This document shows, piece by piece, positions 1 through 49,087 of a stretch of 49,087 nucleotides of DNA. Both the position numbers and the translations under genes were made by a program. The notes under the pieces are model-generated. The model ran no database searches, had not been told where the DNA came from, and worked only from the letters and a program-made list of their open reading frames with translations. The DNA is from a virus. Where the stretch lies: the IMG/VR virus record IMGVR_UViG_3300035126_000127, positions 1 to 49,087 of that record; one strand, 5' to 3'. How positions within the stretch are numbered: the stretch's first letter is position 1; the number at the start of each line of letters is the position of its first letter.

Positions 1-35
1 AGGATATTCAGTATCTTGATAGTTGATAGTTTTGA

Positions 36-788
36 TCATTGATATTGCCAGGGAAGATTAAATAAGTATCTTGTTTGTGACCAGTCACCCCAACGGTGAT
101 GAAGGAACATTGGTTTGTCTTTTACCTTGTCAAAGAGTTCAGAAGTCTCAAAAAGATAGTTCCAGGATGTTTCAATAAAGTTATATGCTGCTGCTTTTTC
201 AATGACTTTACACCAGTCAAACAAAGAGTATCCTTCAATATGCTTTGCTTCAACGACTTGTGCTCCACCATAGTCAGCAGGATTCACAGATATTCTATCA
301 CAGATTTCAACTTGTGGTCTCGTACACCAGTAACGATTTACAAGAACATATACATCATCATCTTTGAGTCCTAGAACATCATAGAACAGTCTATCTTCTT
401 TCTCTTTATTACGGACAAACTTAATATGATCTCTCCAGTCTTTCCAATCCATTCCAACACTATCATACTTACCTGCCATAATCGGTTGATAGTTACCAAA
501 TCCTTGAAAATAAAACAAGTCATCAGTAATTTCAGTTTGTTTCTCTGGAAGATAATGCTCAATTCCAGGAAACTGAACGTGATCAGGTAGTGGTGGGCGA
601 GTTAATTTAACTTCCTTGTCATCCCAAGAAATAAAGTTGAAGTCTGGGATATAATCATTTAACCATTCAAACTCTGATACAACTGGCCAGTAGACTTCAT
701 ATCCCTGATCTTTGATATGATGTGCCAACTTTTGAAGAAATAAGATATCTCCAAGTCCACAGGGTTGATAAATTAATCCGATTTTCAT
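36..788 (-). CDS. Heptosyltransferase-like (GT9/GT-B type) protein, copy 2
   Basis: About 250 aa. The start is ATG at 788, overlapping the stop of the previous gene (ATGA) with GGAGG just upstream; a longer reading frame only adds out-of-place residues. The N-terminus, MKIGLIYQPCGLGDILFLQK, has the glycine-rich GLGD loop seen at the start of ADP-heptose:LPS glycosyltransferases (family GT9). It is a clear paralog of the next gene upstream: shared GLGDI(L/F)F(L/I)QK, a D-W-(R/Q)-D segment near residue 120, FDWC near residue 190, and a similar length. It is the last gene of the sugar operon in this window. A role in transferring a sugar to LPS or a virion glycan is inferred from context; the acceptor cannot be told. 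Confidence 0.6.
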   Translation of the reverse strand: MKIGLIYQPCGLGDILFLQKLAHHIKDQGYEVYWPVVSEFEWLNDYIPDFNFISWDDKEVKLTRPPLPDHVQFPGIEHYLPEKQTEITDDLFYFQGFGNYQPIMAGKYDSVGMDWKDWRDHIKFVRNKEKEDRLFYDVLGLKDDDVYVLVNRYWCTRPQVEICDRISVNPADYGGAQVVEAKHIEGYSLFDWCKVIEKAAAYNFIETSWNYLFETSELFDKVKDKPMFLHHRWGDWSQTRYLFNLPWQYQ

Positions 789-1507
789 TCTACCTCCATT
801 GGAGTTGCTTCTCTCCATTCATCTCTCGTATATTCAATCCACTGCCAGGGTTTTTTTAGAATACCATCATAGACTCTTTCAGAATACTTATAGTGCCTTG
901 GATGAATCGTCAGTCTGGTTGCCTTTAGATCTAAAGTTTCAATTACATAGTGTAATGAAGTATCCACAGAATGCATCTCTTCAGCATTTTCAAAGACCCA
1001 ACACCAATCAAATACTTTTCCTCCAGCAATGTTGGGATCCATTTCAACAATCTTTCCATCATATCCTTCTGGTATTTGCTTATAAACTCCATTCATTGGT
1101 TTATAAACACTATAGTATGGATTGATAAAGATGAATGGATCTCCCTTCTCTAATCCAAGTCTTTTACGAAGATTCTCTTCTCGTTCAAGGTTTCTTTCAT
1201 ATTTAAAGTAGTCCTGCCAGTCATCATATGAAATTCCAACAGCATCATACTTGGTTCCCATCACATCCCAAGATCCTCTTGGTTTGGGAACATTGGAAAG
1301 ATCAAGAACTCCAACCTCACCAGAAGGGAGTTGGAGTTGTCCTTGAGCACCGATATGAGAATCAGTAATCATTTGATCTACACCAGCGGACCAACAAGAA
1401 GGAGTGACTGGATGATAAACAGTATGCTCTTGAGATAAAACTGTTGCGATCTTTTGAATGAAGAAGATATCTCCAAGACCTCCTGGTTGATCAATAACAA
1501 TATTCAT
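785..1507 (-). CDS. Heptosyltransferase-like (GT9/GT-B type) protein, copy 1
   Basis: 240 aa, starting with ATG in a TAATG overlap with the epimerase gene and ending in an ATGA overlap with its paralog. The N-terminus MNIVIDQPGGLGDIFFIQK carries the glycine-rich GGLGD loop typical of GT9 sugar transferases. The middle (YDDWQDYFKYERN) and the FDWCWVFENAEEMHSVDTS segment match the neighbouring copy, so the pair is a tandem duplication that has diverged. The protein is shorter than bacterial heptosyltransferases (about 320-350 aa), so it is either a minimal version or a related GT-B-like family. Glycosyltransferase function is an inference from the loop and the operon. Confidence 0.6.
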   Translation of the reverse strand: MNIVIDQPGGLGDIFFIQKIATVLSQEHTVYHPVTPSCWSAGVDQMITDSHIGAQGQLQLPSGEVGVLDLSNVPKPRGSWDVMGTKYDAVGISYDDWQDYFKYERNLEREENLRKRLGLEKGDPFIFINPYYSVYKPMNGVYKQIPEGYDGKIVEMDPNIAGGKVFDWCWVFENAEEMHSVDTSLHYVIETLDLKATRLTIHPRHYKYSERVYDGILKKPWQWIEYTRDEWREATPMEVE

Positions 1508-2484
1508 TAGTTAATCTTATCGTACCAATACTTAAGAAGATCATTCAGTGTAGTATCAATATCATACTCTTCTTTAAATCCAGTCAGTTCTACAAGATTG
1601 GTAGAATCACCGTGCTGATAATAGATTTCGTGAGGACGCCAGAAAGGTTCGTGAATCTTTTGCTCCACATGATCCAGTCCAGAAAGTTCAATCAACTTAT
1701 CAGTGAAGAACTGCATCTTACGAGGAGTATCACCACAAATATTAAAAATGTGATTGGTCACTTCTGGATTGATCATTGCCAGATAGTAAGCTCTCACAGT
1801 ATCACGAACGTCCATCACAACACGAGTCGTGCTTAAGTTACCAACAAGAAGCACAGGATCCTGAAGACCCTTCATCATTCTGGCAATCTGATAAGCATCA
1901 GATGAAATTGAGAAGATCTTACCTCTACGAGGTCCAGTATGAGAGAAAGCACGAGTAATGAATCCTTTGATAAATCCATTCTGCATACGCTCCTGAAGGT
2001 AGACATCAGTTGCTGCCTTTGATGCTCCATAAGGATTGGCAGGAAGAATCGTATCTTCCCAATGAATCTTACGACCATCTTGCCCAACATTACCGTAGAC
2101 TTCGGAAGTAGAGCAGAACATCAACTTACAATCCGATTGATGATCCGCAATGACTTGAATCAGGTTGGCACTACCCATTACATTCGTTTCCATTGTTCCA
2201 ATCGGATCAACAAAACTGAAAGGGGGATGAGACTGTGCTGCTAGATGGAAGACACCATCAAACTGATACTTCTCAAAGATACCTCTCAATGAACGATAGT
2301 TACAAAGATCCGAATACAGGAAAGTGATGGAATTATAAACCTCATCGGGAACTACATCGTGAATGTCAGTTTCCATTCCATTGGTACGACGAATTAGACC
2401 ATAAACTTCATGACCTTCACTATGAAGCAGATTTGCCAAGTGGGGACCAGCAAACCCAGTGATTCCAGTAATTAAAAACTTCAT
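1507..2484 (-). CDS. NAD-dependent epimerase/dehydratase, GDP-mannose 4,6-dehydratase-like
   Basis: 325 aa, an extended short-chain dehydrogenase. The Rossmann glycine motif is at residues 7-13 (GITGFAG), followed by HLAAQSHPPFSF, the CSTSEVYGN strand and the catalytic YGASK (Tyr/Lys near residues 150-154), then RAFSHTGPRRG. This set is characteristic of the GDP-mannose 4,6-dehydratase / GDP-6-deoxy-4-keto-mannose reductase (Rmd) branch. The likely substrate is a GDP-hexose, giving a GDP-6-deoxy sugar. Starts with ATG in a TAATG overlap after the methyltransferase gene. Which of the two reactions it performs cannot be decided by eye. Confidence 0.82.
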   Translation of the reverse strand: MKFLITGITGFAGPHLANLLHSEGHEVYGLIRRTNGMETDIHDVVPDEVYNSITFLYSDLCNYRSLRGIFEKYQFDGVFHLAAQSHPPFSFVDPIGTMETNVMGSANLIQVIADHQSDCKLMFCSTSEVYGNVGQDGRKIHWEDTILPANPYGASKAATDVYLQERMQNGFIKGFITRAFSHTGPRRGKIFSISSDAYQIARMMKGLQDPVLLVGNLSTTRVVMDVRDTVRAYYLAMINPEVTNHIFNICGDTPRKMQFFTDKLIELSGLDHVEQKIHEPFWRPHEIYYQHGDSTNLVELTGFKEEYDIDTTLNDLLKYWYDKIN

Positions 2485-3134
2485 TAACTTACAACCCCTT
2501 CAATCAGATCTTTACAAACTTCAAGGTCAGCATCAATAGGAAACAGAATCAAGAATCCTTGAGCGACATATGATTCTATTATAACATGAGTTTCATCAAA
2601 CAACTCATAAACAAAATCAATGTTATCAGCACCAGCAACATTTCTCAAGTTCCAGTTGCCACCTTCATAGGGACCATCCTTATAAACTCTCAAATCATCC
2701 AGAACAAACACATCCTTTGAAATATCTCTACCGCTTTCTTTGATGACTCTCAATTCAGATTCCAATGGAATTCTCTTTACAGGATCTGGTTCACTTGTAT
2801 AAGAAGCACCATTGATATTAAAGTCAGCACCAGGAAAGTGAGCATCGTGCCAGAACAAAGTTGGTTCCGATGAAAGTTGTTCTACGACGGTCTTCATCTC
2901 AACGTTGCTATATCCTTTGATGAGATGAAGATTTGGAGTGCCTTCAAATCTTTCAACCAACTGATTATGAAGTTCGTCCATCAATTCAATCGTGTAAACA
3001 TTCAGATCGTCTGGACGAACATTGAGAATATGTGAAAGACTATCGGCAATACCAGTTCCAGTCTCTACGAAATTTTTAATACCAAAAGTCTCAATGACTT
3101 CTTTTGGTTTAATCGCTTGATAAATTTGTCCCAT
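2484..3134 (-). CDS. Class I SAM-dependent methyltransferase-like protein
   Basis: 216 aa. The N-terminal part has FVETGTGIADSLSHIL (residues about 22-37), which resembles SAM-binding motif I of class I methyltransferases, then VYTIELMDELH (motif II, acidic residue at the strand end) and FWHDAHFPGADF, a D-A-H loop seen in several sugar and small-molecule methyltransferases. It lies one base after the GT10 gene and overlaps the epimerase start (TAATG). From context it may O-methylate a sugar made or transferred by the operon. The family is inferred, not confirmed. Confidence 0.55.
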   Translation of the reverse strand: MGQIYQAIKPKEVIETFGIKNFVETGTGIADSLSHILNVRPDDLNVYTIELMDELHNQLVERFEGTPNLHLIKGYSNVEMKTVVEQLSSEPTLFWHDAHFPGADFNINGASYTSEPDPVKRIPLESELRVIKESGRDISKDVFVLDDLRVYKDGPYEGGNWNLRNVAGADNIDFVYELFDETHVIIESYVAQGFLILFPIDADLEVCKDLIEGVVS

Positions 3135-3135
3135 T

Positions 3136-3939
3136 TTAATTAAAGTAGTTAAGGTAAATAAAGTCTTCTAGGATTTCCATCTCTTTTGCTTTTTCAAGAT
3201 TCTCTTGGATGGCATCCATTTTGGAATAATAAATTTCTTCAGAGATATCAAATTCGTCTGTAAGATCAATTATACCATCTTTATTAAAGTAATTCCCAAT
3301 GTCTGGAGCACCAAGATAAACTGGAATGGTTCCAGTTGCGAAACAATCTAAAAGTTTTTCTGTGAAGTAAGTTTCATATTGTCCATTCTCAATCGCAACC
3401 GAGAACATATAATCACAGAGTCCTTCTTCTTTTAGAGCAATCTCATTGAATCCGCGACCATAAAGATCAACCTGATCTCCAATTCTCTCAACCCACTGAA
3501 GACGCAACCTGTGCCCCTCACACATTCTTTTATTAGAGGCAATCATAGAAATCATTTTTGATTTCTCATAGATTTTAGGTTCTTTGATCCAAAATCCTTG
3601 AGCAGGACACCACTTGAACTTTGAATCAATTTTCAAAAGTTCTTGGTTATGTGTGAATATGGCATCAAACGTTTCCAGATATTTTTCAGGAAACATCTTG
3701 ACTTGATCTACGATTTGTGGCGTGATGTATTTTGATTCCAAAAGCCACGCATACTTGGGGACCTCTGGGGCATCATCCATCCAGGCATAAGGAAGAGTGC
3801 TGTCAATATAAAACGAACACTCTCCTCCAGTCTTCACCCATTCAATATACTTTGACTCTTTACCGTGAACAGAATATCCTTTATTTCCATTCGTAAGATG
3901 AGTAAAAGTATCTCCGACAAGATTAAACTTTCTTCGCAT
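3136..3939 (-). CDS. GT10 family fucosyltransferase-like glycosyltransferase
   Basis: 267 aa from ATG at 3939, which overlaps the end of the epimerase gene by 17 nt; a longer in-frame extension inside that gene is not needed. The C-terminal half has the hallmarks of alpha-1,3-fucosyltransferases (GT10): MISMIASNK, LYGRG, then SVAIEN near residue 180, YFTEKLLDC and GTIPVYLGAPDI near residues 192-214. The family uses GDP-L-fucose or related GDP-sugars as donor. Directly upstream is a GDP-mannose 3,5-epimerase-like gene, whose product would be GDP-L-galactose, so an L-galactose or L-fucose donor made by the operon is plausible. Confidence 0.8.
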   Translation of the reverse strand: MRRKFNLVGDTFTHLTNGNKGYSVHGKESKYIEWVKTGGECSFYIDSTLPYAWMDDAPEVPKYAWLLESKYITPQIVDQVKMFPEKYLETFDAIFTHNQELLKIDSKFKWCPAQGFWIKEPKIYEKSKMISMIASNKRMCEGHRLRLQWVERIGDQVDLYGRGFNEIALKEEGLCDYMFSVAIENGQYETYFTEKLLDCFATGTIPVYLGAPDIGNYFNKDGIIDLTDEFDISEEIYYSKMDAIQENLEKAKEMEILEDFIYLNYFN

Positions 3940-4975
3940 TGATTTGCTCACTAATCCAATGATAAGTCTTACGGATACCTTCTTCCAGAGTCTGTGAATA
4001 GTCCCAACCAAGTTCCCTACGGATCACATCGTTATTGGAGTTGCGTCCACGAACTCCCAGAGGACCATCAATATGATTCTTCTCTACATTCTTACCAGCA
4101 ACTTTAGCAGCAGTATCTACGAGTTGATTGATAGTCACCATTTCTTCCGAACCAATATTGACAGGTCCAATGAAGTTAGAATCCATCAGACGGCGAGTTG
4201 CCTCAATACACTCATCAATGTAAAGGAAAGAACGAGTTTGTTTGCCGTCACCCCACACATCAATTGTGCCACCTTCTTCAGGAAGATATGCTACTTTGCG
4301 ACAGATTGCTGCGGGTGCCTTTTCCCTTCCACCGTCCCAGGTTCCTTCGGGACCGAAAATATTGTGGTAACGAGCAACGCGAACTGGAATACCATAATTG
4401 CGATGATAGGCAAAATACAGTCGTTCGCTGAAGAGTTTTTCCCATCCATATTCAGAATCTGGGTTAGCAGGATAAGCGGACTCTTCACGACAATCAGGAT
4501 TATCAGGATCTAGTTGATTATGCTCTGGATACATACATGCCGATCCAGAATAGAAGATCTTGGTATCTTTCTTACCAAGACGCTCATTCATCTGATGTTG
4601 CATTTCAAGAACATTCAGATTAATGGTTGCGGAGTTATGCATGATATCGGCATCATTTTCTCCAGTGAATACAAAACCAGCACCGCCCATATCAGCAGCA
4701 AACTGATAGATCTCATCAAAGGATTGAATATAACGATAAGGAACTGATTGATAGAAGTTTCCTCTATCACCTTTGTATTCAAGCACACGCCGAACGAAAT
4801 CTACATCACGCAGATCTCCGAGAACAAACTCATTCGCTTCGTGCTGTGAATATTCTGGATACTTAAGGTCTACACCACGAACCCAGTATCCTTCTGAACG
4901 CAATCTGCGAACCATATGACTTCCAATGAAACCACCAGCACCAAGTACAAGTGCTTTCTTCATATACTGACTCAT
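3923..4975 (-). CDS. GDP-mannose 3,5-epimerase-like enzyme
   Basis: 350 aa (ATG at 4975; ATG at 4963 is an alternative that removes four residues). Closely resembles plant/bacterial GME, which converts GDP-D-mannose to GDP-L-galactose/GDP-L-gulose. Visible: LGAGGFIGSH (NAD loop, residues 11-20), FAADMGGAGFV, SGSACMYPE with Cys147, YGWEK with Tyr176 and Lys180, GTWDGGREKAPAA with Lys219, WGDGKQTRSF, GPLGVRGRNS. From memory the plant enzyme uses Cys145, Tyr174, Lys178 and Lys217, so the spacing is the same with a +2 offset. First gene of the sugar operon, just downstream of a sigma70-like promoter. Supplies a GDP-sugar for the GT10 neighbour. Confidence 0.88.
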   Translation of the reverse strand: MSQYMKKALVLGAGGFIGSHMVRRLRSEGYWVRGVDLKYPEYSQHEANEFVLGDLRDVDFVRRVLEYKGDRGNFYQSVPYRYIQSFDEIYQFAADMGGAGFVFTGENDADIMHNSATINLNVLEMQHQMNERLGKKDTKIFYSGSACMYPEHNQLDPDNPDCREESAYPANPDSEYGWEKLFSERLYFAYHRNYGIPVRVARYHNIFGPEGTWDGGREKAPAAICRKVAYLPEEGGTIDVWGDGKQTRSFLYIDECIEATRRLMDSNFIGPVNIGSEEMVTINQLVDTAAKVAGKNVEKNHIDGPLGVRGRNSNNDVIRRELGWDYSQTLEEGIRKTYHWISEQINAKKV

Positions 4976-4999
4976 AAAATCATAAACTCTATACTATGT

Positions 5000-5028
5000 A
5001 TTATACCAAAAAAGGAGAGTTTATGCAA
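5000..5028 (-). promoter_or_regulatory. Sigma70-like promoter of the sugar operon
   Basis: Minus strand: TTGCAT (5023-5028), 17 nt, TATAAT (5000-5005), about 25 nt before the epimerase start. The -35 box lies in the loop of the preceding terminator hairpin. Confidence 0.7.
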
Positions 5029-5034
5029 CTCTCC
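5008..5034 (-). terminator. Rho-independent terminator
   Basis: Minus strand 7-bp hairpin GGAGAGT/ACTCTCC (5028-5034 with 5014-5020), loop of 7 nt, followed by six T (5008-5013). It closes the 5.0-5.9 kb unit and overlaps the next promoter. Confidence 0.8.
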
Positions 5035-5045
5035 CGTAAGGTCTT

Positions 5046-5141
5046 TCATGCACGCCACCAATTCTTTGACTGGAAATTGGAAACCAGGCGGGAGAGAGTC
5101 CCATCCGCACCAACGTCATTTGAGAGATGCCGTAAACTCAT
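5046..5141 (-). CDS. Possible 31-aa peptide
   Basis: An ATG reading frame of 31 codons (MSLRHLSNDVGADG... ending SKNWWRA) sits between the 78-aa membrane protein and the terminator. Just before it is GGAG plus a four-codon frame (MTLL) whose stop overlaps this ATG. The 140-nt stretch holds no other gene. The segment looks richer in G+C than its surroundings. No family is recognised; it could equally be untranslated RNA. Confidence 0.25.
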   Translation of the reverse strand: MSLRHLSNDVGADGTLSRLVSNFQSKNWWRA

Positions 5142-5174
5142 AACAGGGTCATATTGACTCCACCAGTATAAGTT

Positions 5175-5411
5175 TTAAGTCATTCCAGGACTCAAGAAAA
5201 GATGGGTTAACTTTGATATTTCGGTAATACCAAAGAATGCTATCAGAAATAGCACATCCCAAAGTTTAAGTTTGATAGCAAAAGGAATACCGAGTAGACC
5301 TCCAATAAACTTTATAATCAAACCGTATTTAAAATCTCCCCATAACATGATTTGATAACCAAGTAAGAGGAGAAAGTTGCCAATGTATCTCAGGATACTT
5401 GTTTTAGACAT
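5175..5411 (-). CDS. Small multi-pass membrane protein
   Basis: 78 aa with three hydrophobic stretches (about residues 10-24, 30-47 and 51-64), so probably an inner-membrane protein. No family recognised. It follows the 88-aa gene by 28 nt and lies upstream of the terminator at 5008-5034. Confidence 0.55.
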   Translation of the reverse strand: MSKTSILRYIGNFLLLLGYQIMLWGDFKYGLIIKFIGGLLGIPFAIKLKLWDVLFLIAFFGITEISKLTHLFLSPGMT

Positions 5412-5439
5412 AAGGGGGATTCATCACCGACCAGTGCTG

Positions 5440-5706
5440 TTATAGACCATCCGTGTCTTCTTTGTCATCGTGAATATAAGCAGGAACCCTATCAGGATCC
5501 AACCAACAAGTGTAGTCAAAGTCCTCCATCGCAGTCATCAGTTGCATCTCATTATCGCAGAGATACATGTCCCGATACCTTCCAGTGTAGGAATCTACTT
5601 TCTGAATACGGCAATCAGGTTTTCCATTGATTTCCAAAGTACCGACCTGAATATAACGATAAGGAAACCGCTCCATAAGAACAGTTGGTTTTCTTACGAC
5701 TTTCAT
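5440..5706 (-). CDS. Hypothetical protein, 88 aa
   Basis: Soluble, mixed-charge protein beginning MKVVRKPTVLMERFPYRYI and rich in Tyr and Asp. The ATG at 5706 shares one base with the upstream stop (TGATG); a GTG one codon earlier is possible. No domain recognised. Second gene of the unit started by the promoter at 5941-5969. Confidence 0.6.
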   Translation of the reverse strand: MKVVRKPTVLMERFPYRYIQVGTLEINGKPDCRIQKVDSYTGRYRDMYLCDNEMQLMTAMEDFDYTCWLDPDRVPAYIHDDKEDTDGL

Positions 5707-5918
5707 CACGCTTCAACTGCCTCAAGATCACTGGCGACATACTCCATAAGCATTTCGTAGTCGTCAAGGGGGTCACCAGAAAACACGACGCCTTCATTTT
5801 CATAGAAGCGGCGAACCTTTTTATAAAGTTTCGGACTCTTTACATCAAGATAGATTTCCCCGTTAGCAGCAAGACGAAGAGTGCTAACATCTTTTTTGAA
5901 CTTTTGAATCAGAGACAT
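5706..5918 (-). CDS. Hypothetical protein, 70 aa
   Basis: Starts with MSLIQKFKKD (ATG at 5918); a longer frame reaches back over the promoter and is not credible. The sequence KLYKKVRRFYENEGVVFSGDPLDDYEMLMEYVASDLE suggests a small alpha/beta protein with an acidic C-terminus. No family recognised. First gene after a good early promoter. Confidence 0.6.
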   Translation of the reverse strand: MSLIQKFKKDVSTLRLAANGEIYLDVKSPKLYKKVRRFYENEGVVFSGDPLDDYEMLMEYVASDLEAVEA

Positions 5919-5940
5919 TGTTTTGAATTGTTGCCTTAGT

Positions 5941-5969
5941 ATTATAAAGGTTGTTGGGTGTTTAGTCAA
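5941..5969 (-). promoter_or_regulatory. Sigma70-like early promoter
   Basis: Minus strand TTGACT (5964-5969), 17 nt, TATAAT (5941-5946), 22 nt before the ATG at 5918 and just beyond tRNA-Pro. Confidence 0.75.
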
Positions 5970-5993
5970 GTGTGCCAGTCAAGAAACTGGCGA

Positions 5994-6068
5994 TCCGGGT
6001 TGAGGGATTTGAACCCCCGACCCCCGCTTCCCAAAAGCGGTGCGCTAGCCAAACTGCGCTAAACCCGG
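5994..6068 (-). tRNA. tRNA-Pro (UGG)
   Basis: Acceptor stem CCGGGTT/AACCCGG (7 bp), anticodon stem CCGCT/AGCGG around loop TTTGGGA with anticodon TGG, T-loop GTTCAAATC. 75 nt without encoded CCA. Confidence 0.95.
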
Positions 6069-6101
6069 TTGCGTTGAGTGGTCTTGCCTCCCAACAGAAG
6101 T

Positions 6102-6130
6102 ATTATACTATTTCCTGTGCCCCCTGTCAA
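6102..6130 (-). promoter_or_regulatory. Consensus sigma70 promoter for tRNA-Pro
   Basis: TTGACA (6125-6130), 17 nt, TATAAT (6102-6107) on the minus strand, 33 nt before the tRNA. It lies at the 3' end of the 50-aa membrane protein gene. Confidence 0.8.
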
Positions 6131-6260
6131 ATGGAGCCCAGTGCTGCCAATCGTATTTATGAATCGCCCAGATACCCATAATCGGTACAACAACTAAAAG
6201 ATATCCAATAATACCAAGAGTATAAGGATTTTCTAATACCCACCTTGAAAAGTGTCCCAT
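6108..6260 (-). CDS. Small single-pass membrane protein, 50 aa
   Basis: MGHFSRWVLENPYTLGIIGY then a hydrophobic stretch (residues 14-33, LGIIGYLLVVVPIMGIWAI) and a His/Trp-rich polar tail (DWQHWAPFDRGHRK). The ATG shares a base with the upstream stop (TAATG). No family recognised. It resembles in layout the 50-aa protein at 19247-19399. Confidence 0.6.
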   Translation of the reverse strand: MGHFSRWVLENPYTLGIIGYLLVVVPIMGIWAIHKYDWQHWAPFDRGHRK

Positions 6261-6478
6261 TAGTATCCCCTCCAGGTCTTGAACTCATAGTAAAAATATT
6301 GATCAACACTATTATCTAATGGGGCATCTTCTTCTTTATGTGCCCACTCAACACAGAACTCTACAATACGACAGTCGTGTAATGAACTGTGTCCCCACAT
6401 TCTCACAAAAGCAGAAGCAGCAAAGTGATATCTCTGCCTAGTGTGCGGTTCCATTTCCCTTATAGTCTTTGGAGTCAT
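6260..6478 (-). CDS. Hypothetical protein, 72 aa
   Basis: Soluble protein MTPKTIREMEPHTRQRYHFA..., with aromatic and charged residues (DQYFYYEFKTWRGY at the end). A strong GGAGGG ribosome site precedes the ATG. Its first 41 nt overlap the end of the preceding 40-aa gene in another frame. No domain recognised. Confidence 0.6.
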   Translation of the reverse strand: MTPKTIREMEPHTRQRYHFAASAFVRMWGHSSLHDCRIVEFCVEWAHKEEDAPLDNSVDQYFYYEFKTWRGY

Positions 6479-6560
6479 AATACCCTCCTCTTGTTCCGAA
6501 ATAGAGTGTTGCTAAAACAAATGGGACTGAAGCAAATAACAATAGTTTTCCTAGTAACAT
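6438..6560 (-). CDS. Small membrane protein, 40 aa, chloroplast/cyanobacterial-like tail
   Basis: MLLGKLLLFASVPFVLATLY is a membrane segment; the rest, FGTRGGYYDSKDYKGNGTAH, is polar and has a regular GGYYDSxxYxGNG pattern that I associate loosely with tiny cyanobacterial thylakoid subunits, though I cannot name one. It overlaps the next gene by 41 nt. If truly a photosynthetic-complex subunit homolog it would be an auxiliary metabolic gene; this is speculative. Confidence 0.5.
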   Translation of the reverse strand: MLLGKLLLFASVPFVLATLYFGTRGGYYDSKDYKGNGTAH

Positions 6561-6565
6561 AACTT

Positions 6566-6658
6566 TTATTGTGGATATGCGTTATTAAGTCCCCATACAA
6601 CAAAACATCCAATCGCACCTAAAATCGTTATTGCGCTAAAAACTAAATTAGTATTCAT
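6566..6658 (-). CDS. Tiny membrane protein, 30 aa
   Basis: MNTNLVFSAITILGAIGCFV then VWGLNNAYPQ: one hydrophobic helix and a short polar tail. Overlaps the 38-aa gene upstream by 11 nt and is 5 nt before the 40-aa gene. A second ATG one codon earlier is possible. Size and shape are like accessory subunits of membrane complexes; no match can be claimed. Confidence 0.45.
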   Translation of the reverse strand: MNTNLVFSAITILGAIGCFVVWGLNNAYPQ

Positions 6659-6764
6659 CATTCTCGTCCTCATAAGTAGATGGTTCTTCAAATAGTTCTT
6701 CTATTTTTTGTTGTGTAACTCTTCTTTGGAGTTCTTTTAAATCTTCTTCTGTAAGAGAGATCAT
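6648..6764 (-). CDS. Small acidic protein, 38 aa
   Basis: MISLTEEDLKELQRRVTQQK then an acidic C-terminus (EPSTYEDENDEY); probably one amphipathic helix. Its ATG forms ATGA with the upstream stop and has AAGGA before it. Function unknown. Confidence 0.5.
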   Translation of the reverse strand: MISLTEEDLKELQRRVTQQKIEELFEEPSTYEDENDEY

Positions 6765-6940
6765 TTGTCCTTGAGTAAGTCTTCTATTCTTTTACGCATA
6801 TTTGAACTTTCCTGTTTCATATAGTCTCGGAGAGAATATCCTCTTTGACCTCTCATAATACAAGTGCCTTGATAGAACATCGTGGCGGCAAATACTAACA
6901 GGAAAACAATACCGATTAGTTCAGGGTAATGTTGAGCCAT
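6761..6940 (-). CDS. Small single-pass membrane protein, 59 aa
   Basis: MAQHYPELIGIVFLLVFAAT is a short N-terminus plus membrane helix, then a basic amphipathic tail (RGQRGYSLRDYMKQ...RKRIEDLLKDK). The start lies 25 nt inside the end of the previous gene. No family recognised. Confidence 0.55.
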   Translation of the reverse strand: MAQHYPELIGIVFLLVFAATMFYQGTCIMRGQRGYSLRDYMKQESSNMRKRIEDLLKDK

Positions 6941-7116
6941 GGTAATACAGGCGGAATAACACCTACAAGTCGGAGGAGTCCTTCAGCAAATAAAGCAAGA
7001 ACCACCCAACCGACGCACATACTAATGATAGAAGCATTACGGTTGTGTCGTCGTATAGCAGCATCAATCATCTCCTGAACTTCAGAACGGCTTACAAACT
7101 CGTCTTGAGGTTCCAT
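6916..7116 (-). CDS. Membrane protein, 66 aa
   Basis: MEPQDEFVSRSEVQEMIDAA helix, basic IRRHNRN, then a hydrophobic region (residues about 29-60). ATG at 7116 shares a base with the upstream stop; a GTG one codon earlier is also open. No family recognised. Confidence 0.55.
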   Translation of the reverse strand: MEPQDEFVSRSEVQEMIDAAIRRHNRNASIISMCVGWVVLALFAEGLLRLVGVIPPVLPWLNITLN

Positions 7117-7265
7117 CACTTCTCATCTCCAAGAAACTTCGCAAGTGGGTCTTTTCTGGTCTTTACGATTTCAACAGATCTCTTGTAGAACATATTGTCC
7201 GTATTACCAGACGTTTCAAAAGTCTCCTTGATCTTCACCCAATTATCATAGGTGCGCTGATCCAT
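7116..7265 (-). CDS. Hypothetical protein, 49 aa
   Basis: MDQRTYDNWVKIKETFETSG..., soluble, with a basic middle (FYKRSVEIVKTRKDP) and ending AKFLGDEK. First gene of a chain of overlapping mini-genes and 25 nt downstream of a -10 box. No domain recognised. Confidence 0.55.
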   Translation of the reverse strand: MDQRTYDNWVKIKETFETSGNTDNMFYKRSVEIVKTRKDPLAKFLGDEK

Positions 7266-7289
7266 AGGGTTTTAGATTGAATATTATTA

Positions 7290-7320
7290 GTTATACTAGT
7301 GAGTACTTCTACTATGTCAA
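7290..7320 (-). promoter_or_regulatory. Sigma70-like early promoter of the mini-gene cluster
   Basis: TTGACA (7315-7320), 19 nt, TATAAC (7290-7295) on the minus strand, before the gene starting at 7265. The wide spacer makes it weaker than the others. Confidence 0.55.
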
Positions 7321-7353
7321 GTTTGTTAGGGTTTGGTGATAGTGGTTAAGAGA

Positions 7354-7500
7354 TTATAAAGAAGGTGTATTATTTGCTGCTTCTTCGTTTCTTTGTGCTG
7401 CTGTTTTGACTAGACCTTCTGCATAATCCACTAGAACCATATCAGGTTTGTTAGTAGCAGTTATGGATTGATTGTATAATCCATATTGAGTATTTCGAAT
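7354..7500 (-). pseudogene. Open frame after the fibre gene without a standard start
   Basis: An open frame ends at 7354 and reads NTQYGLYNQSITATNKPDMV...AEGLVKTAAQRNEEAANN. It looks coding (helix-forming, no rare-codon clusters), but the only ATG is at 7440, leaving 28 aa; upstream it opens to a stop inside the end of the fibre gene. It may use ATT at 7500, be the end of a broken gene, or be a short 28-aa peptide. The sequence TAATAAATA upstream resembles a late motif. Apart from this, 7266-7505 holds only the promoter at 7290-7320. Confidence 0.3.
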
Positions 7501-7505
7501 ATTTA

Positions 7506-8495
7506 TTATCCTATTAAGTACCCACCAAAAGAAGTCCTAGTCAAGTCAATTGTAAATGATGTGCTGTTATAATTGGTAATATAAAACTCAAAATAGTCAT
7601 CCTTCACTGCACTTCTTATTATTGAACCACCAAATTGACTATAAGATGCGTTAGTATAATTAAGAGCAATTTCTTGTGTTGCTACTCCATTTTTATATAG
7701 TAATATGGCTGGACCTGAACTGGTTGCTGTTGTTGTTGCACTAGAAAGATAAAATAAATAATTTCCAGCAACTGGAGCCGTAAATCTTGAGTTTGCGTAT
7801 GAATTGGAAGTATTTGGGGTAATATTTGTTGCTATCGTTATTTTTCTATCCGTTTGAGCACCAGAAAATGCTTGTGTTCCAGTTCCAGTTGCATGGAATG
7901 CTGGTTGATTGGGTATCGTCACTATACCCCTTGAATCTATACGAAGTTTTTCAGCACCTGTTCCGCTGTTGGAAGTTCTAAATGAAATTGCTGTTGATCC
8001 ACCACTAGATCTAGCAGAAATAGTTAAATCTCCACTTAAACTGTCATACCCAATAACTCCAGCATTGTCTGTTGGTTCGGAATAAGTTCCACTAGCACGA
8101 ATTCTAATTTGACCACCTTGAACATCCAATGGTGACGATGGAAGTGAGTTTCCTATACCTAAATTTCCACTTATATAAGTACCACCAGTCACCTGTAAAG
8201 TCTGACTTGCTGTTCCAGTACTTGTTCCACTACCTATCAGAACAGGACCACTTGTAAAGGTAGATACACCACTTACATTCAATCTTGTTGGGTTTGATTG
8301 AGTGACATTAAGAGTCGCAATCGTGCTTACGCCAGTCGCATTAATATTACCAGTTATATTCCCAACAAACCCAGTCGCAGTAACAATACCAGTCGCATTT
8401 AAGTTCGTTACAGTAGGTAGGTCGGCACCACTGACAGTCAAAGCACCATCAATTGCTGAAATCGTATCAGTTTGTCCGTTTATCTGAATACCCAT
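7506..8495 (-). CDS. Tail-fibre-like protein with C-terminal C1q-like domain
   Basis: 329 aa. Residues 1-110 are repetitive beta-type sequence (NATGIVTATGFVGNITGNIN, NVSGVSTFTSG) typical of phage fibre shafts. The middle has GNLGIGNSLPSSPLDVQGG, seen in fibre and intramolecular-chaperone-adjacent repeats. The last about 130 residues (FHATGTGTQAF..., FTAPVAGNYLFYLSS, LLYKNG, ending SFGGYLIG) fit a C1q/TNF-like trimeric head. Probably binds the host surface. Preceded by a late-type promoter motif TATAAATA and not followed by a visible terminator. It is separate from the main structural module, so it may be an exchangeable receptor-binding protein. Confidence 0.72.
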   Translation of the reverse strand: MGIQINGQTDTISAIDGALTVSGADLPTVTNLNATGIVTATGFVGNITGNINATGVSTIATLNVTQSNPTRLNVSGVSTFTSGPVLIGSGTSTGTASQTLQVTGGTYISGNLGIGNSLPSSPLDVQGGQIRIRASGTYSEPTDNAGVIGYDSLSGDLTISARSSGGSTAISFRTSNSGTGAEKLRIDSRGIVTIPNQPAFHATGTGTQAFSGAQTDRKITIATNITPNTSNSYANSRFTAPVAGNYLFYLSSATTTATSSGPAILLYKNGVATQEIALNYTNASYSQFGGSIIRSAVKDDYFEFYITNYNSTSFTIDLTRTSFGGYLIG

Positions 8496-8516
8496 TCGTC
8501 ACAAAGACTTTTCTGG

Positions 8517-8524
8517 TATTTATA
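8517..8524 (-). promoter_or_regulatory. Late-type promoter motif TATAAATA
   Basis: Matches the T4 late promoter -10 (TATAAATA), 22 nt before the fibre ATG and just after tRNA-Ser. Confidence 0.7.
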
Positions 8525-8527
8525 AGA

Positions 8528-8613
8528 AGGAAGATCAGGGATTCGAACCCTGGAACGCTATTAACGTTAATAGTTTTCAAGACTATCGCCATCAACCACT
8601 CGGCCAATCTTCC
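8528..8613 (-). tRNA. tRNA-Ser (UGA)
   Basis: Acceptor GGAAGAT/ATCTTCC, anticodon loop CTTGAAA (anticodon TGA), long variable arm (AACGTT region), T-loop GTTCGAATC. 86 nt, class II tRNA as expected for Ser. Confidence 0.93.
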
Positions 8614-8622
8614 GATAAGAAT

Positions 8623-8651
8623 ATTATAATACTCAATGAATCAAATGTCAA
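8623..8651 (-). promoter_or_regulatory. Consensus sigma70 promoter for tRNA-Ser
   Basis: TTGACA (8646-8651), 17 nt, TATAAT (8623-8628), 10 nt before the tRNA. The -35 overlaps the end of the hydroxylase gene. Confidence 0.8.
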
Positions 8652-9147
8652 CTACCGTTTCTTTCTTTACATCTAGAAAGAGAAACTTCATCGGAGCATC
8701 AGAAAGATTTGCTCCTTCGTGTATATAGTCCATTACCTCATAGATCTGTGGAATACCTTCTTGCCAAAAGACTTTCTGACCTTGCCAGATCATATAACAT
8801 TTCTCTTGATCAGGAATCTCTAGAGGAATCTGAATTCTCTTATAAGGACAGCGATAGACATTAGGATCTTTATGAGGACCCAGTATCGTTCCAGGACTAA
8901 ACAGAGAAACAGTAGAAAATAAGATTTCAGAATTATCAAAAATTTCTAGAACTTTAGAGTCTTGAATAATTTTCTTTCTGACATACTTGACAGTCTTTGT
9001 TCCACTCTTATCAACCGACTCTGCTTTGATCCAACAATGGGATATTTCTTTATTTGAATATCCTTCAACTGTCGGAGCAATCTTCATCGGAAACTCACAG
9101 TCTTTTGCCCAATGATATAAGGTATCCAAATCAGATTTAGATATCAT
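8641..9147 (-). CDS. Aspartyl/asparaginyl beta-hydroxylase-like 2OG oxygenase
   Basis: 168 aa. The metal site is visible as H92-x-D94 in GTILGPHKDP and a distal His143 in YIHEGANLSDAPMKFLFLDV; arginines in RCPYKRIQIPLEI (99, 104) could bind 2-oxoglutarate. This order and the GPHxD motif are those of the Asp/Asn beta-hydroxylase (cupin-fold) family. The substrate is unknown; phage relatives are usually unassigned. Transcribed alone from its own promoter (-10 at 9178) and divergent from the plus-strand pair at 9208. Confidence 0.72.
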   Translation of the reverse strand: MISKSDLDTLYHWAKDCEFPMKIAPTVEGYSNKEISHCWIKAESVDKSGTKTVKYVRKKIIQDSKVLEIFDNSEILFSTVSLFSPGTILGPHKDPNVYRCPYKRIQIPLEIPDQEKCYMIWQGQKVFWQEGIPQIYEVMDYIHEGANLSDAPMKFLFLDVKKETVVDI

Positions 9148-9207
9148 TTACTTATTAAGACGAGTGAGTTATAATACATTATAATATACAAAATCAACAA
9201 TAGTCAA
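9147..9207. promoter_or_regulatory. Divergent promoter region
   Basis: Minus: TTGACT (9202-9207), 18 nt, TATAAT (9178-9183) for the hydroxylase gene. Plus: weaker TTTACT (9147-9152), 17 nt, TATAAT (9170-9175) for the gene at 9208. Confidence 0.6.
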
Positions 9208-9822
9208 GTGATTATTAAACCATCAAAGAAAAGAAAAGAATTTGAAAGACTTTTAAGAATACTGGGCTATAGAGATTGGTCACCAGTCTTACCAAAACAA
9301 AAGAAACTGATGAAGCAGACAAACTATATGTGCCAGGACGGAGCAATGGCAATATATCTTTTCTTCATCCCATACCTTAATAAGAAAAGTTATCTATGGT
9401 TGGAGTTCATAGATCATTATGACTCTCCAGATCTTAAAAACAAAATTCAGTCTCTTGCGGAAAGAATTCACTATCAAGAAAAAACTAGACTTGCTGAAAT
9501 TGGTTGGGAAGCAAAGTATACAAAACAACCTTATGACTTTTCATTAGAAGAAAGAAAAAAAGTCTTTTTCAGTTTTGTAAAAGAAGCACACTATGTTCTT
9601 CATAATGGTTTTGATTCTCTCAATATCAAACCAAGACCAGGAGATATATTGGTCGGTAAACCACAAGGTGTGAAGATCAATCAAGGATTCAGCGAATCTT
9701 CTATTGAACTTGGAACAAGACAAAGAGCACTTGTAGGAAAACGATTCGGTCTCGGTAATGTTTATGATGACGGTTTCCAATATGGTAAATATGATAAGGA
9801 TCTCAACATCATACCGATATGA
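9208..9822 (+). CDS. Unknown protein, tandem paralog A
   Basis: 204 aa from GTG at 9208, with no clear ribosome site. This start keeps KKRKEFERLLRILG aligned with KKEFKELLLELG of its neighbour. The C-terminal domain shared with the paralog reads PGDILVGKPQG..., ALVGKRFGLG, FQYGKYDKDLNIIPI. The N-terminus is basic and the middle has aromatic-rich beta strands. No family is recognised. The pair is on the plus strand against an otherwise minus-strand region and looks AT-rich, suggesting a separate acquisition. Confidence 0.6.
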   Translation: MIIKPSKKRKEFERLLRILGYRDWSPVLPKQKKLMKQTNYMCQDGAMAIYLFFIPYLNKKSYLWLEFIDHYDSPDLKNKIQSLAERIHYQEKTRLAEIGWEAKYTKQPYDFSLEERKKVFFSFVKEAHYVLHNGFDSLNIKPRPGDILVGKPQGVKINQGFSESSIELGTRQRALVGKRFGLGNVYDDGFQYGKYDKDLNIIPI

Positions 9823-10382
9823 AAAAAGAATTTAAAGAACTTCTACTAGAACTCGGAATTGAATCCACTCAAAGGATTTATGAACCATCCGAAAAGATTA
9901 CAGTTAGAATTTCAACAGAGTATGATGAGATTTTATTTTTAGGTGTCGTCTACAATATCTTTAAAAATAAAACCAGTTTCTTGTATCAAGAATATGAGTC
10001 ACACCAGGATCCAGAAAGAGTTTTAAATATAGCAAACAAACTCAACTTAAACACACCAGGAAGAGTGTCAAGAGTTGACTGGCAAATCAATCACAGTAGC
10101 AACCCAGCACTTTTCACAACTGAAGACAATAGAAAAATATTATTTGCCTTTATGAATGGTGTAATAGAAGTCATCAAAGTTGGTGATGGTGAGAATGGAC
10201 CAAAACCAAACGACATTCTAATCGGTCTTCCCTGGGATGGATCATTGTTTGTTCCGATTCACCATCCAGAAAACGCAAGAAAGAGATCCCTACTTAATAA
10301 AAAGTTTGGATTTGGTGATCTTGATCAATACAACTATCAGTATGCCAAGTATGATAAGGATCTTAACTTAAATCCTATCTGA
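9819..10382 (+). CDS. Unknown protein, tandem paralog B
   Basis: 187 aa; the ATG overlaps the stop of paralog A (ATGA), so the two are translationally coupled. Shared blocks: KEFKELLLELG at the start, PNDILIGLPWDG near residue 127, SLLNKKFGFGDL, and the near-identical end YAKYDKDLNLNPI. The N-terminal regions differ more than the C-termini. Its end overlaps the zinc-ribbon gene on the minus strand by 8 nt (tail to tail). Function unknown. Confidence 0.6.
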   Translation: MKKEFKELLLELGIESTQRIYEPSEKITVRISTEYDEILFLGVVYNIFKNKTSFLYQEYESHQDPERVLNIANKLNLNTPGRVSRVDWQINHSSNPALFTTEDNRKILFAFMNGVIEVIKVGDGENGPKPNDILIGLPWDGSLFVPIHHPENARKRSLLNKKFGFGDLDQYNYQYAKYDKDLNLNPI

Positions 10383-10626
10383 TCTCAAAATCTAACTTTC
10401 GTACTGTTCTATTTCTACGTGCTTCCTGAAAAGCAAGATCCTCTTTTGTAAGAAGATTAGAAGTTTTTGATTGCTTGTCAGAAGAAGTCATCACCACTTT
10501 GGACAAATCCAAAGCAGTAATCATGTCTCCTTTTACTGTGGTCATATTTGTACAACCACAAGACTTTGTTCTAACTGGGTGACTGTGTAGTTCAGTCCCA
10601 CAGACTTTGCATCTTACACTAACCAT
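10375..10626 (-). CDS. Small zinc-ribbon-like protein
   Basis: 83 aa. The N-terminus has CKVCG (Cys6, Cys9) and a second pair in KSCGCTN (Cys23, Cys25), which suggests a zinc knuckle; the rest is polar with a basic end (EARRNRTVRKLDFEIR). Follows dps by 14 nt and is probably in the same transcript. Nucleic-acid or protein binding is possible, but no family is recognised. Confidence 0.6.
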   Translation of the reverse strand: MVSVRCKVCGTELHSHPVRTKSCGCTNMTTVKGDMITALDLSKVVMTSSDKQSKTSNLLTKEDLAFQEARRNRTVRKLDFEIR

Positions 10627-10640
10627 AATTCAATACCAAA

Positions 10641-11075
10641 TTATTCAGTAAAGGATCTTAACATCCAGATAAACTTGCCGTGTGCTTCGTTTAAATCATC
10701 AAGAAGATTAACCGTACCTCTTGACTTTTGATTTTCTGCTTCAGTAGCAGCAGCATCAAACATACCTACTAACTTTTTGTGATCATCTAATAAATCACGA
10801 ATCATTTCCATCGCATCAATATTAGATTTTGCTTCTCCAACTCCAGAGACTTCAATAACTCTTGAAAGTGAACTGACTGGTTTGACACCAAGAAACCTCA
10901 TATGCTCGGAGATACGATCAACTTCCTCCTGAATAGCAAGATACTGTTCACCAAATAAATCGTGAATCTGCTTAAAGTCAGGTCCAACAATGTGCCAGTG
11001 ATAAACCCAAGTCTTTTGAAAGAGAACGAAAAGACTTGCCTGAGTATCAGAAAGTAGTTTATATAAGGTTTCCAT
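10641..11075 (-). CDS. dps: Dps-family ferritin-like protein
   Basis: 144 aa from ATG at 11075; the frame extends upstream but only through tRNA-Val. The segment FQKTWVYHWHIVGPDFKQIH (residues 19-38) with His26/His28 and His38, then FGEQY and EEVDRISEH, matches the helix A-B ferroxidase region of Dps (DNA-binding protein from starved cells; miniferritin that oxidises Fe2+ with H2O2). The length is normal or slightly short (typical 150-190). Preceded by a late-type motif TATAAATA, so it may be a late, possibly virion or DNA-protecting protein. Confidence 0.85.
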   Translation of the reverse strand: METLYKLLSDTQASLFVLFQKTWVYHWHIVGPDFKQIHDLFGEQYLAIQEEVDRISEHMRFLGVKPVSSLSRVIEVSGVGEAKSNIDAMEMIRDLLDDHKKLVGMFDAAATEAENQKSRGTVNLLDDLNEAHGKFIWMLRSFTE

Positions 11076-11091
11076 TATACTCTTTTTTGAG

Positions 11092-11099
11092 TATTTATA
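11092..11099 (-). promoter_or_regulatory. Late-type promoter motif TATAAATA (dps)
   Basis: TATAAATA between tRNA-Val and dps, 17 nt before the ATG. Confidence 0.65.
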
Positions 11100-11101
11100 A
11101 G

Positions 11102-11173
11102 TGGGTGATGACGGGATTGAACCGCCGACCGCCTCGGTGTAAACGAGATGCTCTACCGCTGAGCTAATCACCC
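11102..11173 (-). tRNA. tRNA-Val (UAC)
   Basis: Acceptor GGGTGAT/ATCACCC with A discriminator, D-arm AGCTCAGCGGTAGAGC, anticodon loop TTTACAC (TAC), T-loop GTTCAATCC. 72 nt. It follows the 54-aa gene by 6 nt with no promoter of its own seen. Confidence 0.95.
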
Positions 11174-11179
11174 AAGAAA

Positions 11180-11344
11180 TTAGAACTTGTTCATCATATA
11201 TTCTACAGTAGTTGCTACATCATTCATAGCATCTCGTAGATTTTCTCTTTGCCCCGACTCTTGTCTTACAACTGGACGGTGATCGTCAGTTAGGGTCCAA
11301 CGCCACTGTTTCATTTCATTACAATACCAGAGATTAATTTTCAT
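11180..11344 (-). CDS. Hypothetical protein, 54 aa
   Basis: MKINLWYCNEMKQWRWTLTD then a charged middle and a Met-rich end (NDVATTVEYMMNKF). The start overlaps the previous gene by 11 nt. Probably a small folded protein with a beta-hairpin (Trp/Tyr) and helix; no family recognised. Confidence 0.55.
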   Translation of the reverse strand: MKINLWYCNEMKQWRWTLTDDHRPVVRQESGQRENLRDAMNDVATTVEYMMNKF

Positions 11345-11537
11345 TCTTTGAGTATTCTAGTTTGATCCAGTTTAGAAGAGCATAAACTTCAGACAATTCT
11401 GACTTATGATCTTGATAGTCAGTATCATCTAACATTTCCTCTCTTTCGTAAAACTCAATCTCACTAGTCAAATAATCAACATAATGATTGATAGCAGTCA
11501 TAGCGACTTCTCTATCACGCTGGGAAATAAGAGACAT
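11334..11537 (-). CDS. Hypothetical helical protein, 67 aa
   Basis: MSLISQRDREVAMTAINHYV... with acidic helices (FYEREEMLDDTDYQDHKSEL) ending YSKNEN. Very strong ribosome site AGGAGG 6 nt before the ATG. First gene after the composite terminator-promoter at 11559-11593. No family recognised. Confidence 0.6.
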   Translation of the reverse strand: MSLISQRDREVAMTAINHYVDYLTSEIEFYEREEMLDDTDYQDHKSELSEVYALLNWIKLEYSKNEN

Positions 11538-11558
11538 AGACCTCCTAACTCGTTATCT

Positions 11559-11587
11559 ATAATACATTAAAAAGGGGGTCTTGTCAA
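11559..11587 (-). promoter_or_regulatory. Sigma70-like promoter inside a terminator
   Basis: TTGACA (11582-11587), 17 nt, TATTAT (11559-11564) on the minus strand. The -35 is in the loop of the pstS terminator. It drives the 67-aa, 54-aa, tRNA-Val and perhaps dps genes. Confidence 0.75.
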
Positions 11588-11593
11588 CCCCCT
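11569..11593 (-). terminator. Terminator of pstS
   Basis: GGGGGT/ACCCCC hairpin (11587-11592 with 11574-11579), 7-nt loop, followed by five T on the minus strand; 8 nt after the pstS stop. Confidence 0.85.
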
Positions 11594-11600
11594 CTATGTA

Positions 11601-12578
11601 TCACTTCTCGCCTAAACCAACTTGTTTGACTTTGATGCGAGCCTTGTTAAGGATAGAACCAGCAAGAGGAACATAACCCAGATCATCAGCAATACCTTGT
11701 GCTTTAGTGCTCAGAGCATAGTTCAGTGCCTCACGGACTGCTTCTGCCTTACCAGCAGGATAACCACTCTTATAGGCAAGAATCCAGGTCAGAGTGGAGA
11801 TAGGATAGGCAAGGGCGCCTGCGGGGTTGGGATCTTCACCAGCAAGAGTCACAGGGTCAATCTTGATACCGTTCAGAGCAGCAGCACCAGTCACAGCGGA
11901 AGGACCAACGAACTTACCTGCTTTATTCTGGAGGACGGCAGCTTGGAGTTTATTTACGCGAACGAAACCCGTGTTCACATAACCGATAGCACCAGGAGTG
12001 TTCTTAATGGTTCCAGCAACACCCTCATTACCCTTAGCACCGACACCAACTGGCCAGTTCACGGACTTACCAACACCAGGAGCCCAACCACCGAACGCAT
12101 CCAGTGAGTTGGTGAAGGCATAAGTGGTTCCAGAACCATCAGAACGATGAACCGTCACCATCTTACCAGCAGCACAACCAACTTCCTTCCAGTCCTTGAT
12201 GTGTCCCATAAAGATATGGACAACTTGTTTCTGAGTCAGTTTCAGTTTACAACCAGGTTTGTTATAGGCAACGGCAATCGTTCCGCCGACCATAGGAATC
12301 TGAACGACACCACGCTTGACCTTTGCTGCTTCCTTTGCCTTGATAGGTTCATCAGTAGCACCAAAGTCAACAGTTCCAGCAACAAACTGGCGAACGCCAG
12401 CACCAGAACCAACGGATTGATAATTGACTTTTTCACCAGTGGTGGAAGAATAATCAACGAACCAACGTTGATAGATTGGCGCAGGGAAGGTAGCACCTGC
12501 TCCGTTAATAGCAGGTCCAGCAAATGCAGCAGCAGGAGCAAGAGCAAGACCGAGTGTAGCAATGTGTTTGAGTTTCAT
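11601..12578 (-). CDS. pstS: Phosphate ABC transporter substrate-binding protein PstS
   Basis: 325 aa, full length. Signal peptide MKLKHIATLGLALAPAAAFA (residues 1-20). Family motifs: INGAGATFPAPIYQRW, YQSVGSGAGVRQF (phosphate loop), DFGATDEPI, VHRSDGSGTTYAFT (second phosphate loop), NTPGAIGYVNTG, YPISTLTWIL. Periplasmic phosphate-binding protein; the phage version is known to raise phosphate uptake by infected cyanobacteria. A Pho box lies immediately before the gene and its terminator follows. Next to the porin gene, which likely shares the response. Confidence 0.95.
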   Translation of the reverse strand: MKLKHIATLGLALAPAAAFAGPAINGAGATFPAPIYQRWFVDYSSTTGEKVNYQSVGSGAGVRQFVAGTVDFGATDEPIKAKEAAKVKRGVVQIPMVGGTIAVAYNKPGCKLKLTQKQVVHIFMGHIKDWKEVGCAAGKMVTVHRSDGSGTTYAFTNSLDAFGGWAPGVGKSVNWPVGVGAKGNEGVAGTIKNTPGAIGYVNTGFVRVNKLQAAVLQNKAGKFVGPSAVTGAAALNGIKIDPVTLAGEDPNPAGALAYPISTLTWILAYKSGYPAGKAEAVREALNYALSTKAQGIADDLGYVPLAGSILNKARIKVKQVGLGEK

Positions 12579-12591
12579 TGTAGAAAATCGT

Positions 12592-12610
12592 AGGTTAAGA
12601 AAAAGTTAAA
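12592..12610 (-). promoter_or_regulatory. Pho box upstream of pstS
   Basis: Minus strand TTTAACTT-TTT-CTTAACCT: two 8-mers (pattern PyTTAAPyPy-T) 3 nt apart, the cyanobacterial Pho-box layout. It ends only 13 nt before the ATG, leaving TACGAT or TACAAT as the -10, so the leader would be very short and no ribosome site is visible. Confidence 0.65.
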
Positions 12611-12624
12611 TAGTCCCTTACACC

Positions 12625-12649
12625 AAAAAACCTCTCCGAAGAGAGGTTT
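12625..12649 (-). terminator. Terminator of the porin gene
   Basis: AAACCTCTC-TTCG-GAGAGGTTT hairpin (9 bp with a UUCG tetraloop) continuing into T's, 20 nt after the porin stop. Confidence 0.88.
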
Positions 12650-12668
12650 AGAGGTATCGTAGATATTA

Positions 12669-14156
12669 TCAGAAACGGAAGGTCGTCTGAATCACACCAC
12701 CATAGTTAGAAGAAGCATTCTTCAGACCTTGGTTGTTAGACACATAGAACACAGCAGGAGTGATGCTGATGTTGTCGCTAACCTTGTAACGATAGAAAGC
12801 TTCCCACATCAGAGCATCTTTGCTCAGAGTAGGTGCGTTACCAGGAGCACCGATGGCGAAACCAGCGGCATTACCCTTAACAAACACATCGCTCCACTGA
12901 AGACCTGTCATCCAAGTCTGAGAATTGGTTGCAGCATTAGGAGTAGATGTACCACTCACATAGTTCCAACCATAAGCAGCGGAGATAGAAGGAATGATAC
13001 CCGACTTCTTGGGTTGCCAATAAGCATTCAGAGAATAACCATTGGAGGTCTGGTTGGCAGCAAGAGTACCAGCATTGCCAGCAACACCATTAAAGGTACG
13101 GATACGGGTGCCTTCAGTACCATTACGATAACCGAATGCAACACCATACTGAGGAGCACGATAACCGACCTGTGCCAGAGTATTCAGAGCACCAGAGGCA
13201 TCAAATTCACCTTTGGTTGAATCAGAACCATTCTGGGCAACATAGTTGATACCAGCAACGAAACCACCCTTACCTTTCTTACCAGGTTGAACCCACTGAG
13301 CACCAAAACCAGAACCAGTTGCCTTGTTATAGACGCCAGGAGCACCAGCAACAGCAAAGAAGTCAAGAATGTCCGACTTATAAGCAGTGGGCAACCAAGC
13401 CATTTCAGTGTTACGAACCAGAGCACCAGCAGTCAGGGTCACACCTTTGGTCAGACCAGGGAAACTGTAGTACAAACGGTCAAGTTGTACTGCGTTGGAG
13501 AAACTTTCTGCCTTGTCCAGTTTGAACAGAGAAGAAGATGAACCAAAGGGTTGACTGGAGAAGTTACCAGTACGCAGACGGGTCTTGAGTAGATCCTTAC
13601 CAGTAAAGGAAGTATCAAAACTCAGACGGAGGTCATAGTTAAATGCTGTATTACCAACATTAGAGTTGTTGGAAAGACGAGCACCTTCTACACCACCAAG
13701 AACGAAGGTTGCTTCACCCTTGAGTTTTGTGGTAGTAGAGAACTGAGTTGCTTGGAGTTGACCAACCTGAGTTTCCAGTTTGGCGACACGACCACGAATG
13801 ACTTGGAGTTCCTTAGCAAACTCATTCGCAAGACGATTGAGTTCATCGGTAACTTCAGTCACACGATCAAGGCAAGCATTCAGGAGTGCTGCTGCCTCAA
13901 AACGAGTCATGGATTGACCGCCACCAAAGGTGCCGTTGGGGTAACCAGCAACACAACCATAACGTTCTACGAGGTTGCTGAGTGCCTGATATGCCCAATC
14001 CGTAGGACGGACATCAGACAGTTGTGTGACGCTAGAAACCTGTTCTGTGGAAGTGTATTGGTTGACTGCTGCCATATTAAGATCTGCGGCATTCGCAGCA
14101 ACAGGAGCAACCATTCCCAAAGCAACAGGTGCAAGCATCAGTTGTTTGATTTTCAT
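12669..14156 (-). CDS. Outer-membrane porin with SLH domain (OprB/SomA type)
   Basis: 495 aa. Signal peptide 1-23 (ending AANA), then an S-layer homology domain (SDVRPTDWAYQALSNLVERY, GYPNGTFGGGQSMTRFEAAALL, residues about 47-95), a coiled coil (VTDELNRLANEFAKELQ to KLETQVGQL), and a beta-barrel ending in Phe (TTFRF), the usual C-terminal signal for outer-membrane insertion. This is the layout of cyanobacterial OprB/Som porins, which anchor to peptidoglycan by SLH. Phage versions are found beside pstS. The promoter has a Pho box, so it probably raises outer-membrane phosphate or solute entry during infection. Confidence 0.88.
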   Translation of the reverse strand: MKIKQLMLAPVALGMVAPVAANAADLNMAAVNQYTSTEQVSSVTQLSDVRPTDWAYQALSNLVERYGCVAGYPNGTFGGGQSMTRFEAAALLNACLDRVTEVTDELNRLANEFAKELQVIRGRVAKLETQVGQLQATQFSTTTKLKGEATFVLGGVEGARLSNNSNVGNTAFNYDLRLSFDTSFTGKDLLKTRLRTGNFSSQPFGSSSSLFKLDKAESFSNAVQLDRLYYSFPGLTKGVTLTAGALVRNTEMAWLPTAYKSDILDFFAVAGAPGVYNKATGSGFGAQWVQPGKKGKGGFVAGINYVAQNGSDSTKGEFDASGALNTLAQVGYRAPQYGVAFGYRNGTEGTRIRTFNGVAGNAGTLAANQTSNGYSLNAYWQPKKSGIIPSISAAYGWNYVSGTSTPNAATNSQTWMTGLQWSDVFVKGNAAGFAIGAPGNAPTLSKDALMWEAFYRYKVSDNISITPAVFYVSNNQGLKNASSNYGGVIQTTFRF

Positions 14157-14265
14157 AAAAAGTTTGTTTTAGTACTAAACGGCATTATACACCAGGGCAT
14201 ACAAACCCTATGTGTTATGAGTCACATAATTGACGCGAGTAGTTGGGGCGTCTCTTATGCGGTTT

Positions 14266-14272
14266 TATTTAG
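14266..14272 (-). promoter_or_regulatory. Possible late-type motif CTAAATA (porin)
   Basis: TCTAAATAAAAC on the minus strand, 110 nt before the porin ATG, within its leader. It matches the CTAAATA motif found before several late genes; it may be chance. Confidence 0.3.
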
Positions 14273-14313
14273 AGTGACTTAACCAATTCTTAAAAGATGA
14301 TTAAGTTAACGGT

Positions 14314-14359
14314 ATCATAGCATAACCGTATCAGATGTGTCAATTAAGAACAGGTTAAG
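14314..14359 (-). promoter_or_regulatory. Pho-box promoter of the porin gene
   Basis: Minus strand CTTAACCT-GTT-CTTAATTG (14341-14359, a Pho-box-type pair) overlapping TTGACA (14338-14343), 18 nt, TATGAT (14314-14319). It leaves a leader of about 150 nt before the porin ATG; no gene is seen in that leader. Confidence 0.72.
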
Positions 14360-14369
14360 GTTTTTTAAG

Positions 14370-14441
14370 AGCGGAGTATCGGAATCGAACCGACGACATC
14401 TAACTTGGAAGGATAGCGTTCTACCGCTGAACTAACTCCGC
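14370..14441 (-). tRNA. tRNA-Gly (UCC)
   Basis: Acceptor GCGGAGT/ACTCCGC, anticodon loop CTTCCAA (TCC), T-loop GTTCGATTC. 72 nt. One T-T mismatch in the anticodon stem. Confidence 0.9.
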
Positions 14442-14445
14442 AATG

Positions 14446-14513
14446 GTGGGGATTTACCCAGCCTCAGGTTTCCCTTCACAGGCACGGAACCCCACGCACA
14501 TTCCTTCACACGG
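14446..14513 (-). ncRNA. Structured RNA candidate with kink-turn hairpin
   Basis: Between tRNA-Thr and tRNA-Gly, with its own promoter just upstream (14522-14550). In the minus-strand RNA: GGAA (14501-14504), GTGGGG (14490-14495), TTCC (14486-14489), then hairpin GCC-TGT-GA-AGG-GAAA-CCT-GA-GGC (14461-14483) and CCCCAC (14446-14451). The hairpin has the exact layout of a kink-turn (3-nt bulge, tandem G-A pairs) capped by a GNRA tetraloop. GTGGGG can pair with CCCCAC around it, and GGAA with TTCC, giving a possible pseudoknot. I cannot assign it to a known riboswitch; it could be a leader of tRNA-Gly or an independent small RNA. Confidence 0.5.
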
Positions 14514-14521
14514 ACGAAAGA

Positions 14522-14550
14522 AGTATATGACATAACGAGTATTATGTCAA
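14522..14550 (-). promoter_or_regulatory. Sigma70-like promoter of the structured RNA / tRNA-Gly
   Basis: TTGACA (14545-14550), 17 nt, TATACT (14522-14527), directly after tRNA-Thr. The predicted start is near 14513-14516. Confidence 0.72.
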
Positions 14551-14551
14551 G

Positions 14552-14624
14552 AGCCCCCGACAAGACTTGAACTTGCGACATCGGCTTTACAAAAGCCGCG
14601 CTCTACCAGCTGAGCTACAAGGGC
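14552..14624 (-). tRNA. tRNA-Thr (UGU)
   Basis: Acceptor GCCCTTG/CGGGGGC (with G-U pairs), anticodon stem CGGCT/AGCCG, loop TTTGTAA (TGT), T-loop GTTCAAGTC. 73 nt. Confidence 0.93.
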
Positions 14625-14628
14625 GTGG

Positions 14629-14700
14629 CTCCGAGTGTCAGAATCGAACTGACCTATAACAAATTAACAGTTTGCTCCCGCACCTTGCGGGCTACTCGGA
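14629..14700 (-). tRNA. tRNA-Asn (GUU)
   Basis: Acceptor TCCGAGT/ACTCGGA with G discriminator, anticodon loop CTGTTAA (GTT), T-loop GTTCGATTC. 72 nt, 4 nt upstream of tRNA-Thr. Confidence 0.92.
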
Positions 14701-14704
14701 ATAA

Positions 14705-14721
14705 GGAAACATAAAGTTTCC
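14705..14721 (-). other. Hairpin between tRNA-Arg and tRNA-Asn
   Basis: Perfect inverted repeat GGAAAC-TTTAT-GTTTCC without a T-tract, in the 24-nt spacer between two tRNAs. Probably a processing or spacer hairpin in a shared precursor. Confidence 0.5.
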
Positions 14722-14724
14722 AAC

Positions 14725-14796
14725 AGGCACGGAGGGACTTGAACCCCCGACAAACCGATTAGAAGTCGGATACTCTATCCATCTGAGTTACGTGCC
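14725..14796 (-). tRNA. tRNA-Arg (UCU)
   Basis: Acceptor GGCACG/CGTGCC (seventh pair mismatched), anticodon stem CCGA/TCGG with loop CTTCTAA (TCT), T-loop GTTCAAGTC. 72 nt. First tRNA of the four-tRNA cluster. Confidence 0.92.
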
Positions 14797-14811
14797 CCTG
14801 AAGACCTTCTT

Positions 14812-14840
14812 ATTATACTACTGCTTGGGGCAGTCGTCAA
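14812..14840 (-). promoter_or_regulatory. Sigma70-like promoter of the tRNA cluster
   Basis: TTGACG (14835-14840), 17 nt, TATAAT (14812-14817), 15 nt before tRNA-Arg. It lies in the last codons of the gene ending at 14818. Confidence 0.78.
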
Positions 14841-15210
14841 CCCATACGGCACAGATTCTCATTTCTCCACCAAGCAGTCTTTGTGCCTCACTGCCGTCTG
14901 GTGCTTTCTCAACATACTTAGGTTTCTTTATGGACTCGTTGATAATGCGATCATATTCAGGTGTGACCTCATCAATCGCACGATCAACATCACGCTTGAT
15001 TCTGCGTTCTAACTTCGCAGGATCTTTAATAACAAACTCATTAAGAATAGTTTGTGGGAAATATTTTCTTTGAATCTCATCCAATAAGTCCCAAAGTCCA
15101 TCTTGAGATATTCCTGTGCATTGTGAGAGTGCTGCTATAAGAGAAGATAATACGATTCCTATTATAGCATATTGTTTTATATTTGGTTTTTGTTTGCCAA
15201 ATTTAAACAT
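14818..15210 (-). CDS. Membrane-anchored protein, 130 aa
   Basis: Starts MFKFGKQKPNIKQ (ATG at 15210), then one membrane segment (about residues 14-29) ending near Cys31, and a helical, charged exterior domain (LLDEIQRKYFPQ..., KLERRIKRDVDRAIDEVT). A lipoprotein-like SQC follows the helix but is not a good lipobox. Sits downstream of the tail-lysozyme gene. No family recognised; a role in lysis (spanin-like) is possible but unsupported by sequence. Confidence 0.55.
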   Translation of the reverse strand: MFKFGKQKPNIKQYAIIGIVLSSLIAALSQCTGISQDGLWDLLDEIQRKYFPQTILNEFVIKDPAKLERRIKRDVDRAIDEVTPEYDRIINESIKKPKYVEKAPDGSEAQRLLGGEMRICAVWVDDCPKQ

Positions 15211-15240
15211 AAGAAAGGGGAGTTCTGCAGCACTCCCCTT
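15211..15240 (-). terminator. Terminator-like hairpin directly before an ATG
   Basis: Minus strand AAGGGGAGT...ACTCCCCTT with a short loop, then TCTT and the ATG at 15210. It sits between the lysozyme stop and the next start codon. It may attenuate or control translation rather than fully terminate, since no separate promoter is seen after it. Confidence 0.5.
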
Positions 15241-15245
15241 ATATA

Positions 15246-15863
15246 TCAAACTTCTACCGTGATCAGTTTGGAAGCATACTCATGTGCATAAGATGTACGA
15301 GCACCATGATGCCCCCATCCGATCCAACTATACGCATAGTTCATGTAGCGATTAATTGACTTACCAGGAGTTTTCATCTTCTCCTCAATGTCTTGCCACT
15401 GAACTTCATTTGTTAGATAACGAAGTTGCGTGTGAAGTGATGATGGAGAACCACCATACTTCTTAGCAAAATCACCCAATCCATAATAACGGTTGGCAGA
15501 TGTCCATTGAATCAGTCCGTAACCGCGACCGCAGTTACCCCAACTGGTTCTGCTACCACCTTCACAAATGTTAGGAACAAAAGTTGATTCCTGACGAATA
15601 TTACCCATGATGGTAGCAAGGGCGTTTCTGTCTTTAATTCCAATGTTCTGGAAATATTCCAGAGCTACATTTTCATTTTCATTACACCCTTTACAAATTA
15701 GCCTTTTCTCTTTTGGCTTTTCGGGAGCAACCTCGCGGATTGCTGTCTCTTCAACTACAGGGGGCGGAGGACCGTCCATTTTGTAGTTTACGAATGGCAG
15801 TGTTGCCGTACTGGTTGTAACCGTTGCCACAAGAGGCAGGGCTACTGTAAAGAAATTTTGCAC
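15246..15863 (-). CDS. Tail-type lysozyme/peptidoglycan hydrolase with N-terminal anchor
   Basis: About 205 aa from GTG at 15863; TTG at 15890 is also open and would add nine residues. N-terminal hydrophobic segment (FFTVALPLVATVTTSTATL), a Pro-rich linker (GPPPPVVEE), CKGC, then a lysozyme-like domain: ALATIMGNIRQESTF with a probable catalytic Glu, GRGYGLIQWTSANRYYGL, LRYLTNEV, AYSWIGWGHHG. This matches the phage tail lysozyme family (goose-type-like fold) used to cut peptidoglycan. The leader peptide suggests export to the periplasm. Distinct from the GH24 enzyme at 23235. Confidence 0.75.
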   Translation of the reverse strand: MQNFFTVALPLVATVTTSTATLPFVNYKMDGPPPPVVEETAIREVAPEKPKEKRLICKGCNENENVALEYFQNIGIKDRNALATIMGNIRQESTFVPNICEGGSRTSWGNCGRGYGLIQWTSANRYYGLGDFAKKYGGSPSSLHTQLRYLTNEVQWQDIEEKMKTPGKSINRYMNYAYSWIGWGHHGARTSYAHEYASKLITVEV

Positions 15864-15899
15864 TAGTTTTAATTGAACTCTACATCCCAATAGAGAAAG

Positions 15900-15988
15900 C
15901 GCACTTCCCTCTTCTCAGAGGGCGATCTCCTGGGCTCTAAAATCACATCAAAATCTCATGATGTAATCCCCTGTGAGAGGGATTTTTC
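15900..15988 (-). promoter_or_regulatory. Structured 5' leader of the lysozyme gene
   Basis: About 120 nt lie between the promoter and the lysozyme start. Hairpins: AATCCC/GGGATT (15965-15984) and CCCTCT-GAGA-AGAGGG (15907-15922, GNRA loop). A 15-codon frame starting MKNPSHRGLHHEILM begins near 15987. No larger gene is present here. Confidence 0.4.
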
Positions 15989-16017
15989 ATAATAAGTTAA
16001 TATTTAGGATCTGTCAA
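15989..16017 (-). promoter_or_regulatory. Sigma70-like promoter of the lysozyme unit
   Basis: TTGACA (16012-16017), 17 nt, TATTAT (15989-15994) on the minus strand; divergent from the plus-strand operon at 16075. Confidence 0.72.
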
Positions 16018-16043
16018 GGTGCCAGTTTAAGAAGTGTCCACTC

Positions 16044-16050
16044 CTAAATA
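16044..16050 (+). promoter_or_regulatory. Late-type motif CTAAATA (plus-strand operon)
   Basis: CTCCTAAATAAGC, 24 nt before the first ATG of the plus-strand operon; same motif as before other late genes here. Confidence 0.5.
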
Positions 16051-16074
16051 AGCTAGGTTTTCATCTTTAGAACA

Positions 16075-16536
16075 ATGAAAAAGCTTCTTCTAGCCTTTTC
16101 GTTATTCTTCACTACTCCTGCTTTTGCTGCTGAAATTACATCAAAAATCGTTGATTCCGTACAACTAAGCGTCCAGGGTGCTGCGGTACAATCAAATAGA
16201 GTCGGTGCTCAATACACTGTCTCAGGCACAAACATTAACGTCACAACTCTTGGTGGAGTTGGTGGTGCTGGTTCTTATGCGATCAACACGAATGGTGGGG
16301 CATTTACTTTCAGTGAATCTTCAATTACTGCTGATACTAATGTCACCACTCAGTCGGCAGCTTCTGGAACAATTGCTGCTCCCAACCTTTATAGCGACTC
16401 TACTACTCAGTTAGGTGGTTCGGCAGGTTCTCTTGCTGGAACTATCAATGCTGCTGGTGTTCCTACCATCACCGCTGGTGGTCCTGGAAGCACTGGTACT
16501 GCTCAAAGAACCGTTGAGTTAAGCGTATTCAAGTGA
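16075..16536 (+). CDS. Secreted Ser/Thr/Gly-rich protein, paralog 1
   Basis: 153 aa. Signal peptide MKKLLLAFSLFFTTPAFA (cut before AEITS). The mature part is low-complexity beta-type sequence. A block YTVSGTNINVTTLGG...GGAFTFSES is repeated in the next gene (YTVTGTNINIPGT...GAPFQFSET), so the two are paralogs. Ends QRTVELSVFK. First of four overlapping plus-strand genes. Exported to periplasm or outer surface, or assembled into the virion; no family recognised. Confidence 0.65.
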   Translation: MKKLLLAFSLFFTTPAFAAEITSKIVDSVQLSVQGAAVQSNRVGAQYTVSGTNINVTTLGGVGGAGSYAINTNGGAFTFSESSITADTNVTTQSAASGTIAAPNLYSDSTTQLGGSAGSLAGTINAAGVPTITAGGPGSTGTAQRTVELSVFK

Positions 16537-16895
16537 GACACATAACTCCCGCTTTGCTGCTAGCAGCGGGACTTATTTCTCCCTGCTATGCGGCACCAGT
16601 CACTCCTAACTTTACGAGTGGCACGATTACTTCTGAGACCAGAACTCGCACTGAGGTGGTTGAAGTTATCAAACAAATAGAATATACGACTGGGACATCT
16701 TATACTGTCACTGGCACAAATATCAACATTCCTGGAACACCATCTCCAGGAGCGAACTACACCATTATCAATCAAGGTGCTCCGTTCCAGTTTAGTGAAA
16801 CTCACTTGACTCCTGGAATTGCGAAAGAAACATGGATAGATCGCAAAACGGTAGAAGACTCTACCACAAATACTTTATCGGTCTTTACGCAATAG
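16533..16895 (+). CDS. Secreted protein, paralog 2
   Basis: 120 aa from GTG at 16533, which overlaps the previous stop (GTGA). Signal peptide MRHITPALLLAAGLISPCYA. The mature domain carries the shared block YTVTGTNIN...FQFSET (residues about 58-90). Ends STTNTLSVFTQ, similar to the partner's TVELSVFK. Coupled translation suggests the two act together. Confidence 0.62.
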   Translation: MRHITPALLLAAGLISPCYAAPVTPNFTSGTITSETRTRTEVVEVIKQIEYTTGTSYTVTGTNINIPGTPSPGANYTIINQGAPFQFSETHLTPGIAKETWIDRKTVEDSTTNTLSVFTQ

Positions 16896-17428
16896 TATTT
16901 GCTCTACCAGCAACTGCTCAGCAAGCACCGTCTAATACTAACATAGCAGGACCCTCAGCATCTGCCACTGGTAATGTAACCAACCAGGCAGTACAGGTGC
17001 TTCAGGGTCCTTTTGCTATGAATACTTATGGTGGTGGTGTGTCTTGCCAGGGTCCAACATTAAACTTACAAACCTTTGGTTACAATAGTCTTGCGGGCAG
17101 TACAGATCCAACATCATATCAGACCAATTCATTTAATGGAGGACTATCTGCAGGGTTCTCTATACCTCTTGACGGATCTTTCCAAGAACTTTGTAAAGCA
17201 AGAGTCAGAACTGAAATCACAAGGCAGCAAGCGGAGGCAGATAAGGCTCGTTTAGATTTTGAATTAGTTCGTTTACTAAAGTGTGGTGAAGCAATCAAGT
17301 CAGGTATCAGTTTTCATCCAGAGAGTCCCTACGCAAAAATATGTGCTGATGTCGTTGTTAGGTATCCAAAAGTACAAGATGTAGTCAATGGAAATAAAAC
17401 CAATCAGGTCTCCGTCCGTAAGAATTGA
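16832..17428 (+). CDS. Secreted protein, third gene of the plus-strand operon
   Basis: 198 aa; starts 64 nt inside the previous gene. A basic start (MDRSQNGRRLYHK) and hydrophobic FIGLYAIVFALPATAQ form a signal peptide. The mature part has a Gly/Asn-rich domain (NTYGGGVSCQGPTLNLQTFG) with paired Cys residues, GFSIPLDGSFQELC, then a helical charged segment (RTEITRQQAEADKARLDFEL) and a final Cys pair. Probably disulfide-bonded in the periplasm. No family recognised. Confidence 0.6.
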   Translation: MDRSQNGRRLYHKYFIGLYAIVFALPATAQQAPSNTNIAGPSASATGNVTNQAVQVLQGPFAMNTYGGGVSCQGPTLNLQTFGYNSLAGSTDPTSYQTNSFNGGLSAGFSIPLDGSFQELCKARVRTEITRQQAEADKARLDFELVRLLKCGEAIKSGISFHPESPYAKICADVVVRYPKVQDVVNGNKTNQVSVRKN

Positions 17429-18071
17429 CGAACCACCAATTATTTCTACGATAGAACCTCCTGTAACTCGGAGAGCACAGAAAACTGTGATACCTGAAAT
17501 TGATATGCCGATTATTAATATGCCTGATACAACTGTCAAATATCCTGTGATTGATGTTCCCACACAAGAAGAGTTTGATGCTGCGGTAAGAGCAGAACAA
17601 AAGAAACAAGAAGAAGAAAAACAAGAGAAGACTAGGGGACTTCCAGACACTACCCCAGTATTACCACAAGTACAAGTTCCTGTTCAAGAAAAGCAGGATA
17701 ATCGGAATATTTCCGATCAACCACCATCAAATAATCTTGGAGTACCCGTCATTGAAGTACCCCTCGTCGGACAAGTCCCAATCCCACCTAAAGAGCAGGT
17801 TATTCTTGCTGGCACCACTGCTACTGCTTCTGTTGCTGCGGCTCTTGTTGGGAAATCTGTGGTGGAATGGTTGGTAGGTAAAATGAAACCTATTGTTCAA
17901 CAGATATTTGTAAGAGGTAAGAAACTTCTAAACAGAGACCTTACCCCATATGAACTTCAAGTGTTCTTTGCCTTTGAAAAAACTGCTTCTCTTAAGAAAG
18001 TTAATAAGTTGCTGAAGAAAGAACAGAAGAAAGAGAAAAAAGAACAATACAAAAAGTTTCACGAGAAGTGA
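17388..18071 (+). CDS. Pro-rich membrane protein, fourth gene of the plus-strand operon
   Basis: 227 aa, starting 41 nt inside the previous gene. N-terminal two thirds are Pro/Val/Ile-rich and polar (PVIDVPTQEEFD, then PVIEVPLVGQVPIPP) with a charged patch (EQKKQEEEKQEKTRG). One membrane segment (ILAGTTATASVAAALVG, about residues 139-157) and a very basic C-terminus (KKVNKLLKKEQKKEKKEQ). Looks like an envelope-spanning anchor for the secreted partners. Its stop abuts the nuclease stop with no spacer. Confidence 0.6.
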   Translation: MEIKPIRSPSVRIDEPPIISTIEPPVTRRAQKTVIPEIDMPIINMPDTTVKYPVIDVPTQEEFDAAVRAEQKKQEEEKQEKTRGLPDTTPVLPQVQVPVQEKQDNRNISDQPPSNNLGVPVIEVPLVGQVPIPPKEQVILAGTTATASVAAALVGKSVVEWLVGKMKPIVQQIFVRGKKLLNRDLTPYELQVFFAFEKTASLKKVNKLLKKEQKKEKKEQYKKFHEK

Positions 18072-18485
18072 TTACTTCTTACGCTTCTCTAACAATACAC
18101 TAAAGTTTTTATCTTTTGTTCCCCCATCATAAGCAAGAGCATAACCTTCGTCAATCATTTGATTATTCAATGAGGTCTCTTGTCCATTAATAAACAAATG
18201 CCCGATGATTCTTCCATACTTCTCTGTACTGTCTGGAAGTTCGGTCTTGATAATAATATCTTTAGCACCTTCAAGTTTTTTTTTCAACCATTCTTTTGAT
18301 TCAAGACCCATTGCCTTCTCTTTGAGATCCGTTGTTCTACTTTCGGGAGTATCAACACCAGCAAGGCGAATTCTTTTTTCTAAACTTATAGAAAACCCCA
18401 AATCAATATCAGCATCAATCGTATCACCATCAACAACTTTATGAATCTCACGAATTCTGTAAATATATGGATCTTTATTTTCCAT
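18072..18485 (-). CDS. Staphylococcal-nuclease-like (SNase/thermonuclease) protein
   Basis: 137 aa. SNase motifs in order: VVDGDTIDADID (Asp21), RIRLAGVDTPES (Arg40, Asp45, Thr46, Glu48) and EKYGRIIGHLF (Arg92). These correspond to the Ca2+ and catalytic residues of micrococcal nuclease, so it is probably an active DNA/RNA phosphodiesterase. No signal peptide, so cytoplasmic unless exported another way. Overlaps the next gene upstream by one base. Could degrade host nucleic acid. Confidence 0.82.
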   Translation of the reverse strand: MENKDPYIYRIREIHKVVDGDTIDADIDLGFSISLEKRIRLAGVDTPESRTTDLKEKAMGLESKEWLKKKLEGAKDIIIKTELPDSTEKYGRIIGHLFINGQETSLNNQMIDEGYALAYDGGTKDKNFSVLLEKRKK

Positions 18486-18697
18486 CAGAATGGTAATTTA
18501 AACTTCTCTGTATTTAGTTTGGGGATGGGAAGTTTCTCAAATGCTTTGTTGACTTGTTTCTCTACAACAGCACCAACGAACTCTTCTGGGTTGTCCAGAA
18601 TCTTCTGTGCTTTTTGATAAGTCACATAAGCACCATAGCATAGTGCCCCACTCACCGTCAGACTTGCCACAGATAAAATAAGTGCTAGGTTCTTCAT
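18485..18697 (-). CDS. Small exported or membrane protein, 70 aa
   Basis: MKNLALILSVASLTVSGALC is a signal-like or anchor helix followed by YGAYVTYQKAQKILDNPEEF, a helical region (VGAVVEKQVNKAFEKLPIP). A Cys at position 20 (SGALC) could be a lipoprotein site. The start overlaps the lipase stop. No family recognised. Confidence 0.55.
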   Translation of the reverse strand: MKNLALILSVASLTVSGALCYGAYVTYQKAQKILDNPEEFVGAVVEKQVNKAFEKLPIPKLNTEKFKLPF

Positions 18698-19290
18698 TTT
18701 AGTAACTTCTCAATTGCGTTATAGTAATAGACGGCATTGTGATCTTCTACACCATCAAATCTCTTATCATCAGCATCTTCTAAATGAATCTCTGGATGAG
18801 TATGAACATATCCAGTCAAGAAAGGTGGAGTTTTAGGAACAACATCATCACCGTGAACAAAACGAAGATGCTCTACATTCTTCAGTCTTTCTTTCAAACC
18901 TCTACCACCTGGACGGGGAGAACCAATTGTGATGATTGCTAGGTCTGGTGCGGACTTAAGCATTAAATCAGCAACAACAGTCGCAGTCGCACCACCAAGA
19001 GAGTGTCCCGCAAGAATCAGTTTTCTACCTTTCTCTAGTGACTCAAAGTTTAATACTAGTTCTGTAATCGTTCTGGTAGCATTGTCCTTAAATCCTCTGT
19101 GAGTATCTTCACTACGGAATAAGAATTTTAGATTGGTTGCCCAGTCTGATGTTTCGTTGGTTCCCTCAATTGCGAGAATACAATATCCAGGAATACTCTT
19201 ATCTACAATGAAATCATTCTTATCAGCATAAACATCAACACAGTTTTTAACTGCCTTTAGAATGACTTCTGTGGGTAGTGTCGTGTTCAT
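18694..19290 (-). CDS. Class 3 lipase-like alpha/beta hydrolase
   Basis: 198 aa. Nucleophile elbow LILAGHSLGGATA (Ser97), then IITIGSPRPGG, Asp148/Asp149 in VHGDDVVPKTPP and His184 in GVEDHNAVYY, the complete catalytic triad order of fungal-type lipase 3 (triacylglycerol/phospholipid hydrolases). An upstream CILAIEGTNETSDWATNL oxyanion region fits. No clear signal peptide. Phage-encoded lipases of this class are uncommon; it could attack membrane glycerolipids at lysis. Start overlaps the 50-aa gene by 44 nt. Confidence 0.85.
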   Translation of the reverse strand: MNTTLPTEVILKAVKNCVDVYADKNDFIVDKSIPGYCILAIEGTNETSDWATNLKFLFRSEDTHRGFKDNATRTITELVLNFESLEKGRKLILAGHSLGGATATVVADLMLKSAPDLAIITIGSPRPGGRGLKERLKNVEHLRFVHGDDVVPKTPPFLTGYVHTHPEIHLEDADDKRFDGVEDHNAVYYYNAIEKLLK

Positions 19291-19399
19291 CTTTCATCTC
19301 CTCGTTTGCTAACCGTAGTATATAGTAAATGATATACGCAACAAAGATAAGTCCTGGACCAAGAATCGCCATCACTCCCCAAGGAAATTCTTGAGGCAT
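19247..19399 (-). CDS. Small membrane protein, 50 aa
   Basis: MPQEFPWGVMAILGPGLIFV then AYIIYYILRL: one long membrane helix and a His/charged tail (DEHDTTHRSHSKGS). ATG shares a base with the peptidase stop (TAATG). Overlaps the lipase start by 44 nt. No family recognised. Confidence 0.5.
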   Translation of the reverse strand: MPQEFPWGVMAILGPGLIFVAYIIYYILRLANEEMKDEHDTTHRSHSKGS

Positions 19400-20145
19400 T
19401 AGAACTTACCTTCTACACAATAATCTGCTTTTTTATTTGGCGTATATTCCTTATGTCCTTCTTGTGGTTTCATCCAACCACATCCAATTAACCATTCCAT
19501 CGTCATCGGAGTGGGTCTTACCTGCTCCCAGAGTGGTCCTTTCGCACACATTTCTAGGTGCTTTGCCGTTTGACCTAACTGTTCTTCTGCCCAGTTCGCA
19601 TCTGCCTCCCAAGGCACAGCACGACTTTGACCCATAGACTCATAAGAAAGCCTTGTGGTCTTCATTACCCAAGATGGTATTTCAGCATCTTGATGAACCT
19701 GAGCCATAAATGCTGTTTCTATTCCACCACCCATACAGTCCTGAACAACGTGCCATCCTTCGTGACGTAGTGTTCCTAGAAACTCTCTTGGGTCTTTGAG
19801 TAACTCTTCATTTATAAAAAGACGATTATACTTTGGTTTATATAACCCTACTGTTCTTGGTGTGAAATATCTGGGTGGAGCAATATAAACACCAACATTG
19901 ACTTTCTCTAGTCCTACTAAAATACGCTTGACTTCTTCTCTGAATGGGTCAAGTTCTTTTGCTTTGAGTAATTCTGATTCTGATGTAAGTTTCTCAACAC
20001 CTTCAGTACATTCTAATAGAATCATACAACCCATCGCTGCCAGACTATATGCTGGAACGGTGGGTTGTTTCTTTACTATTTTTTCAGCACTTGCGGGAAG
20101 AACTAAACTTAATGATAGACCGATTGCCGTGAGGAGTTTTTTCAT
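19399..20145 (-). CDS. Secreted HEGWH zinc metallopeptidase-like protein
   Basis: 248 aa from ATG at 20145; a longer frame reaches into the preceding gene. Signal peptide MKKLLTAIGLSLSLVLPASA. The zincin motif HExxH is present as HEGWH (residues 128-132, LRHEGWHVVQD), and Glu180 in PWEADANW is a fitting third zinc ligand in the gluzincin style. Cys residues at 40, 46, 137 and later suggest disulfides in the periplasm. Substrate unknown; peptidoglycan or envelope protein cleavage is plausible. Confidence 0.7.
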   Translation of the reverse strand: MKKLLTAIGLSLSLVLPASAEKIVKKQPTVPAYSLAAMGCMILLECTEGVEKLTSESELLKAKELDPFREEVKRILVGLEKVNVGVYIAPPRYFTPRTVGLYKPKYNRLFINEELLKDPREFLGTLRHEGWHVVQDCMGGGIETAFMAQVHQDAEIPSWVMKTTRLSYESMGQSRAVPWEADANWAEEQLGQTAKHLEMCAKGPLWEQVRPTPMTMEWLIGCGWMKPQEGHKEYTPNKKADYCVEGKF

Positions 20146-20336
20146 TCTCGTCCCTCTTGATGATGTATCCAAACTTTCAAATCTTTTACATACTTTCTTA
20201 AGGTTTCTGCTTGTGATAGGTGCCACTCTTCTTGTGTATCTAGATACAGTCTCATATGATTATCAACTGCGTCTAGACACTTTTTAATTACAGGATTCCA
20301 AGGCTCCCGAATCGGAGTGTTCCACTCTCGTGGCAT
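20142..20336 (-). CDS. Hypothetical helical protein, 64 aa
   Basis: MPREWNTPIREPWNPVIKKC then a Trp-containing amphipathic helix (WHLSQAETLRKYVKDLKVWI). Ends in an ATGA overlap with the peptidase gene. No family recognised. Confidence 0.55.
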   Translation of the reverse strand: MPREWNTPIREPWNPVIKKCLDAVDNHMRLYLDTQEEWHLSQAETLRKYVKDLKVWIHHQEGRE

Positions 20337-20342
20337 AATACC

Positions 20343-20450
20343 TCACTTTTTTTTACCACCGTTTTTTGCTTTGTTTGCCGTCGCATTTCCTTGGTTCTGC
20401 TTTTTATTATTAGCAGAACCTTTCTTGCCTTTGTTTGCGGACTTTGCCAT
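20343..20450 (-). CDS. Small Lys/Asn-rich basic peptide, 35 aa
   Basis: MAKSANKGKKGSANNKKQNQ... ending GGKKK, about a third Lys and many Asn/Gly. ATG shares a base with the upstream stop (TAATG). Probably unstructured, RNA- or DNA-binding. Very small but well placed in the operon. Confidence 0.45.
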   Translation of the reverse strand: MAKSANKGKKGSANNKKQNQGNATANKAKNGGKKK

Positions 20451-20794
20451 TATGCTCCACCTGTGCGGGGTTGAACTTGACCCTCTTCCAGTGCTTCAAC
20501 TCTTGCTTCAAGAGTTGTGGCAGGTGCTTCTGCTACTGGAGCAGGTGGTTCTGGAGGAGTTTCTACAAACTCTTCTCTTTTAGGTTCTGCTTTTTTTTCA
20601 TCTTCTTCATCCCCACTTTTCTTCATCGTGTTAATACCAAAGGTAGCAGCAGAAGCAGTAAAGACCGTCGCAATGAAAGTGGGGTCCATCTTGGATAGAG
20701 CCCCAGCATAACTTGCGGTGAGAAGAGCAGCAGACCATCCTAGGATGGCAATACGAATTACTTGCCCCAAAGCATTCTCCTTTTTCTTATCCAT
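20450..20794 (-). CDS. Holin candidate, two-helix membrane protein
   Basis: 114 aa. Two hydrophobic helices (about residues 12-33 and 38-57) after a charged start (MDKKKENAL), then a charged C-terminus (EEDEKKAEPKREEF) and a Pro/Ala-rich tail. The size and the two-helix, charged-tail layout suit a class II holin. It follows a late-type motif CTAAATA and lies in the region with lysozyme and peptidase genes. No family match can be claimed. Confidence 0.45.
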   Translation of the reverse strand: MDKKKENALGQVIRIAILGWSAALLTASYAGALSKMDPTFIATVFTASAATFGINTMKKSGDEEDEKKAEPKREEFVETPPEPPAPVAEAPATTLEARVEALEEGQVQPRTGGA

Positions 20795-20818
20795 CAGTCC
20801 GTGTGATGAAGTCTGTCT

Positions 20819-20825
20819 TATTTAG
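20819..20825 (-). promoter_or_regulatory. Late-type motif CTAAATA (holin candidate)
   Basis: ACCTAAATAAGACAG on the minus strand, 25 nt before the ATG at 20794; very like the site at 32836 (CTAAATAGGACAG). Confidence 0.5.
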
Positions 20826-20829
20826 GTTT

Positions 20830-23130
20830 TTAGAACCTAAACTTGACTTTAGCAGCAACAGAATTATTAGTGACTCCATTATTCACACCGTGAGATGCTT
20901 CAACAATTAACATCTCTTTATAGTCTACTTCAGCAGCAACTCCATAAGAATTATCAGTTCCATAAGCACCTTCTACACTGACACCAAACAGATCCTTCTT
21001 CTTACCACCAAAACGAGTTTCTAGTTTGAGACCTGCTTCACCAACGTGAGTTGTTTGACCGAATGCATCTACACTTCTGGCAGACTCTGATGAACCTGTT
21101 TCATTATAAGCATTTCTCTTCACATTTTGAACCGTATATCCAACGAATGGTTTTACTGCCTTATGGAGATGCCAGTCTAAGCGATTAGAAACCCACCATT
21201 CAGAACCAGTCGTTTCACCAGCATTATTAAAGACACCTTCTACATTTCTGTTGTACTTGTAGTTGCTGTTTGCAATCGCAGCATTCGTATTCAGAGTGAG
21301 TGTATTACCTCTAATTTCACTGAATACACCGAAGTGATCTTTAGTCTGTTGTGTACTTGAGTCAACACCATTAAGGTTTATGTTGATTCTATTATACTGG
21401 AAACCAACAGTCCAACCTTTGGTTGCATCAAACTCAAATCCACCACCGAAGATCTTGGAATCAGCAGTATATCCATCAGCATTATAGGACTGAACGAATC
21501 TGTTGTTCTCAAATACTCTTAATCTTTGCTTACCTGCGGTTGGTTCGTGATTCAGAAGTCCATTGATACCATCATTGATTCCATCAAGAACTTCTAACTG
21601 GTCAATGCGTCCAAAGTAATAATTATAAGAATCTGATACCGCAACAGATTCAGATGATGTATAAGTATATGTTGGTGTTCCGTCGATTACGGTTGTTGTA
21701 CCATCAGCATAAGCAGTTGTGGTGACTGGAGTTATAGTTGTAGTCGTAACCATTGGAGTGGTTACAGTCGTCACCGTTTGCTTTTTGATTTGTTGTTTCC
21801 CACTAGATTCACTTGCTTCAAAATTATATGCTTTAGTTGTAACTGCTGGAAGTGTTTGTGATGCAGAAATTGTAGAAGAAACGGAAGGAGCAATTGTTGA
21901 AGTATAGTTCAGAACAGTTCCTGTAACTTGTGAAGTTGAAGTTCCGTTTGATGTGGATGTAGTTACAACTGGTGTTCCGTTTGAAGTGGTTGTAGAACCA
22001 TCAGAATATGTGGTGGTTGTAACTGGTGTTGTGGTTGTAGTAGTTGTTGTAACTGGAGTTGTTGTTTCTACAGTATCAGTATAGTTCTGAACTGTACCGT
22101 ATCCATCAGTATCAAGATTACTTACATTATAAGTAACTTGAGATGTTGCTACAACATTTGAAATTGATGTGGATGTTGTAACTTGGTCGGATGTTGATGT
22201 TCCAGTTACTGTTGGGGTAGATGGTGTTGAGTTGTTTGGAGCATTTGGATTATTGGGAGCAACTGCACCGAATGTTTGACCATTTGCTAATGTAGTTCCT
22301 GGTTGACTATCAACTAAAAGAACTGGTGAAAGTGAAGTATCTCCAAGGTTGAATACAGCAAATCCTAATAAGTAAGCACCAGTTACATCAACTTGATATG
22401 TTGAATTTTGCCATCCAGTTGAACCATAAGTTCCTGTGGAATAATCTCCCGTACCTGGGTTAGTGAATCCAAGTAAAGCATAGTTCTGGACATAGTTATT
22501 AACAGTTACAACCGGAGTAGAACCAGTTCCCTGATAAACAAGAGATGTGATAGAACCATCATTGAAAGGAACATAATCAGTTCCAATGTAGTTCCAAGAC
22601 ATTGTATAAATCGTTCCAGCATCAAGATTTACACTTTGAGTTATCCAAGCGGCATTAGTTGGATTAGGATTTCCGAGACCTGATGCTTGTTGGTCTTGTT
22701 GAAGTTTTGTTTTAATTGCTTGGTTTTCTGCAGATGTAAGTCCTAATGCTGATGTTGCAGCATCAAAAGTTACATTACCTGTTGGTTGTAATGCAGCACC
22801 ATAAGAACCATATGGAGAGAATGTCCAAGTAGTTGGAGATACTGCAGGTTGGTAGTATGGATTCGGAGCTCCACCAGAAAGTGTTGGACTTCCTACTGCA
22901 CCGTGAGAAGGTGCATTGAAAGTTACTGAACCGTTGATAGCAGTAACACCTGTCCCATTACCTGTAATGGTTCCATTAGTAAGAGTTCCTGTTTGAGAAC
23001 CAATATTCCAACCAGATAATGAACCTCCCTCAAAATCTGTACCAGAAATTGTATCCGCAAGAGCTGCTGTTGGCACTCCAAAAAGAAGCGCAGACGCTGC
23101 AGCCAGCGCCTTTTGCGTGTTGGTAGACAT
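20830..23130 (-). CDS. Large beta-barrel surface protein (autotransporter-like)
   Basis: 766 aa. Signal peptide 1-25 (ending AALA). Residues about 27-300 form a lectin- or carbohydrate-binding-like beta domain (DFEGGSLSGWNIG). The middle (about 300-500) is Ser/Thr-rich with an imperfect internal repeat (TPVTTTTYSDGSTTTSNGTP and TPVTTTAYADGTTTVIDGTP). The last about 250 residues alternate polar and aromatic residues (FGGGFEFDATKGWTVGFQYN, GVSVEGAYGTDNS) and end in VKFRF, the outer-membrane barrel signature. A translocated passenger plus barrel is inferred. A stable stem-loop and a late motif precede it. Likely alters the host outer membrane late in infection. Confidence 0.6.
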   Translation of the reverse strand: MSTNTQKALAAASALLFGVPTAALADTISGTDFEGGSLSGWNIGSQTGTLTNGTITGNGTGVTAINGSVTFNAPSHGAVGSPTLSGGAPNPYYQPAVSPTTWTFSPYGSYGAALQPTGNVTFDAATSALGLTSAENQAIKTKLQQDQQASGLGNPNPTNAAWITQSVNLDAGTIYTMSWNYIGTDYVPFNDGSITSLVYQGTGSTPVVTVNNYVQNYALLGFTNPGTGDYSTGTYGSTGWQNSTYQVDVTGAYLLGFAVFNLGDTSLSPVLLVDSQPGTTLANGQTFGAVAPNNPNAPNNSTPSTPTVTGTSTSDQVTTSTSISNVVATSQVTYNVSNLDTDGYGTVQNYTDTVETTTPVTTTTTTTTPVTTTTYSDGSTTTSNGTPVVTTSTSNGTSTSQVTGTVLNYTSTIAPSVSSTISASQTLPAVTTKAYNFEASESSGKQQIKKQTVTTVTTPMVTTTTITPVTTTAYADGTTTVIDGTPTYTYTSSESVAVSDSYNYYFGRIDQLEVLDGINDGINGLLNHEPTAGKQRLRVFENNRFVQSYNADGYTADSKIFGGGFEFDATKGWTVGFQYNRININLNGVDSSTQQTKDHFGVFSEIRGNTLTLNTNAAIANSNYKYNRNVEGVFNNAGETTGSEWWVSNRLDWHLHKAVKPFVGYTVQNVKRNAYNETGSSESARSVDAFGQTTHVGEAGLKLETRFGGKKKDLFGVSVEGAYGTDNSYGVAAEVDYKEMLIVEASHGVNNGVTNNSVAAKVKFRF
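21680..22080 (-). repeat. Degenerate Thr-codon repeat region
   Basis: Imperfect tandem repeats of ACT/ACA/ACC Thr codons coding TTTTTT runs and two copies of a TPVTTT(T/A)Y(S/A)DG(S/T)TT block. It could be a slippage-prone stretch. Confidence 0.5.
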
Positions 23131-23136
23131 GAAAAT

Positions 23137-23190
23137 AAGGTGAGTTGGTGTGGTAGAAATTCCTATGAACTACCAAACACAACTCACCTT
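23137..23190 (-). promoter_or_regulatory. 5' stem-loop before the barrel-protein gene
   Basis: Minus-strand 11-bp perfect stem AAGGTGAGTTG/CAACTCACCTT (23180-23190 with 23137-23147), inner GGTAG/CTACC stem and a loop. It ends 6 nt before the ATG and no ribosome site is visible, so it may control translation or stability. Confidence 0.55.
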
Positions 23191-23231
23191 GGTGTGGGTC
23201 TGAGCTGCAGTTTCAACTCAATGGTTGAAAC

Positions 23232-23239
23232 TATTTATC
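23232..23239 (-). promoter_or_regulatory. Late-type motif GATAAATA
   Basis: GATAAATA overlapping the lysozyme stop codon, about 100 nt before the barrel-protein ATG. Confidence 0.5.
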
Positions 23240-23900
23240 CTTTTTTCCAAGCTTCACCTTCTGCCTTTCTTCTACGAGCAAGTCCTGCTTCTACATTAGA
23301 ACCAGGATTACGATAGAGATAAAGAGCATCAGGAACCAAGTCCCACTCTTTATTCTTCAGGCGTTTAGTAATAGTATTAAAGTTATCGCCACCGTAGAAA
23401 CCAGCGCCGAGATTATAAGCAAAGCTGAGCAGAGCGCCTCTTTTTCCATCTGACATTTCACTCCAATGTGGAATTTTTCTTAAAGCAGGGAGAAACTCTT
23501 TCTTACACTGCTCAATGAGAAGTGAATCTGCTTCTGCCTGTGTGAGGGTATCACCAAGTTTGAATGCTGAACCGTCCTTCTTGCGAGTGGAACCCCAACC
23601 GATTGTGATTGGAAGTCCACCAGTCAAAGGGTCAGGATATGCCTTTAGATGGCATCCTTCAAACTCTTTAATTAACTTGATGCCCATTTGTGGAACATCA
23701 TCACCACCTGTTACTGGAGCTGCGGCAGCAGGGGCTGGCGCAGCACTAGTCTTTTTTCCTCTATAAATCTCCGCCCAGTCTACATTGTCCTCAAGGAACT
23801 TGACGGGTAGATTATCTTCTAACCACTGAACTGCTTTGACGTGGTTGGGGTTTCTTTCATCATAGAACTGAAAGAAATTGTGTAAGTCAACTCTTGCCAT
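23235..23900 (-). CDS. GH24 lysozyme (endolysin) with shared N-terminal domain
   Basis: 221 aa. Residues 1-45 (DLHNFFQFYDERNPNHVKAV...EDNLP) form a domain shared with the C39-like peptidase at 23999. An Ala/Pro linker follows (residues 52-66). The catalytic domain has KEFEG (Glu81), AYPD (Asp90) and ITIGWGS (Thr99), the Glu-Asp-Thr triad of T4 lysozyme-like GH24 muramidases, with a short insertion before the Thr, then AYNLGAGFYGG and LARRRKAEGEAW. Cuts peptidoglycan glycan strands; no signal peptide, so it needs a holin or tail delivery. Clear GGAGG ribosome site. Confidence 0.9.
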   Translation of the reverse strand: MARVDLHNFFQFYDERNPNHVKAVQWLEDNLPVKFLEDNVDWAEIYRGKKTSAAPAPAAAAPVTGGDDVPQMGIKLIKEFEGCHLKAYPDPLTGGLPITIGWGSTRKKDGSAFKLGDTLTQAEADSLLIEQCKKEFLPALRKIPHWSEMSDGKRGALLSFAYNLGAGFYGGDNFNTITKRLKNKEWDLVPDALYLYRNPGSNVEAGLARRRKAEGEAWKKG

Positions 23901-24024
23901 TGTTGCCTCCGAAGTATTTTTGATAAAGTTGATTTGCTTCTACGTGTTTACCGTGATTCGTCAGATCTTTGATACGTTGTAAGATCTTTCTCTTAAAATT
24001 AATCGAAGATTCTTCCCCAGCCAT
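23887..24024 (-). CDS. Small helical protein, 45 aa
   Basis: MAGEESSINFKRKILQRIKD... from ATG at 24024 (strong GGAGG before it), basic and helical, ending YFGGNNGKS. It overlaps the peptidase gene by 26 nt and the lysozyme start by 14 nt, bridging the two lytic enzymes. A longer frame extends into the peptidase C-terminus. No family recognised. Confidence 0.5.
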   Translation of the reverse strand: MAGEESSINFKRKILQRIKDLTNHGKHVEANQLYQKYFGGNNGKS

Positions 24025-24670
24025 CGTTGCCTCCTGGACACCAACGGTGCTTAAGAACTGCTTTGGTGTAGATGGTTTTTTTACCATTCGTCACAGGTCC
24101 AGTGTAGTTATCATTGAGAGAACCATATGGATCATTTACAAAGTATCCTTTGCCATCTGGTGTCTTACCGATGACTACACACATGTGCCCACCAGTAGGT
24201 GCAGAAAGAGAACCGCGATGCAGAATACCAATAACAACAGGTTTCCCAGCATCAAGACTTTTATCAATATCAGCAAAAGACAGATTGTAACTAAAGTGTG
24301 ACTTAACTCCATAACCTGCCAAAACTTTTGTTTGGACAGCATGATCCGTCGTGTCACCAATCGCAAATACTTTCGTGACATATTCATCATCACCTTTGAT
24401 GCTACCTGGCTTGAGGAAAGCAAGACACATAGCACATGATGAACTGTTACAAGTTCTATGTGCATCTCTGTAGTTGTCTACTTGATTGAAATAAGGAACT
24501 GCGAGAACCTCTGGCGTAGGTGGTTTGGTTCTGAACATTCCAATCCAATCAGTTTCTGCATCATCCAGAAATTCAGCAGGTAGGTTATCCTCTAACCATT
24601 GAACTGCTGCTACATGATTTGAATTCTTTTCGTCGTAAAATTTAAAAAAATTGTGAAGGTCTAGTGTCAT
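23999..24670 (-). CDS. C39/papain-like cysteine peptidase with shared N-terminal domain
   Basis: 223 aa. Residues 1-46 repeat the lysozyme's N-terminal domain (DLHNFFKFYDEKNSNHVAAV, then WLEDNLP), about 70% identical by eye. The catalytic domain has VPYFNQVDNYRDAHRTCNSS (Cys74 as nucleophile), TGGHMCVVIG (His162) and FVNDPYG (Asp180), the order of the peptidase C39-like family 2 (papain fold). It may cleave peptidoglycan peptides or another envelope substrate. The start codon overlaps the previous gene's end. Confidence 0.78.
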   Translation of the reverse strand: MTLDLHNFFKFYDEKNSNHVAAVQWLEDNLPAEFLDDAETDWIGMFRTKPPTPEVLAVPYFNQVDNYRDAHRTCNSSSCAMCLAFLKPGSIKGDDEYVTKVFAIGDTTDHAVQTKVLAGYGVKSHFSYNLSFADIDKSLDAGKPVVIGILHRGSLSAPTGGHMCVVIGKTPDGKGYFVNDPYGSLNDNYTGPVTNGKKTIYTKAVLKHRWCPGGNDGWGRIFD

Positions 24671-24848
24671 CTTCCTCTCCTATGAACTCTAATGAGAAAA
24701 TATCATGATCTGGAATTTCGGGATTCAACCATTCACTAAATTCAGATTGAATCGCATGGGCATCTTCAATGTTCCTGTCACAGAGAGTATGAATGCGGTC
24801 AACTGCCCAATCATGAGTTGTCTGAAGGGTCTCTTCCAAAGTTACCAT
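24642..24848 (-). CDS. Acidic hypothetical protein, 68 aa
   Basis: MVTLEETLQTTHDWAVDRIH then acidic (EFSEWLNPEIPDHDIF, EEDDTRPSQFF). Overlaps the peptidase start by 29 nt and the GIY-YIG gene by 38 nt. No family recognised. Confidence 0.5.
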   Translation of the reverse strand: MVTLEETLQTTHDWAVDRIHTLCDRNIEDAHAIQSEFSEWLNPEIPDHDIFSLEFIGEEDDTRPSQFF

Positions 24849-25260
24849 AATCTTTTCGCATATAGCGTCCTAGAATATTGCTATTATAGTACGCGGGCGA
24901 ACCATCGTCAAGAGACTCAATCAACACATTATTTAGGAAAAGCTGTTTTGTTTCTTCGTAGTTGCATTGTCCTTTTGTTTTGTGGAGACTAAGGATTGTT
25001 CTACTAAACGAATTTTTTCCCCAAAACTTAACATCATCTTTGAGTTCAGGACAGGATCCGTAATATGCTTTCCAATCGGACTCTGACTTAACTTTTCTAG
25101 ATTTTCCTCTTGGTGTGCGGAAAGACCAGAAATACTTTCTACCAATATAACTACGACCAGTTTTATCGCAGTGTATATGATAAACAAAACCAAAATGATC
25201 TTGAATATGATCAGACTCAAATATTTCCCCATTGTAGATCCAGGGATTTTCATAACTCAT
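24811..25260 (-). CDS. GIY-YIG-type endonuclease-like protein
   Basis: 149 aa. The GIY-YIG core is visible as FGFVYHIHCDKTGRSYIGRK (residues 23-42), with Arg41/Lys42 and a later helix with Glu102/Glu103 (NYEETKQLF) that fits the catalytic Glu. Such proteins in T4-like phages are often homing endonucleases (Seg type) or repair nucleases. No intron is seen around it, so it would be free-standing. Its promoter is the composite at 25309-25347. Confidence 0.72.
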   Translation of the reverse strand: MSYENPWIYNGEIFESDHIQDHFGFVYHIHCDKTGRSYIGRKYFWSFRTPRGKSRKVKSESDWKAYYGSCPELKDDVKFWGKNSFSRTILSLHKTKGQCNYEETKQLFLNNVLIESLDDGSPAYYNSNILGRYMRKDYGNFGRDPSDNS

Positions 25261-25282
25261 ATTAAAGTATCTTATGAGATAT

Positions 25283-25290
25283 TATTTATC
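25283..25290 (-). promoter_or_regulatory. Late-type motif GATAAATA (GIY-YIG unit)
   Basis: AGATAAATAATATC, 22 nt before the ATG at 25260; this unit thus has both an early-type and a late-type site. Confidence 0.4.
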
Positions 25291-25308
25291 TTCAACGGAG
25301 ACAAACCT

Positions 25309-25338
25309 AGTCTAGCAATAAAAAAGCACCCCTGTCAA
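25309..25338 (-). promoter_or_regulatory. Sigma70-like promoter with -35 in a terminator loop
   Basis: TTGACA (25333-25338) is exactly the six-base loop of the terminator; 18 nt later TAGACT (25309-25314). Confidence 0.65.
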
Positions 25339-25347
25339 GAGGTGCTT
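25321..25347 (-). terminator. Terminator of the 332-aa virion-type gene
   Basis: AGCACCTC/GGGGTGCT 8-bp stem (one G-T pair) closed by a TTGACA loop, followed by T's on the minus strand; 20 nt after the gene's stop. Confidence 0.82.
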
Positions 25348-25367
25348 AAAGTTATGTTAGGATTCAA

Positions 25368-26366
25368 TTATCTGTTTGCTTGTCTTTCCTTATAAGCATC
25401 CAGTTCTGCCTTTCTTTGCTCTGGAGTTTTTTTAGCATCAGCATCTCTAACAGCTTGTAGAGCAGCTTGAAATTTAGGGTCAGTATTTGGTTTGTTCTTG
25501 GCATAAACATTCATAGGACCTGAAGCAGGACGACCTCTTGGATCCATACGAGTTTCAACAATATTCTGAATCATCTCCTCATTCATCTGAGACATAATAT
25601 ACAGTGCTTCAGAGTTGGTGTCAGCGTGACCGTTCGTGATGAGATACTCAAGAACTACATCCCAAGTATCTACTTGAACTTCTTCTTCAAATTTCTTTGC
25701 TGCTACTTTTGCCATGCTCTTATGAGCATCAGTTTTTTTCATATCTTTAATTGCCTTTTCATTATTTGATATTCTTTTTTTCATATTTGTTTCTAAATAT
25801 GAATTATCTTTTTCTTCACCAAGTCTTGAAGCAGCACCTGCTGCCTTTTGCGCGACCTTGCCAACCGCTCCTGCTGCCTTACGGAGACCTCTTCCGATCA
25901 GACTCTTTACGCCACTCTTGACTTCTTCTTTCTTCTTCTGAGCACCGTAGGTGACCTTATGGGCGGCAGTTCTTGCTGCTCTTCTAGCAGTGTCCTTAGC
26001 GATTGAAGCAGCGATTCCTGCTCCTGCTACGGCACCAGTTACCTTTGCTTTGGCACGTCCCACAGCGGTCTTTACTGCTGCCTTACGTTCTGCTGCTTTC
26101 TTTTCACCAACCTTTGCCTTTGCTCTTTCACGTCTTTGCTCTGGGCTTTCGGTGTCACTACCATAGGTGACTTTTGCTTCATCAATATAAAGAATTGCAG
26201 CATTTGCCACAGCAGTAGTTGCTTCATCAAGCGTGTATCCAAACTCTACACATTCTTCAACGAGTTCTTCTACGATCTCTTCAATCATTTCACAGGAGAT
26301 TCCATCCCCCTCTTCATAGATATTTTGATAAGAATCATATAATGCTTTTAATTCAGATCCTAACAT
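25368..26366 (-). CDS. Basic Ala/Lys-rich virion-type protein, 332 aa
   Basis: N-terminal acidic helices (EMIEEIVEELVEECVEFG), then a long Lys/Arg/Ala-rich middle (residues about 75-200, e.g. KAAERKAAVKTAVGRAKAKV) that looks like an extended DNA-binding or core-type region, then an acidic/polar C-terminal domain (VLEYLITNGHADTNSEALY). A TATAAATA late motif and terminator flank it as a one-gene late unit. The composition resembles head-internal or structural proteins of marine T4-like phages. The exact role cannot be told. Confidence 0.6.
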   Translation of the reverse strand: MLGSELKALYDSYQNIYEEGDGISCEMIEEIVEELVEECVEFGYTLDEATTAVANAAILYIDEAKVTYGSDTESPEQRRERAKAKVGEKKAAERKAAVKTAVGRAKAKVTGAVAGAGIAASIAKDTARRAARTAAHKVTYGAQKKKEEVKSGVKSLIGRGLRKAAGAVGKVAQKAAGAASRLGEEKDNSYLETNMKKRISNNEKAIKDMKKTDAHKSMAKVAAKKFEEEVQVDTWDVVLEYLITNGHADTNSEALYIMSQMNEEMIQNIVETRMDPRGRPASGPMNVYAKNKPNTDPKFQAALQAVRDADAKKTPEQRKAELDAYKERQANR

Positions 26367-26393
26367 TTTTATACTTACAGGAATTCCTGTGAG

Positions 26394-26401
26394 TATTTAT
26401 A
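26394..26401 (-). promoter_or_regulatory. Late-type promoter motif TATAAATA
   Basis: TATAAATACTCAC, fused to the end of the T-tract of the preceding terminator, 28 nt before the ATG at 26366. Confidence 0.75.
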
Positions 26402-26425
26402 AAAAAAGAGGGTCCAAAGACCCTC
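26402..26425 (-). terminator. Terminator after the nrdB unit
   Basis: GAGGGTC/GACCCTC 7-bp hairpin (26408-26425) then seven T's; the stop codon of the 53-aa gene lies in it. Confidence 0.85.
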
Positions 26426-26585
26426 ATTTCACATCATCATTACATTTACCCAACCATTCTTTTTTGTAATCATAATCACCAAACAAATATTCATCACATT
26501 CTGCTGCTTCTTGGTATGCGTTCAGGATTGCCTGCTCGCACCATTCATCATAGTTGGAATCCTGAGAAAGTATCTTTGGTAACAT
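26424..26585 (-). CDS. Hypothetical acidic protein, 53 aa
   Basis: MLPKILSQDSNYDEWCEQAI..., rich in Asp, Glu, Tyr and Cys (Cys16, Cys30 and Cys48), ending KCNDDVK. It starts 38 nt inside the nrdB end in another frame. The three Cys and its position after nrdB recall small redox partners, but no motif supports glutaredoxin. Function unknown. Confidence 0.5.
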   Translation of the reverse strand: MLPKILSQDSNYDEWCEQAILNAYQEAAECDEYLFGDYDYKKEWLGKCNDDVK

Positions 26586-27690
26586 CTTGTTTAATCCCCC
26601 CTACAATGTATGATTCAACTTCGGTTTCCTGTGGTGCCACTTGGAGACCCTTGGAGGAAATCCAGTGCTCAGTCCATGGAAGAGGATTATTCTTTGCAGA
26701 AATATCATAAAGTGGTTTGAGTCCAATTGCTTTCATTCTACGGTTTGCAATCCATTCGACATACTGTTGTAGCAATTTGTCATTCAGACCAATCATTGAT
26801 CCATCCTTGAACAGATACTCTGCCCAAAGTTTTTCTTGATTGACAGCATTCTCAAAGGTCTTATAGAACCATTGCTCCTCTTCTTTGGAAATACGTACCA
26901 TATCAGGATCATCACCTTCTTTCCACTTATTCAGAATATTTTGAGTGATAACCAAGTGCTGGTTCTCATCACGGGCAATTAGCGAGATGATTTTTGCACT
27001 TCCCTCCATAAGCTTGAGTTCGCCAAACGCAAAACTACAAGCGAAGCTGACGTAAAAGCGAATACCTTCAAGAATATTAACGTTTGCAACTGCTCTGAAA
27101 AGTTTTCTCTTGAGTTCATACCTTGCCTCTTGTGCGTATGGTACTTGTTCCAAAGCGTGAACCCACTCATCAGAATTATCATAGCGATGAGCACTATTGA
27201 TGAAATCGTTATATGCTTGAGTAACACTCACAGCACGTTCCATAATACGATCCTCTTTCAGAATCGTATCAAAGACTTCAGATGGGTCCGAATAAACGTT
27301 CTTGATGATATAAGTGTATGAGCGGGAGTGGATCATTTCCATAAACTCCCATACCTTCATACACGCTTCCAGTTCAGGCAGTGAACAGTATGGAGCAAAC
27401 GCCATACCAGGTCCACGACCCTGAACGGAATCCAGCATCACCTGATACTTCAGGTTACTGGTGAAGATGTGCTTTTGCTCTGGGCGTAGCATATGATAGT
27501 CGCTACGGTCTTTTTGAAGAGAAACCTCTTCGGGTCTCCAGAAATAACCCAATTGTTGCGTTGTTAGTTTATCAAAAATTGGATACTTGTAAGAATCATA
27601 TCTTTGTATTCCTAGTGGTTGTCCAAAAAACATAGGTTGCTTTTTGGTGTCTACTTCTTGAGGGTTAAAGACGGTCATTGATTCGACCAC
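26548..27690 (-). CDS. nrdB: Class Ia ribonucleotide reductase, beta subunit (NrdB)
   Basis: About 380 aa. Diiron/tyrosyl-radical subunit making dNTPs from NDPs with NrdA. Visible: FFGQPLGIQRYD, FWRPEEVSLQKDR, MLDSVQGRGP, EFMEMIHSRSYTYI (metal-ligand Glu/His), EGIRFYVSFACSF, ISLIARDENQHLV (Glu/His ligands) and a C-terminal tail FSGFQL that docks on NrdA. Start: GTG at 27690 has GGAGG 8 nt upstream after the nrdA stop; GTG at 27732 and ATG at 27678 are alternatives. Operon with gp61-nrdA upstream. Confidence 0.93.
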   Translation of the reverse strand: MVESMTVFNPQEVDTKKQPMFFGQPLGIQRYDSYKYPIFDKLTTQQLGYFWRPEEVSLQKDRSDYHMLRPEQKHIFTSNLKYQVMLDSVQGRGPGMAFAPYCSLPELEACMKVWEFMEMIHSRSYTYIIKNVYSDPSEVFDTILKEDRIMERAVSVTQAYNDFINSAHRYDNSDEWVHALEQVPYAQEARYELKRKLFRAVANVNILEGIRFYVSFACSFAFGELKLMEGSAKIISLIARDENQHLVITQNILNKWKEGDDPDMVRISKEEEQWFYKTFENAVNQEKLWAEYLFKDGSMIGLNDKLLQQYVEWIANRRMKAIGLKPLYDISAKNNPLPWTEHWISSKGLQVAPQETEVESYIVGGIKQDVTKDTFSGFQL

Positions 27691-27712
27691 TGCTTTTTCC
27701 TCCAAACCGGTT

Positions 27713-30010
27713 TTAAATCTTACAAGACTCACAATCTTCCTCCTCTGAATCTAGAATATCGGAAATTAAATTCTCAAGAGACTGTTTGGTTTCTTCAACC
27801 TCATCAGTCTTATGATCATAAGTATTTTGATAGTAACTGGTTTTCCAGCCGTACTTATATGTAGTTAAAAGGTCCTGTGCCATTACTGAAGTAGGAACTT
27901 CATTATCGGCATAATTTTCGGGATTATAGGACCAGTTTCCAGAAATCGCTTGATCGAAGAATTTTTGCATAACAGCAACAATATGAATATACCCGCGATT
28001 GCTAGGCATATCCCACAGTAGCGTATAATTGTTCTTAAGCGTTTGATACTGGGGAACAATCTGCTTGAGTGGTCCCTTTTTCGACTTCTTAATGGACAAG
28101 TATCCGCGAGGTGGTTCGATTCCGTTGGTTGCGTTTGACACAACGGAACTGCTCTCCGATGGCATCTGTGCGGACAATGTTGAGTTCCGTACCCCGTATT
28201 TGAGTACCTGCTCTCTAAGATGCTCCCAATCATACTTTAATTCGTTAGGTACAATTTCGTCTACATCTCTCTTGTAAGTATCTATAGGGAGAATCCCATT
28301 GCCGTATTTGGTTCTGTGTGAATATTCACAGGGACCTTTTTCCTTGGCAAGATCAACAGTTGCCTGAATCAGATAATACTGGAATGCCTCAGTCAGATCG
28401 TGGATCAGTTTCCAGGCACCAGGATCATCATAATGCTCACCGTGCTTGGCGAGATAGTGAGCAAGACCAATGAAACCTACCCCAAGTGAACGACGTGCCC
28501 TTGTGGCGATTTCTGCTGCTTTGACGGGGTATCCTTGAAAATCAATGAGTTCATCAAGACTCCTAACAGCAAGATCACAAAGAACTTCAAGATCCTCAAG
28601 ATCCCTGATTTTGCCAACATTAATAGCAGAAAGGATGCAAAGAGCAATTTCACCATCAGGATCATCAATATGCTGAATAGGTTTGGTAGGCAGAGTAATT
28701 TCTTGACACAGATTACTCATCTCAACTTTATCCATAAAGGAAGAGTGGGAGTTGCAGTGGTCAATGTTCATAATGTAAACACGACCAGTTTCAGCACGTT
28801 CTTTCAGGAGGTCCAGAAAGAGTTCTTGAGCTCCGATAGTCTTTCTTGGAATAGACTCATCTCGTTCATAACGAACATACAACTCGTCAAATCCATCAGT
28901 ACCAAAAGCATCATACAAACCAGGAACGGAGTGAGGAGAGAAGAGCGAGACCTCTTCATTGCGGATGAATCGTTCATAGAACAGTTTGGAGATTTGGATA
29001 GAATAGTCTAACTTACGAACGCGATTATCTTCGGTTCCTTTATTATTTTTTAGTACTAGGATGTCTTCTATTTCTTGGTGCCAGATTGGGAAGTGGACTG
29101 TCGCACTTCCTCCTCGTATGCCATTTTGCGTACAACAACGGACAGTTGCTTCAAACTTTTTGAGAAACGGTACAACGCCAGTGTGCTGGACTTCACCACC
29201 TCTGATTTTAGCGTTGATGCCCCTGATGCGACCTGCGTTGATACCGATACCCGCCCTTTGTGCAACATATCTGCCGATAGCCATATCAGAACTAAAGATG
29301 CTATCGAGGGTGTCATCAACATCAACAAGAACACAGCTAGCATATTGTCGAAGTGGAGTTCGCACTCCCGCCATGATAGGTGTGGGAATGTTGATTTTGT
29401 GTTTGGAGATTGCATCGTAGTACTTCCTAACGTAGTCTAAACGTGTTTCTTTAGGATACTTGGAAAAAATGGTGGCAGCAATCAAAAGGTACATAAACTG
29501 TGGAGTTTCATAAAGTTCGTTAGAACTTCTGTCCTGCACGAGGTACTTATCAACGACTTGACGTAGACCTGCGTAAGTAAACAGATAGTCACGACTATGA
29601 TCAATGAACGACTCAAGTTTATCAAACTCTTCATCGGTATACAGGTCAAGGATTTCTGGGTCATAGACACCTCTACCAACGGCACGAAGGACGTGCTGCT
29701 TAACTGTAGGACATTCGTGCATACGACCAAACAACTGCTTGCGGAGGGCAAACAGAAGCAGTCGAGCAGCGACGAACTGATAGTTAGGATGATCCAGATC
29801 AATCAGGTCAGAAGCAGAACGAATCAGAATCTCCTGAATCTCTGCGGTAGTGATACCGTCATAAAATTGGATGCCTGATTGCATCTCTACCTGAGATGCT
29901 GATACACCTGCTAGGTCTTTGCAGGCTTCTTCCACCATAATGTGGAGTTTATTTAAATCAAGGGGTTCAGTTTTACCATTTCTCTTAACGACTTTCGTTC
30001 CGTTGCTCAT
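27713..30010 (-). CDS. nrdA: Class Ia ribonucleotide reductase, alpha subunit (NrdA)
   Basis: 765 aa, full length. An ATP-cone allosteric domain at the N-terminus (KVVKRNGKTEPLDLNKLHIM), then the catalytic barrel: PTPIMAGVRTPLRQYASCVL (active-site Cys), NMDHCNSH-like IMNIDHCNSHSSF, TLSAQMPSESSSVVSNATNG and the C-terminal CESC pair used for re-reduction. Reduces NDPs to dNDPs in the cytoplasm for phage DNA synthesis. Starts in an ATGA overlap with gp61, and its 3' end carries the ribosome site of nrdB. Confidence 0.95.
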   Translation of the reverse strand: MSNGTKVVKRNGKTEPLDLNKLHIMVEEACKDLAGVSASQVEMQSGIQFYDGITTAEIQEILIRSASDLIDLDHPNYQFVAARLLLFALRKQLFGRMHECPTVKQHVLRAVGRGVYDPEILDLYTDEEFDKLESFIDHSRDYLFTYAGLRQVVDKYLVQDRSSNELYETPQFMYLLIAATIFSKYPKETRLDYVRKYYDAISKHKINIPTPIMAGVRTPLRQYASCVLVDVDDTLDSIFSSDMAIGRYVAQRAGIGINAGRIRGINAKIRGGEVQHTGVVPFLKKFEATVRCCTQNGIRGGSATVHFPIWHQEIEDILVLKNNKGTEDNRVRKLDYSIQISKLFYERFIRNEEVSLFSPHSVPGLYDAFGTDGFDELYVRYERDESIPRKTIGAQELFLDLLKERAETGRVYIMNIDHCNSHSSFMDKVEMSNLCQEITLPTKPIQHIDDPDGEIALCILSAINVGKIRDLEDLEVLCDLAVRSLDELIDFQGYPVKAAEIATRARRSLGVGFIGLAHYLAKHGEHYDDPGAWKLIHDLTEAFQYYLIQATVDLAKEKGPCEYSHRTKYGNGILPIDTYKRDVDEIVPNELKYDWEHLREQVLKYGVRNSTLSAQMPSESSSVVSNATNGIEPPRGYLSIKKSKKGPLKQIVPQYQTLKNNYTLLWDMPSNRGYIHIVAVMQKFFDQAISGNWSYNPENYADNEVPTSVMAQDLLTTYKYGWKTSYYQNTYDHKTDEVEETKQSLENLISDILDSEEEDCESCKI

Positions 30011-30978
30011 ATTTTCTTCCAGTTGTTAAACTTAATTTTTGCTTCTAAACCTGAGTAGGTATTTGATTTTAACACATCCATAACATTAAGTCCAGCTAAA
30101 ACCATATCATTAATATCTTTTTGCTGGATTGATGTTGGCCAAATAATCACCTTGTCGCCTCTGTCGATGGTTTTTGATATTCGGTTGACGATTTCTCGAT
30201 TGCGAGGTTCGTTATCAAAAACGTAAATATAATCGCTCCAATTAAACGACCCAATATCAACGTCGGACCCACACATAGCAACAGCGTTTTGTACAAACGT
30301 GGAGTCGAAGGGTCCTTCAACAATGTAAATGGGTTTCGAAGAATCCACTTGGTCAAGACCATAAAGTTTGGGCGATTCATCAGAAAGCATCACGGTAATA
30401 TATTTAACAGGGTTGGGACCCAGTGCTCTTCCCTGAAAACCTATCAAGTTGGAGTCTGCATCATACATTGGTATAATAATGCGACTCTCATCCCTACCAA
30501 TAGTGTCGAACGTAACTTTTTGAGTGTTCGTCCACTGTTTAAATTTGTCAGCAAAATAAAACTTTTCTGGATTCAGTTTCCTTTTTTCTAGATATTCTCT
30601 AGCAATAGGAACTTCTGATGCTTTGGGTAAATCCAGTTTCTTTTTGAAGACTGGTTTAGCAAACTCAAACTTGGGTTCTTCTACAACGAAGTTCTTTCCA
30701 GTGTGCCCCTCCTTGAACTTCTCCATCGTATATTGCTTATAAAGCGTTGGGTCAAGTTCCTTGAGAAAGTTATTGAAGGACATACTTGCTCCACAGTTAT
30801 GACACTTGAAGTTAGTATTATTCTTTACAGGATAAATGTATCCTCTTGTTTTGTTCTTGTTCCTCTGAGAGTCTCCACAGATAGGGCAGCGAAAGTTGTA
30901 GAGATCCGCTTTGACCCTCTTAAACTTTTGTAGACGCGATGAAACGAGTCCAATATACTTGGAATCAACCAGATCCAT
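30007..30978 (-). CDS. gp61: T4 gp61-like DNA primase
   Basis: 323 aa. N-terminal zinc finger (Cys31, Cys34, Cys59, Cys62: FRCPICGDSQ ... FKCHNCGASM), then a TOPRIM domain: IYIVEGPFDSTFV (Glu), MCGSDVDIGS and YVFDNEPRNREIV (Asp). This is the primase that works with the gp41 helicase at the replication fork, making RNA primers. First clear replication gene of the nrd operon; its start lies 9 nt after the previous stop. Confidence 0.93.
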   Translation of the reverse strand: MDLVDSKYIGLVSSRLQKFKRVKADLYNFRCPICGDSQRNKNKTRGYIYPVKNNTNFKCHNCGASMSFNNFLKELDPTLYKQYTMEKFKEGHTGKNFVVEEPKFEFAKPVFKKKLDLPKASEVPIAREYLEKRKLNPEKFYFADKFKQWTNTQKVTFDTIGRDESRIIIPMYDADSNLIGFQGRALGPNPVKYITVMLSDESPKLYGLDQVDSSKPIYIVEGPFDSTFVQNAVAMCGSDVDIGSFNWSDYIYVFDNEPRNREIVNRISKTIDRGDKVIIWPTSIQQKDINDMVLAGLNVMDVLKSNTYSGLEAKIKFNNWKKI

Positions 30979-30987
30979 TACAAGGGA

Positions 30988-31410
30988 TTACTTTGCTCTT
31001 TCTATTGTAGCAGGTATTGGTTTGGGGGTCAAGAAAGAACTTATTGTTGGGACAATGCTGATTAAAAACGCAACTACAGCAATTGCTCCCACTGCTTTCC
31101 ATTTAAACTGTGATATTTCTTCTACCTTTTCTTCAACCTTTTCTATTCTTTCACCAAGTTCTTTACTAATTGCTTCGTGTTGCTCTTTTGATGATACTTT
31201 AATATCCTCAATCATCTTTACGATAATATTGTCTGTTCGGTTACACTGTTCAATCTTTTCATTATGAATAGCAAGCATTTGACTGATATTTTGACTTGTC
31301 TCTCCTATCTTTTGAATCGCAGTATCAATACGCTCCATCATCTGCTCATAAACGTTGATACGCTCTTCAAGCAGTGCTATTTTTGTTTCTGTAGATGATA
31401 ATGGGAACAT
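30988..31410 (-). CDS. Coiled-coil protein with C-terminal membrane helix
   Basis: 140 aa from ATG at 31410 (4 nt after the previous stop). Residues 6-100 are heptad-rich helix (ETKIALLEERINVYEQMMER, ELGERIEKVEEKVEE), then a membrane helix (about 104-125, KWKAVGAIAVVAFLISIVPT) and a short Pro-rich tail. A tail-anchored coiled-coil protein, probably facing the cytoplasm. No family recognised. Confidence 0.6.
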   Translation of the reverse strand: MFPLSSTETKIALLEERINVYEQMMERIDTAIQKIGETSQNISQMLAIHNEKIEQCNRTDNIIVKMIEDIKVSSKEQHEAISKELGERIEKVEEKVEEISQFKWKAVGAIAVVAFLISIVPTISSFLTPKPIPATIERAK

Positions 31411-31414
31411 TGAC

Positions 31415-31606
31415 TTATTGTGGTGGTTTTCTTTTCTGTAACCAGTTTTTGCGAAATCCCGTTCCGTAAATATATTTGGGTTTCTTCCTGACAGGAGGAT
31501 CATCTCCCGCTTCAACTGTACCAGCAATCTTTCCAGCACCAAGACTCATCGTTGGTGCTTCTTCCTTAAGTTCTCTAATTATATTAATGATCTTATTGAT
31601 ATCCAT
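31415..31606 (-). CDS. Hypothetical protein, 63 aa
   Basis: MDINKIINIIRELKEEAPTM then a Gly/Pro-rich basic end (DDPPVRKKPKYIYGTGFRKN). ATG at 31606 shares a base with the upstream stop. No family recognised. Confidence 0.55.
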   Translation of the reverse strand: MDINKIINIIRELKEEAPTMSLGAGKIAGTVEAGDDPPVRKKPKYIYGTGFRKNWLQKRKPPQ

Positions 31607-31977
31607 TAGATTGAATTTAACTCTTTTATACAAAAATTATCTTCTGGTATTTCGTGAATGCGAGTTTTTGGAAACTCTGGAATTCTATTTAAAAAAACCA
31701 AAAAACTTTTAATTGCTGGCCAAAGATCCTGCTCCAAATTATAGAATAATAATGGAACAGCAGCATCATTAAAAACATTAAACAAGATTGTTAGATGATT
31801 TAAGATTAAATGTGTTTTTAAGACTCCAGTATTTTTATACCTTTTAAGAAGTCTCTTCACATATTTAATGCGCTTCAAATCATCCTCAAAGTCTTCTCTA
31901 GTGAGAGCGTGGGGATTGTCATAGAATTTTATAGCAAATAACAAATAGTTATTTTCATTCAACTCATCAAATCTCAT
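31606..31977 (-). CDS. Hypothetical protein, 123 aa
   Basis: MRFDELNENNYLLFAIKFYD... a mostly helical protein with a basic stretch (DDLKRIKYVKRLLKRYKNTG) and a hydrophobic C-terminal half (HLILNHLTILFNVFNDAAV). It resembles a small phage structural protein or a protein paired with the fork proteins; I recall similar proteins in other cyanomyoviruses but cannot name the family. Starts 9 nt after the 185-aa structural gene. Confidence 0.6.
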   Translation of the reverse strand: MRFDELNENNYLLFAIKFYDNPHALTREDFEDDLKRIKYVKRLLKRYKNTGVLKTHLILNHLTILFNVFNDAAVPLLFYNLEQDLWPAIKSFLVFLNRIPEFPKTRIHEIPEDNFCIKELNSI

Positions 31978-31986
31978 ACCATATTA

Positions 31987-32544
31987 TCAGCTTTCTGGAT
32001 ATCTTGCGTCGTCTTCAGCATCACCTGTAATCGTGCTTCCAGCAACTAAAGTTTCAGATTTGACTCTGAAGTTACCGTGATTGTCAACATAAGTTGTAAC
32101 GCCAACCCAACCAGCGTGTGCTACTGCGTAAGCGGCATTCTTTCCACCAACAGTTCTACCAGCGGCAACGTTTGCTTCAGTTGTGCCAACACCAAATACA
32201 GCAGAGAATCTATTTGACTTTACTTCAGGAGCAAAGTATTGACCATCCTCAAGAGTATACTTTGGTTTTTGAGTTACTGTATATCCAGCACCAGCAATCG
32301 TGTTGAGTGTTGGATGAGGTCTCAAGAACTGTGTAGAACCGATTGAAAGTTGAGTGGCAGAGGTAATTCCAGTGATCACTGCCTGACCATAGGTTGCTCC
32401 AGCGCCAACGACTAGAATATCGCCCGTTGAGATACCAGCAGTTACAAAGGTTGTACCACTTCCAAGTACAATTTCAGTGCCGAGATTAATTGTAATAGTT
32501 CCTGTTAGATTGCTAAAAGAATCTCTATTGCCCCAAAGAGCCAT
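31987..32544 (-). CDS. Beta-rich virion structural protein, 185 aa
   Basis: N-terminal half is a Gly/Thr-rich beta sandwich-like sequence (GTITINLGTEIVLGSGTTFV, ISTGDILVVGAGATYG), followed by a polar C-terminus (VGGKNAAYAVAHAGWVGVTT). Such decoration/neck-type proteins are common in cyanomyovirus late regions. A TATAAATA late motif lies 32 nt upstream. Role inferred from composition and promoter only. Confidence 0.6.
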   Translation of the reverse strand: MALWGNRDSFSNLTGTITINLGTEIVLGSGTTFVTAGISTGDILVVGAGATYGQAVITGITSATQLSIGSTQFLRPHPTLNTIAGAGYTVTQKPKYTLEDGQYFAPEVKSNRFSAVFGVGTTEANVAAGRTVGGKNAAYAVAHAGWVGVTTYVDNHGNFRVKSETLVAGSTITGDAEDDARYPES

Positions 32545-32575
32545 GTTTCCTACCTATAAATTCTTTGTATACAGA

Positions 32576-32583
32576 TATTTATA
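32576..32583 (-). promoter_or_regulatory. Late-type promoter motif TATAAATA
   Basis: TATAAATATCTG directly at the end of the terminator T-tract, 32 nt before the ATG at 32544. Confidence 0.75.
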
Positions 32584-32613
32584 AAAAAAGGAGACCTTTA
32601 GTTTTGGTCTCCT
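32584..32613 (-). terminator. Terminator of the 59-aa late gene
   Basis: AGGAGACC/GGTCTCCT 8-bp hairpin (32589-32613) followed by seven T's. Confidence 0.87.
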
Positions 32614-32625
32614 TTCTTATTTCAA

Positions 32626-32805
32626 TTATGGAGTTAAATCTTTAGCACCTTTATTCTTCAGTTGTCCTTGGACTTGTAAAAGAATGAGTGAAAGAATACC
32701 GTTTGATTTTACTTTTGGGTTTGCTCCAAGTGCTTCCGAAACTGCAAAAAGTGCGGTTGCGATCAGAGTTTGGTTAGCAAGACACCATGCGATTGCTGCT
32801 GACAT
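32626..32805 (-). CDS. Small late protein, 59 aa
   Basis: MSAAIAWCLANQTLIATALF: a hydrophobic N-terminal helix and a polar C-terminus (LILLQVQGQLKNKGAKDLTP). Excellent ribosome site (GGAGGT) and a CTAAATA late motif upstream; terminator follows. Probably a virion or membrane-associated late protein. No family recognised. Confidence 0.55.
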   Translation of the reverse strand: MSAAIAWCLANQTLIATALFAVSEALGANPKVKSNGILSLILLQVQGQLKNKGAKDLTP

Positions 32806-32835
32806 AATAACCTCCGTGTGAAGAGTATCCTGTCC

Positions 32836-32842
32836 TATTTAG
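32836..32842 (-). promoter_or_regulatory. Late-type motif CTAAATA
   Basis: TTCTAAATAGGACAG, 30 nt before the ATG at 32805. Confidence 0.6.
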
Positions 32843-32844
32843 AA

Positions 32845-34422
32845 TCAGTCAAATCTTGAATGCATCATGTCTTGTGCTCTTTGAGCGGCAGCGCGACGAG
32901 CAGATACTTTTTGAGCGGGAGATTTTGGTCCACCATACTCACCAGCAGCAGGTGGTTTTTTACCTGGTTCTTTTTTCTTTCCTCTTGGTTGAACACCCAT
33001 TCTGCCAGTGCCCATAGACTTAGCAACCAACTCAAATGCTGGATTGCGTGGTTTTCTAGGAGTTCCTGCTACTTTATCTTCTTTTCTTCTTTCATCAAGA
33101 ACTTCACCTTCTGGTTCATAATCCATCTTAAGACCCATTGCTCTTAACTTATTCTTAACCAGATTTACTTTGGTTGGGATTGATCTTGGATCTTCAGCAC
33201 CATTCTCATCCTTTTTGAGTTTTGGTTCATTCTCATCTTCACATTCACACTCTTCACCAAGTTTTTTACCGCCACGACGAGCAGTTAAAACAGCAGCAAT
33301 CGCAGCCTTTCTTCTTTCTTCTTTGGTTCTTCCAGCAAGTTGAGGAGATTTAGAACCATAGAAATCTTTGATAGCCGCTCCCATATCAGTTTTAGCAGTA
33401 ATCTTCTCATCTAGAGAATCACCTTCTGGTTCATAAGAAGCGGAAAGAGATGCCAAGTTTACACCTTTTTGAGCAGCCATTTTCTGCTTCATCGCCAAAT
33501 CTTTTTGTGCCGTATCAACTCTTTGTTTTGACATTAATACTTGATTAATGGCAGACTGATTTTGTTGTGGTTTTTGTTGCTGTGGTTGTGGTTTTACCTG
33601 TTCTTCTGGTTTTACTTGTTCCTTAATTCCCTTGTTTTCATCAGGAAAAACCTTGATCAATTTCGCATTATTTACACCTTCTCCGGTAATCTTTTTTTCA
33701 CCTCCCTCTTCTTTTTTCTTTTCAATCAATTCGGCAAAACCATCTTTCCAATTGAAATCTTCTTTGGCAATTGCTTTACTACGAACCTTTCTACGATTTA
33801 AAAGATACTTATCAGTCTTATCGTGATCACCATCATTATCAATGTCCTTATCTTCTTTACCAACTGGATCTAAACCTTTACCAGATTTTGCTTTAGCAGT
33901 GGAAGAACCTTTTTCTTTTTCAGACTTTGAAGGTTCACCATATCCAGTCATCTCAACTGAAGAGATATTTGGATTCGCACGAAGTTCAGAGATCTTGGCA
34001 CGGGTCGCTATTCTTACATAAGTATTACCAGTCTTCTTATCTGTGACTCTGATCTTATATTTTTTATCTTCCATCTCATTAAGTTGCTGAAGATACTCAT
34101 TCTCTTCAACAACAACCTCTTCTTCTACACCCTCAACAAATACCTTATATAATGCAGATACAATTGTATCAGTAGCAAGTCTCTTGGTATCTACCAGATC
34201 TTCTCCAAGAAGCATTTGCTTTGCTCTTGCCTTTACCGCTGGAGCAGCACTTGATTTGGCAAGTTGTGACATATATGCTTTAGAAACTTGGGCAGGATTC
34301 ATTTTCGTGCCCTTGTTCATCGCTTGCCTTACTTTGTAGCGAGTATCATAAGCAAGTTGTCTTGCCTGCTTTTCAACTTTTTCCTTTGCTCCAGCGGCAG
34401 GAGATGCTGTAGGTTTTTCCAT
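32845..34422 (-). CDS. Large basic virion-type protein, 525 aa
   Basis: Low-complexity, charged protein rich in Lys, Glu, Pro, Ala and Gln. Near residue 130 it has a small folded motif (KKYKIRVTDKKTGNTYVRIA). Two copies of YEPEG(D/E)xLDE (about residues 328 and 432) contain LDE, which matches the (L/I)xE cut sites of T4-type prohead protease. A basic C-terminus (SARRAAAQRAQDMMHSRFD) follows. Together this suggests an internal or core head protein processed during assembly. Starts 12 nt after the nucleotidyltransferase gene. Confidence 0.6.
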   Translation of the reverse strand: MEKPTASPAAGAKEKVEKQARQLAYDTRYKVRQAMNKGTKMNPAQVSKAYMSQLAKSSAAPAVKARAKQMLLGEDLVDTKRLATDTIVSALYKVFVEGVEEEVVVEENEYLQQLNEMEDKKYKIRVTDKKTGNTYVRIATRAKISELRANPNISSVEMTGYGEPSKSEKEKGSSTAKAKSGKGLDPVGKEDKDIDNDGDHDKTDKYLLNRRKVRSKAIAKEDFNWKDGFAELIEKKKEEGGEKKITGEGVNNAKLIKVFPDENKGIKEQVKPEEQVKPQPQQQKPQQNQSAINQVLMSKQRVDTAQKDLAMKQKMAAQKGVNLASLSASYEPEGDSLDEKITAKTDMGAAIKDFYGSKSPQLAGRTKEERRKAAIAAVLTARRGGKKLGEECECEDENEPKLKKDENGAEDPRSIPTKVNLVKNKLRAMGLKMDYEPEGEVLDERRKEDKVAGTPRKPRNPAFELVAKSMGTGRMGVQPRGKKKEPGKKPPAAGEYGGPKSPAQKVSARRAAAQRAQDMMHSRFD

Positions 34423-34434
34423 TGAGAAGATTAA

Positions 34435-35706
34435 TTACTTACTTTTCCTATACTTATTTATGAAATTCAATCCGAAGTTCTTTTGACCGAATGCCAGATT
34501 TTCTTTTCCACTTTCAGAACCTGGTGTTTGTTGAGCGGCATACTTTAAAAATCCAGTTGTGCCAACCAAAGTATTTGGTTTTCCAGGAAGTCTCATTTTC
34601 TTATCCATTCTCTTTTCCTGGTATGTTTCCATCACGTCCTTAATCCATGACTTGAACATAATGCTGTCTTCGGTGACACAAATCAGATAGTTTGTTCCTC
34701 TACGAATAATGCGACCAACAAGACCTGTATTTAAATTTTCTACAAGTTGCCCAACAGTAAAGATTTTCTCTTGTACATAATTTTCACGAAGATTTTTCCA
34801 ATCAAACTTGGGAGCAATTTCCCACAAACTCCAACCCTCTTTAATATTCATTGCTGAACGAAGAGTATTATAAAGTTCCTTTGCCTGCTTATCATTCATT
34901 GAGGAAGGAACTCCCTTACGGAAAGTTTTAAAGTCACCTTCTGCTGCCGCTTTGCGTTGCTTGGATGCTGACATTCCAGACACATCATCTTCGGCATCGG
35001 GATCCCTTTCACCAGCAGAACGAACTTCTATATTGTCAAACTGGTAAAGTTTTCCATTATAGTTGCCAGAAAGATTTTCAAACTCTTTGACTCTATCACC
35101 ACCACCAACGATTCTTACATTCGCGTATCCGTCCATATGTGCTTTCTTGAGCACATCAAAGATCGTGCGATTTGCTGGATCATTCACAATCTTTTCACTA
35201 TGCTTTGGATACATCTGTCTCATAATTGAAACTTTTGTATCAGCATCTAGAGGATTCTTTTTCTTATCCTGACTTCTTGAAGGGACAATAATATAGTCAC
35301 CATCATCAGAAGATGTTGCGACCGTATCTAAAAGTTTTTCGTGTCCTGTGGTAGGTGGATTAAAACGACCAAAAGCAATTGTCAGAGTTCCTTTTGTTTT
35401 TTCTACTTCTGGTGGAACCATCTCCACTGGTTGTTGTGCCTGTGGTTCTTGCTGTGGTGCTGGTTCTGTTTCGTATGATGTTTGAGATAATTTCTTTTCT
35501 TTATCAGATTGCGATGGATCTTGTTGCCCGATTCTCTGCCGCTTATTATAAAACTTTAATTGACCTCTTTCAGTTTTTGCTACAAATTCTCCAGTTCTTT
35601 TATCGTACCATCCACCGTGACCATCGCTAACAAGACCCATTCTCTGGGCTTGTTGAACGGCAGTTGACAAGGATGCTTCCGATATGAATTGGAAAAAGTT
35701 TTTCAT
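34435..35706 (-). CDS. Nucleotidyltransferase-domain protein with capsid-targeting-like N-terminus
   Basis: 423 aa. N-terminal MKNFFQFISEAS closely matches the T4 internal-protein targeting sequence (MKTYQEFIAEA), with SE/A at the expected prohead protease cut. Then a Gln/Pro-rich linker and a cytidylyltransferase-like domain: AFGRFNPPTTGHEKLLDTVA (GH of the HIGH motif, residues 111-130), RIVGGGDRVKEF, and SGMSASKQRKAA (243-254, like ISSTxxR). C-terminal about 130 aa contain a structural beta domain (FTVGQLVENLNTGLVGRIIR). It may activate or modify a nucleotide substrate. Head packaging is inferred. Confidence 0.72.
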   Translation of the reverse strand: MKNFFQFISEASLSTAVQQAQRMGLVSDGHGGWYDKRTGEFVAKTERGQLKFYNKRQRIGQQDPSQSDKEKKLSQTSYETEPAPQQEPQAQQPVEMVPPEVEKTKGTLTIAFGRFNPPTTGHEKLLDTVATSSDDGDYIIVPSRSQDKKKNPLDADTKVSIMRQMYPKHSEKIVNDPANRTIFDVLKKAHMDGYANVRIVGGGDRVKEFENLSGNYNGKLYQFDNIEVRSAGERDPDAEDDVSGMSASKQRKAAAEGDFKTFRKGVPSSMNDKQAKELYNTLRSAMNIKEGWSLWEIAPKFDWKNLRENYVQEKIFTVGQLVENLNTGLVGRIIRRGTNYLICVTEDSIMFKSWIKDVMETYQEKRMDKKMRLPGKPNTLVGTTGFLKYAAQQTPGSESGKENLAFGQKNFGLNFINKYRKSK

Positions 35707-35936
35707 TATTTGTTTTTACAGATTTCAGCAGTTATTGCTTTTTCGTTTGTGACAATGTATCCTAAAGCACTTTGTCTCATCTTTATGTATTTATTCTTTA
35801 ATTTTTCTGCCTTACAAAAATTGATCTGCCTATCAAACGTCAGATACACATGAGCGAGAAAATCATTATACTTTCTTTTTGGAGTTTTAGAATCGGTTTC
35901 AAAGGATTGGATTAATTCTTTAATTTGCGAATTCAT
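35706..35936 (-). CDS. Hypothetical protein, 76 aa
   Basis: MNSQIKELIQSFETDSKTPK..., helical and basic (KYNDFLAHVYLTFDRQINF, KLKNKYIKMRQ) with two Cys. TAATG overlap with the nucleotidyltransferase gene; its start overlaps the stop of the 480-aa gene. No family recognised. Confidence 0.55.
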   Translation of the reverse strand: MNSQIKELIQSFETDSKTPKRKYNDFLAHVYLTFDRQINFCKAEKLKNKYIKMRQSALGYIVTNEKAITAEICKNK

Positions 35937-37375
35937 TGTTTTACATCAAGTTTTCCGTGAGGGGCAAATCTATTTCCAATTACAGATATATTTCTCTTAA
36001 TTGAGAGATAAAATAAATCTGTCCAAAACTCTGCTGTTTTCCCTTTGACACTATTTAAACACTCGTAAAAAAATGCTAACTGCATTAATTTAGATTGTGC
36101 TACTGCTTTTTTCTTATCATTACCTGATCTATACATTGAAAGTATAGCATCTTTAAAATTTTCATATCCTTTATCTTCCTTTATATTAATTTTTGATTTT
36201 AAAAAACGATACATTTTTTCATAATTTTGACTGGTATTACTAAACTCAGGTGCGTTTTTTGGATAATCTTGATGTCTATTTTTAAAATCAATTTTATTAC
36301 TACTTAACATCTTTGAAACCAGGTCAACAGGTGCGGCGCCGCCTCTTCCACCACTATTTTTTATAACACTTTCAAATTTTAAATTACTAAAAGTATCATT
36401 TTGGGTCGGCGTCCTTAATATATTAATAGTATAATTGCCAAATAAAACATATGAACCTTGCTGGATACTATCGTTCTTTATTGTGAAATCTATTTCAAAT
36501 TTTATATCTTTAAATTTAATTTTTTCAACTGAAGCGAACTCTATTTTTTTACTGTCCATATTCACATATTTAAATTTCGCAGACTGATTATCTTTAACCT
36601 TTTTTAAAGAGAGTCCAATCAACTTATTATCTTGTATCATTTCCAATAAAATATTATTTAATTCAACCAATTTTGCGGTTCCATCTTTCTGTATTGCTTT
36701 ATCTATTTTCTTAACTACTTGAGATTTATTTTTTACAACCCAAATATCTGCAGGATTCCATGTAGTATAGTTGCCGACCTTTTCTCCAGTATCGGTTGTT
36801 ACTAACGCACATTGCTTTTGTATAAACCCCATCAAATCTTGACCACCGTGTTCAAAAATATCCCATTGAGGAGGTTGAAATTTTTCAAAAAATGCTTTTT
36901 GATGCTCAAAATAACTATGAACCCATTCATTAATTTTCCCCTTATTTGAACTTCCGAAAATTTTTTCTAAACCATTTCTTGTTTCGGTATCAGACAATAT
37001 ATCAGCAGCACTAGAAAATTTTTTATTTTTTTCCAAAACTCTAGTCATTATATAAGCACTTCCTTCCTCTTGAATATTGGTAGGAACTGATGGTGCGGAT
37101 CCAAATTGTACAACTTTTATCTTTAATACACTTTCACCATCACTAAATTTAAAATCATCTAATTTATAAGAACCAATAAAATTTTCTTCAAGTAGTGCCA
37201 ATACACCTGAAAAAATTTTATCTTTCTGCGTTTTTGTCAGGGATCGAAAAAAAGACAATTCTACCTTATCAGCGCCAGGTAACGCATCATCTAGTTTTAT
37301 ATTGGATATTTTTTTGTCTATAAGTTTTTCAAAAAATTTATAGACATCATTCACGTTTGCAACTTTTTTTGCCAT
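35933..37375 (-). CDS. Unknown protein, 480 aa, AT-rich gene
   Basis: MAKKVANVNDVYKFFEKLID... Long helical and beta segments, many Lys/Asn/Ile/Phe. Landmarks: HGGQDLMGFIQKQC (around 175), NYTTWNPADIWVVKN (around 200), and a Gly-rich NSGGRGGAAPVD (around 345). The NPADIW segment with the following Lys might be part of a nuclease-like site but this is weak. The gene looks more AT-rich than its neighbours. It sits between the two head-targeted candidates and could belong to the same function. No family can be assigned. Confidence 0.55.
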   Translation of the reverse strand: MAKKVANVNDVYKFFEKLIDKKISNIKLDDALPGADKVELSFFRSLTKTQKDKIFSGVLALLEENFIGSYKLDDFKFSDGESVLKIKVVQFGSAPSVPTNIQEEGSAYIMTRVLEKNKKFSSAADILSDTETRNGLEKIFGSSNKGKINEWVHSYFEHQKAFFEKFQPPQWDIFEHGGQDLMGFIQKQCALVTTDTGEKVGNYTTWNPADIWVVKNKSQVVKKIDKAIQKDGTAKLVELNNILLEMIQDNKLIGLSLKKVKDNQSAKFKYVNMDSKKIEFASVEKIKFKDIKFEIDFTIKNDSIQQGSYVLFGNYTINILRTPTQNDTFSNLKFESVIKNSGGRGGAAPVDLVSKMLSSNKIDFKNRHQDYPKNAPEFSNTSQNYEKMYRFLKSKINIKEDKGYENFKDAILSMYRSGNDKKKAVAQSKLMQLAFFYECLNSVKGKTAEFWTDLFYLSIKRNISVIGNRFAPHGKLDVKQ

Positions 37376-37379
37376 AAGA

Positions 37380-38837
37380 TTACTCCTGCTGTTGATTACC
37401 GTTTGATTTTTGCTCCTTTTTCTTTTTGGACAATTGCTGCAATGGTGCCGATGGTGTTGATTGTTGTGTCTGTGCTTGAGGTTTTTGTTGCTGTTGTGGT
37501 TCGGTATTCACTGGTTCAGTTCTCTGTGGTTGTGCCTGTTGTTGAGGTTTTCTTTCTTGTGCTGCTGTCTGTGCTTGAGCAGCTCTTTGAGATAGAGTAT
37601 CTAGAGTTGATCTTGCCGTGTTGACTGCTTGTGCTGCAACCTCTTGTTTTGCTGCGTGTTGTTGTGCAGCACCAGGATTATTTTGTAAGTAATACCTATT
37701 TTTTCTAGAAACTGGAGTGCCATCAGGTTTAGTAATTACTCGTGCTGCTGCTTGTGCTTTTTCAGCATCATCTAGTGACTTTTGTGCTTGAGATGTTTGT
37801 TTAGAAAAATCTGAAAAACTAGACTGCCTGGAAACTGGTTCTTCTGGTCTATAGTCAATCTTTAAATTTCCAGGTCTATTGCTACCTTTAGGAAGAGCTA
37901 ATCTTGGTCTCGCACTCTTTTGCTGTTCTGATGGTTTAGCAGTTGCTTCCTTACTTTTAGTTTTTCCAGTAAGAACAAGTCCTGCGGTTCCTTCATCACC
38001 TTTAAACTTCCCCTTTCCAGAAGTCGCAACTTGAGATAACAATCTTTCAAATTGAGGATACTTATCAAGAAGTTTATCTGATAGACCTTGAGAAACATTC
38101 TTTAAACTTTGTTTTTGTTTTTCAGGATCTGATGCTGCTCCTGCCGTTTTTTGAAGACGACCTATTGCTGAAAGTCTTTCAGCATCATTCATAATTTCTT
38201 TTTCAATTTTTTGCCTTTCTTCTTTGGATTTACTACCATGAAATTTCTTAACATATTCTTTTGCGGCAATCTTATACATGCCTTTCAATTCACCACCTTC
38301 TGCTGATGCCAGTTGAGCACCAACACCTTTCTTCATACTAACTCCTCTTCTGTCTTTAGGATTATCTGGATTGTATATTTCCAAATCACCCTTGGGGGTT
38401 TTATCAACTCCACCAGCACCTTTAAATTTTTTAGATAGTTCTGCGGCACCACTTCCAGTAACTCTGGAGGAAAATCCTTTTTCAATAGCACTTCGCAGTT
38501 TACCCTGTTTACTGAGAGCCAATAAACCACTTACAGAATCATCTAAAAAGTCATTATAAGGTTTCTCATCACCAGATTCCCTTCCCTGCGCTTTAGCAAA
38601 TTCTTCTTCTCCAGCATTCCTAAAATTTAATGGATGTTCTGGATTCTTCTTTGCTGCTTCTACTTCTTTCTTTATCTCCTTTTCTGCTTCTTCAAAATCT
38701 TTAGATAATATGAGATCTCTTACTTTTGTATTATCTGAATTTGCAATAAAATAATTCCAAAGTTTACTTTGGGAATTTTCATCATGTGTTTTATTTAACT
38801 TCTCGCAAATTAATGTAAAATCTACAAAAGACTTCAT
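37380..38837 (-). CDS. Unknown Gln-rich protein with capsid-targeting-like start and nuclease-like core
   Basis: 485 aa. N-terminus MKSFVDFTLICEKLNK resembles the MK-x-F/Y-x-x-F-x-x-E capsid-targeting pattern, with ICE as a possible protease site. Residues about 125-190 contain GSGAAELSKKF, TPKGDLEIYNPD, RGVSMKKGVGAQLASAEGGE; the order D-x-E ... S-x-K-K ... Q-L resembles PD-(D/E)xK nucleases. The C-terminal 150 residues are Gln/Ala/Pro-rich (disordered). Late motif CTAAATA lies 28 nt upstream, after tRNA-Leu. A packaged nuclease is a hypothesis. Confidence 0.5.
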   Translation of the reverse strand: MKSFVDFTLICEKLNKTHDENSQSKLWNYFIANSDNTKVRDLILSKDFEEAEKEIKKEVEAAKKNPEHPLNFRNAGEEEFAKAQGRESGDEKPYNDFLDDSVSGLLALSKQGKLRSAIEKGFSSRVTGSGAAELSKKFKGAGGVDKTPKGDLEIYNPDNPKDRRGVSMKKGVGAQLASAEGGELKGMYKIAAKEYVKKFHGSKSKEERQKIEKEIMNDAERLSAIGRLQKTAGAASDPEKQKQSLKNVSQGLSDKLLDKYPQFERLLSQVATSGKGKFKGDEGTAGLVLTGKTKSKEATAKPSEQQKSARPRLALPKGSNRPGNLKIDYRPEEPVSRQSSFSDFSKQTSQAQKSLDDAEKAQAAARVITKPDGTPVSRKNRYYLQNNPGAAQQHAAKQEVAAQAVNTARSTLDTLSQRAAQAQTAAQERKPQQQAQPQRTEPVNTEPQQQQKPQAQTQQSTPSAPLQQLSKKKKEQKSNGNQQQE

Positions 38838-38864
38838 CTTTATTGTTTTTACTCTATTATATTC

Positions 38865-38871
38865 TATTTAG
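38865..38871 (-). promoter_or_regulatory. Late-type motif CTAAATA
   Basis: TTCTAAATAGAATAT just after tRNA-Leu, 28 nt before the ATG at 38837. It would start the head-protein operon 38837 to 32845. Confidence 0.6.
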
Positions 38872-38874
38872 AAA

Positions 38875-38954
38875 TGCCCAAGAGAGGACTCGAACCTCCA
38901 CGCCGAAGCACATGATCCTAAGTCATGCGTGTATACCAATTTCACCACTTGGGC
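38875..38954 (-). tRNA. tRNA-Leu (UAG)
   Basis: Acceptor GCCCAAG/CTTGGGC with A discriminator, anticodon stem CATGA/TCATG, loop CTTAGGA (TAG), T-loop GTTCGAGTC. 80 nt with a variable arm. Confidence 0.94.
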
Positions 38955-38956
38955 AA

Positions 38957-39029
38957 TGGAGAATAGGAGATTCGAACTCCTGACCTCCTGAATGCAAATC
39001 AGGCGCACTACCAACTGTGCTAATTCCCC
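38957..39029 (-). tRNA. tRNA-Ala (UGC)
   Basis: Acceptor GGGGAAT/ATTCTCC (one G-T), anticodon stem CCTGA/TCAGG with loop TTTGCAT (TGC), T-loop GTTCGAATC. 73 nt, 2 nt upstream of tRNA-Leu. Confidence 0.94.
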
Positions 39030-39032
39030 AAA

Positions 39033-39662
39033 TTAACTCCAATATTTAGTTGGGAGTAATCCAGATTCAAAGTCTAACATATCTTCCTTTAATGTCAAGA
39101 GGATATCCCCAGCGATTGACATTCTTTTATAGTTTCTTTGAGCTGCGGTAAAGTGCTTTAACTTTCCTGGAAATATCAAAAGAGATTCATTTTTTGGTTG
39201 AACAGCATAATTCAAACCATTCAAATCTTGTCTTTCATTTACAAAATAAAAAGCATCTCCAAACCACTCATTCATATTATCAATGTAAAACATGAGTGGA
39301 TCATCATCTTTCACATCAATATAATAAACAAAACTAATGTGTGAACAAGAGTGATAATGTTTAGGAACATTAAATTTCGTGCCACAAACAGTGTACCAAC
39401 TCTTAACAATATTTAAATCATAAAGTTCGTGTTGAAAATTAAAAACATTCAGATAATCAACAACTTTATTTTTTACTTCTTTAAAGAATGAAGCAAAAGC
39501 AGGATCTTTATGAACTAAAACTTTTCCATTAAGTTCACCAGTAATCAATCCACTCTCATCGTCAAAAGAATGACCTCGATACAAATCCTTTAAAAGAGAA
39601 GTATATCCTTTTATTTCTGTATCAACGACAACTACTGGTGCAAACTTATGAACTTTCATCAT
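39033..39662 (-). CDS. 2OG-Fe(II) oxygenase-like protein
   Basis: About 209 aa; two ATGs (39662 and 39659) both overlap the upstream stop. Jelly-roll oxygenase motifs: KHYHSCSHISFVYYIDV (His101/His103 region), an aromatic FGDAFYFVNER, then IFPGKLKHFTAAQRNYKRMSIAGD with the distal His169 and Arg179 for 2-oxoglutarate. This set fits the phage/cyanobacterial putative 2OG-Fe(II) oxygenase family that is common in cyanomyoviruses. Substrate unknown. Followed by tRNA-Ala 3 nt downstream. Confidence 0.75.
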   Translation of the reverse strand: MMKVHKFAPVVVVDTEIKGYTSLLKDLYRGHSFDDESGLITGELNGKVLVHKDPAFASFFKEVKNKVVDYLNVFNFQHELYDLNIVKSWYTVCGTKFNVPKHYHSCSHISFVYYIDVKDDDPLMFYIDNMNEWFGDAFYFVNERQDLNGLNYAVQPKNESLLIFPGKLKHFTAAQRNYKRMSIAGDILLTLKEDMLDFESGLLPTKYWS

Positions 39663-39838
39663 ACTCCTAAAACAGATCCAATGCTGTCATCAATATCTTG
39701 AATGACTGTGCGAATATCAGTGATACGTTCGGGTACGTATTCGTAACTATAACCTCGTTGCGACTCAAACAGAACTTGACGAACTGCGGCAGCACAACGA
39801 GCATCCATTTTGATTGTTACTTTCTTATCTTTAGTCAT
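39659..39838 (-). CDS. Small hypothetical protein, 59 aa
   Basis: MTKDKKVTIKMDARCAAAVR... beta-alpha-type small protein with an Arg/Tyr-rich middle and an acidic helix (DIRTVIQDIDDSIG). ATGA-type overlaps on both sides (with mazG upstream and the oxygenase downstream). The basic-acid pattern VTIKMDARCAAAVRQV recalls ribbon-helix-helix proteins but is not conclusive. Confidence 0.5.
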   Translation of the reverse strand: MTKDKKVTIKMDARCAAAVRQVLFESQRGYSYEYVPERITDIRTVIQDIDDSIGSVLGV

Positions 39839-40251
39839 CGGTCGTCAGCAGCACGGTTTTCGGAGAAGTAAACATCAAAAGCACCTTCAGGATAACGCTT
39901 CAGAAGTTTTTGAACATTACGGGCAACAACATCATCAAGTGTAGTATCCAGTGCCATACAAGCCTGGGCAACATACCACATAATATCACCTAGTTCGATA
40001 ATCAGGTGCTCACGGTTGTCCTCATTATAGGGTTTGCCTTGGAAGATCATTTTCTTGACGATTTCCATAAACTCACCACCTTCGGCATTGATACCAACAG
40101 CAGCAGTCAGAAGACGTTCAATGTTAGCACCCTTTTCGTCCAGAGCAACAAGACGATCGGAAAGAGAAAGAAAGTCCTTCGATGCGTCAGAAGTTACGGC
40201 ATCGACAAACTCGGCATACTTATCAAAATTAACGTGTTTAGCAGTTTCCAT
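39835..40251 (-). CDS. mazG: MazG-like nucleotide pyrophosphohydrolase
   Basis: 138 aa. The all-alpha NTP pyrophosphatase metal site is present: EGGEFME (Glu57, Glu60, Glu63) and ELGD (Glu86, Asp89) in AAVGINAEGGEFMEIVKKMI and IIELGDIMWYVAQ. MazG hydrolyses (d)NTPs, and in some bacteria ppGpp. Cyanophage versions are thought to shift host nucleotide pools during infection. Starts in an overlap with the end of gp41; one polycistronic unit with the replication genes. Confidence 0.88.
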   Translation of the reverse strand: METAKHVNFDKYAEFVDAVTSDASKDFLSLSDRLVALDEKGANIERLLTAAVGINAEGGEFMEIVKKMIFQGKPYNEDNREHLIIELGDIMWYVAQACMALDTTLDDVVARNVQKLLKRYPEGAFDVYFSENRAADDR

Positions 40252-41630
40252 TAAAATTTAAATCCTTCAAACGACTTTTTAGGTTTCTTGTCTTCGTAAT
40301 CATTATACTCGTCTTCGTTTCCAGAGTCAAGTATATCTTTTTGTGCTGACTGCTCACAGTCATACAGTCTCATTTTAGCACGGTCAATACCGATAACAAA
40401 ACGCTTGAAGATTGTTGGATCATTGTATCTATTCTTCAATTGTTTGACTAGAATTTGTCCCAACCCCTCCAACTCTTCTGTACTAATAAGGGCAAACATA
40501 AGATCAGCAGTAGCAGGGAGACCAAAGGACTCGCTAGTATCAGTAAGTTCAACATCAGAGTTCCCATAACCACTGCGGGTAGTCTGGGTAGCAGAGACAA
40601 TGGGAACATTGAATTCCACTGCCAAACCGCGAAGTTCTTCTGCAATTGACTTGATATATGAATAAGAATTGATAGAGCTGTTTGCCTTATGCCTAGAGGA
40701 AGCACAAATATTAAGGTAGTCAATGAAAATAATATCAGGTCTGAATGATTTCTTAAGAGCAAGTTCATTGAGAAGTGCCTTAAAGTGTCCTGAATGTGCG
40801 GAAGCAGTCGGATACTCTTTGATGACTAAAGAACCTTGTGTCTTCTTCGCAATACTATTTACTTTCGTTTCAAACATTTGGCGCGGTAAATCAACCAGTT
40901 GTTGAATCGGGACATTGAGAAGGTTTGCGTCAATTCTTTCTGCAATTCGCTCTTCCGCCATTTCAAGAGTGATATAGAGTACATTCCTACCCTGTAACAA
41001 GGCGGCGCTAGCCACATGACACATAAACAGTGATTTCCCAACACCCGTTCCAGCGAGAGCAATATTGAGAGTCTTGTTAGGTAAACCACCTTTAGTGATT
41101 TTGTTGAAATATTCCAGGTCAAACTCGATTTTATCTTCTTTACGGTGGTAAAATTCATAACGCTCCTCATAGTTCTGAAGATAATCGTGTCCGATATTAT
41201 TATCAAACGATACTGCCAGAGCATCAGAAAGAATGCTTGGAATCGCGTCACGATTTTTCTTCCCATCATTACCATCAGCAATATGAATTGACTCCATCAG
41301 TGCCAAGTAAATGGCACGGTCACGACACCACTTTTCAGTGGTATCAAGTAACCATTGTTTATCTACGATGGCATCATTCAAAGATGAATTGAGTTCCCGA
41401 ATCTCTTTGATTTCAGACTCATTAATGTCTGTGCGATTTTCTACCTCAATGTTGAGTGCTTCAATGGTGATTGCTGAACCATACTTAACAATAAACTGGA
41501 CAATCTCTTCAAAAATGACCTTCTCTGCCTTTTGCTCAAAATAATCTGGTTGTATGAAAGGAATAACTTTGCGTGAGTAGTCTTCATTAAATACTAAGTT
41601 TCTGAGAATAGTTGTCTCAATTCGTTCCAT
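40251..41630 (-). CDS. gp41: T4 gp41-like replicative DNA helicase (DnaB-type)
   Basis: 459 aa from ATG at 41630, which overlaps the UvsX end by 14 nt. N-terminal helical domain, then RecA-type motor: Walker A GTGVGKS (194-200, ALAGTGVGKSLFMCHVA), ITLEMAEERI, IIFIDYLNIC (Walker B), VSATQTTRSGYGN (arginine/sensor region) and a C-terminal acidic end. Unwinds the phage fork and recruits the gp61 primase. Hexameric, in the cytoplasm. Confidence 0.94.
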   Translation of the reverse strand: MERIETTILRNLVFNEDYSRKVIPFIQPDYFEQKAEKVIFEEIVQFIVKYGSAITIEALNIEVENRTDINESEIKEIRELNSSLNDAIVDKQWLLDTTEKWCRDRAIYLALMESIHIADGNDGKKNRDAIPSILSDALAVSFDNNIGHDYLQNYEERYEFYHRKEDKIEFDLEYFNKITKGGLPNKTLNIALAGTGVGKSLFMCHVASAALLQGRNVLYITLEMAEERIAERIDANLLNVPIQQLVDLPRQMFETKVNSIAKKTQGSLVIKEYPTASAHSGHFKALLNELALKKSFRPDIIFIDYLNICASSRHKANSSINSYSYIKSIAEELRGLAVEFNVPIVSATQTTRSGYGNSDVELTDTSESFGLPATADLMFALISTEELEGLGQILVKQLKNRYNDPTIFKRFVIGIDRAKMRLYDCEQSAQKDILDSGNEDEYNDYEDKKPKKSFEGFKF

Positions 41631-42624
41631 AAGAGAATTGTTGTTTCGCGGCAGCATCAAGTTGCTGCATTACTTCTTCGGTGAAATACTGGTCAGGATT
41701 TTTTAGGATTTCTTTCGCATAAATTTTCTTACCATTAATCTCATAACGTCCAGCAACGTTCTTCCACATTCCTACCTCTTCACCAAGTTCCAGAAGACCA
41801 TAGTAACGATCAAGACCTCGCTCATCATAATACAAACGGACTTCAACTTCTTGATTCTCTTTGCTCAAACGCGATTTAGCAGTCTTTGCCTTGATAATGT
41901 TTCCAACAACTTCCGTTCCATCTTTCTCTTTCTTTTTGCCAAGATATATGATAGTAGAAGCGGCATACTTAAGACCGCTACCTCCACCCATCTCCTTTGT
42001 AGGAACATAAGCACCGATAACGTCATAAGTGTGGTTGGTTACAATCATTGGAATGTTTGCCTGCCCCAACTTAAGAGTGAGCATACGGAAAGCACCTTTC
42101 ACAAGTTGCGATTTAGTCATATCACGAACTTGTTTATCATTCAGTGCATCAGTAATCTCTTTTTCAGTTGAGAGCATACCTAAAGAGTCTAACACAAACA
42201 TACAAGGTTTGCGTTCTTCTACAGGTTTTTTTAAGTATATGTCTACGGCTTTGAGTGCCTTTCCACGAAACTCTTCAATAGTAACAACATTAACAACCAC
42301 AAGACGAGAAGTGTCAATTCCACGAGATTCTAAAAGAGATTTAGTGATAGCAGCCTCAGTGTCAAAGTAGAGACAGTAACCATCGGAATGAGTATCAAGA
42401 AAGTTCTTAACCACGGCGAGAGAGAAAAAAGTCTTTCCAGTAGAAGACTCTCCAGCAATAGCAGTAATCTTATTCCCAGATACACCACCAAATATGCTAC
42501 CTGAAACCAGTGCATTAAAAATGTATGAACCTGTATCAACATAAGTTTCTGTCTCATCAATATCGGAAGCAAGTTGAGTATATTCGCCTCCAATTTCTTT
42601 TACAATGTCTTTTAAAAAGTCCAT
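41617..42624 (-). CDS. uvsX: UvsX, RecA-like recombinase
   Basis: 335 aa from ATG at 42624 (ATGA overlap with the 54-aa gene); ATG at 42630 adds two residues. Walker A GESSTGKT (58-65), CLYFDTEAAI, FVLDSLGMLS (Walker B), MIVTNHTYDVIG and KEMGGGSGLKYAAS (loop L2 region). Strand exchange and recombination-dependent replication, as in T4. The operon order gp43, small gene, uvsX, gp41 is usual in cyanomyoviruses. Confidence 0.95.
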   Translation of the reverse strand: MDFLKDIVKEIGGEYTQLASDIDETETYVDTGSYIFNALVSGSIFGGVSGNKITAIAGESSTGKTFFSLAVVKNFLDTHSDGYCLYFDTEAAITKSLLESRGIDTSRLVVVNVVTIEEFRGKALKAVDIYLKKPVEERKPCMFVLDSLGMLSTEKEITDALNDKQVRDMTKSQLVKGAFRMLTLKLGQANIPMIVTNHTYDVIGAYVPTKEMGGGSGLKYAASTIIYLGKKKEKDGTEVVGNIIKAKTAKSRLSKENQEVEVRLYYDERGLDRYYGLLELGEEVGMWKNVAGRYEINGKKIYAKEILKNPDQYFTEEVMQQLDAAAKQQFSYGTN

Positions 42625-42788
42625 CAGCATACCATCCCGTATTCTTCACGAAGTATTTTTTTATAAGGCAAACCTTGTTCTCGGAGTTCTTTTACCAATT
42701 TAAGTTTATGATAAAGTGCTGCATCTCCACCAAATCCAAGAGCACTTACAATTTTATTCAGTTCTTCATCATTAATAGGCAAATCCAT
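42624..42788 (-). CDS. Small protein between gp43 and uvsX, 54 aa
   Basis: MDLPINDEELNKIVSALGFG..., helical and charged, with KLKLVKELREQGLPYKKILR. It sits in TAATG with gp43 upstream and ATGA with uvsX downstream. The amphipathic helices suggest a protein- or DNA-binding accessory factor; no family recognised. Confidence 0.55.
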   Translation of the reverse strand: MDLPINDEELNKIVSALGFGGDAALYHKLKLVKELREQGLPYKKILREEYGMVC

Positions 42789-45283
42789 TAGGCAAAAAAT
42801 AGTTCAAGGTTTACAGTTTTTTCCACAGACCATCCAATAGAATCAAGAATGGATTTCAGTGGTTCCACAAAACTCTTCTCAAATTGTAGTTCATAGTCGA
42901 TGTATTTGTCAAGACCTAGTTCTTTGGGAAAGTCTTGAATGAAAGAAATTACATTCTCTTGAATTATGTTTGGTTTTTTAAGAAAAATAAATTTAACTTT
43001 CTCACCGTTATTAATCAGAGAATACTTATTTGTAAGTTTTTTCTCCTTTATATAATGATTGAAAAGAAGTGCTCCACGAATATGAATCGGAGTCTTGGAA
43101 GCATAAATGCTCGAAGAAGAATAATACTTACGAACATCAGAAGCGGTTCTTGGGAAAGCAATCTGCTCTGGTGGAAGTTTTTTAAATTCAGTACGGCACT
43201 TATCAATAAACTCAATCACCTCTTCTTCAGTTCCACTCATCATTAACTTGAGACCATCCTTAATCATCTGGCGACAGGGCGCAGGAGTAGAAGATTTAAC
43301 TGCCTCAATACCCATCATCTTCAATTTAGGTTGTTCATAACGAACACCTTCACTATCCCAGACATTGAGAATATAACGCTTCTTCGCAGTCCAGATGCCA
43401 CGGTCAGCAATGTTCTCCCGCTTCATCTGCATCTTCTGGTCATAAGCATTCACATAGTCCGCCAGTTCTTGGTAGCAACCTTCAATATGCTTTTCAAGTT
43501 CCACCTTAGCGACCTTATCAAGGAACGAAACAACGCTTTCAGTAGTTTTCTCTCTTCCCGTGTATACAGTCTCAACCAAAGGACCCATATTGAGATAAAT
43601 GGAATCGGTATCAGAAGCAATAACATAATCAACATCCTGTGTCTTGAGAACTTTATTCAGATACTTATTAATCTTATCTTCAATCCAACGAATCGAAACC
43701 TGCCCCGAAAGAGTAATTGCTTCAGCATTTGCTAGTTTGAAATAACGGAAATACTGATTGCCGATAGCACCATAAGCAGAGTTAAGTTGAATCTTCCTCG
43801 CCATTTGGATGTTGTTACACCTTGCAATCTCTTTTTCCAGTTCTTTAGTTTTCTTTTTCTCATATTCCTGTTTAGCAGCAAGCATCTTCTTTTTGTAGAT
43901 GGTGCGATCCTCATAAATCTTTTCCATCAGTTCTGGAAGAAATCCACGCACATCTTTGCGATACATTGCACCATTCGCACAAACTGCATAGTCCTTATAC
44001 AGTTCAAAATTAATTTGCTGATTAAGGATTTTATCTACAGTTACAGACGGATGCCTCTCATCCAAAAGAGTTTCTGGTGAGATATTGTATTGCATAATCA
44101 AGTGAGGATACAGTGAGTTCAAGTCAAAGTTCACTACCCAATCATAAATTCCTGGAATGGGTTCTTTTACATAAGCGCCAGCATACTTGGAATCTTTATC
44201 AGAACGCTCTTTAGGGGGAATCGCAATGTTTCTCTTTTTGAGATAGTTGTAGATAATTGTATCCCACATTCGAACTTGTGAAAATACATCTTCATAGTTT
44301 ACTTTAGCGTCATACGCCATCGTCAAAGCAAGTTCAATCAGTTTCATCTTGTCTTCCAAACGGTCAACAAGTTCTACGTCCTTGATGTTATATTCTACAA
44401 ACTTCTGCCAACCATTTGTATAAAAGTCTTTAAAAGTATCAAATTCAGAGTGATCCAGTTTTTTCTGACCCAGTTCCACACTCGCAATGTGATCCAAGCG
44501 ATAAGATTCTTGATTAGTATAAGTAAATTTCTTATAGAGATCAAGATAGTCTAACTGTGAGATGCCACCAATATCATAAGAAATATATTTACGTCCAGAA
44601 ATATAAGTCTCATCTTCGGTCACAAGTCCCCAAGGTGACATACGCTTCATCAGTTTTTCACCCAAAACACGGTCTAGGCGGCGAACAATATAAGGAATAT
44701 CGTATAGTTTACTGTTCCACCCAGTCACAACTTCTGGGGTATTATCCATCCACCAATGAATAAAATCATTGAGAAGATCATACTCGGTTGAGAAAGCACG
44801 ATACCTGACATTTGCTTGATTGTTCTGAAACTTACCAAGACCCCAAGTATGAATTTGCTTGGTTGAATAGTCTTGAATGGTAATCAGAAGAACTTCTTCA
44901 GCAGCAGATTCTACATCAGGAAATCCATTTTCAGAAGCGACCTCAATATCGATGGTTGCCAATTTAACTTTGTCACTATCAAAGATAATTTGATCTTCAG
45001 GATACTTATCAGAAATATACTGATAGATATACCGATCATTGCCATGGATTTTAAACCCTTCTACACCATCATATTTTTTAATAAAATCTCTACACTCACG
45101 AACAGAACCTGGTTCAATTGGTTCAACATATTCACCACTTAAGGTTTGGTATTTGGTTTGTTTTTTAGAAGGGACAAAAAGAGTCGGAGAAAATTTCTCT
45201 CGGATCATAAAATGTTCTCCATTTTCATAACCACGAACAAGAAAATGATCTCCGACCATTTGCACGTTTGTATAAAATCTCAT
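42788..45283 (-). CDS. gp43: T4 gp43-like DNA polymerase (family B)
   Basis: 831 aa, full length. Proofreading 3'-5' exonuclease: LATIDIEVAS (Asp112/Glu114) and VVTGWNSKLYDI; polymerase motif A DLNSLYPHLI (near 385), motif B KIQLNSAYGAIGN (near 495), motif C IASDTDSIYL (near 557). It ends ELFFA; a hydrophobic C-terminal tail binds the sliding clamp in T4. Start ATG in a TGATG overlap with the 87-aa gene. Main replicative polymerase. Confidence 0.97.
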   Translation of the reverse strand: MRFYTNVQMVGDHFLVRGYENGEHFMIREKFSPTLFVPSKKQTKYQTLSGEYVEPIEPGSVRECRDFIKKYDGVEGFKIHGNDRYIYQYISDKYPEDQIIFDSDKVKLATIDIEVASENGFPDVESAAEEVLLITIQDYSTKQIHTWGLGKFQNNQANVRYRAFSTEYDLLNDFIHWWMDNTPEVVTGWNSKLYDIPYIVRRLDRVLGEKLMKRMSPWGLVTEDETYISGRKYISYDIGGISQLDYLDLYKKFTYTNQESYRLDHIASVELGQKKLDHSEFDTFKDFYTNGWQKFVEYNIKDVELVDRLEDKMKLIELALTMAYDAKVNYEDVFSQVRMWDTIIYNYLKKRNIAIPPKERSDKDSKYAGAYVKEPIPGIYDWVVNFDLNSLYPHLIMQYNISPETLLDERHPSVTVDKILNQQINFELYKDYAVCANGAMYRKDVRGFLPELMEKIYEDRTIYKKKMLAAKQEYEKKKTKELEKEIARCNNIQMARKIQLNSAYGAIGNQYFRYFKLANAEAITLSGQVSIRWIEDKINKYLNKVLKTQDVDYVIASDTDSIYLNMGPLVETVYTGREKTTESVVSFLDKVAKVELEKHIEGCYQELADYVNAYDQKMQMKRENIADRGIWTAKKRYILNVWDSEGVRYEQPKLKMMGIEAVKSSTPAPCRQMIKDGLKLMMSGTEEEVIEFIDKCRTEFKKLPPEQIAFPRTASDVRKYYSSSSIYASKTPIHIRGALLFNHYIKEKKLTNKYSLINNGEKVKFIFLKKPNIIQENVISFIQDFPKELGLDKYIDYELQFEKSFVEPLKSILDSIGWSVEKTVNLELFFA

Positions 45284-45546
45284 CAGGCAATCATTTCAAA
45301 ATATTTGGAAAGAAGATCTGCGGTTGGATCTACGATTGTAAGTATACTATCGGAATGAATCATAAATTCATTTTGATTCGTATACTCAATCCAGGGTTCA
45401 AGAACATAGATACCAGATTGATTCACTAACTTGAATGGATTCGTAAGTTTACAATCTGGTTCCCCAAGTTCAGACCCTACTTCTACAATTTCACTAATTA
45501 GAACAGTATCATTCTTGAGTAGAAGACACTTGATTATTTGGTCCAT
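45283..45546 (-). CDS. Small beta protein, paralog of the next gene, 87 aa
   Basis: MDQIIKCLLLKNDTVLISEI... A beta-rich small protein; CLLLKNDTVLISEIVEV parallels VILLKSGEQIITDVKEI of the upstream gene, and both have an NPF(K/L)LV-like stretch and a long YxxxF/W strand. An Sm-like or SH3-like barrel is possible but not shown. Overlaps the previous gene by 38 nt. Confidence 0.55.
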   Translation of the reverse strand: MDQIIKCLLLKNDTVLISEIVEVGSELGEPDCKLTNPFKLVNQSGIYVLEPWIEYTNQNEFMIHSDSILTIVDPTADLLSKYFEMIA

Positions 45547-45835
45547 TTACTTTCTCCAAGTACATTTGTTTAACGCTATCCAATGGTTCCACTAATGTTA
45601 CAACATAACTTGTAGGAACTGCGATATCCTTTTCTGCTGACAGCAGCATCCATTGAGAAAAAGTAATCTCATAAGATCTTTCGTTATCCTCTTCAGATAC
45701 CAAGAATGGTTTATTAATTGTGACCTTTTGAGGTTGATTAAAAAGATAGGCTACTGTTTTTTCTTCAGCAACGATTTCTTTCACATCAGTAATTATCTGT
45801 TCTCCAGACTTTAATAAAATTACTTTGATTGACAT
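45509..45835 (-). CDS. Small beta protein, Sm/SH3-like candidate, 108 aa
   Basis: MSIKVILLKSGEQIITDVKE... with strands VAYLFNQPQKVTINKPFLV and YVVTLVEPLDSVKQMYLEKV. Paralog of the 87-aa gene downstream (shared ILLK..E.IIT/LIS.V.E start). First gene after the composite promoter at 45858-45886. The ILLKSGEQIITDV start recalls Sm1-type or LSm folds that bind RNA; unproven. Confidence 0.55.
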   Translation of the reverse strand: MSIKVILLKSGEQIITDVKEIVAEEKTVAYLFNQPQKVTINKPFLVSEEDNERSYEITFSQWMLLSAEKDIAVPTSYVVTLVEPLDSVKQMYLEKVNGPNNQVSSTQE

Positions 45836-45857
45836 TGGTTAGATCATTCCTCTACTC

Positions 45858-45886
45858 ATTATAGCAAAAAAACAGAGGGGCGTCAA
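45858..45886 (-). promoter_or_regulatory. Sigma70 promoter with -35 in a terminator arm
   Basis: TTGACG (45881-45886), 17 nt, TATAAT (45858-45863), on the minus strand; drives the 108-aa, 87-aa, gp43, uvsX, gp41 unit. Confidence 0.8.
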
Positions 45887-45910
45887 CTGGATTTTGCCAG
45901 TTGCCCCTCT
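45867..45910 (-). terminator. Terminator of hsp20
   Basis: AGAGGGGC + AACTGG arm against CCAGTT + GCCCCTCT with a small bulge, followed by a seven-T run. 14 bp in total. It overlaps the promoter of the gp43 unit. Confidence 0.87.
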
Positions 45911-45938
45911 ATGGCATAGCGCCGACGATATTCAATTT

Positions 45939-45945
45939 TATTTAG
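45939..45945 (-). promoter_or_regulatory. Possible late-type motif CTAAATA at the hsp20 stop
   Basis: CTCTAAATAAAATTG; it includes the hsp20 stop codon, so chance is likely. Confidence 0.25.
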
Positions 45946-46376
45946 AGATAATCTTTTCTCTTGTGATGATCAGGAACAATTCGTCCAAGAGTGATCGTTA
46001 GAAGACCATCCTCAAAATCAACTGATCTAACTTCCGTGTCATCCGAGAGTGTCCAGGAACGTGTAAATGACCGTTGAGCCAAACCTTTGTGAACATACTT
46101 GGCATCAGTTTCCTTATCTTCTTTTTGACCCTCAACAAACAATTTACCATCTTGGGTATAAACAAAAACTTCTTTTTTTCTAAATCCAGCAAGTGCCAAT
46201 TCAAGTCTTGATTCTACATTACTGACTTGAACAAGATTGTAAGGTGGATAGTTTGTAGTTGTTTCGTGTAGATGGAAAATACGATCAAAGTATTCATCCA
46301 TTCCAATACTATATTTGTTGATCCTCTCCATCAGGGCAGGAAGATCCGCAGCAGTATACCTTGTGAGGTTAGTCAT
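45942..46376 (-). CDS. hsp20: Small heat-shock protein Hsp20 (alpha-crystallin type)
   Basis: 144 aa. The alpha-crystallin domain spans about residues 42-132: YPPYNLVQVSN, ELALAGFRKKEVFVY, GKLFVEGQ and HKGLAQRSFTRSWTLSDDTE, then DFEDGLLTITLGRIVP. Binds unfolding proteins as an oligomer; cyanophage copies are common and probably protect phage or photosystem proteins. Good AAGGAG ribosome site 9 nt before the start; a -10 is at 46438. Confidence 0.92.
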   Translation of the reverse strand: MTNLTRYTAADLPALMERINKYSIGMDEYFDRIFHLHETTTNYPPYNLVQVSNVESRLELALAGFRKKEVFVYTQDGKLFVEGQKEDKETDAKYVHKGLAQRSFTRSWTLSDDTEVRSVDFEDGLLTITLGRIVPDHHKRKDYL

Positions 46377-46437
46377 TATGGTAGCTCCTTTAAAAGCGAG
46401 TTTGTGTTTTGTGGGACCCTTTCGGCATCCGTATATA

Positions 46438-46443
46438 ATTATA
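46438..46443 (-). promoter_or_regulatory. Possible promoter -10 for hsp20
   Basis: TATAAT within TATTATAATTATATACGG after the regA terminator, 62 nt before the hsp20 start; no good -35 is seen at the expected distance. Confidence 0.35.
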
Positions 46444-46453
46444 ATACTTCTTA

Positions 46454-46479
46454 CAAAAAAGCGGGTCGTGAGACCCGCT
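46454..46479 (-). terminator. Terminator after regA
   Basis: AGCGGGTC/GACCCGCT 8-bp hairpin (46460-46479) followed by six T's, 6 nt after the regA stop. Confidence 0.85.
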
Positions 46480-46484
46480 CTTTA

Positions 46485-46925
46485 TCATTCGGTTTCTTCA
46501 ACCTTTTTCTTTTTAGCACCAATATTATACTTGGTTTCCAAAATCCAATCACCCTTATCCTTATAAGCAAGAACCTTAATCTGGTTCAGGGGTGCAATGT
46601 CTTGGATTTTTTTCAGGTCAACAATCGTGATTAGACCCCAATCCGCAAGAAGTTGGGCAATACGATTGCGACGCTGAACATCATTCACAGTCAGGTTAGC
46701 GTGTTTACCATCTAGAGCAAACAGTTCCTTAAAGTGAACGAGATAATATCTACCTTGCTTGTGTAGAATATGGCAAGACTGATAGATTTTCTTTTCTTTT
46801 CTTGAAGCTACTCCGATACGGGTCAAAGTCTCACGAACCTTCAAAAAGTCATCGGGTTCGTTAAGAATCACTTCCACCATTTGGTCGGGCGTCCACTTTA
46901 CTTCAGGTTCTTGAACGACACTCAT
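46485..46925 (-). CDS. regA: RegA translational repressor
   Basis: 146 aa. Recognisable RegA core: FLKVRETLTRIGVASRKEKK, IYQSCHILHKQGRYYLVHFK, ELFALDGK, RRNRIAQLLADWGLI. RegA binds ribosome-site regions of early mRNAs and blocks their translation, including its own and clamp-loader transcripts in T4. Starts in an ATGA-type overlap with gp62 and is followed by a terminator. Ends with a basic/acidic tail (KKKKVEETE). Confidence 0.93.
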   Translation of the reverse strand: MSVVQEPEVKWTPDQMVEVILNEPDDFLKVRETLTRIGVASRKEKKIYQSCHILHKQGRYYLVHFKELFALDGKHANLTVNDVQRRNRIAQLLADWGLITIVDLKKIQDIAPLNQIKVLAYKDKGDWILETKYNIGAKKKKVEETE

Positions 46926-47302
46926 TTTGATCCTCCAGTTTCAAATTTCGATTTAATAAATGTTAGTTGTTCTTTAGTAAGAATCCTCAAAGCTTGTTTT
47001 GCCTTTTCATTACTAAAACCATAGTAACGTTTAACATAATCAAGGTCTTTGATTTTATCTTGTCGGAGCCAGGGAGAAAATCTCTTCTTTTTCCTCAGAC
47101 TATTTATAAAAAAGTCATATTGAAGTTTCTTTGGGAGGAAATGATAGCGATTCATTTCATTCGCAAACAGAACGCAATCAAGATGACCTGATAGACAACG
47201 ATTGATAATATAAGGAGCATATTCTTTTTCAAGCGATGGATCTTCGTCAATCAGATGTTGTTTCGTTTGATTAATCGAGTTTAACCAGTCCTTCAATTCC
47301 AT
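46922..47302 (-). CDS. gp62: T4 gp62-like clamp loader small subunit
   Basis: 126 aa from ATG at 47302, inside the last 32 nt of the methylase gene. MELKDWLNSINQTKQHLIDE, YIINRCLSGHLDCVLFANEM, YHFLPKKLQYDFFINSLRKK and PWLRQDKIKDLDYVKRYYGF match gp62 of cyanomyoviruses (shorter than T4's about 187 aa). It works with gp44 to load the gp45 clamp. Confidence 0.85.
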   Translation of the reverse strand: MELKDWLNSINQTKQHLIDEDPSLEKEYAPYIINRCLSGHLDCVLFANEMNRYHFLPKKLQYDFFINSLRKKKRFSPWLRQDKIKDLDYVKRYYGFSNEKAKQALRILTKEQLTFIKSKFETGGSK

Positions 47303-48128
47303 AATTAAAAAGCAAGAGTTCTTTACGTTGTTTTTGCTCACGCATATATTCACCCACAGAACGCATCGTATAAGTTAGATCAAATTCAGCAGCGTTCCAG
47401 TTCTTAAACCTATCCTTTACAAGTTGATCAGAATTATAACTAATCAACTGATCCATATCGTTAGCATCGCAATCAGCAGCAAACTTATCGTGATCAAATC
47501 TTTTGTGCATTGATCCCTTATTCCCGTAGAGATTATCCTTAATGTCATAAGGAGGATCGAGATACATAAAAGCACCTTTATTTCCATCCATCAGATAATC
47601 ATAGGAATAGTTAGTTATACGCCAATGCTGAATTAATTTAGAATACGCAGGCAGTTTTTCGATACCCCGCAAACTGAAATTGGAGTTGGATGCTTGTTGA
47701 GAAAATGATGAACTCTCCGTGAGACCACTGAAACTGCACTTATTGACAATATAGAAAGCCACAGCACGGTCAATGCTAGGCAAACTTTGGTCATTGATTT
47801 GCTCCTTTGCTTTAAGGAAAAGTTCTCTTGCTAACTCTGGAGTATTGTTTGCTGTCTTAAGATCTACCAGTTTATCCTTAAGATCAATTCCAAAAATCTG
47901 GAGTTGCTGCCAGAAGTTTACAAGAGGTTCATATAAATCATTTACCCAAATATCTAGGTTGGGATATTTTTTAGTGACATAAATCGCAACGCTTCCACCA
48001 CCAAGAAATGGTTCGCGGAACTCATCGTAGTTACGAAGGTCTGGAAAGTAAGGGTCCATCTTAACGCAAGCACGGGACTTACCCCCCGGATACCTTAAGG
48101 CAGTTTTAAGACTCTTTTGAGTGGTCAT
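47271..48128 (-). CDS. dam: D12-class N6-adenine DNA methyltransferase (Dam-like)
   Basis: 285 aa. N-terminal LRYPGGKSRACV (SAM motif, residues 11-22) and FREPFLGGGSVAIYV; catalytic FMYLDPPYDIK (DPPY near residue 188), FYIVNKCSFSGL between them. These are the motifs of Dam/DpnM-type enzymes that methylate adenine in GATC or a similar site. In a phage it would protect DNA from host restriction or mark it. The gp62 start lies inside its end; the 72-aa gene overlaps its start. Confidence 0.9.
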   Translation of the reverse strand: MTTQKSLKTALRYPGGKSRACVKMDPYFPDLRNYDEFREPFLGGGSVAIYVTKKYPNLDIWVNDLYEPLVNFWQQLQIFGIDLKDKLVDLKTANNTPELARELFLKAKEQINDQSLPSIDRAVAFYIVNKCSFSGLTESSSFSQQASNSNFSLRGIEKLPAYSKLIQHWRITNYSYDYLMDGNKGAFMYLDPPYDIKDNLYGNKGSMHKRFDHDKFAADCDANDMDQLISYNSDQLVKDRFKNWNAAEFDLTYTMRSVGEYMREQKQRKELLLFNYGIEGLVKLD

Positions 48129-48324
48129 AATCTTTAGGATGATACTTCAAATACTCTCTAAAAGTGAGTTTCATTTCTTTCTGCGTCATACCACAATGCT
48201 TTGCGGCAGCAGGAACAGTCATTTTAGCACGAAAGAGACCTTCATTTGCCTCTTTCACATTTTCTGGAGTTGTCTTTACTGGAATCTCATAAAGAGATGC
48301 CTTATTAATTTTGAGCAGACCCAT
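48106..48324 (-). CDS. Small HTH-like protein, 72 aa
   Basis: MGLLKINKASLYEIPVKTTP... with a helix-turn-helix-like stretch (VPAAAKHCGMTQKEMKLTFR, residues about 37-56) and a basic end (YLKYHPKDYDHSKES). Could be a DNA-binding regulator or a partner of the methylase. Overlaps the 84-aa gene by 20 nt and the methylase by 23 nt. No family confirmed. Confidence 0.5.
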   Translation of the reverse strand: MGLLKINKASLYEIPVKTTPENVKEANEGLFRAKMTVPAAAKHCGMTQKEMKLTFREYLKYHPKDYDHSKES

Positions 48325-48559
48325 TTACACACCTCACAACAATTTGAGTATCTCTAGTTGCTTCTGCCATCTCACGATATCCAGTTCCAACATAGATTTG
48401 ACCACCAACAACAGCAACGGCGCAAGCACCCCAAAAAATATAATACCACTTGGACTTGACTTGATGTTGCTTTTTCAGTTCATCAAGCTCTTCGTGAATA
48501 TCTTGATGATGAAATCTCAATGGTTTTTGTATTAGTGCTTTGAGTTTTTTATTTTTCAT
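48305..48559 (-). CDS. Single-pass membrane protein, 84 aa
   Basis: Basic/His-rich N-terminus (KNKKLKALIQKPLRFHHQD), coiled helix (EELDELKKQHQVKSKW), then a membrane helix (YYIFWGACAVAVVGGQIYVG) and a polar tail. TAATG-type overlap at its start with the gp44 stop. No family recognised. Confidence 0.5.
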   Translation of the reverse strand: MKNKKLKALIQKPLRFHHQDIHEELDELKKQHQVKSKWYYIFWGACAVAVVGGQIYVGTGYREMAEATRDTQIVVRCVNGSAQN

Positions 48560-49087
48560 TTAAATTCACACTCCACCATAAGTTCAGTCAAGCAAGCAAG
48601 CATATTTATTTCTTGGTCTGCTACAAACGCACTCTGATACTGATACTTAGCAAGCACAAGCACAGCAGCAGGAATACTATTGTTTTCAAGGGCGCTATAA
48701 AGAGCATCGTAAATACGGCGCAACAATACAGTAGTATCATTGTCCATATTAGCCACCACCCACTTCCGAACTTCAGGGAAGTTCTTTTCTTTAAGGTTTT
48801 GAAGGAGATCATTTACAGCGATGTCCGAGAAAGCAGCAAGAATTCCTGAGTCAATTTTGCCCCCCACACTGTACCGTTGACACTCGTTGAGGACTCGTCG
48901 CCAATCGGGGAAGTGCTTATTGATAAGTTCCGCAAGTACTCTTTGATCGAATTCGACGCCTTCCGCATCCAAGATGTTTTGTAAACGCTTGAAGAAGGAT
49001 CCTGCCAGTGCGGTTTTTTCTTTTCCTTTGATGGAGAAGTCAATGACGGCACATCGGGAGTGGAGGGGTTCAATGATTTTGTTCTTG
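48556..49087 (-). CDS. gp44: T4 gp44-like clamp loader large subunit (C-terminal part)
   Basis: Partial: the gene runs off the right edge. The visible frame starts KNKIIEPLHSRCAVIDFSIK (SRC sensor/arginine-finger motif), then SFFKRLQNIL, LAELINKHFPDWRRVLNECQ, VGGKIDSGILAAF and the C-terminal helical collar. This is the RFC/gamma-like AAA+ ATPase that, with gp62, opens and loads the gp45 clamp. Ends in a 4-nt overlap with the next gene (84-aa protein). Confidence 0.92.
   Translation of the reverse strand, partial: KNKIIEPLHSRCAVIDFSIKGKEKTALAGSFFKRLQNILDAEGVEFDQRVLAELINKHFPDWRRVLNECQRYSVGGKIDSGILAAFSDIAVNDLLQNLKEKNFPEVRKWVVANMDNDTTVLLRRIYDALYSALENNSIPAAVLVLAKYQYQSAFVADQEINMLACLTELMVECEFK

Follow-up and report, generated by a model that had tools for sequence, protein, structure and literature searches.

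In cyanobacterial viruses, the hairpin of a transcription terminator often appears to contain a portion of the following gene's start signal. On the minus strand of a virus record of 49,087 bases (the whole stretch analysed, hereafter the window), whose best matches are cyanomyoviruses (T4-like Synechococcus phages), there are four composites of this kind, each of which is very probably a single compact stretch of DNA with two ordinary functions, those of a terminator and of a promoter. At the level of RNA, the hairpin and the T-run behind it would end the upstream transcript, as an intrinsic terminator does. At the level of DNA, the tip of the hairpin would provide the -35 element, the 3′ arm and the T-run would form a spacer of 17-18 nt, and the -10 element would follow, with a host σ70-type polymerase starting the next unit about 7 nt past the -10. 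That RNA actually ends and starts at these sites, and that the promoters are of the early class, we infer from the sequence. The element would then offer a sequence rule for probable transcript ends and starts across a large group of viruses that infect cyanobacteria.

Anatomy of the four composites

The earlier note on this DNA had proposed four terminator/promoter composites on the minus strand. All four exist, with corrections to sites 1, 3 and 4, and comprise the following parts:

5013..5035, minus strand: site 1 terminator hairpin, GGGAGAGTT-GCATA-AACTCTCCT; the T-run continues to 5008
5023..5028, minus strand: site 1 -35, TTGCAT, of which TT belongs to the stem and GCAT to the loop
5000..5005, minus strand: site 1 -10, TATAAT
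3923..4975, minus strand: nucleotide-sugar epimerase gene (PF01370; phrog_540), downstream of site 1
11574..11592, minus strand: site 2 terminator hairpin, GGGGGTT-GACAA-GACCCCC
11559..11587, minus strand: site 2 promoter, TTGACA-17-TATTAT, preceding a 67-aa ORF (11334-11537)
25324..25347, minus strand: site 3 terminator hairpin, AAGCACCTCT-TGAC-AGGGGTGCTT
25309..25338, minus strand: site 3 promoter, TTGACA-18-TAGACT, preceding a SegE-like GIY-YIG ORF (24811-25260)
45874..45910, minus strand: site 4 terminator hairpin, long and bulged, after an Hsp20 gene (45942-46376)
45858..45886, minus strand: site 4 promoter, TTGACG-17-TATAAT, preceding an ORF (45509-45835; DUF6561)

Reading of the sequence bears out the geometry proposed for site 1 (a hairpin, TTGCAT at its loop, 17 nt, TATAAT): TTGCAT takes in the final two bases of the 5′ arm and runs on into the loop, the spacer is exactly 17 nt, and the tail consists of six T's, the first of them shared with the end of the 3′ arm, followed by GG and TATAAT. 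Only 3 of the 6 positions of this -35 agree with TTGACA. The same geometry had been claimed for the other three sites. Site 2, whose hairpin lies directly 3′ of a phosphate-binding (pstS-like) gene (11601-12578), is as described, but site 3 has a spacer of 18 nt and TAGACT as its -10, and site 4, while it does hold TTGACG-17-TATAAT in its hairpin, has the -35 across a 3-nt bulge on the 3′ side of the hairpin, outside the apical loop. The cores of the four sites, as read, differ and share no repeated core.

The predicted folding energies of the hairpins at sites 1-4 are -13.4, -14.9, -14.2 and -22.1 kcal/mol (z from -5.4 to -3.5), and at each site none of 200 shuffled sequences folded as well. 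As promoters, all four have the σ70 layout of a TTGACA-like hexamer, 17±1 nt and a TATAAT-like hexamer; sites 2-4 score 10-11 out of 12 and site 1, with its half-matching -35, scores 9. At sites 2-4 no Rfam RNA reached its gathering score, and site 4 gave sub-threshold matches only. A sub-threshold match to the ROSE_3 thermoregulator (46371-46433, minus strand; 19.9 bits against a gathering score of 43, E 0.13) adjoins the Hsp20 gene on its upstream side.

A terminator detector (strong, score ≥14; loop limited to 15) found nine strong terminators on the minus strand of the window, ten with site 4. Four of the ten are fused to an early promoter, two run into the late promoter TATAAATA and four do neither. 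The earlier claim that four of the five or so strong minus-strand terminators followed by an early unit have the fused geometry therefore keeps its four elements and loses its denominator, which was undefined. The two late composites are as follows:

26394..26425, minus strand: terminator whose T-run runs into TATAAATA
32576..32614, minus strand: terminator whose T-run runs into TATAAATA

Such terminator-to-late-promoter composites are also present in S-SRM01, in S-T4 and in the orthologue loci described below. Like the four sites they join a terminator to a start signal; unlike them they use no -35, the T-run meeting the late -10. Elsewhere on the minus strand of the window, a ACTGGCAC box stands directly upstream of hairpin-free TTGAC promoters at 5979 and 16026 (in related loci TGNCACA is found at -31 of TATAAT), and a promoter-like site, TTGACA-17-TATACT, starts one base past the tRNA-Thr gene (14551/14550).

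AT-rich DNA full of T-runs might bring hairpins and promoter-like sequences together by chance, and in keeping with this promoter-like sites show no excess in overall number (51 in the first 20 kb, 49.2 in shuffles). Their placement is another matter. Among 23 promoter-like sites on the minus strand that score at least 10/12 with a spacer of 17 or 18, three (sites 2-4) have a -35 that falls entirely within a strong terminator hairpin, the site 4 hairpin having been entered by hand because the detector limits the loop to 15. Rotated positions reached three such overlaps in 8 of 20000 trials, and so did placing the 10 non-coding promoter-like sites at random in non-coding DNA (likewise 8/20000).

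Recurrence and covariation among relatives

We searched IMG/VR with the pattern GGGGNTTGACNNNCCCCNTTTTN{3,9}TATAAT, which describes a G4/C4 stem whose loop holds TTGAC, followed by a T-run and, at a distance left free, by TATAAT. It matched 87 stretches, which comprise 41 distinct cores in about 16-18 unrelated flank clusters. The spacer was 17 in 48 of them, 18 in 29 and 19 in 10, and never 14, 15, 16 or 20, all of which were allowed. With the loop reversed to GTCAA, the otherwise identical pattern matched no IMG/VR stretch, against 87. In a collection of bacterial and archaeal genomes the fused pattern matched two stretches, both in Oscillospiraceae MAGs.

Two window genes, and not the element, served to retrieve 160 loci, which contained 181 unique strong terminators. 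In 54 of these TATAAT begins 5-8 nt past the stem, and in 35 the start of TTGAC is 14-18 nt ahead of the stem end. A wider set of 312 orthologue loci, fetched with four window genes, contained 326 strong terminators, 124 of them fused; in 34 more the T-run leads into TATAAATA, the late promoter, which lies at +4 to +7 from the stem. Fused elements thus make up a large share of the strong terminators in the loci surveyed, a share enriched for those families and not genome-wide, because the query genes are ones found at the four sites or close to them. The counts are also not independent, since many rows are related by descent, and stems that are AT-rich or bulged escape the detector. Outside T-tracts, the position of TTGAC relative to TATAAT has its peak at -23 (262 occurrences, against a mean of 2.1 per offset), and 17 nt is therefore the usual promoter spacing in these loci. 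When further contigs with fused or related elements were compared with a phage collection, two of three matched T4-like phages and one (L012) matched nothing.

The surveyed loci also contain a second class of hairpin followed by TATAAT, with no -35 (L255-L365; for example L279, L312 and L264). Here TATAAT is preceded, at a distance of about 36 nt, by a TGNCACA box, and TTCAGTT is often present at +9; just 1 of 172 contexts has both the box and a good -35. One such locus, L279, matches cyanomyoviruses near the sliding clamp. The TGNCACA element is possibly a middle promoter.

Upstream of the epimerase, a terminator with a -10 is present in 46 of 74 unique sequences (window included), the other 28 having no element by the detector. 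In 72 distinct sequences of the site 1 stem, 96.0% of pair cells are standard, compared with 84.4% after shuffling (0/500 shuffles as high), and 116 cells have changed on both sides, compared with 30.3 in shuffles (again 0/500). Eight of the ten pairs change on both sides, and controls slid along the sequence were lower on every measure. Within this covarying stem, the outer letters are free to vary whereas the TT of the -35 is fixed: in 87 segments, T occupies -23 and -22 in 86 each, while the pair -27/-11 is AT in 27, GC in 27 and TA in 25. Even where the centre of the hairpin has shifted by half a base (18 of 115 segments), TTG is still 17 nt from the -10 in the rows read. As the rows were chosen partly by T-run, -10 and pairing, only the letters of the -35 and the kinds of pairs are unselected among these conserved parts. 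The comparison shows a conserved anatomy in which the stem covaries around a fixed -35; the conservation of the loop -35 among relatives, on which the earlier note had staked its reading, is borne out.

The -35 of the 73 wcaG-linked elements (see below) is TTGCAT in 42, TTGACA in 11, TTTACA in 10 and another hexamer in 10. TTGCAT as a general phage -35 is unsupported outside T-tracts, where TTGCA is hardly enriched at -23 (15, with a mean of 3.6 and a maximum of 12 elsewhere). Since TTGCAT is weak and hardly enriched, the case for a -35 role at site 1 rests on its exchange with TTGACA and TTTACA.

Upstream sequences of the site 3 gene carry the fused element in 38 of 54 unique cases, with stems plainly different in sequence, and have no fused element in the remaining 16. 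Among the rows listed without a terminator, 14 of 15 by eye keep TTGAC before a -10 of the TAGAAT/TAGACT type. This reads as a terminator formed around a -35 that was already there, and the keeping of the promoter with or without its hairpin also supports an organised composite. At site 4, 13 of 38 relatives were called fused, but 11 of these have TTGCCC, come from distant relatives and are doubtful; 12 further rows called terminator-free keep, by eye, TTGAC-17-TATAAT/TATAGT within the hairpin, as the stem finder limits loops and so missed most of site 4.

Chance overlap is ruled out by the loop reversal (0 against 87), the spacing peak, the overlap null within the window and the covariation of the stem around the fixed -35, and the view of the earlier note that the composite is organised stands. 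It is fairly probable that the two signals are simply packed into a short intergenic space, with no coupling between ending and starting, a reading compatible with an element doing two jobs. The 3′ arm and T-run are about as long as a 17-nt spacer, and the site 3 promoter is there whether or not a hairpin surrounds it; against packing, RB49 uses tandem signals instead.

The wcaG RNA upstream of site 1

The RNA upstream of site 1, absent from the earlier note, is a full-length member of the wcaG family:

5044..5141, minus strand: wcaG RNA (RF01761), 98.4 bits (gathering score 42), model positions 1-98 of 98
5175..5411, minus strand: ORF of 78 aa (phrog_2318, function unknown), whose 3′ side runs into wcaG

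A protein-coding reading of the sequence before site 1 (...KN[WK]WRA-stop) was rejected, as its frames are not open in relatives and Rfam identifies wcaG. In relatives, a wcaG-like hairpin module lies just 5′ of the Rfam model (about 5172-5142 in the window, minus strand), and wcaG may extend further 5′ than the model. Small annotated 'hypothetical proteins' overlap wcaG and the fused element in S-SM2 (L645:4436-4630) and S-SRM01 (L372:19947-20153) and are likely misannotations.

In the available part of the discoverers' account (Weinberg et al. 2010, PMC2864571), wcaG is a probable cis-regulator and possible riboswitch, presented as apparently regulating exopolysaccharide and high-light genes; that part names no promoter-bearing terminator between wcaG and the gene. 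We scanned for wcaG by its own sequence and not by terminator, promoter or gene, and obtained 120 hits, of which 100 were distinct and could be used. Seventy-three end in a terminator that carries the next promoter and 10 in a terminator without a promoter; for 17 the detector found no terminator, although at least three of these (L388, L470, L474) plainly have one. Among ten loci from named isolates, wcaG is present in seven, followed in five by the fused element; in S-SCSM2R a bare terminator stands between wcaG and the start codon straight after it, and in Sf-FS3 neither terminator nor fused element separates wcaG from the start codon that follows. In most of these phages, then, wcaG lies in the tail of the upstream unit, with a terminator and a new start between it and its supposed target. 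At site 1 the embedded promoter would start the sugar gene independently of wcaG, which could affect that gene only by terminator read-through, because the terminated RNA would end in wcaG. We consider that wcaG may act by attenuation or as a 3′ element.

Under attenuation, the site 1 hairpin would primarily be the expression platform of a wcaG riboswitch, with the promoter secondary or used at one stage of infection. The position of this riboswitch candidate (PMC2864571), which ends 8 nt before the hairpin, fits this, as do the 10 RNAs with a promoter-free terminator and the arrangement in S-SCSM2R. Convincing antiterminator pairing was not seen: in the window GGGAGAG of the terminator arm complements CTCTCCC within wcaG, but over the relatives the longest complement between arm and wcaG is 7.52, compared with 7.42 (sd 0.06) when arms are swapped, and 3 of 50 swaps reach it. 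The 17 RNAs with no detected terminator and the lack of an Rfam RNA at gathering score at sites 2-4 also speak against it, and we regard this reading as tenable but rather doubtful.

Alternatively, wcaG could be a 3′-UTR or a stand-alone small RNA terminated at the hairpin, and not a 5′-UTR regulator of the sugar gene, the promoter serving to separate units. A same-strand ORF ends 12-330 nt upstream in all 91 wcaG RNAs with enough upstream sequence, and within 400 nt upstream only two strict promoters (TTGAC, then TANNAT) were found, both more than 320 nt away, by a criterion that would miss weak or middle promoters. Gene families vary on both sides of the wcaG-linked elements, which places site 1 at boundaries between changing genes. 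On the other hand, the many downstream families include, by eye, many sugar- or glycan-like genes, as expected of cis-regulation, and the Sf-FS3 start codon follows wcaG directly, with no terminator between; we think this alternative unlikely.

A coupled switch, in which a terminated polymerase would restart on the promoter in the same DNA while a read-through polymerase would clear it, and in which at wcaG sites one RNA fold would determine read-through and the activity of the sugar-gene promoter alike, seems improbable to us. If termination and restart are indeed coupled, the element would lend itself naturally to the study of polymerase recycling. The element also bears on how wcaG is to be tested as a riboswitch candidate: any construct that includes both wcaG and the gene downstream brings with it an independent promoter, by which a switch could be masked.

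Comparison with PeSL cassettes and other phages

The promoter-early stem-loop (PeSL) is a short cassette between modules of T4-like phages that combines a terminator stem-loop with a σ70-like early promoter. Such cassettes are said to have been described in T4-type phages by Arbiol et al. in 2010 and Comeau et al. in 2014, reportedly as near-identical repeated copies in each genome that are able to recombine. A small open-access literature search, which is no proof of absence, returned no mention of a -35 in a terminator loop. In a gained region of cyanophage S-PM2, PeSL density is given as far below that of the intensely shuffled regions of other T4-like phages (PMC4503421).

Some isolates carry the fused element and others lack it. 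In the parts read, there are three in S-SRM01, two in S-T4, and one each in DSL-LC03, S-SM2, Sf-CH5, SynMITS9220M01 and Bellamy, and none in S-SSM7, Sf-FS3 and S-SCSM2R. None of 43 strong terminators in 150 kb of RB49 is fused, nor any of 11 in 150 kb of Syn9; in RB49, TTGAC stands at +14 to +17 or at +29 to +36 after the stem. The fused element is therefore a lineage-dependent variant.

Unlike PeSLs as measured in RB49, where the promoter follows the hairpin in tandem, the elements described here have the -35 inside the hairpin, and the four window cores, as read, are not near-identical copies. Like PeSLs, they join a terminator-like stem-loop to a σ70-like promoter on the same strand of a T4-like phage, and those linked to wcaG, as at site 1, sit between varying gene families. 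The idea is accordingly not wholly new: the element is a fused variant of the known PeSL cassette of T4 phages.

Follow-up and report, generated by a model that had tools for sequence, protein, structure and literature searches.

A nucleotidyltransferase of a T4-like cyanophage with a putative T4-type capsid targeting sequence: probable packaging in the phage head

The nucleotidyltransferase gene and its neighbourhood

The window, that is, the whole stretch of 49,087 bases that was analysed, belongs to a T4-like cyanophage whose nearest phage records are S-SRM01 and S-SKS1. It contains a leftward gene cluster bounded by tRNA genes (38874-39030) on one side and by primase and nrdA on the other. 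The nucleotidyltransferase (NTase) gene lies in this cluster, and its neighbours encode head-type proteins and proteins of unknown function. The features are as follows (a slash marks a known or predicted cut site).

34435-35706, minus strand: NTase open reading frame, 423 aa, ATG start, comprising tag, module, linker, nucleotidyltransferase domain and C-terminal domain
35674-35706, minus strand: capsid-targeting-like tag MKNFFQFISE/A, residues 1-11, predicted cut Glu10/Ala11 (from sequence and conservation)
35539-35667, minus strand: second N-terminal module, approximately residues 14-56, QAQRMGLVSDGHGGWYDKRTGEFVAKT (from sequence comparison)
35386-35538, minus strand: Gln/Pro-rich low-confidence linker, residues 57-107 (from sequence; pLDDT about 50 around residues 70-90)
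34909-35385, minus strand: nucleotidyltransferase domain, approximately residues 108-266, with motifs GRFNPPTTGH and SGMSASKQR (from Pfam, alignment and structure)
34627-34809, minus strand: conserved C-terminal domain, residues 300-360, VGRIIRRGTNYLICVTEDSIMFKSW (from alignment)
37380-38837, minus strand: 485-aa ORF starting with MKSFVDFTLICE, IPI-like (MKTFKEFT); no Pfam, PHROG or PADLOC family
35933-37375, minus strand: 480-aa ORF of the same cluster, PHROG 1462
32845-34422, minus strand: 525-aa ORF downstream of the NTase, PHROG 3326, tagless
31987-32544, minus strand: head-type protein starting with MALWGNRDS, PHROG 3086, a weak match to a head-protein PHROG
38865-38871, minus strand: CTAAATA, late-promoter-like motif 34 nt before the 485-aa ORF (consensus match only)
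35788-35795, minus strand: AATAAATA, late-promoter-like motif 89 nt before the NTase start (consensus match only)
34455-34462, minus strand: CATAAATA, late-promoter-like motif 40 nt before the 525-aa ORF (consensus match only)
32576-32583, minus strand: TATAAATA, late-promoter-like motif 39 nt before the gene of the head-type protein (consensus match only)

The NTase begins with MKNFFQFISEASLS. An in-frame stop is located four codons 5' of its ATG, and thus a much longer start is impossible. The Pfam domain CTP_transf_like matches residues 110-211 (E 4e-8, exceeding the curated cut-off), and the GRFxPxTxGH nucleotidyltransferase motif named by an earlier, sequence-only reading of this DNA is indeed found inside this match, at residues 113-122. 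PHROG 395, a cytidyltransferase family, matches the protein with E 3.6e-109, and matches to the ORF occur in 558 phage records. When the NTase of the cyanophage S-CREM2 was used as the query, a single relative was recovered. Modules resembling the second N-terminal module were also found behind the tags of S-CREM2 gp12 and S-CRM01 g128. The counterpart of the C-terminal domain is encoded by a separate gene in P-HM2, S-CAM1 and ACG-2014h; the products of these genes start with MKSLSDF or MKDFKKL, which are weakly tag-like and were not counted.

Genes occupying the positions of the NTase neighbours in S-SCSM1 encode virion proteins. One of them, ORF92, corresponds to the 525-aa ORF by position only. 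In other cyanophages, the position of the MALWGNRDS protein is taken by proteins annotated as head, virion structural or tail fibre proteins. Four gene starts of the cluster are preceded, at a distance of 34-40 nt, by late-promoter-like octamers or heptamers, all of them consensus matches only. Two relatives of the 485-aa ORF keep similar starts, MKSFEDF and MKSFENF. Judging by these starts, this ORF is a possible second tagged and packaged protein, a weaker candidate than the NTase.

Two other regions of the window deserve mention. Adjoining minus-strand genes at 23235-23900 and 23999-24670 encode proteins that have a similar N-terminal stretch, LHNFF[QK]FYDE..N.NHV.AVQWLEDNLP, and differing catalytic domains, phage lysozyme and C39 peptidase. 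A phage-borne solute-binding (PstS-type) protein is encoded at 11601-14156 (minus strand) beside an OprB/SLH porin gene.

The N-terminal tag and its conservation

The NTase start had been likened to a T4 capsid targeting sequence. In the T4 GenBank record, internal protein IPIII starts with MKTYQEFIAEASVV (MKTYQEFIAE/A) and IPI with MKTFKEFTSTTTPVSTITEA (MKTFKEFTSTTT). Thus the reference of the earlier reading is IPIII specifically, and the resemblance of MKNFFQFISE/A to it holds. The first ten residues of IPIII suffice for targeting (Mullaney and Black 1996); positions 4 and 7 were mapped to targeting and positions 8 and 10 to processing (PMC9026906). The NTase tag occupies residues 1-10, the very beginning of the protein, with phenylalanine at both targeting positions, and with I8, E10 and A11 at the site of processing. 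The features common to this tag and those of T4 IPI, IPII and IPIII are the length of ten residues, the key positions (K2, aromatic 4, F7, I/L 8, E10, A11), the gp21-type cut site and the unrelated bodies behind the tag. However, the T4 internal proteins are small, basic and not known as enzymes, whereas the protein of the window has a 413-residue enzyme body and an extra module, and occurs in Kyanoviridae-type phages. Another parallel is the T4 ADP-ribosyltransferase Alt, which is a head-borne enzyme, processed by gp21 and ejected into the cell (PMC9026906). It differs from the NTase in fold and chemistry, has a pro-peptide of 7 residues, and is also cut at the C-terminus.

To estimate chance, a T4-like start was defined as MK.[FY]..F[IL].E[AGS]. 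Given the N-terminal residue frequencies of another cyanophage, its probability is about 3e-6 per protein, and about 2e-4 such starts are expected in the approximately 60 ORFs of the window. Even with a looser pattern, the NTase is the sole matching ORF of the window.

The tag is conserved among NTase orthologues. Eighty orthologues from IMG/VR yielded 41 distinct 16-residue N-termini. All 41 have MK at the start, F or rarely L at position 4, and F at position 7; glutamate is at position 10 in 35 of them and at position 9 in the other 6, where the tag is one residue shorter. This set is partly biased, since MKNFFQFI was among the six search peptides; the same pattern is seen in aligned orthologues from phage records, which were collected by whole-protein homology or NTase annotation. 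The column entropy is about zero at positions 2, 4, 7 and 10, position 8 is occupied by L, I, F or M in nearly all aligned orthologues, and positions 3, 5, 6 and 9 are variable. The conserved positions include 4, 7, 8 and 10, those mapped in T4. This coincidence is an independent test of the putative tag, one that was out of reach of the sequence-only reading. The NTases of S-CREM2, S-CRM01 and S-SZBM1 retain the tag and lack the DGHGGWYD module together with the linker (approximately residues 20-105 of the window protein, about 80 residues); thus the tag is apparently selected by itself. It is not present on every NTase, as those of P-HM2, S-CAM1 and ACG-2014h are tagless and begin directly at the domain.

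The predicted cut site can be compared with that of the major capsid protein, which in T4 is cut after residue 65 (PMC9026906). The corresponding sites, near residues 50-65, are FLTE/A in T4, FLAE/A in S-SCSM1, LLTE/A in S-CREM2 and ILTE/A in S-SZBM1, where the cuts of the three cyanophage proteins are presumed from sequence. The sequence FISE/A of the NTase agrees with this pattern. Each of the three cyanophages has an annotated prohead protease; the 49-kb window lacks gp21, gp22 and gp23, so that the phage's own protease and scaffold are not seen in this fragment. Of the earlier claim that the tag is cut after glutamate, the site stands, being conserved and matching that of the major capsid proteins, and this makes cleavage of the NTase after Glu10 likely.

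Further tagged proteins were sought among 2.9 million viral contigs of IMG/VR with a DNA pattern for MK.F..F[LIM].EA. At least 123 matches at no fewer than 120 loci were found, compared with 32 matches in the whole collection for a scrambled tag made of the same codons. A match was placed at a gene start if an in-frame stop occurred at most 30 codons upstream and the ORF had at least 60 aa or ran off the contig; this was true of all 123 listed tag matches and of 4 of the 32 scrambled controls (p 7e-27). Other T4-like proteins are encoded on the contigs of 114 of the 120 listed tagged loci (95%) and of 14 of the 32 control loci (p 3e-10). The scan, together with the low expectation in the window, rules out chance as the origin of the tag. 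The tagged proteins among the matches listed form 56 k-mer clusters, an upper bound on the number of unrelated families (about 55), since several of them consist of divergent NTases or have the DGHGGWYD module in common. NTases recognized by motif are the commonest tagged family among these matches (at least 47 of the 123 proteins). Other tagged cargo among them has GNAT, DPBB, M78-type, DUF6267 and DUF5661 domains. As the pattern requires alanine at position 11, the tagged proteins listed are a sample and the counts of matches and loci are lower bounds.

Tagged proteins in virions

The presence of the NTase in cyanophage virions is already published. Tagged orthologues or relatives were identified by mass spectrometry in CsCl-purified virions of S-SCSM1 (PMC9602691), S-SZBM1 (PMC9146016) and S-CREM2 (PMC10665884). 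The S-SCSM1 protein, ORF91, is 48% identical to the NTase of the window over the full length and starts with MKSFLQFLKEAA (MKSFLQFLKEA); S-SZBM1_140 starts with MRFRQFIIEAVA (MRFRQFIIEA), and S-CREM2 gp154 with MKNFSSFLTEAD (MKNFSSFLTEA). Detection was modest in S-SZBM1 and S-CREM2, 2-3 peptides. The available text of the three papers (PMC9602691, PMC9146016, PMC10665884) gives virion presence and does not mention a targeting tag. In the open-access literature, subscription papers being outside the scope, we found no report of a T4-type targeting sequence on cyanophage proteins.

The NTase family served to define a strict tag pattern, with which all 219 proteins of S-CREM2 were examined. It matches 4 of the 52 virion proteins and none of the 167 others (Fisher p 0.003). 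The four are gp6 (SAM lyase), gp13, gp14 (kinase) and gp154 (NTase). If the NTase, which defined the pattern, is set aside, 3 of 51 virion proteins remain (p 0.012). A looser pattern adds virion proteins gp15 and gp136 and one non-virion protein, gp30. Thus in S-CREM2, a relative of the phage of the window, unrelated proteins of one virion share the tag, as do the internal proteins of T4. The reported peptide counts are 19 for the SAM lyase and 21 for the kinase; the fold of the former is supported by Pfam (E 2e-19), and the latter has a weak Pfam match.

In S-SCSM1, the tag pattern was found on the NTase, on the 106-aa ORF30, which lies beside virion genes and was not detected in virions, and on one further protein, likely a chance match. 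Most virion proteins of the NTase cluster have no tag, the NTase being the sole tagged member. Thus the tag and detection in virions coincide incompletely, and the possibility that the tag is a general mark of all virion proteins of this cluster is ruled out.

Two S-CREM2 proteins merit separate comment. The clearly tagged virion SAM lyase gp6 (L099:3837-5081) is plausibly a packaged anti-restriction enzyme. The virion protein gp12 (L099:7704-10313) has a tag-like LRFASFMAEA after 15 extra residues, followed by a DGHGSY module; its annotation as Cas9 (Csn1) was not upheld by any Pfam or PADLOC match.

The enzyme, its substrate and its possible role

An AlphaFold2 model of the NTase was built from 62 alignment rows (the window and IMG/VR sequences only). 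It has a mean pLDDT of 81, with block means above 92 for residues 101-230, and residues 4-12 are predicted to be helical. Foldseek gave 36 matches to the model at E at most 0.001, and each of them is CoaD or an adenylyltransferase of the NMN/NaMN type (NadD, NadM, archaeal NMNAT); TM scores normalised by target are mostly 0.55-0.72 and identity is about 11-18%. The predicted Rossmann-type fold with (H/T)xGH and SxTxxR-type motifs (GRFNPPTTGH and SGMSASKQR) is that expected of an NMN adenylyltransferase, and the catalytic motifs GRFxPxTxGH and SxSxxR are conserved across the family alignment. Thus the predicted fold and motifs are similar to those of NadM, NadD, NadR and CoaD. However, identity is low and curated NMNAT models score below their cut-offs: NCBIfam yielded weak matches to NadR, NadD, NMNAT, CoaD and a general domain model, all far below cut-off (21.6 bits for TIGR01526, the cut-off being 341). 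A sequence search of solved structures retrieved no homologue at E 0.01, and PADLOC matched neither the NTase nor the 485-aa ORF. Several tagged NTases (L111, L123, L129 and L185) have a P-loop kinase (zeta-toxin-like, AAA_33) fused behind, which recalls the bifunctional NadR.

Judging from the model, the NTase is likely an ATP-using adenylyltransferase, and NMN may be named, tentatively, as the leading candidate substrate. The authors of the S-SCSM1 and S-CREM2 studies also proposed NAD supply for the virion NTase. The cargo could instead be a cytidylyltransferase of cell-envelope chemistry, with glycerol-3-phosphate or a sugar as its substrate, as suggested by the name of PHROG 395 and by many records annotated as cytidyltransferase or cytitidyltransferase. 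We consider this rather unlikely, as the best 36 structural matches are all NMN/NaMN adenylyltransferases or CoaD, and even the weak NCBIfam matches are to NadR, NadD, NMNAT, CoaD and the general domain model.

As to localization, the N-terminus might be a conserved part of the enzyme, e.g. an oligomerisation helix, and the NTase in virion preparations a carry-over from the lysate. Indeed, the authors of the S-SCSM1 and S-CREM2 studies cautioned that highly expressed proteins may outlast CsCl purification, and peptides are few in two phages. However, the same ten residues head many families that are otherwise visibly dissimilar, the tag outlasts the loss of the neighbouring module, the other tagged proteins of S-CREM2 (SAM lyase, kinase) are well covered by peptides, and the strict tag is found on no S-CREM2 protein off the virion list. 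This makes carry-over highly improbable. Alternatively, the tag might direct the protein into the core of the prohead, where it would serve as scaffold or in determining head size; it would then be packaged and cut and have no role after ejection. T4 IPIII influences head assembly (PMC9026906), the genes next to that of the NTase encode proteins of the head or virion, and motifs similar to late promoters occur upstream. On the other hand, the catalytic motifs are kept family-wide, and other tagged cargo (SAM lyase, kinase, GNAT and P-loop kinase domains) is effector-like, and a purely structural role is rather unlikely. Head packaging, which the sequence-only reading had claimed, is strongly supported by three observations: conservation of the T4-mapped residues, enrichment of the tag in virion proteins, and orthologues in the virions of three other cyanophages. 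Very probably, the T4-like cyanophage uses a T4-type capsid targeting sequence to package an adenylyltransferase-type NTase inside its head.

The mechanism may be as follows. During prohead assembly the first ten residues would bind the scaffold core, as shown for T4, and the prohead protease would then cut after Glu10, judging from the conserved site, and free the enzyme in the maturing head. By analogy with T4 Alt and IPI, the NTase would accompany the DNA out of the head and be active in the newly infected cell ahead of phage gene expression; such ejection seems somewhat more probable than retention, and the action in the first moments of infection, suggested earlier, is plausible by the same analogy, which extends to the internal proteins in general. 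The favoured reaction, tentatively, is transfer of an adenylyl group to NMN or to another phosphorylated precursor of a cofactor, and it might raise NAD or a related cofactor at entry.

Cyanophage virions hold enzymes that have no structural role, and the authors of the proteomes were unable to separate passengers from contaminants. A tag that matches the T4-mapped residues and is confined to virion proteins in the one fully tested phage, S-CREM2, provides a testable rule. With it, packaged proteins of viruses that abound in the ocean, many of them from families without known function, may be predicted from sequence alone, and proteins possibly carried into hosts may be listed. The tag also points to an old origin of the T4 loading mechanism, which in another phage family would carry enzymes. 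A broader proposal, which is quite doubtful at present, is that a single ten-residue tag serves T4-like phages of the sea and of fresh water to load their heads with many unrelated proteins, most of them uncharacterized. The commonest would be an adenylyltransferase, which at entry would provide NAD or a related cofactor and so blunt NAD-depleting immunity of the host before any phage gene is expressed.

Among the tagged proteins from IMG/VR, small ones at L121:3736-4149, L145:1211-1858 and L203:1085-1591 contain YHGT...I...GF-type motifs. They have no Pfam match and by eye look similar to ADP-ribosyltransferases, and thus might be Alt-like.
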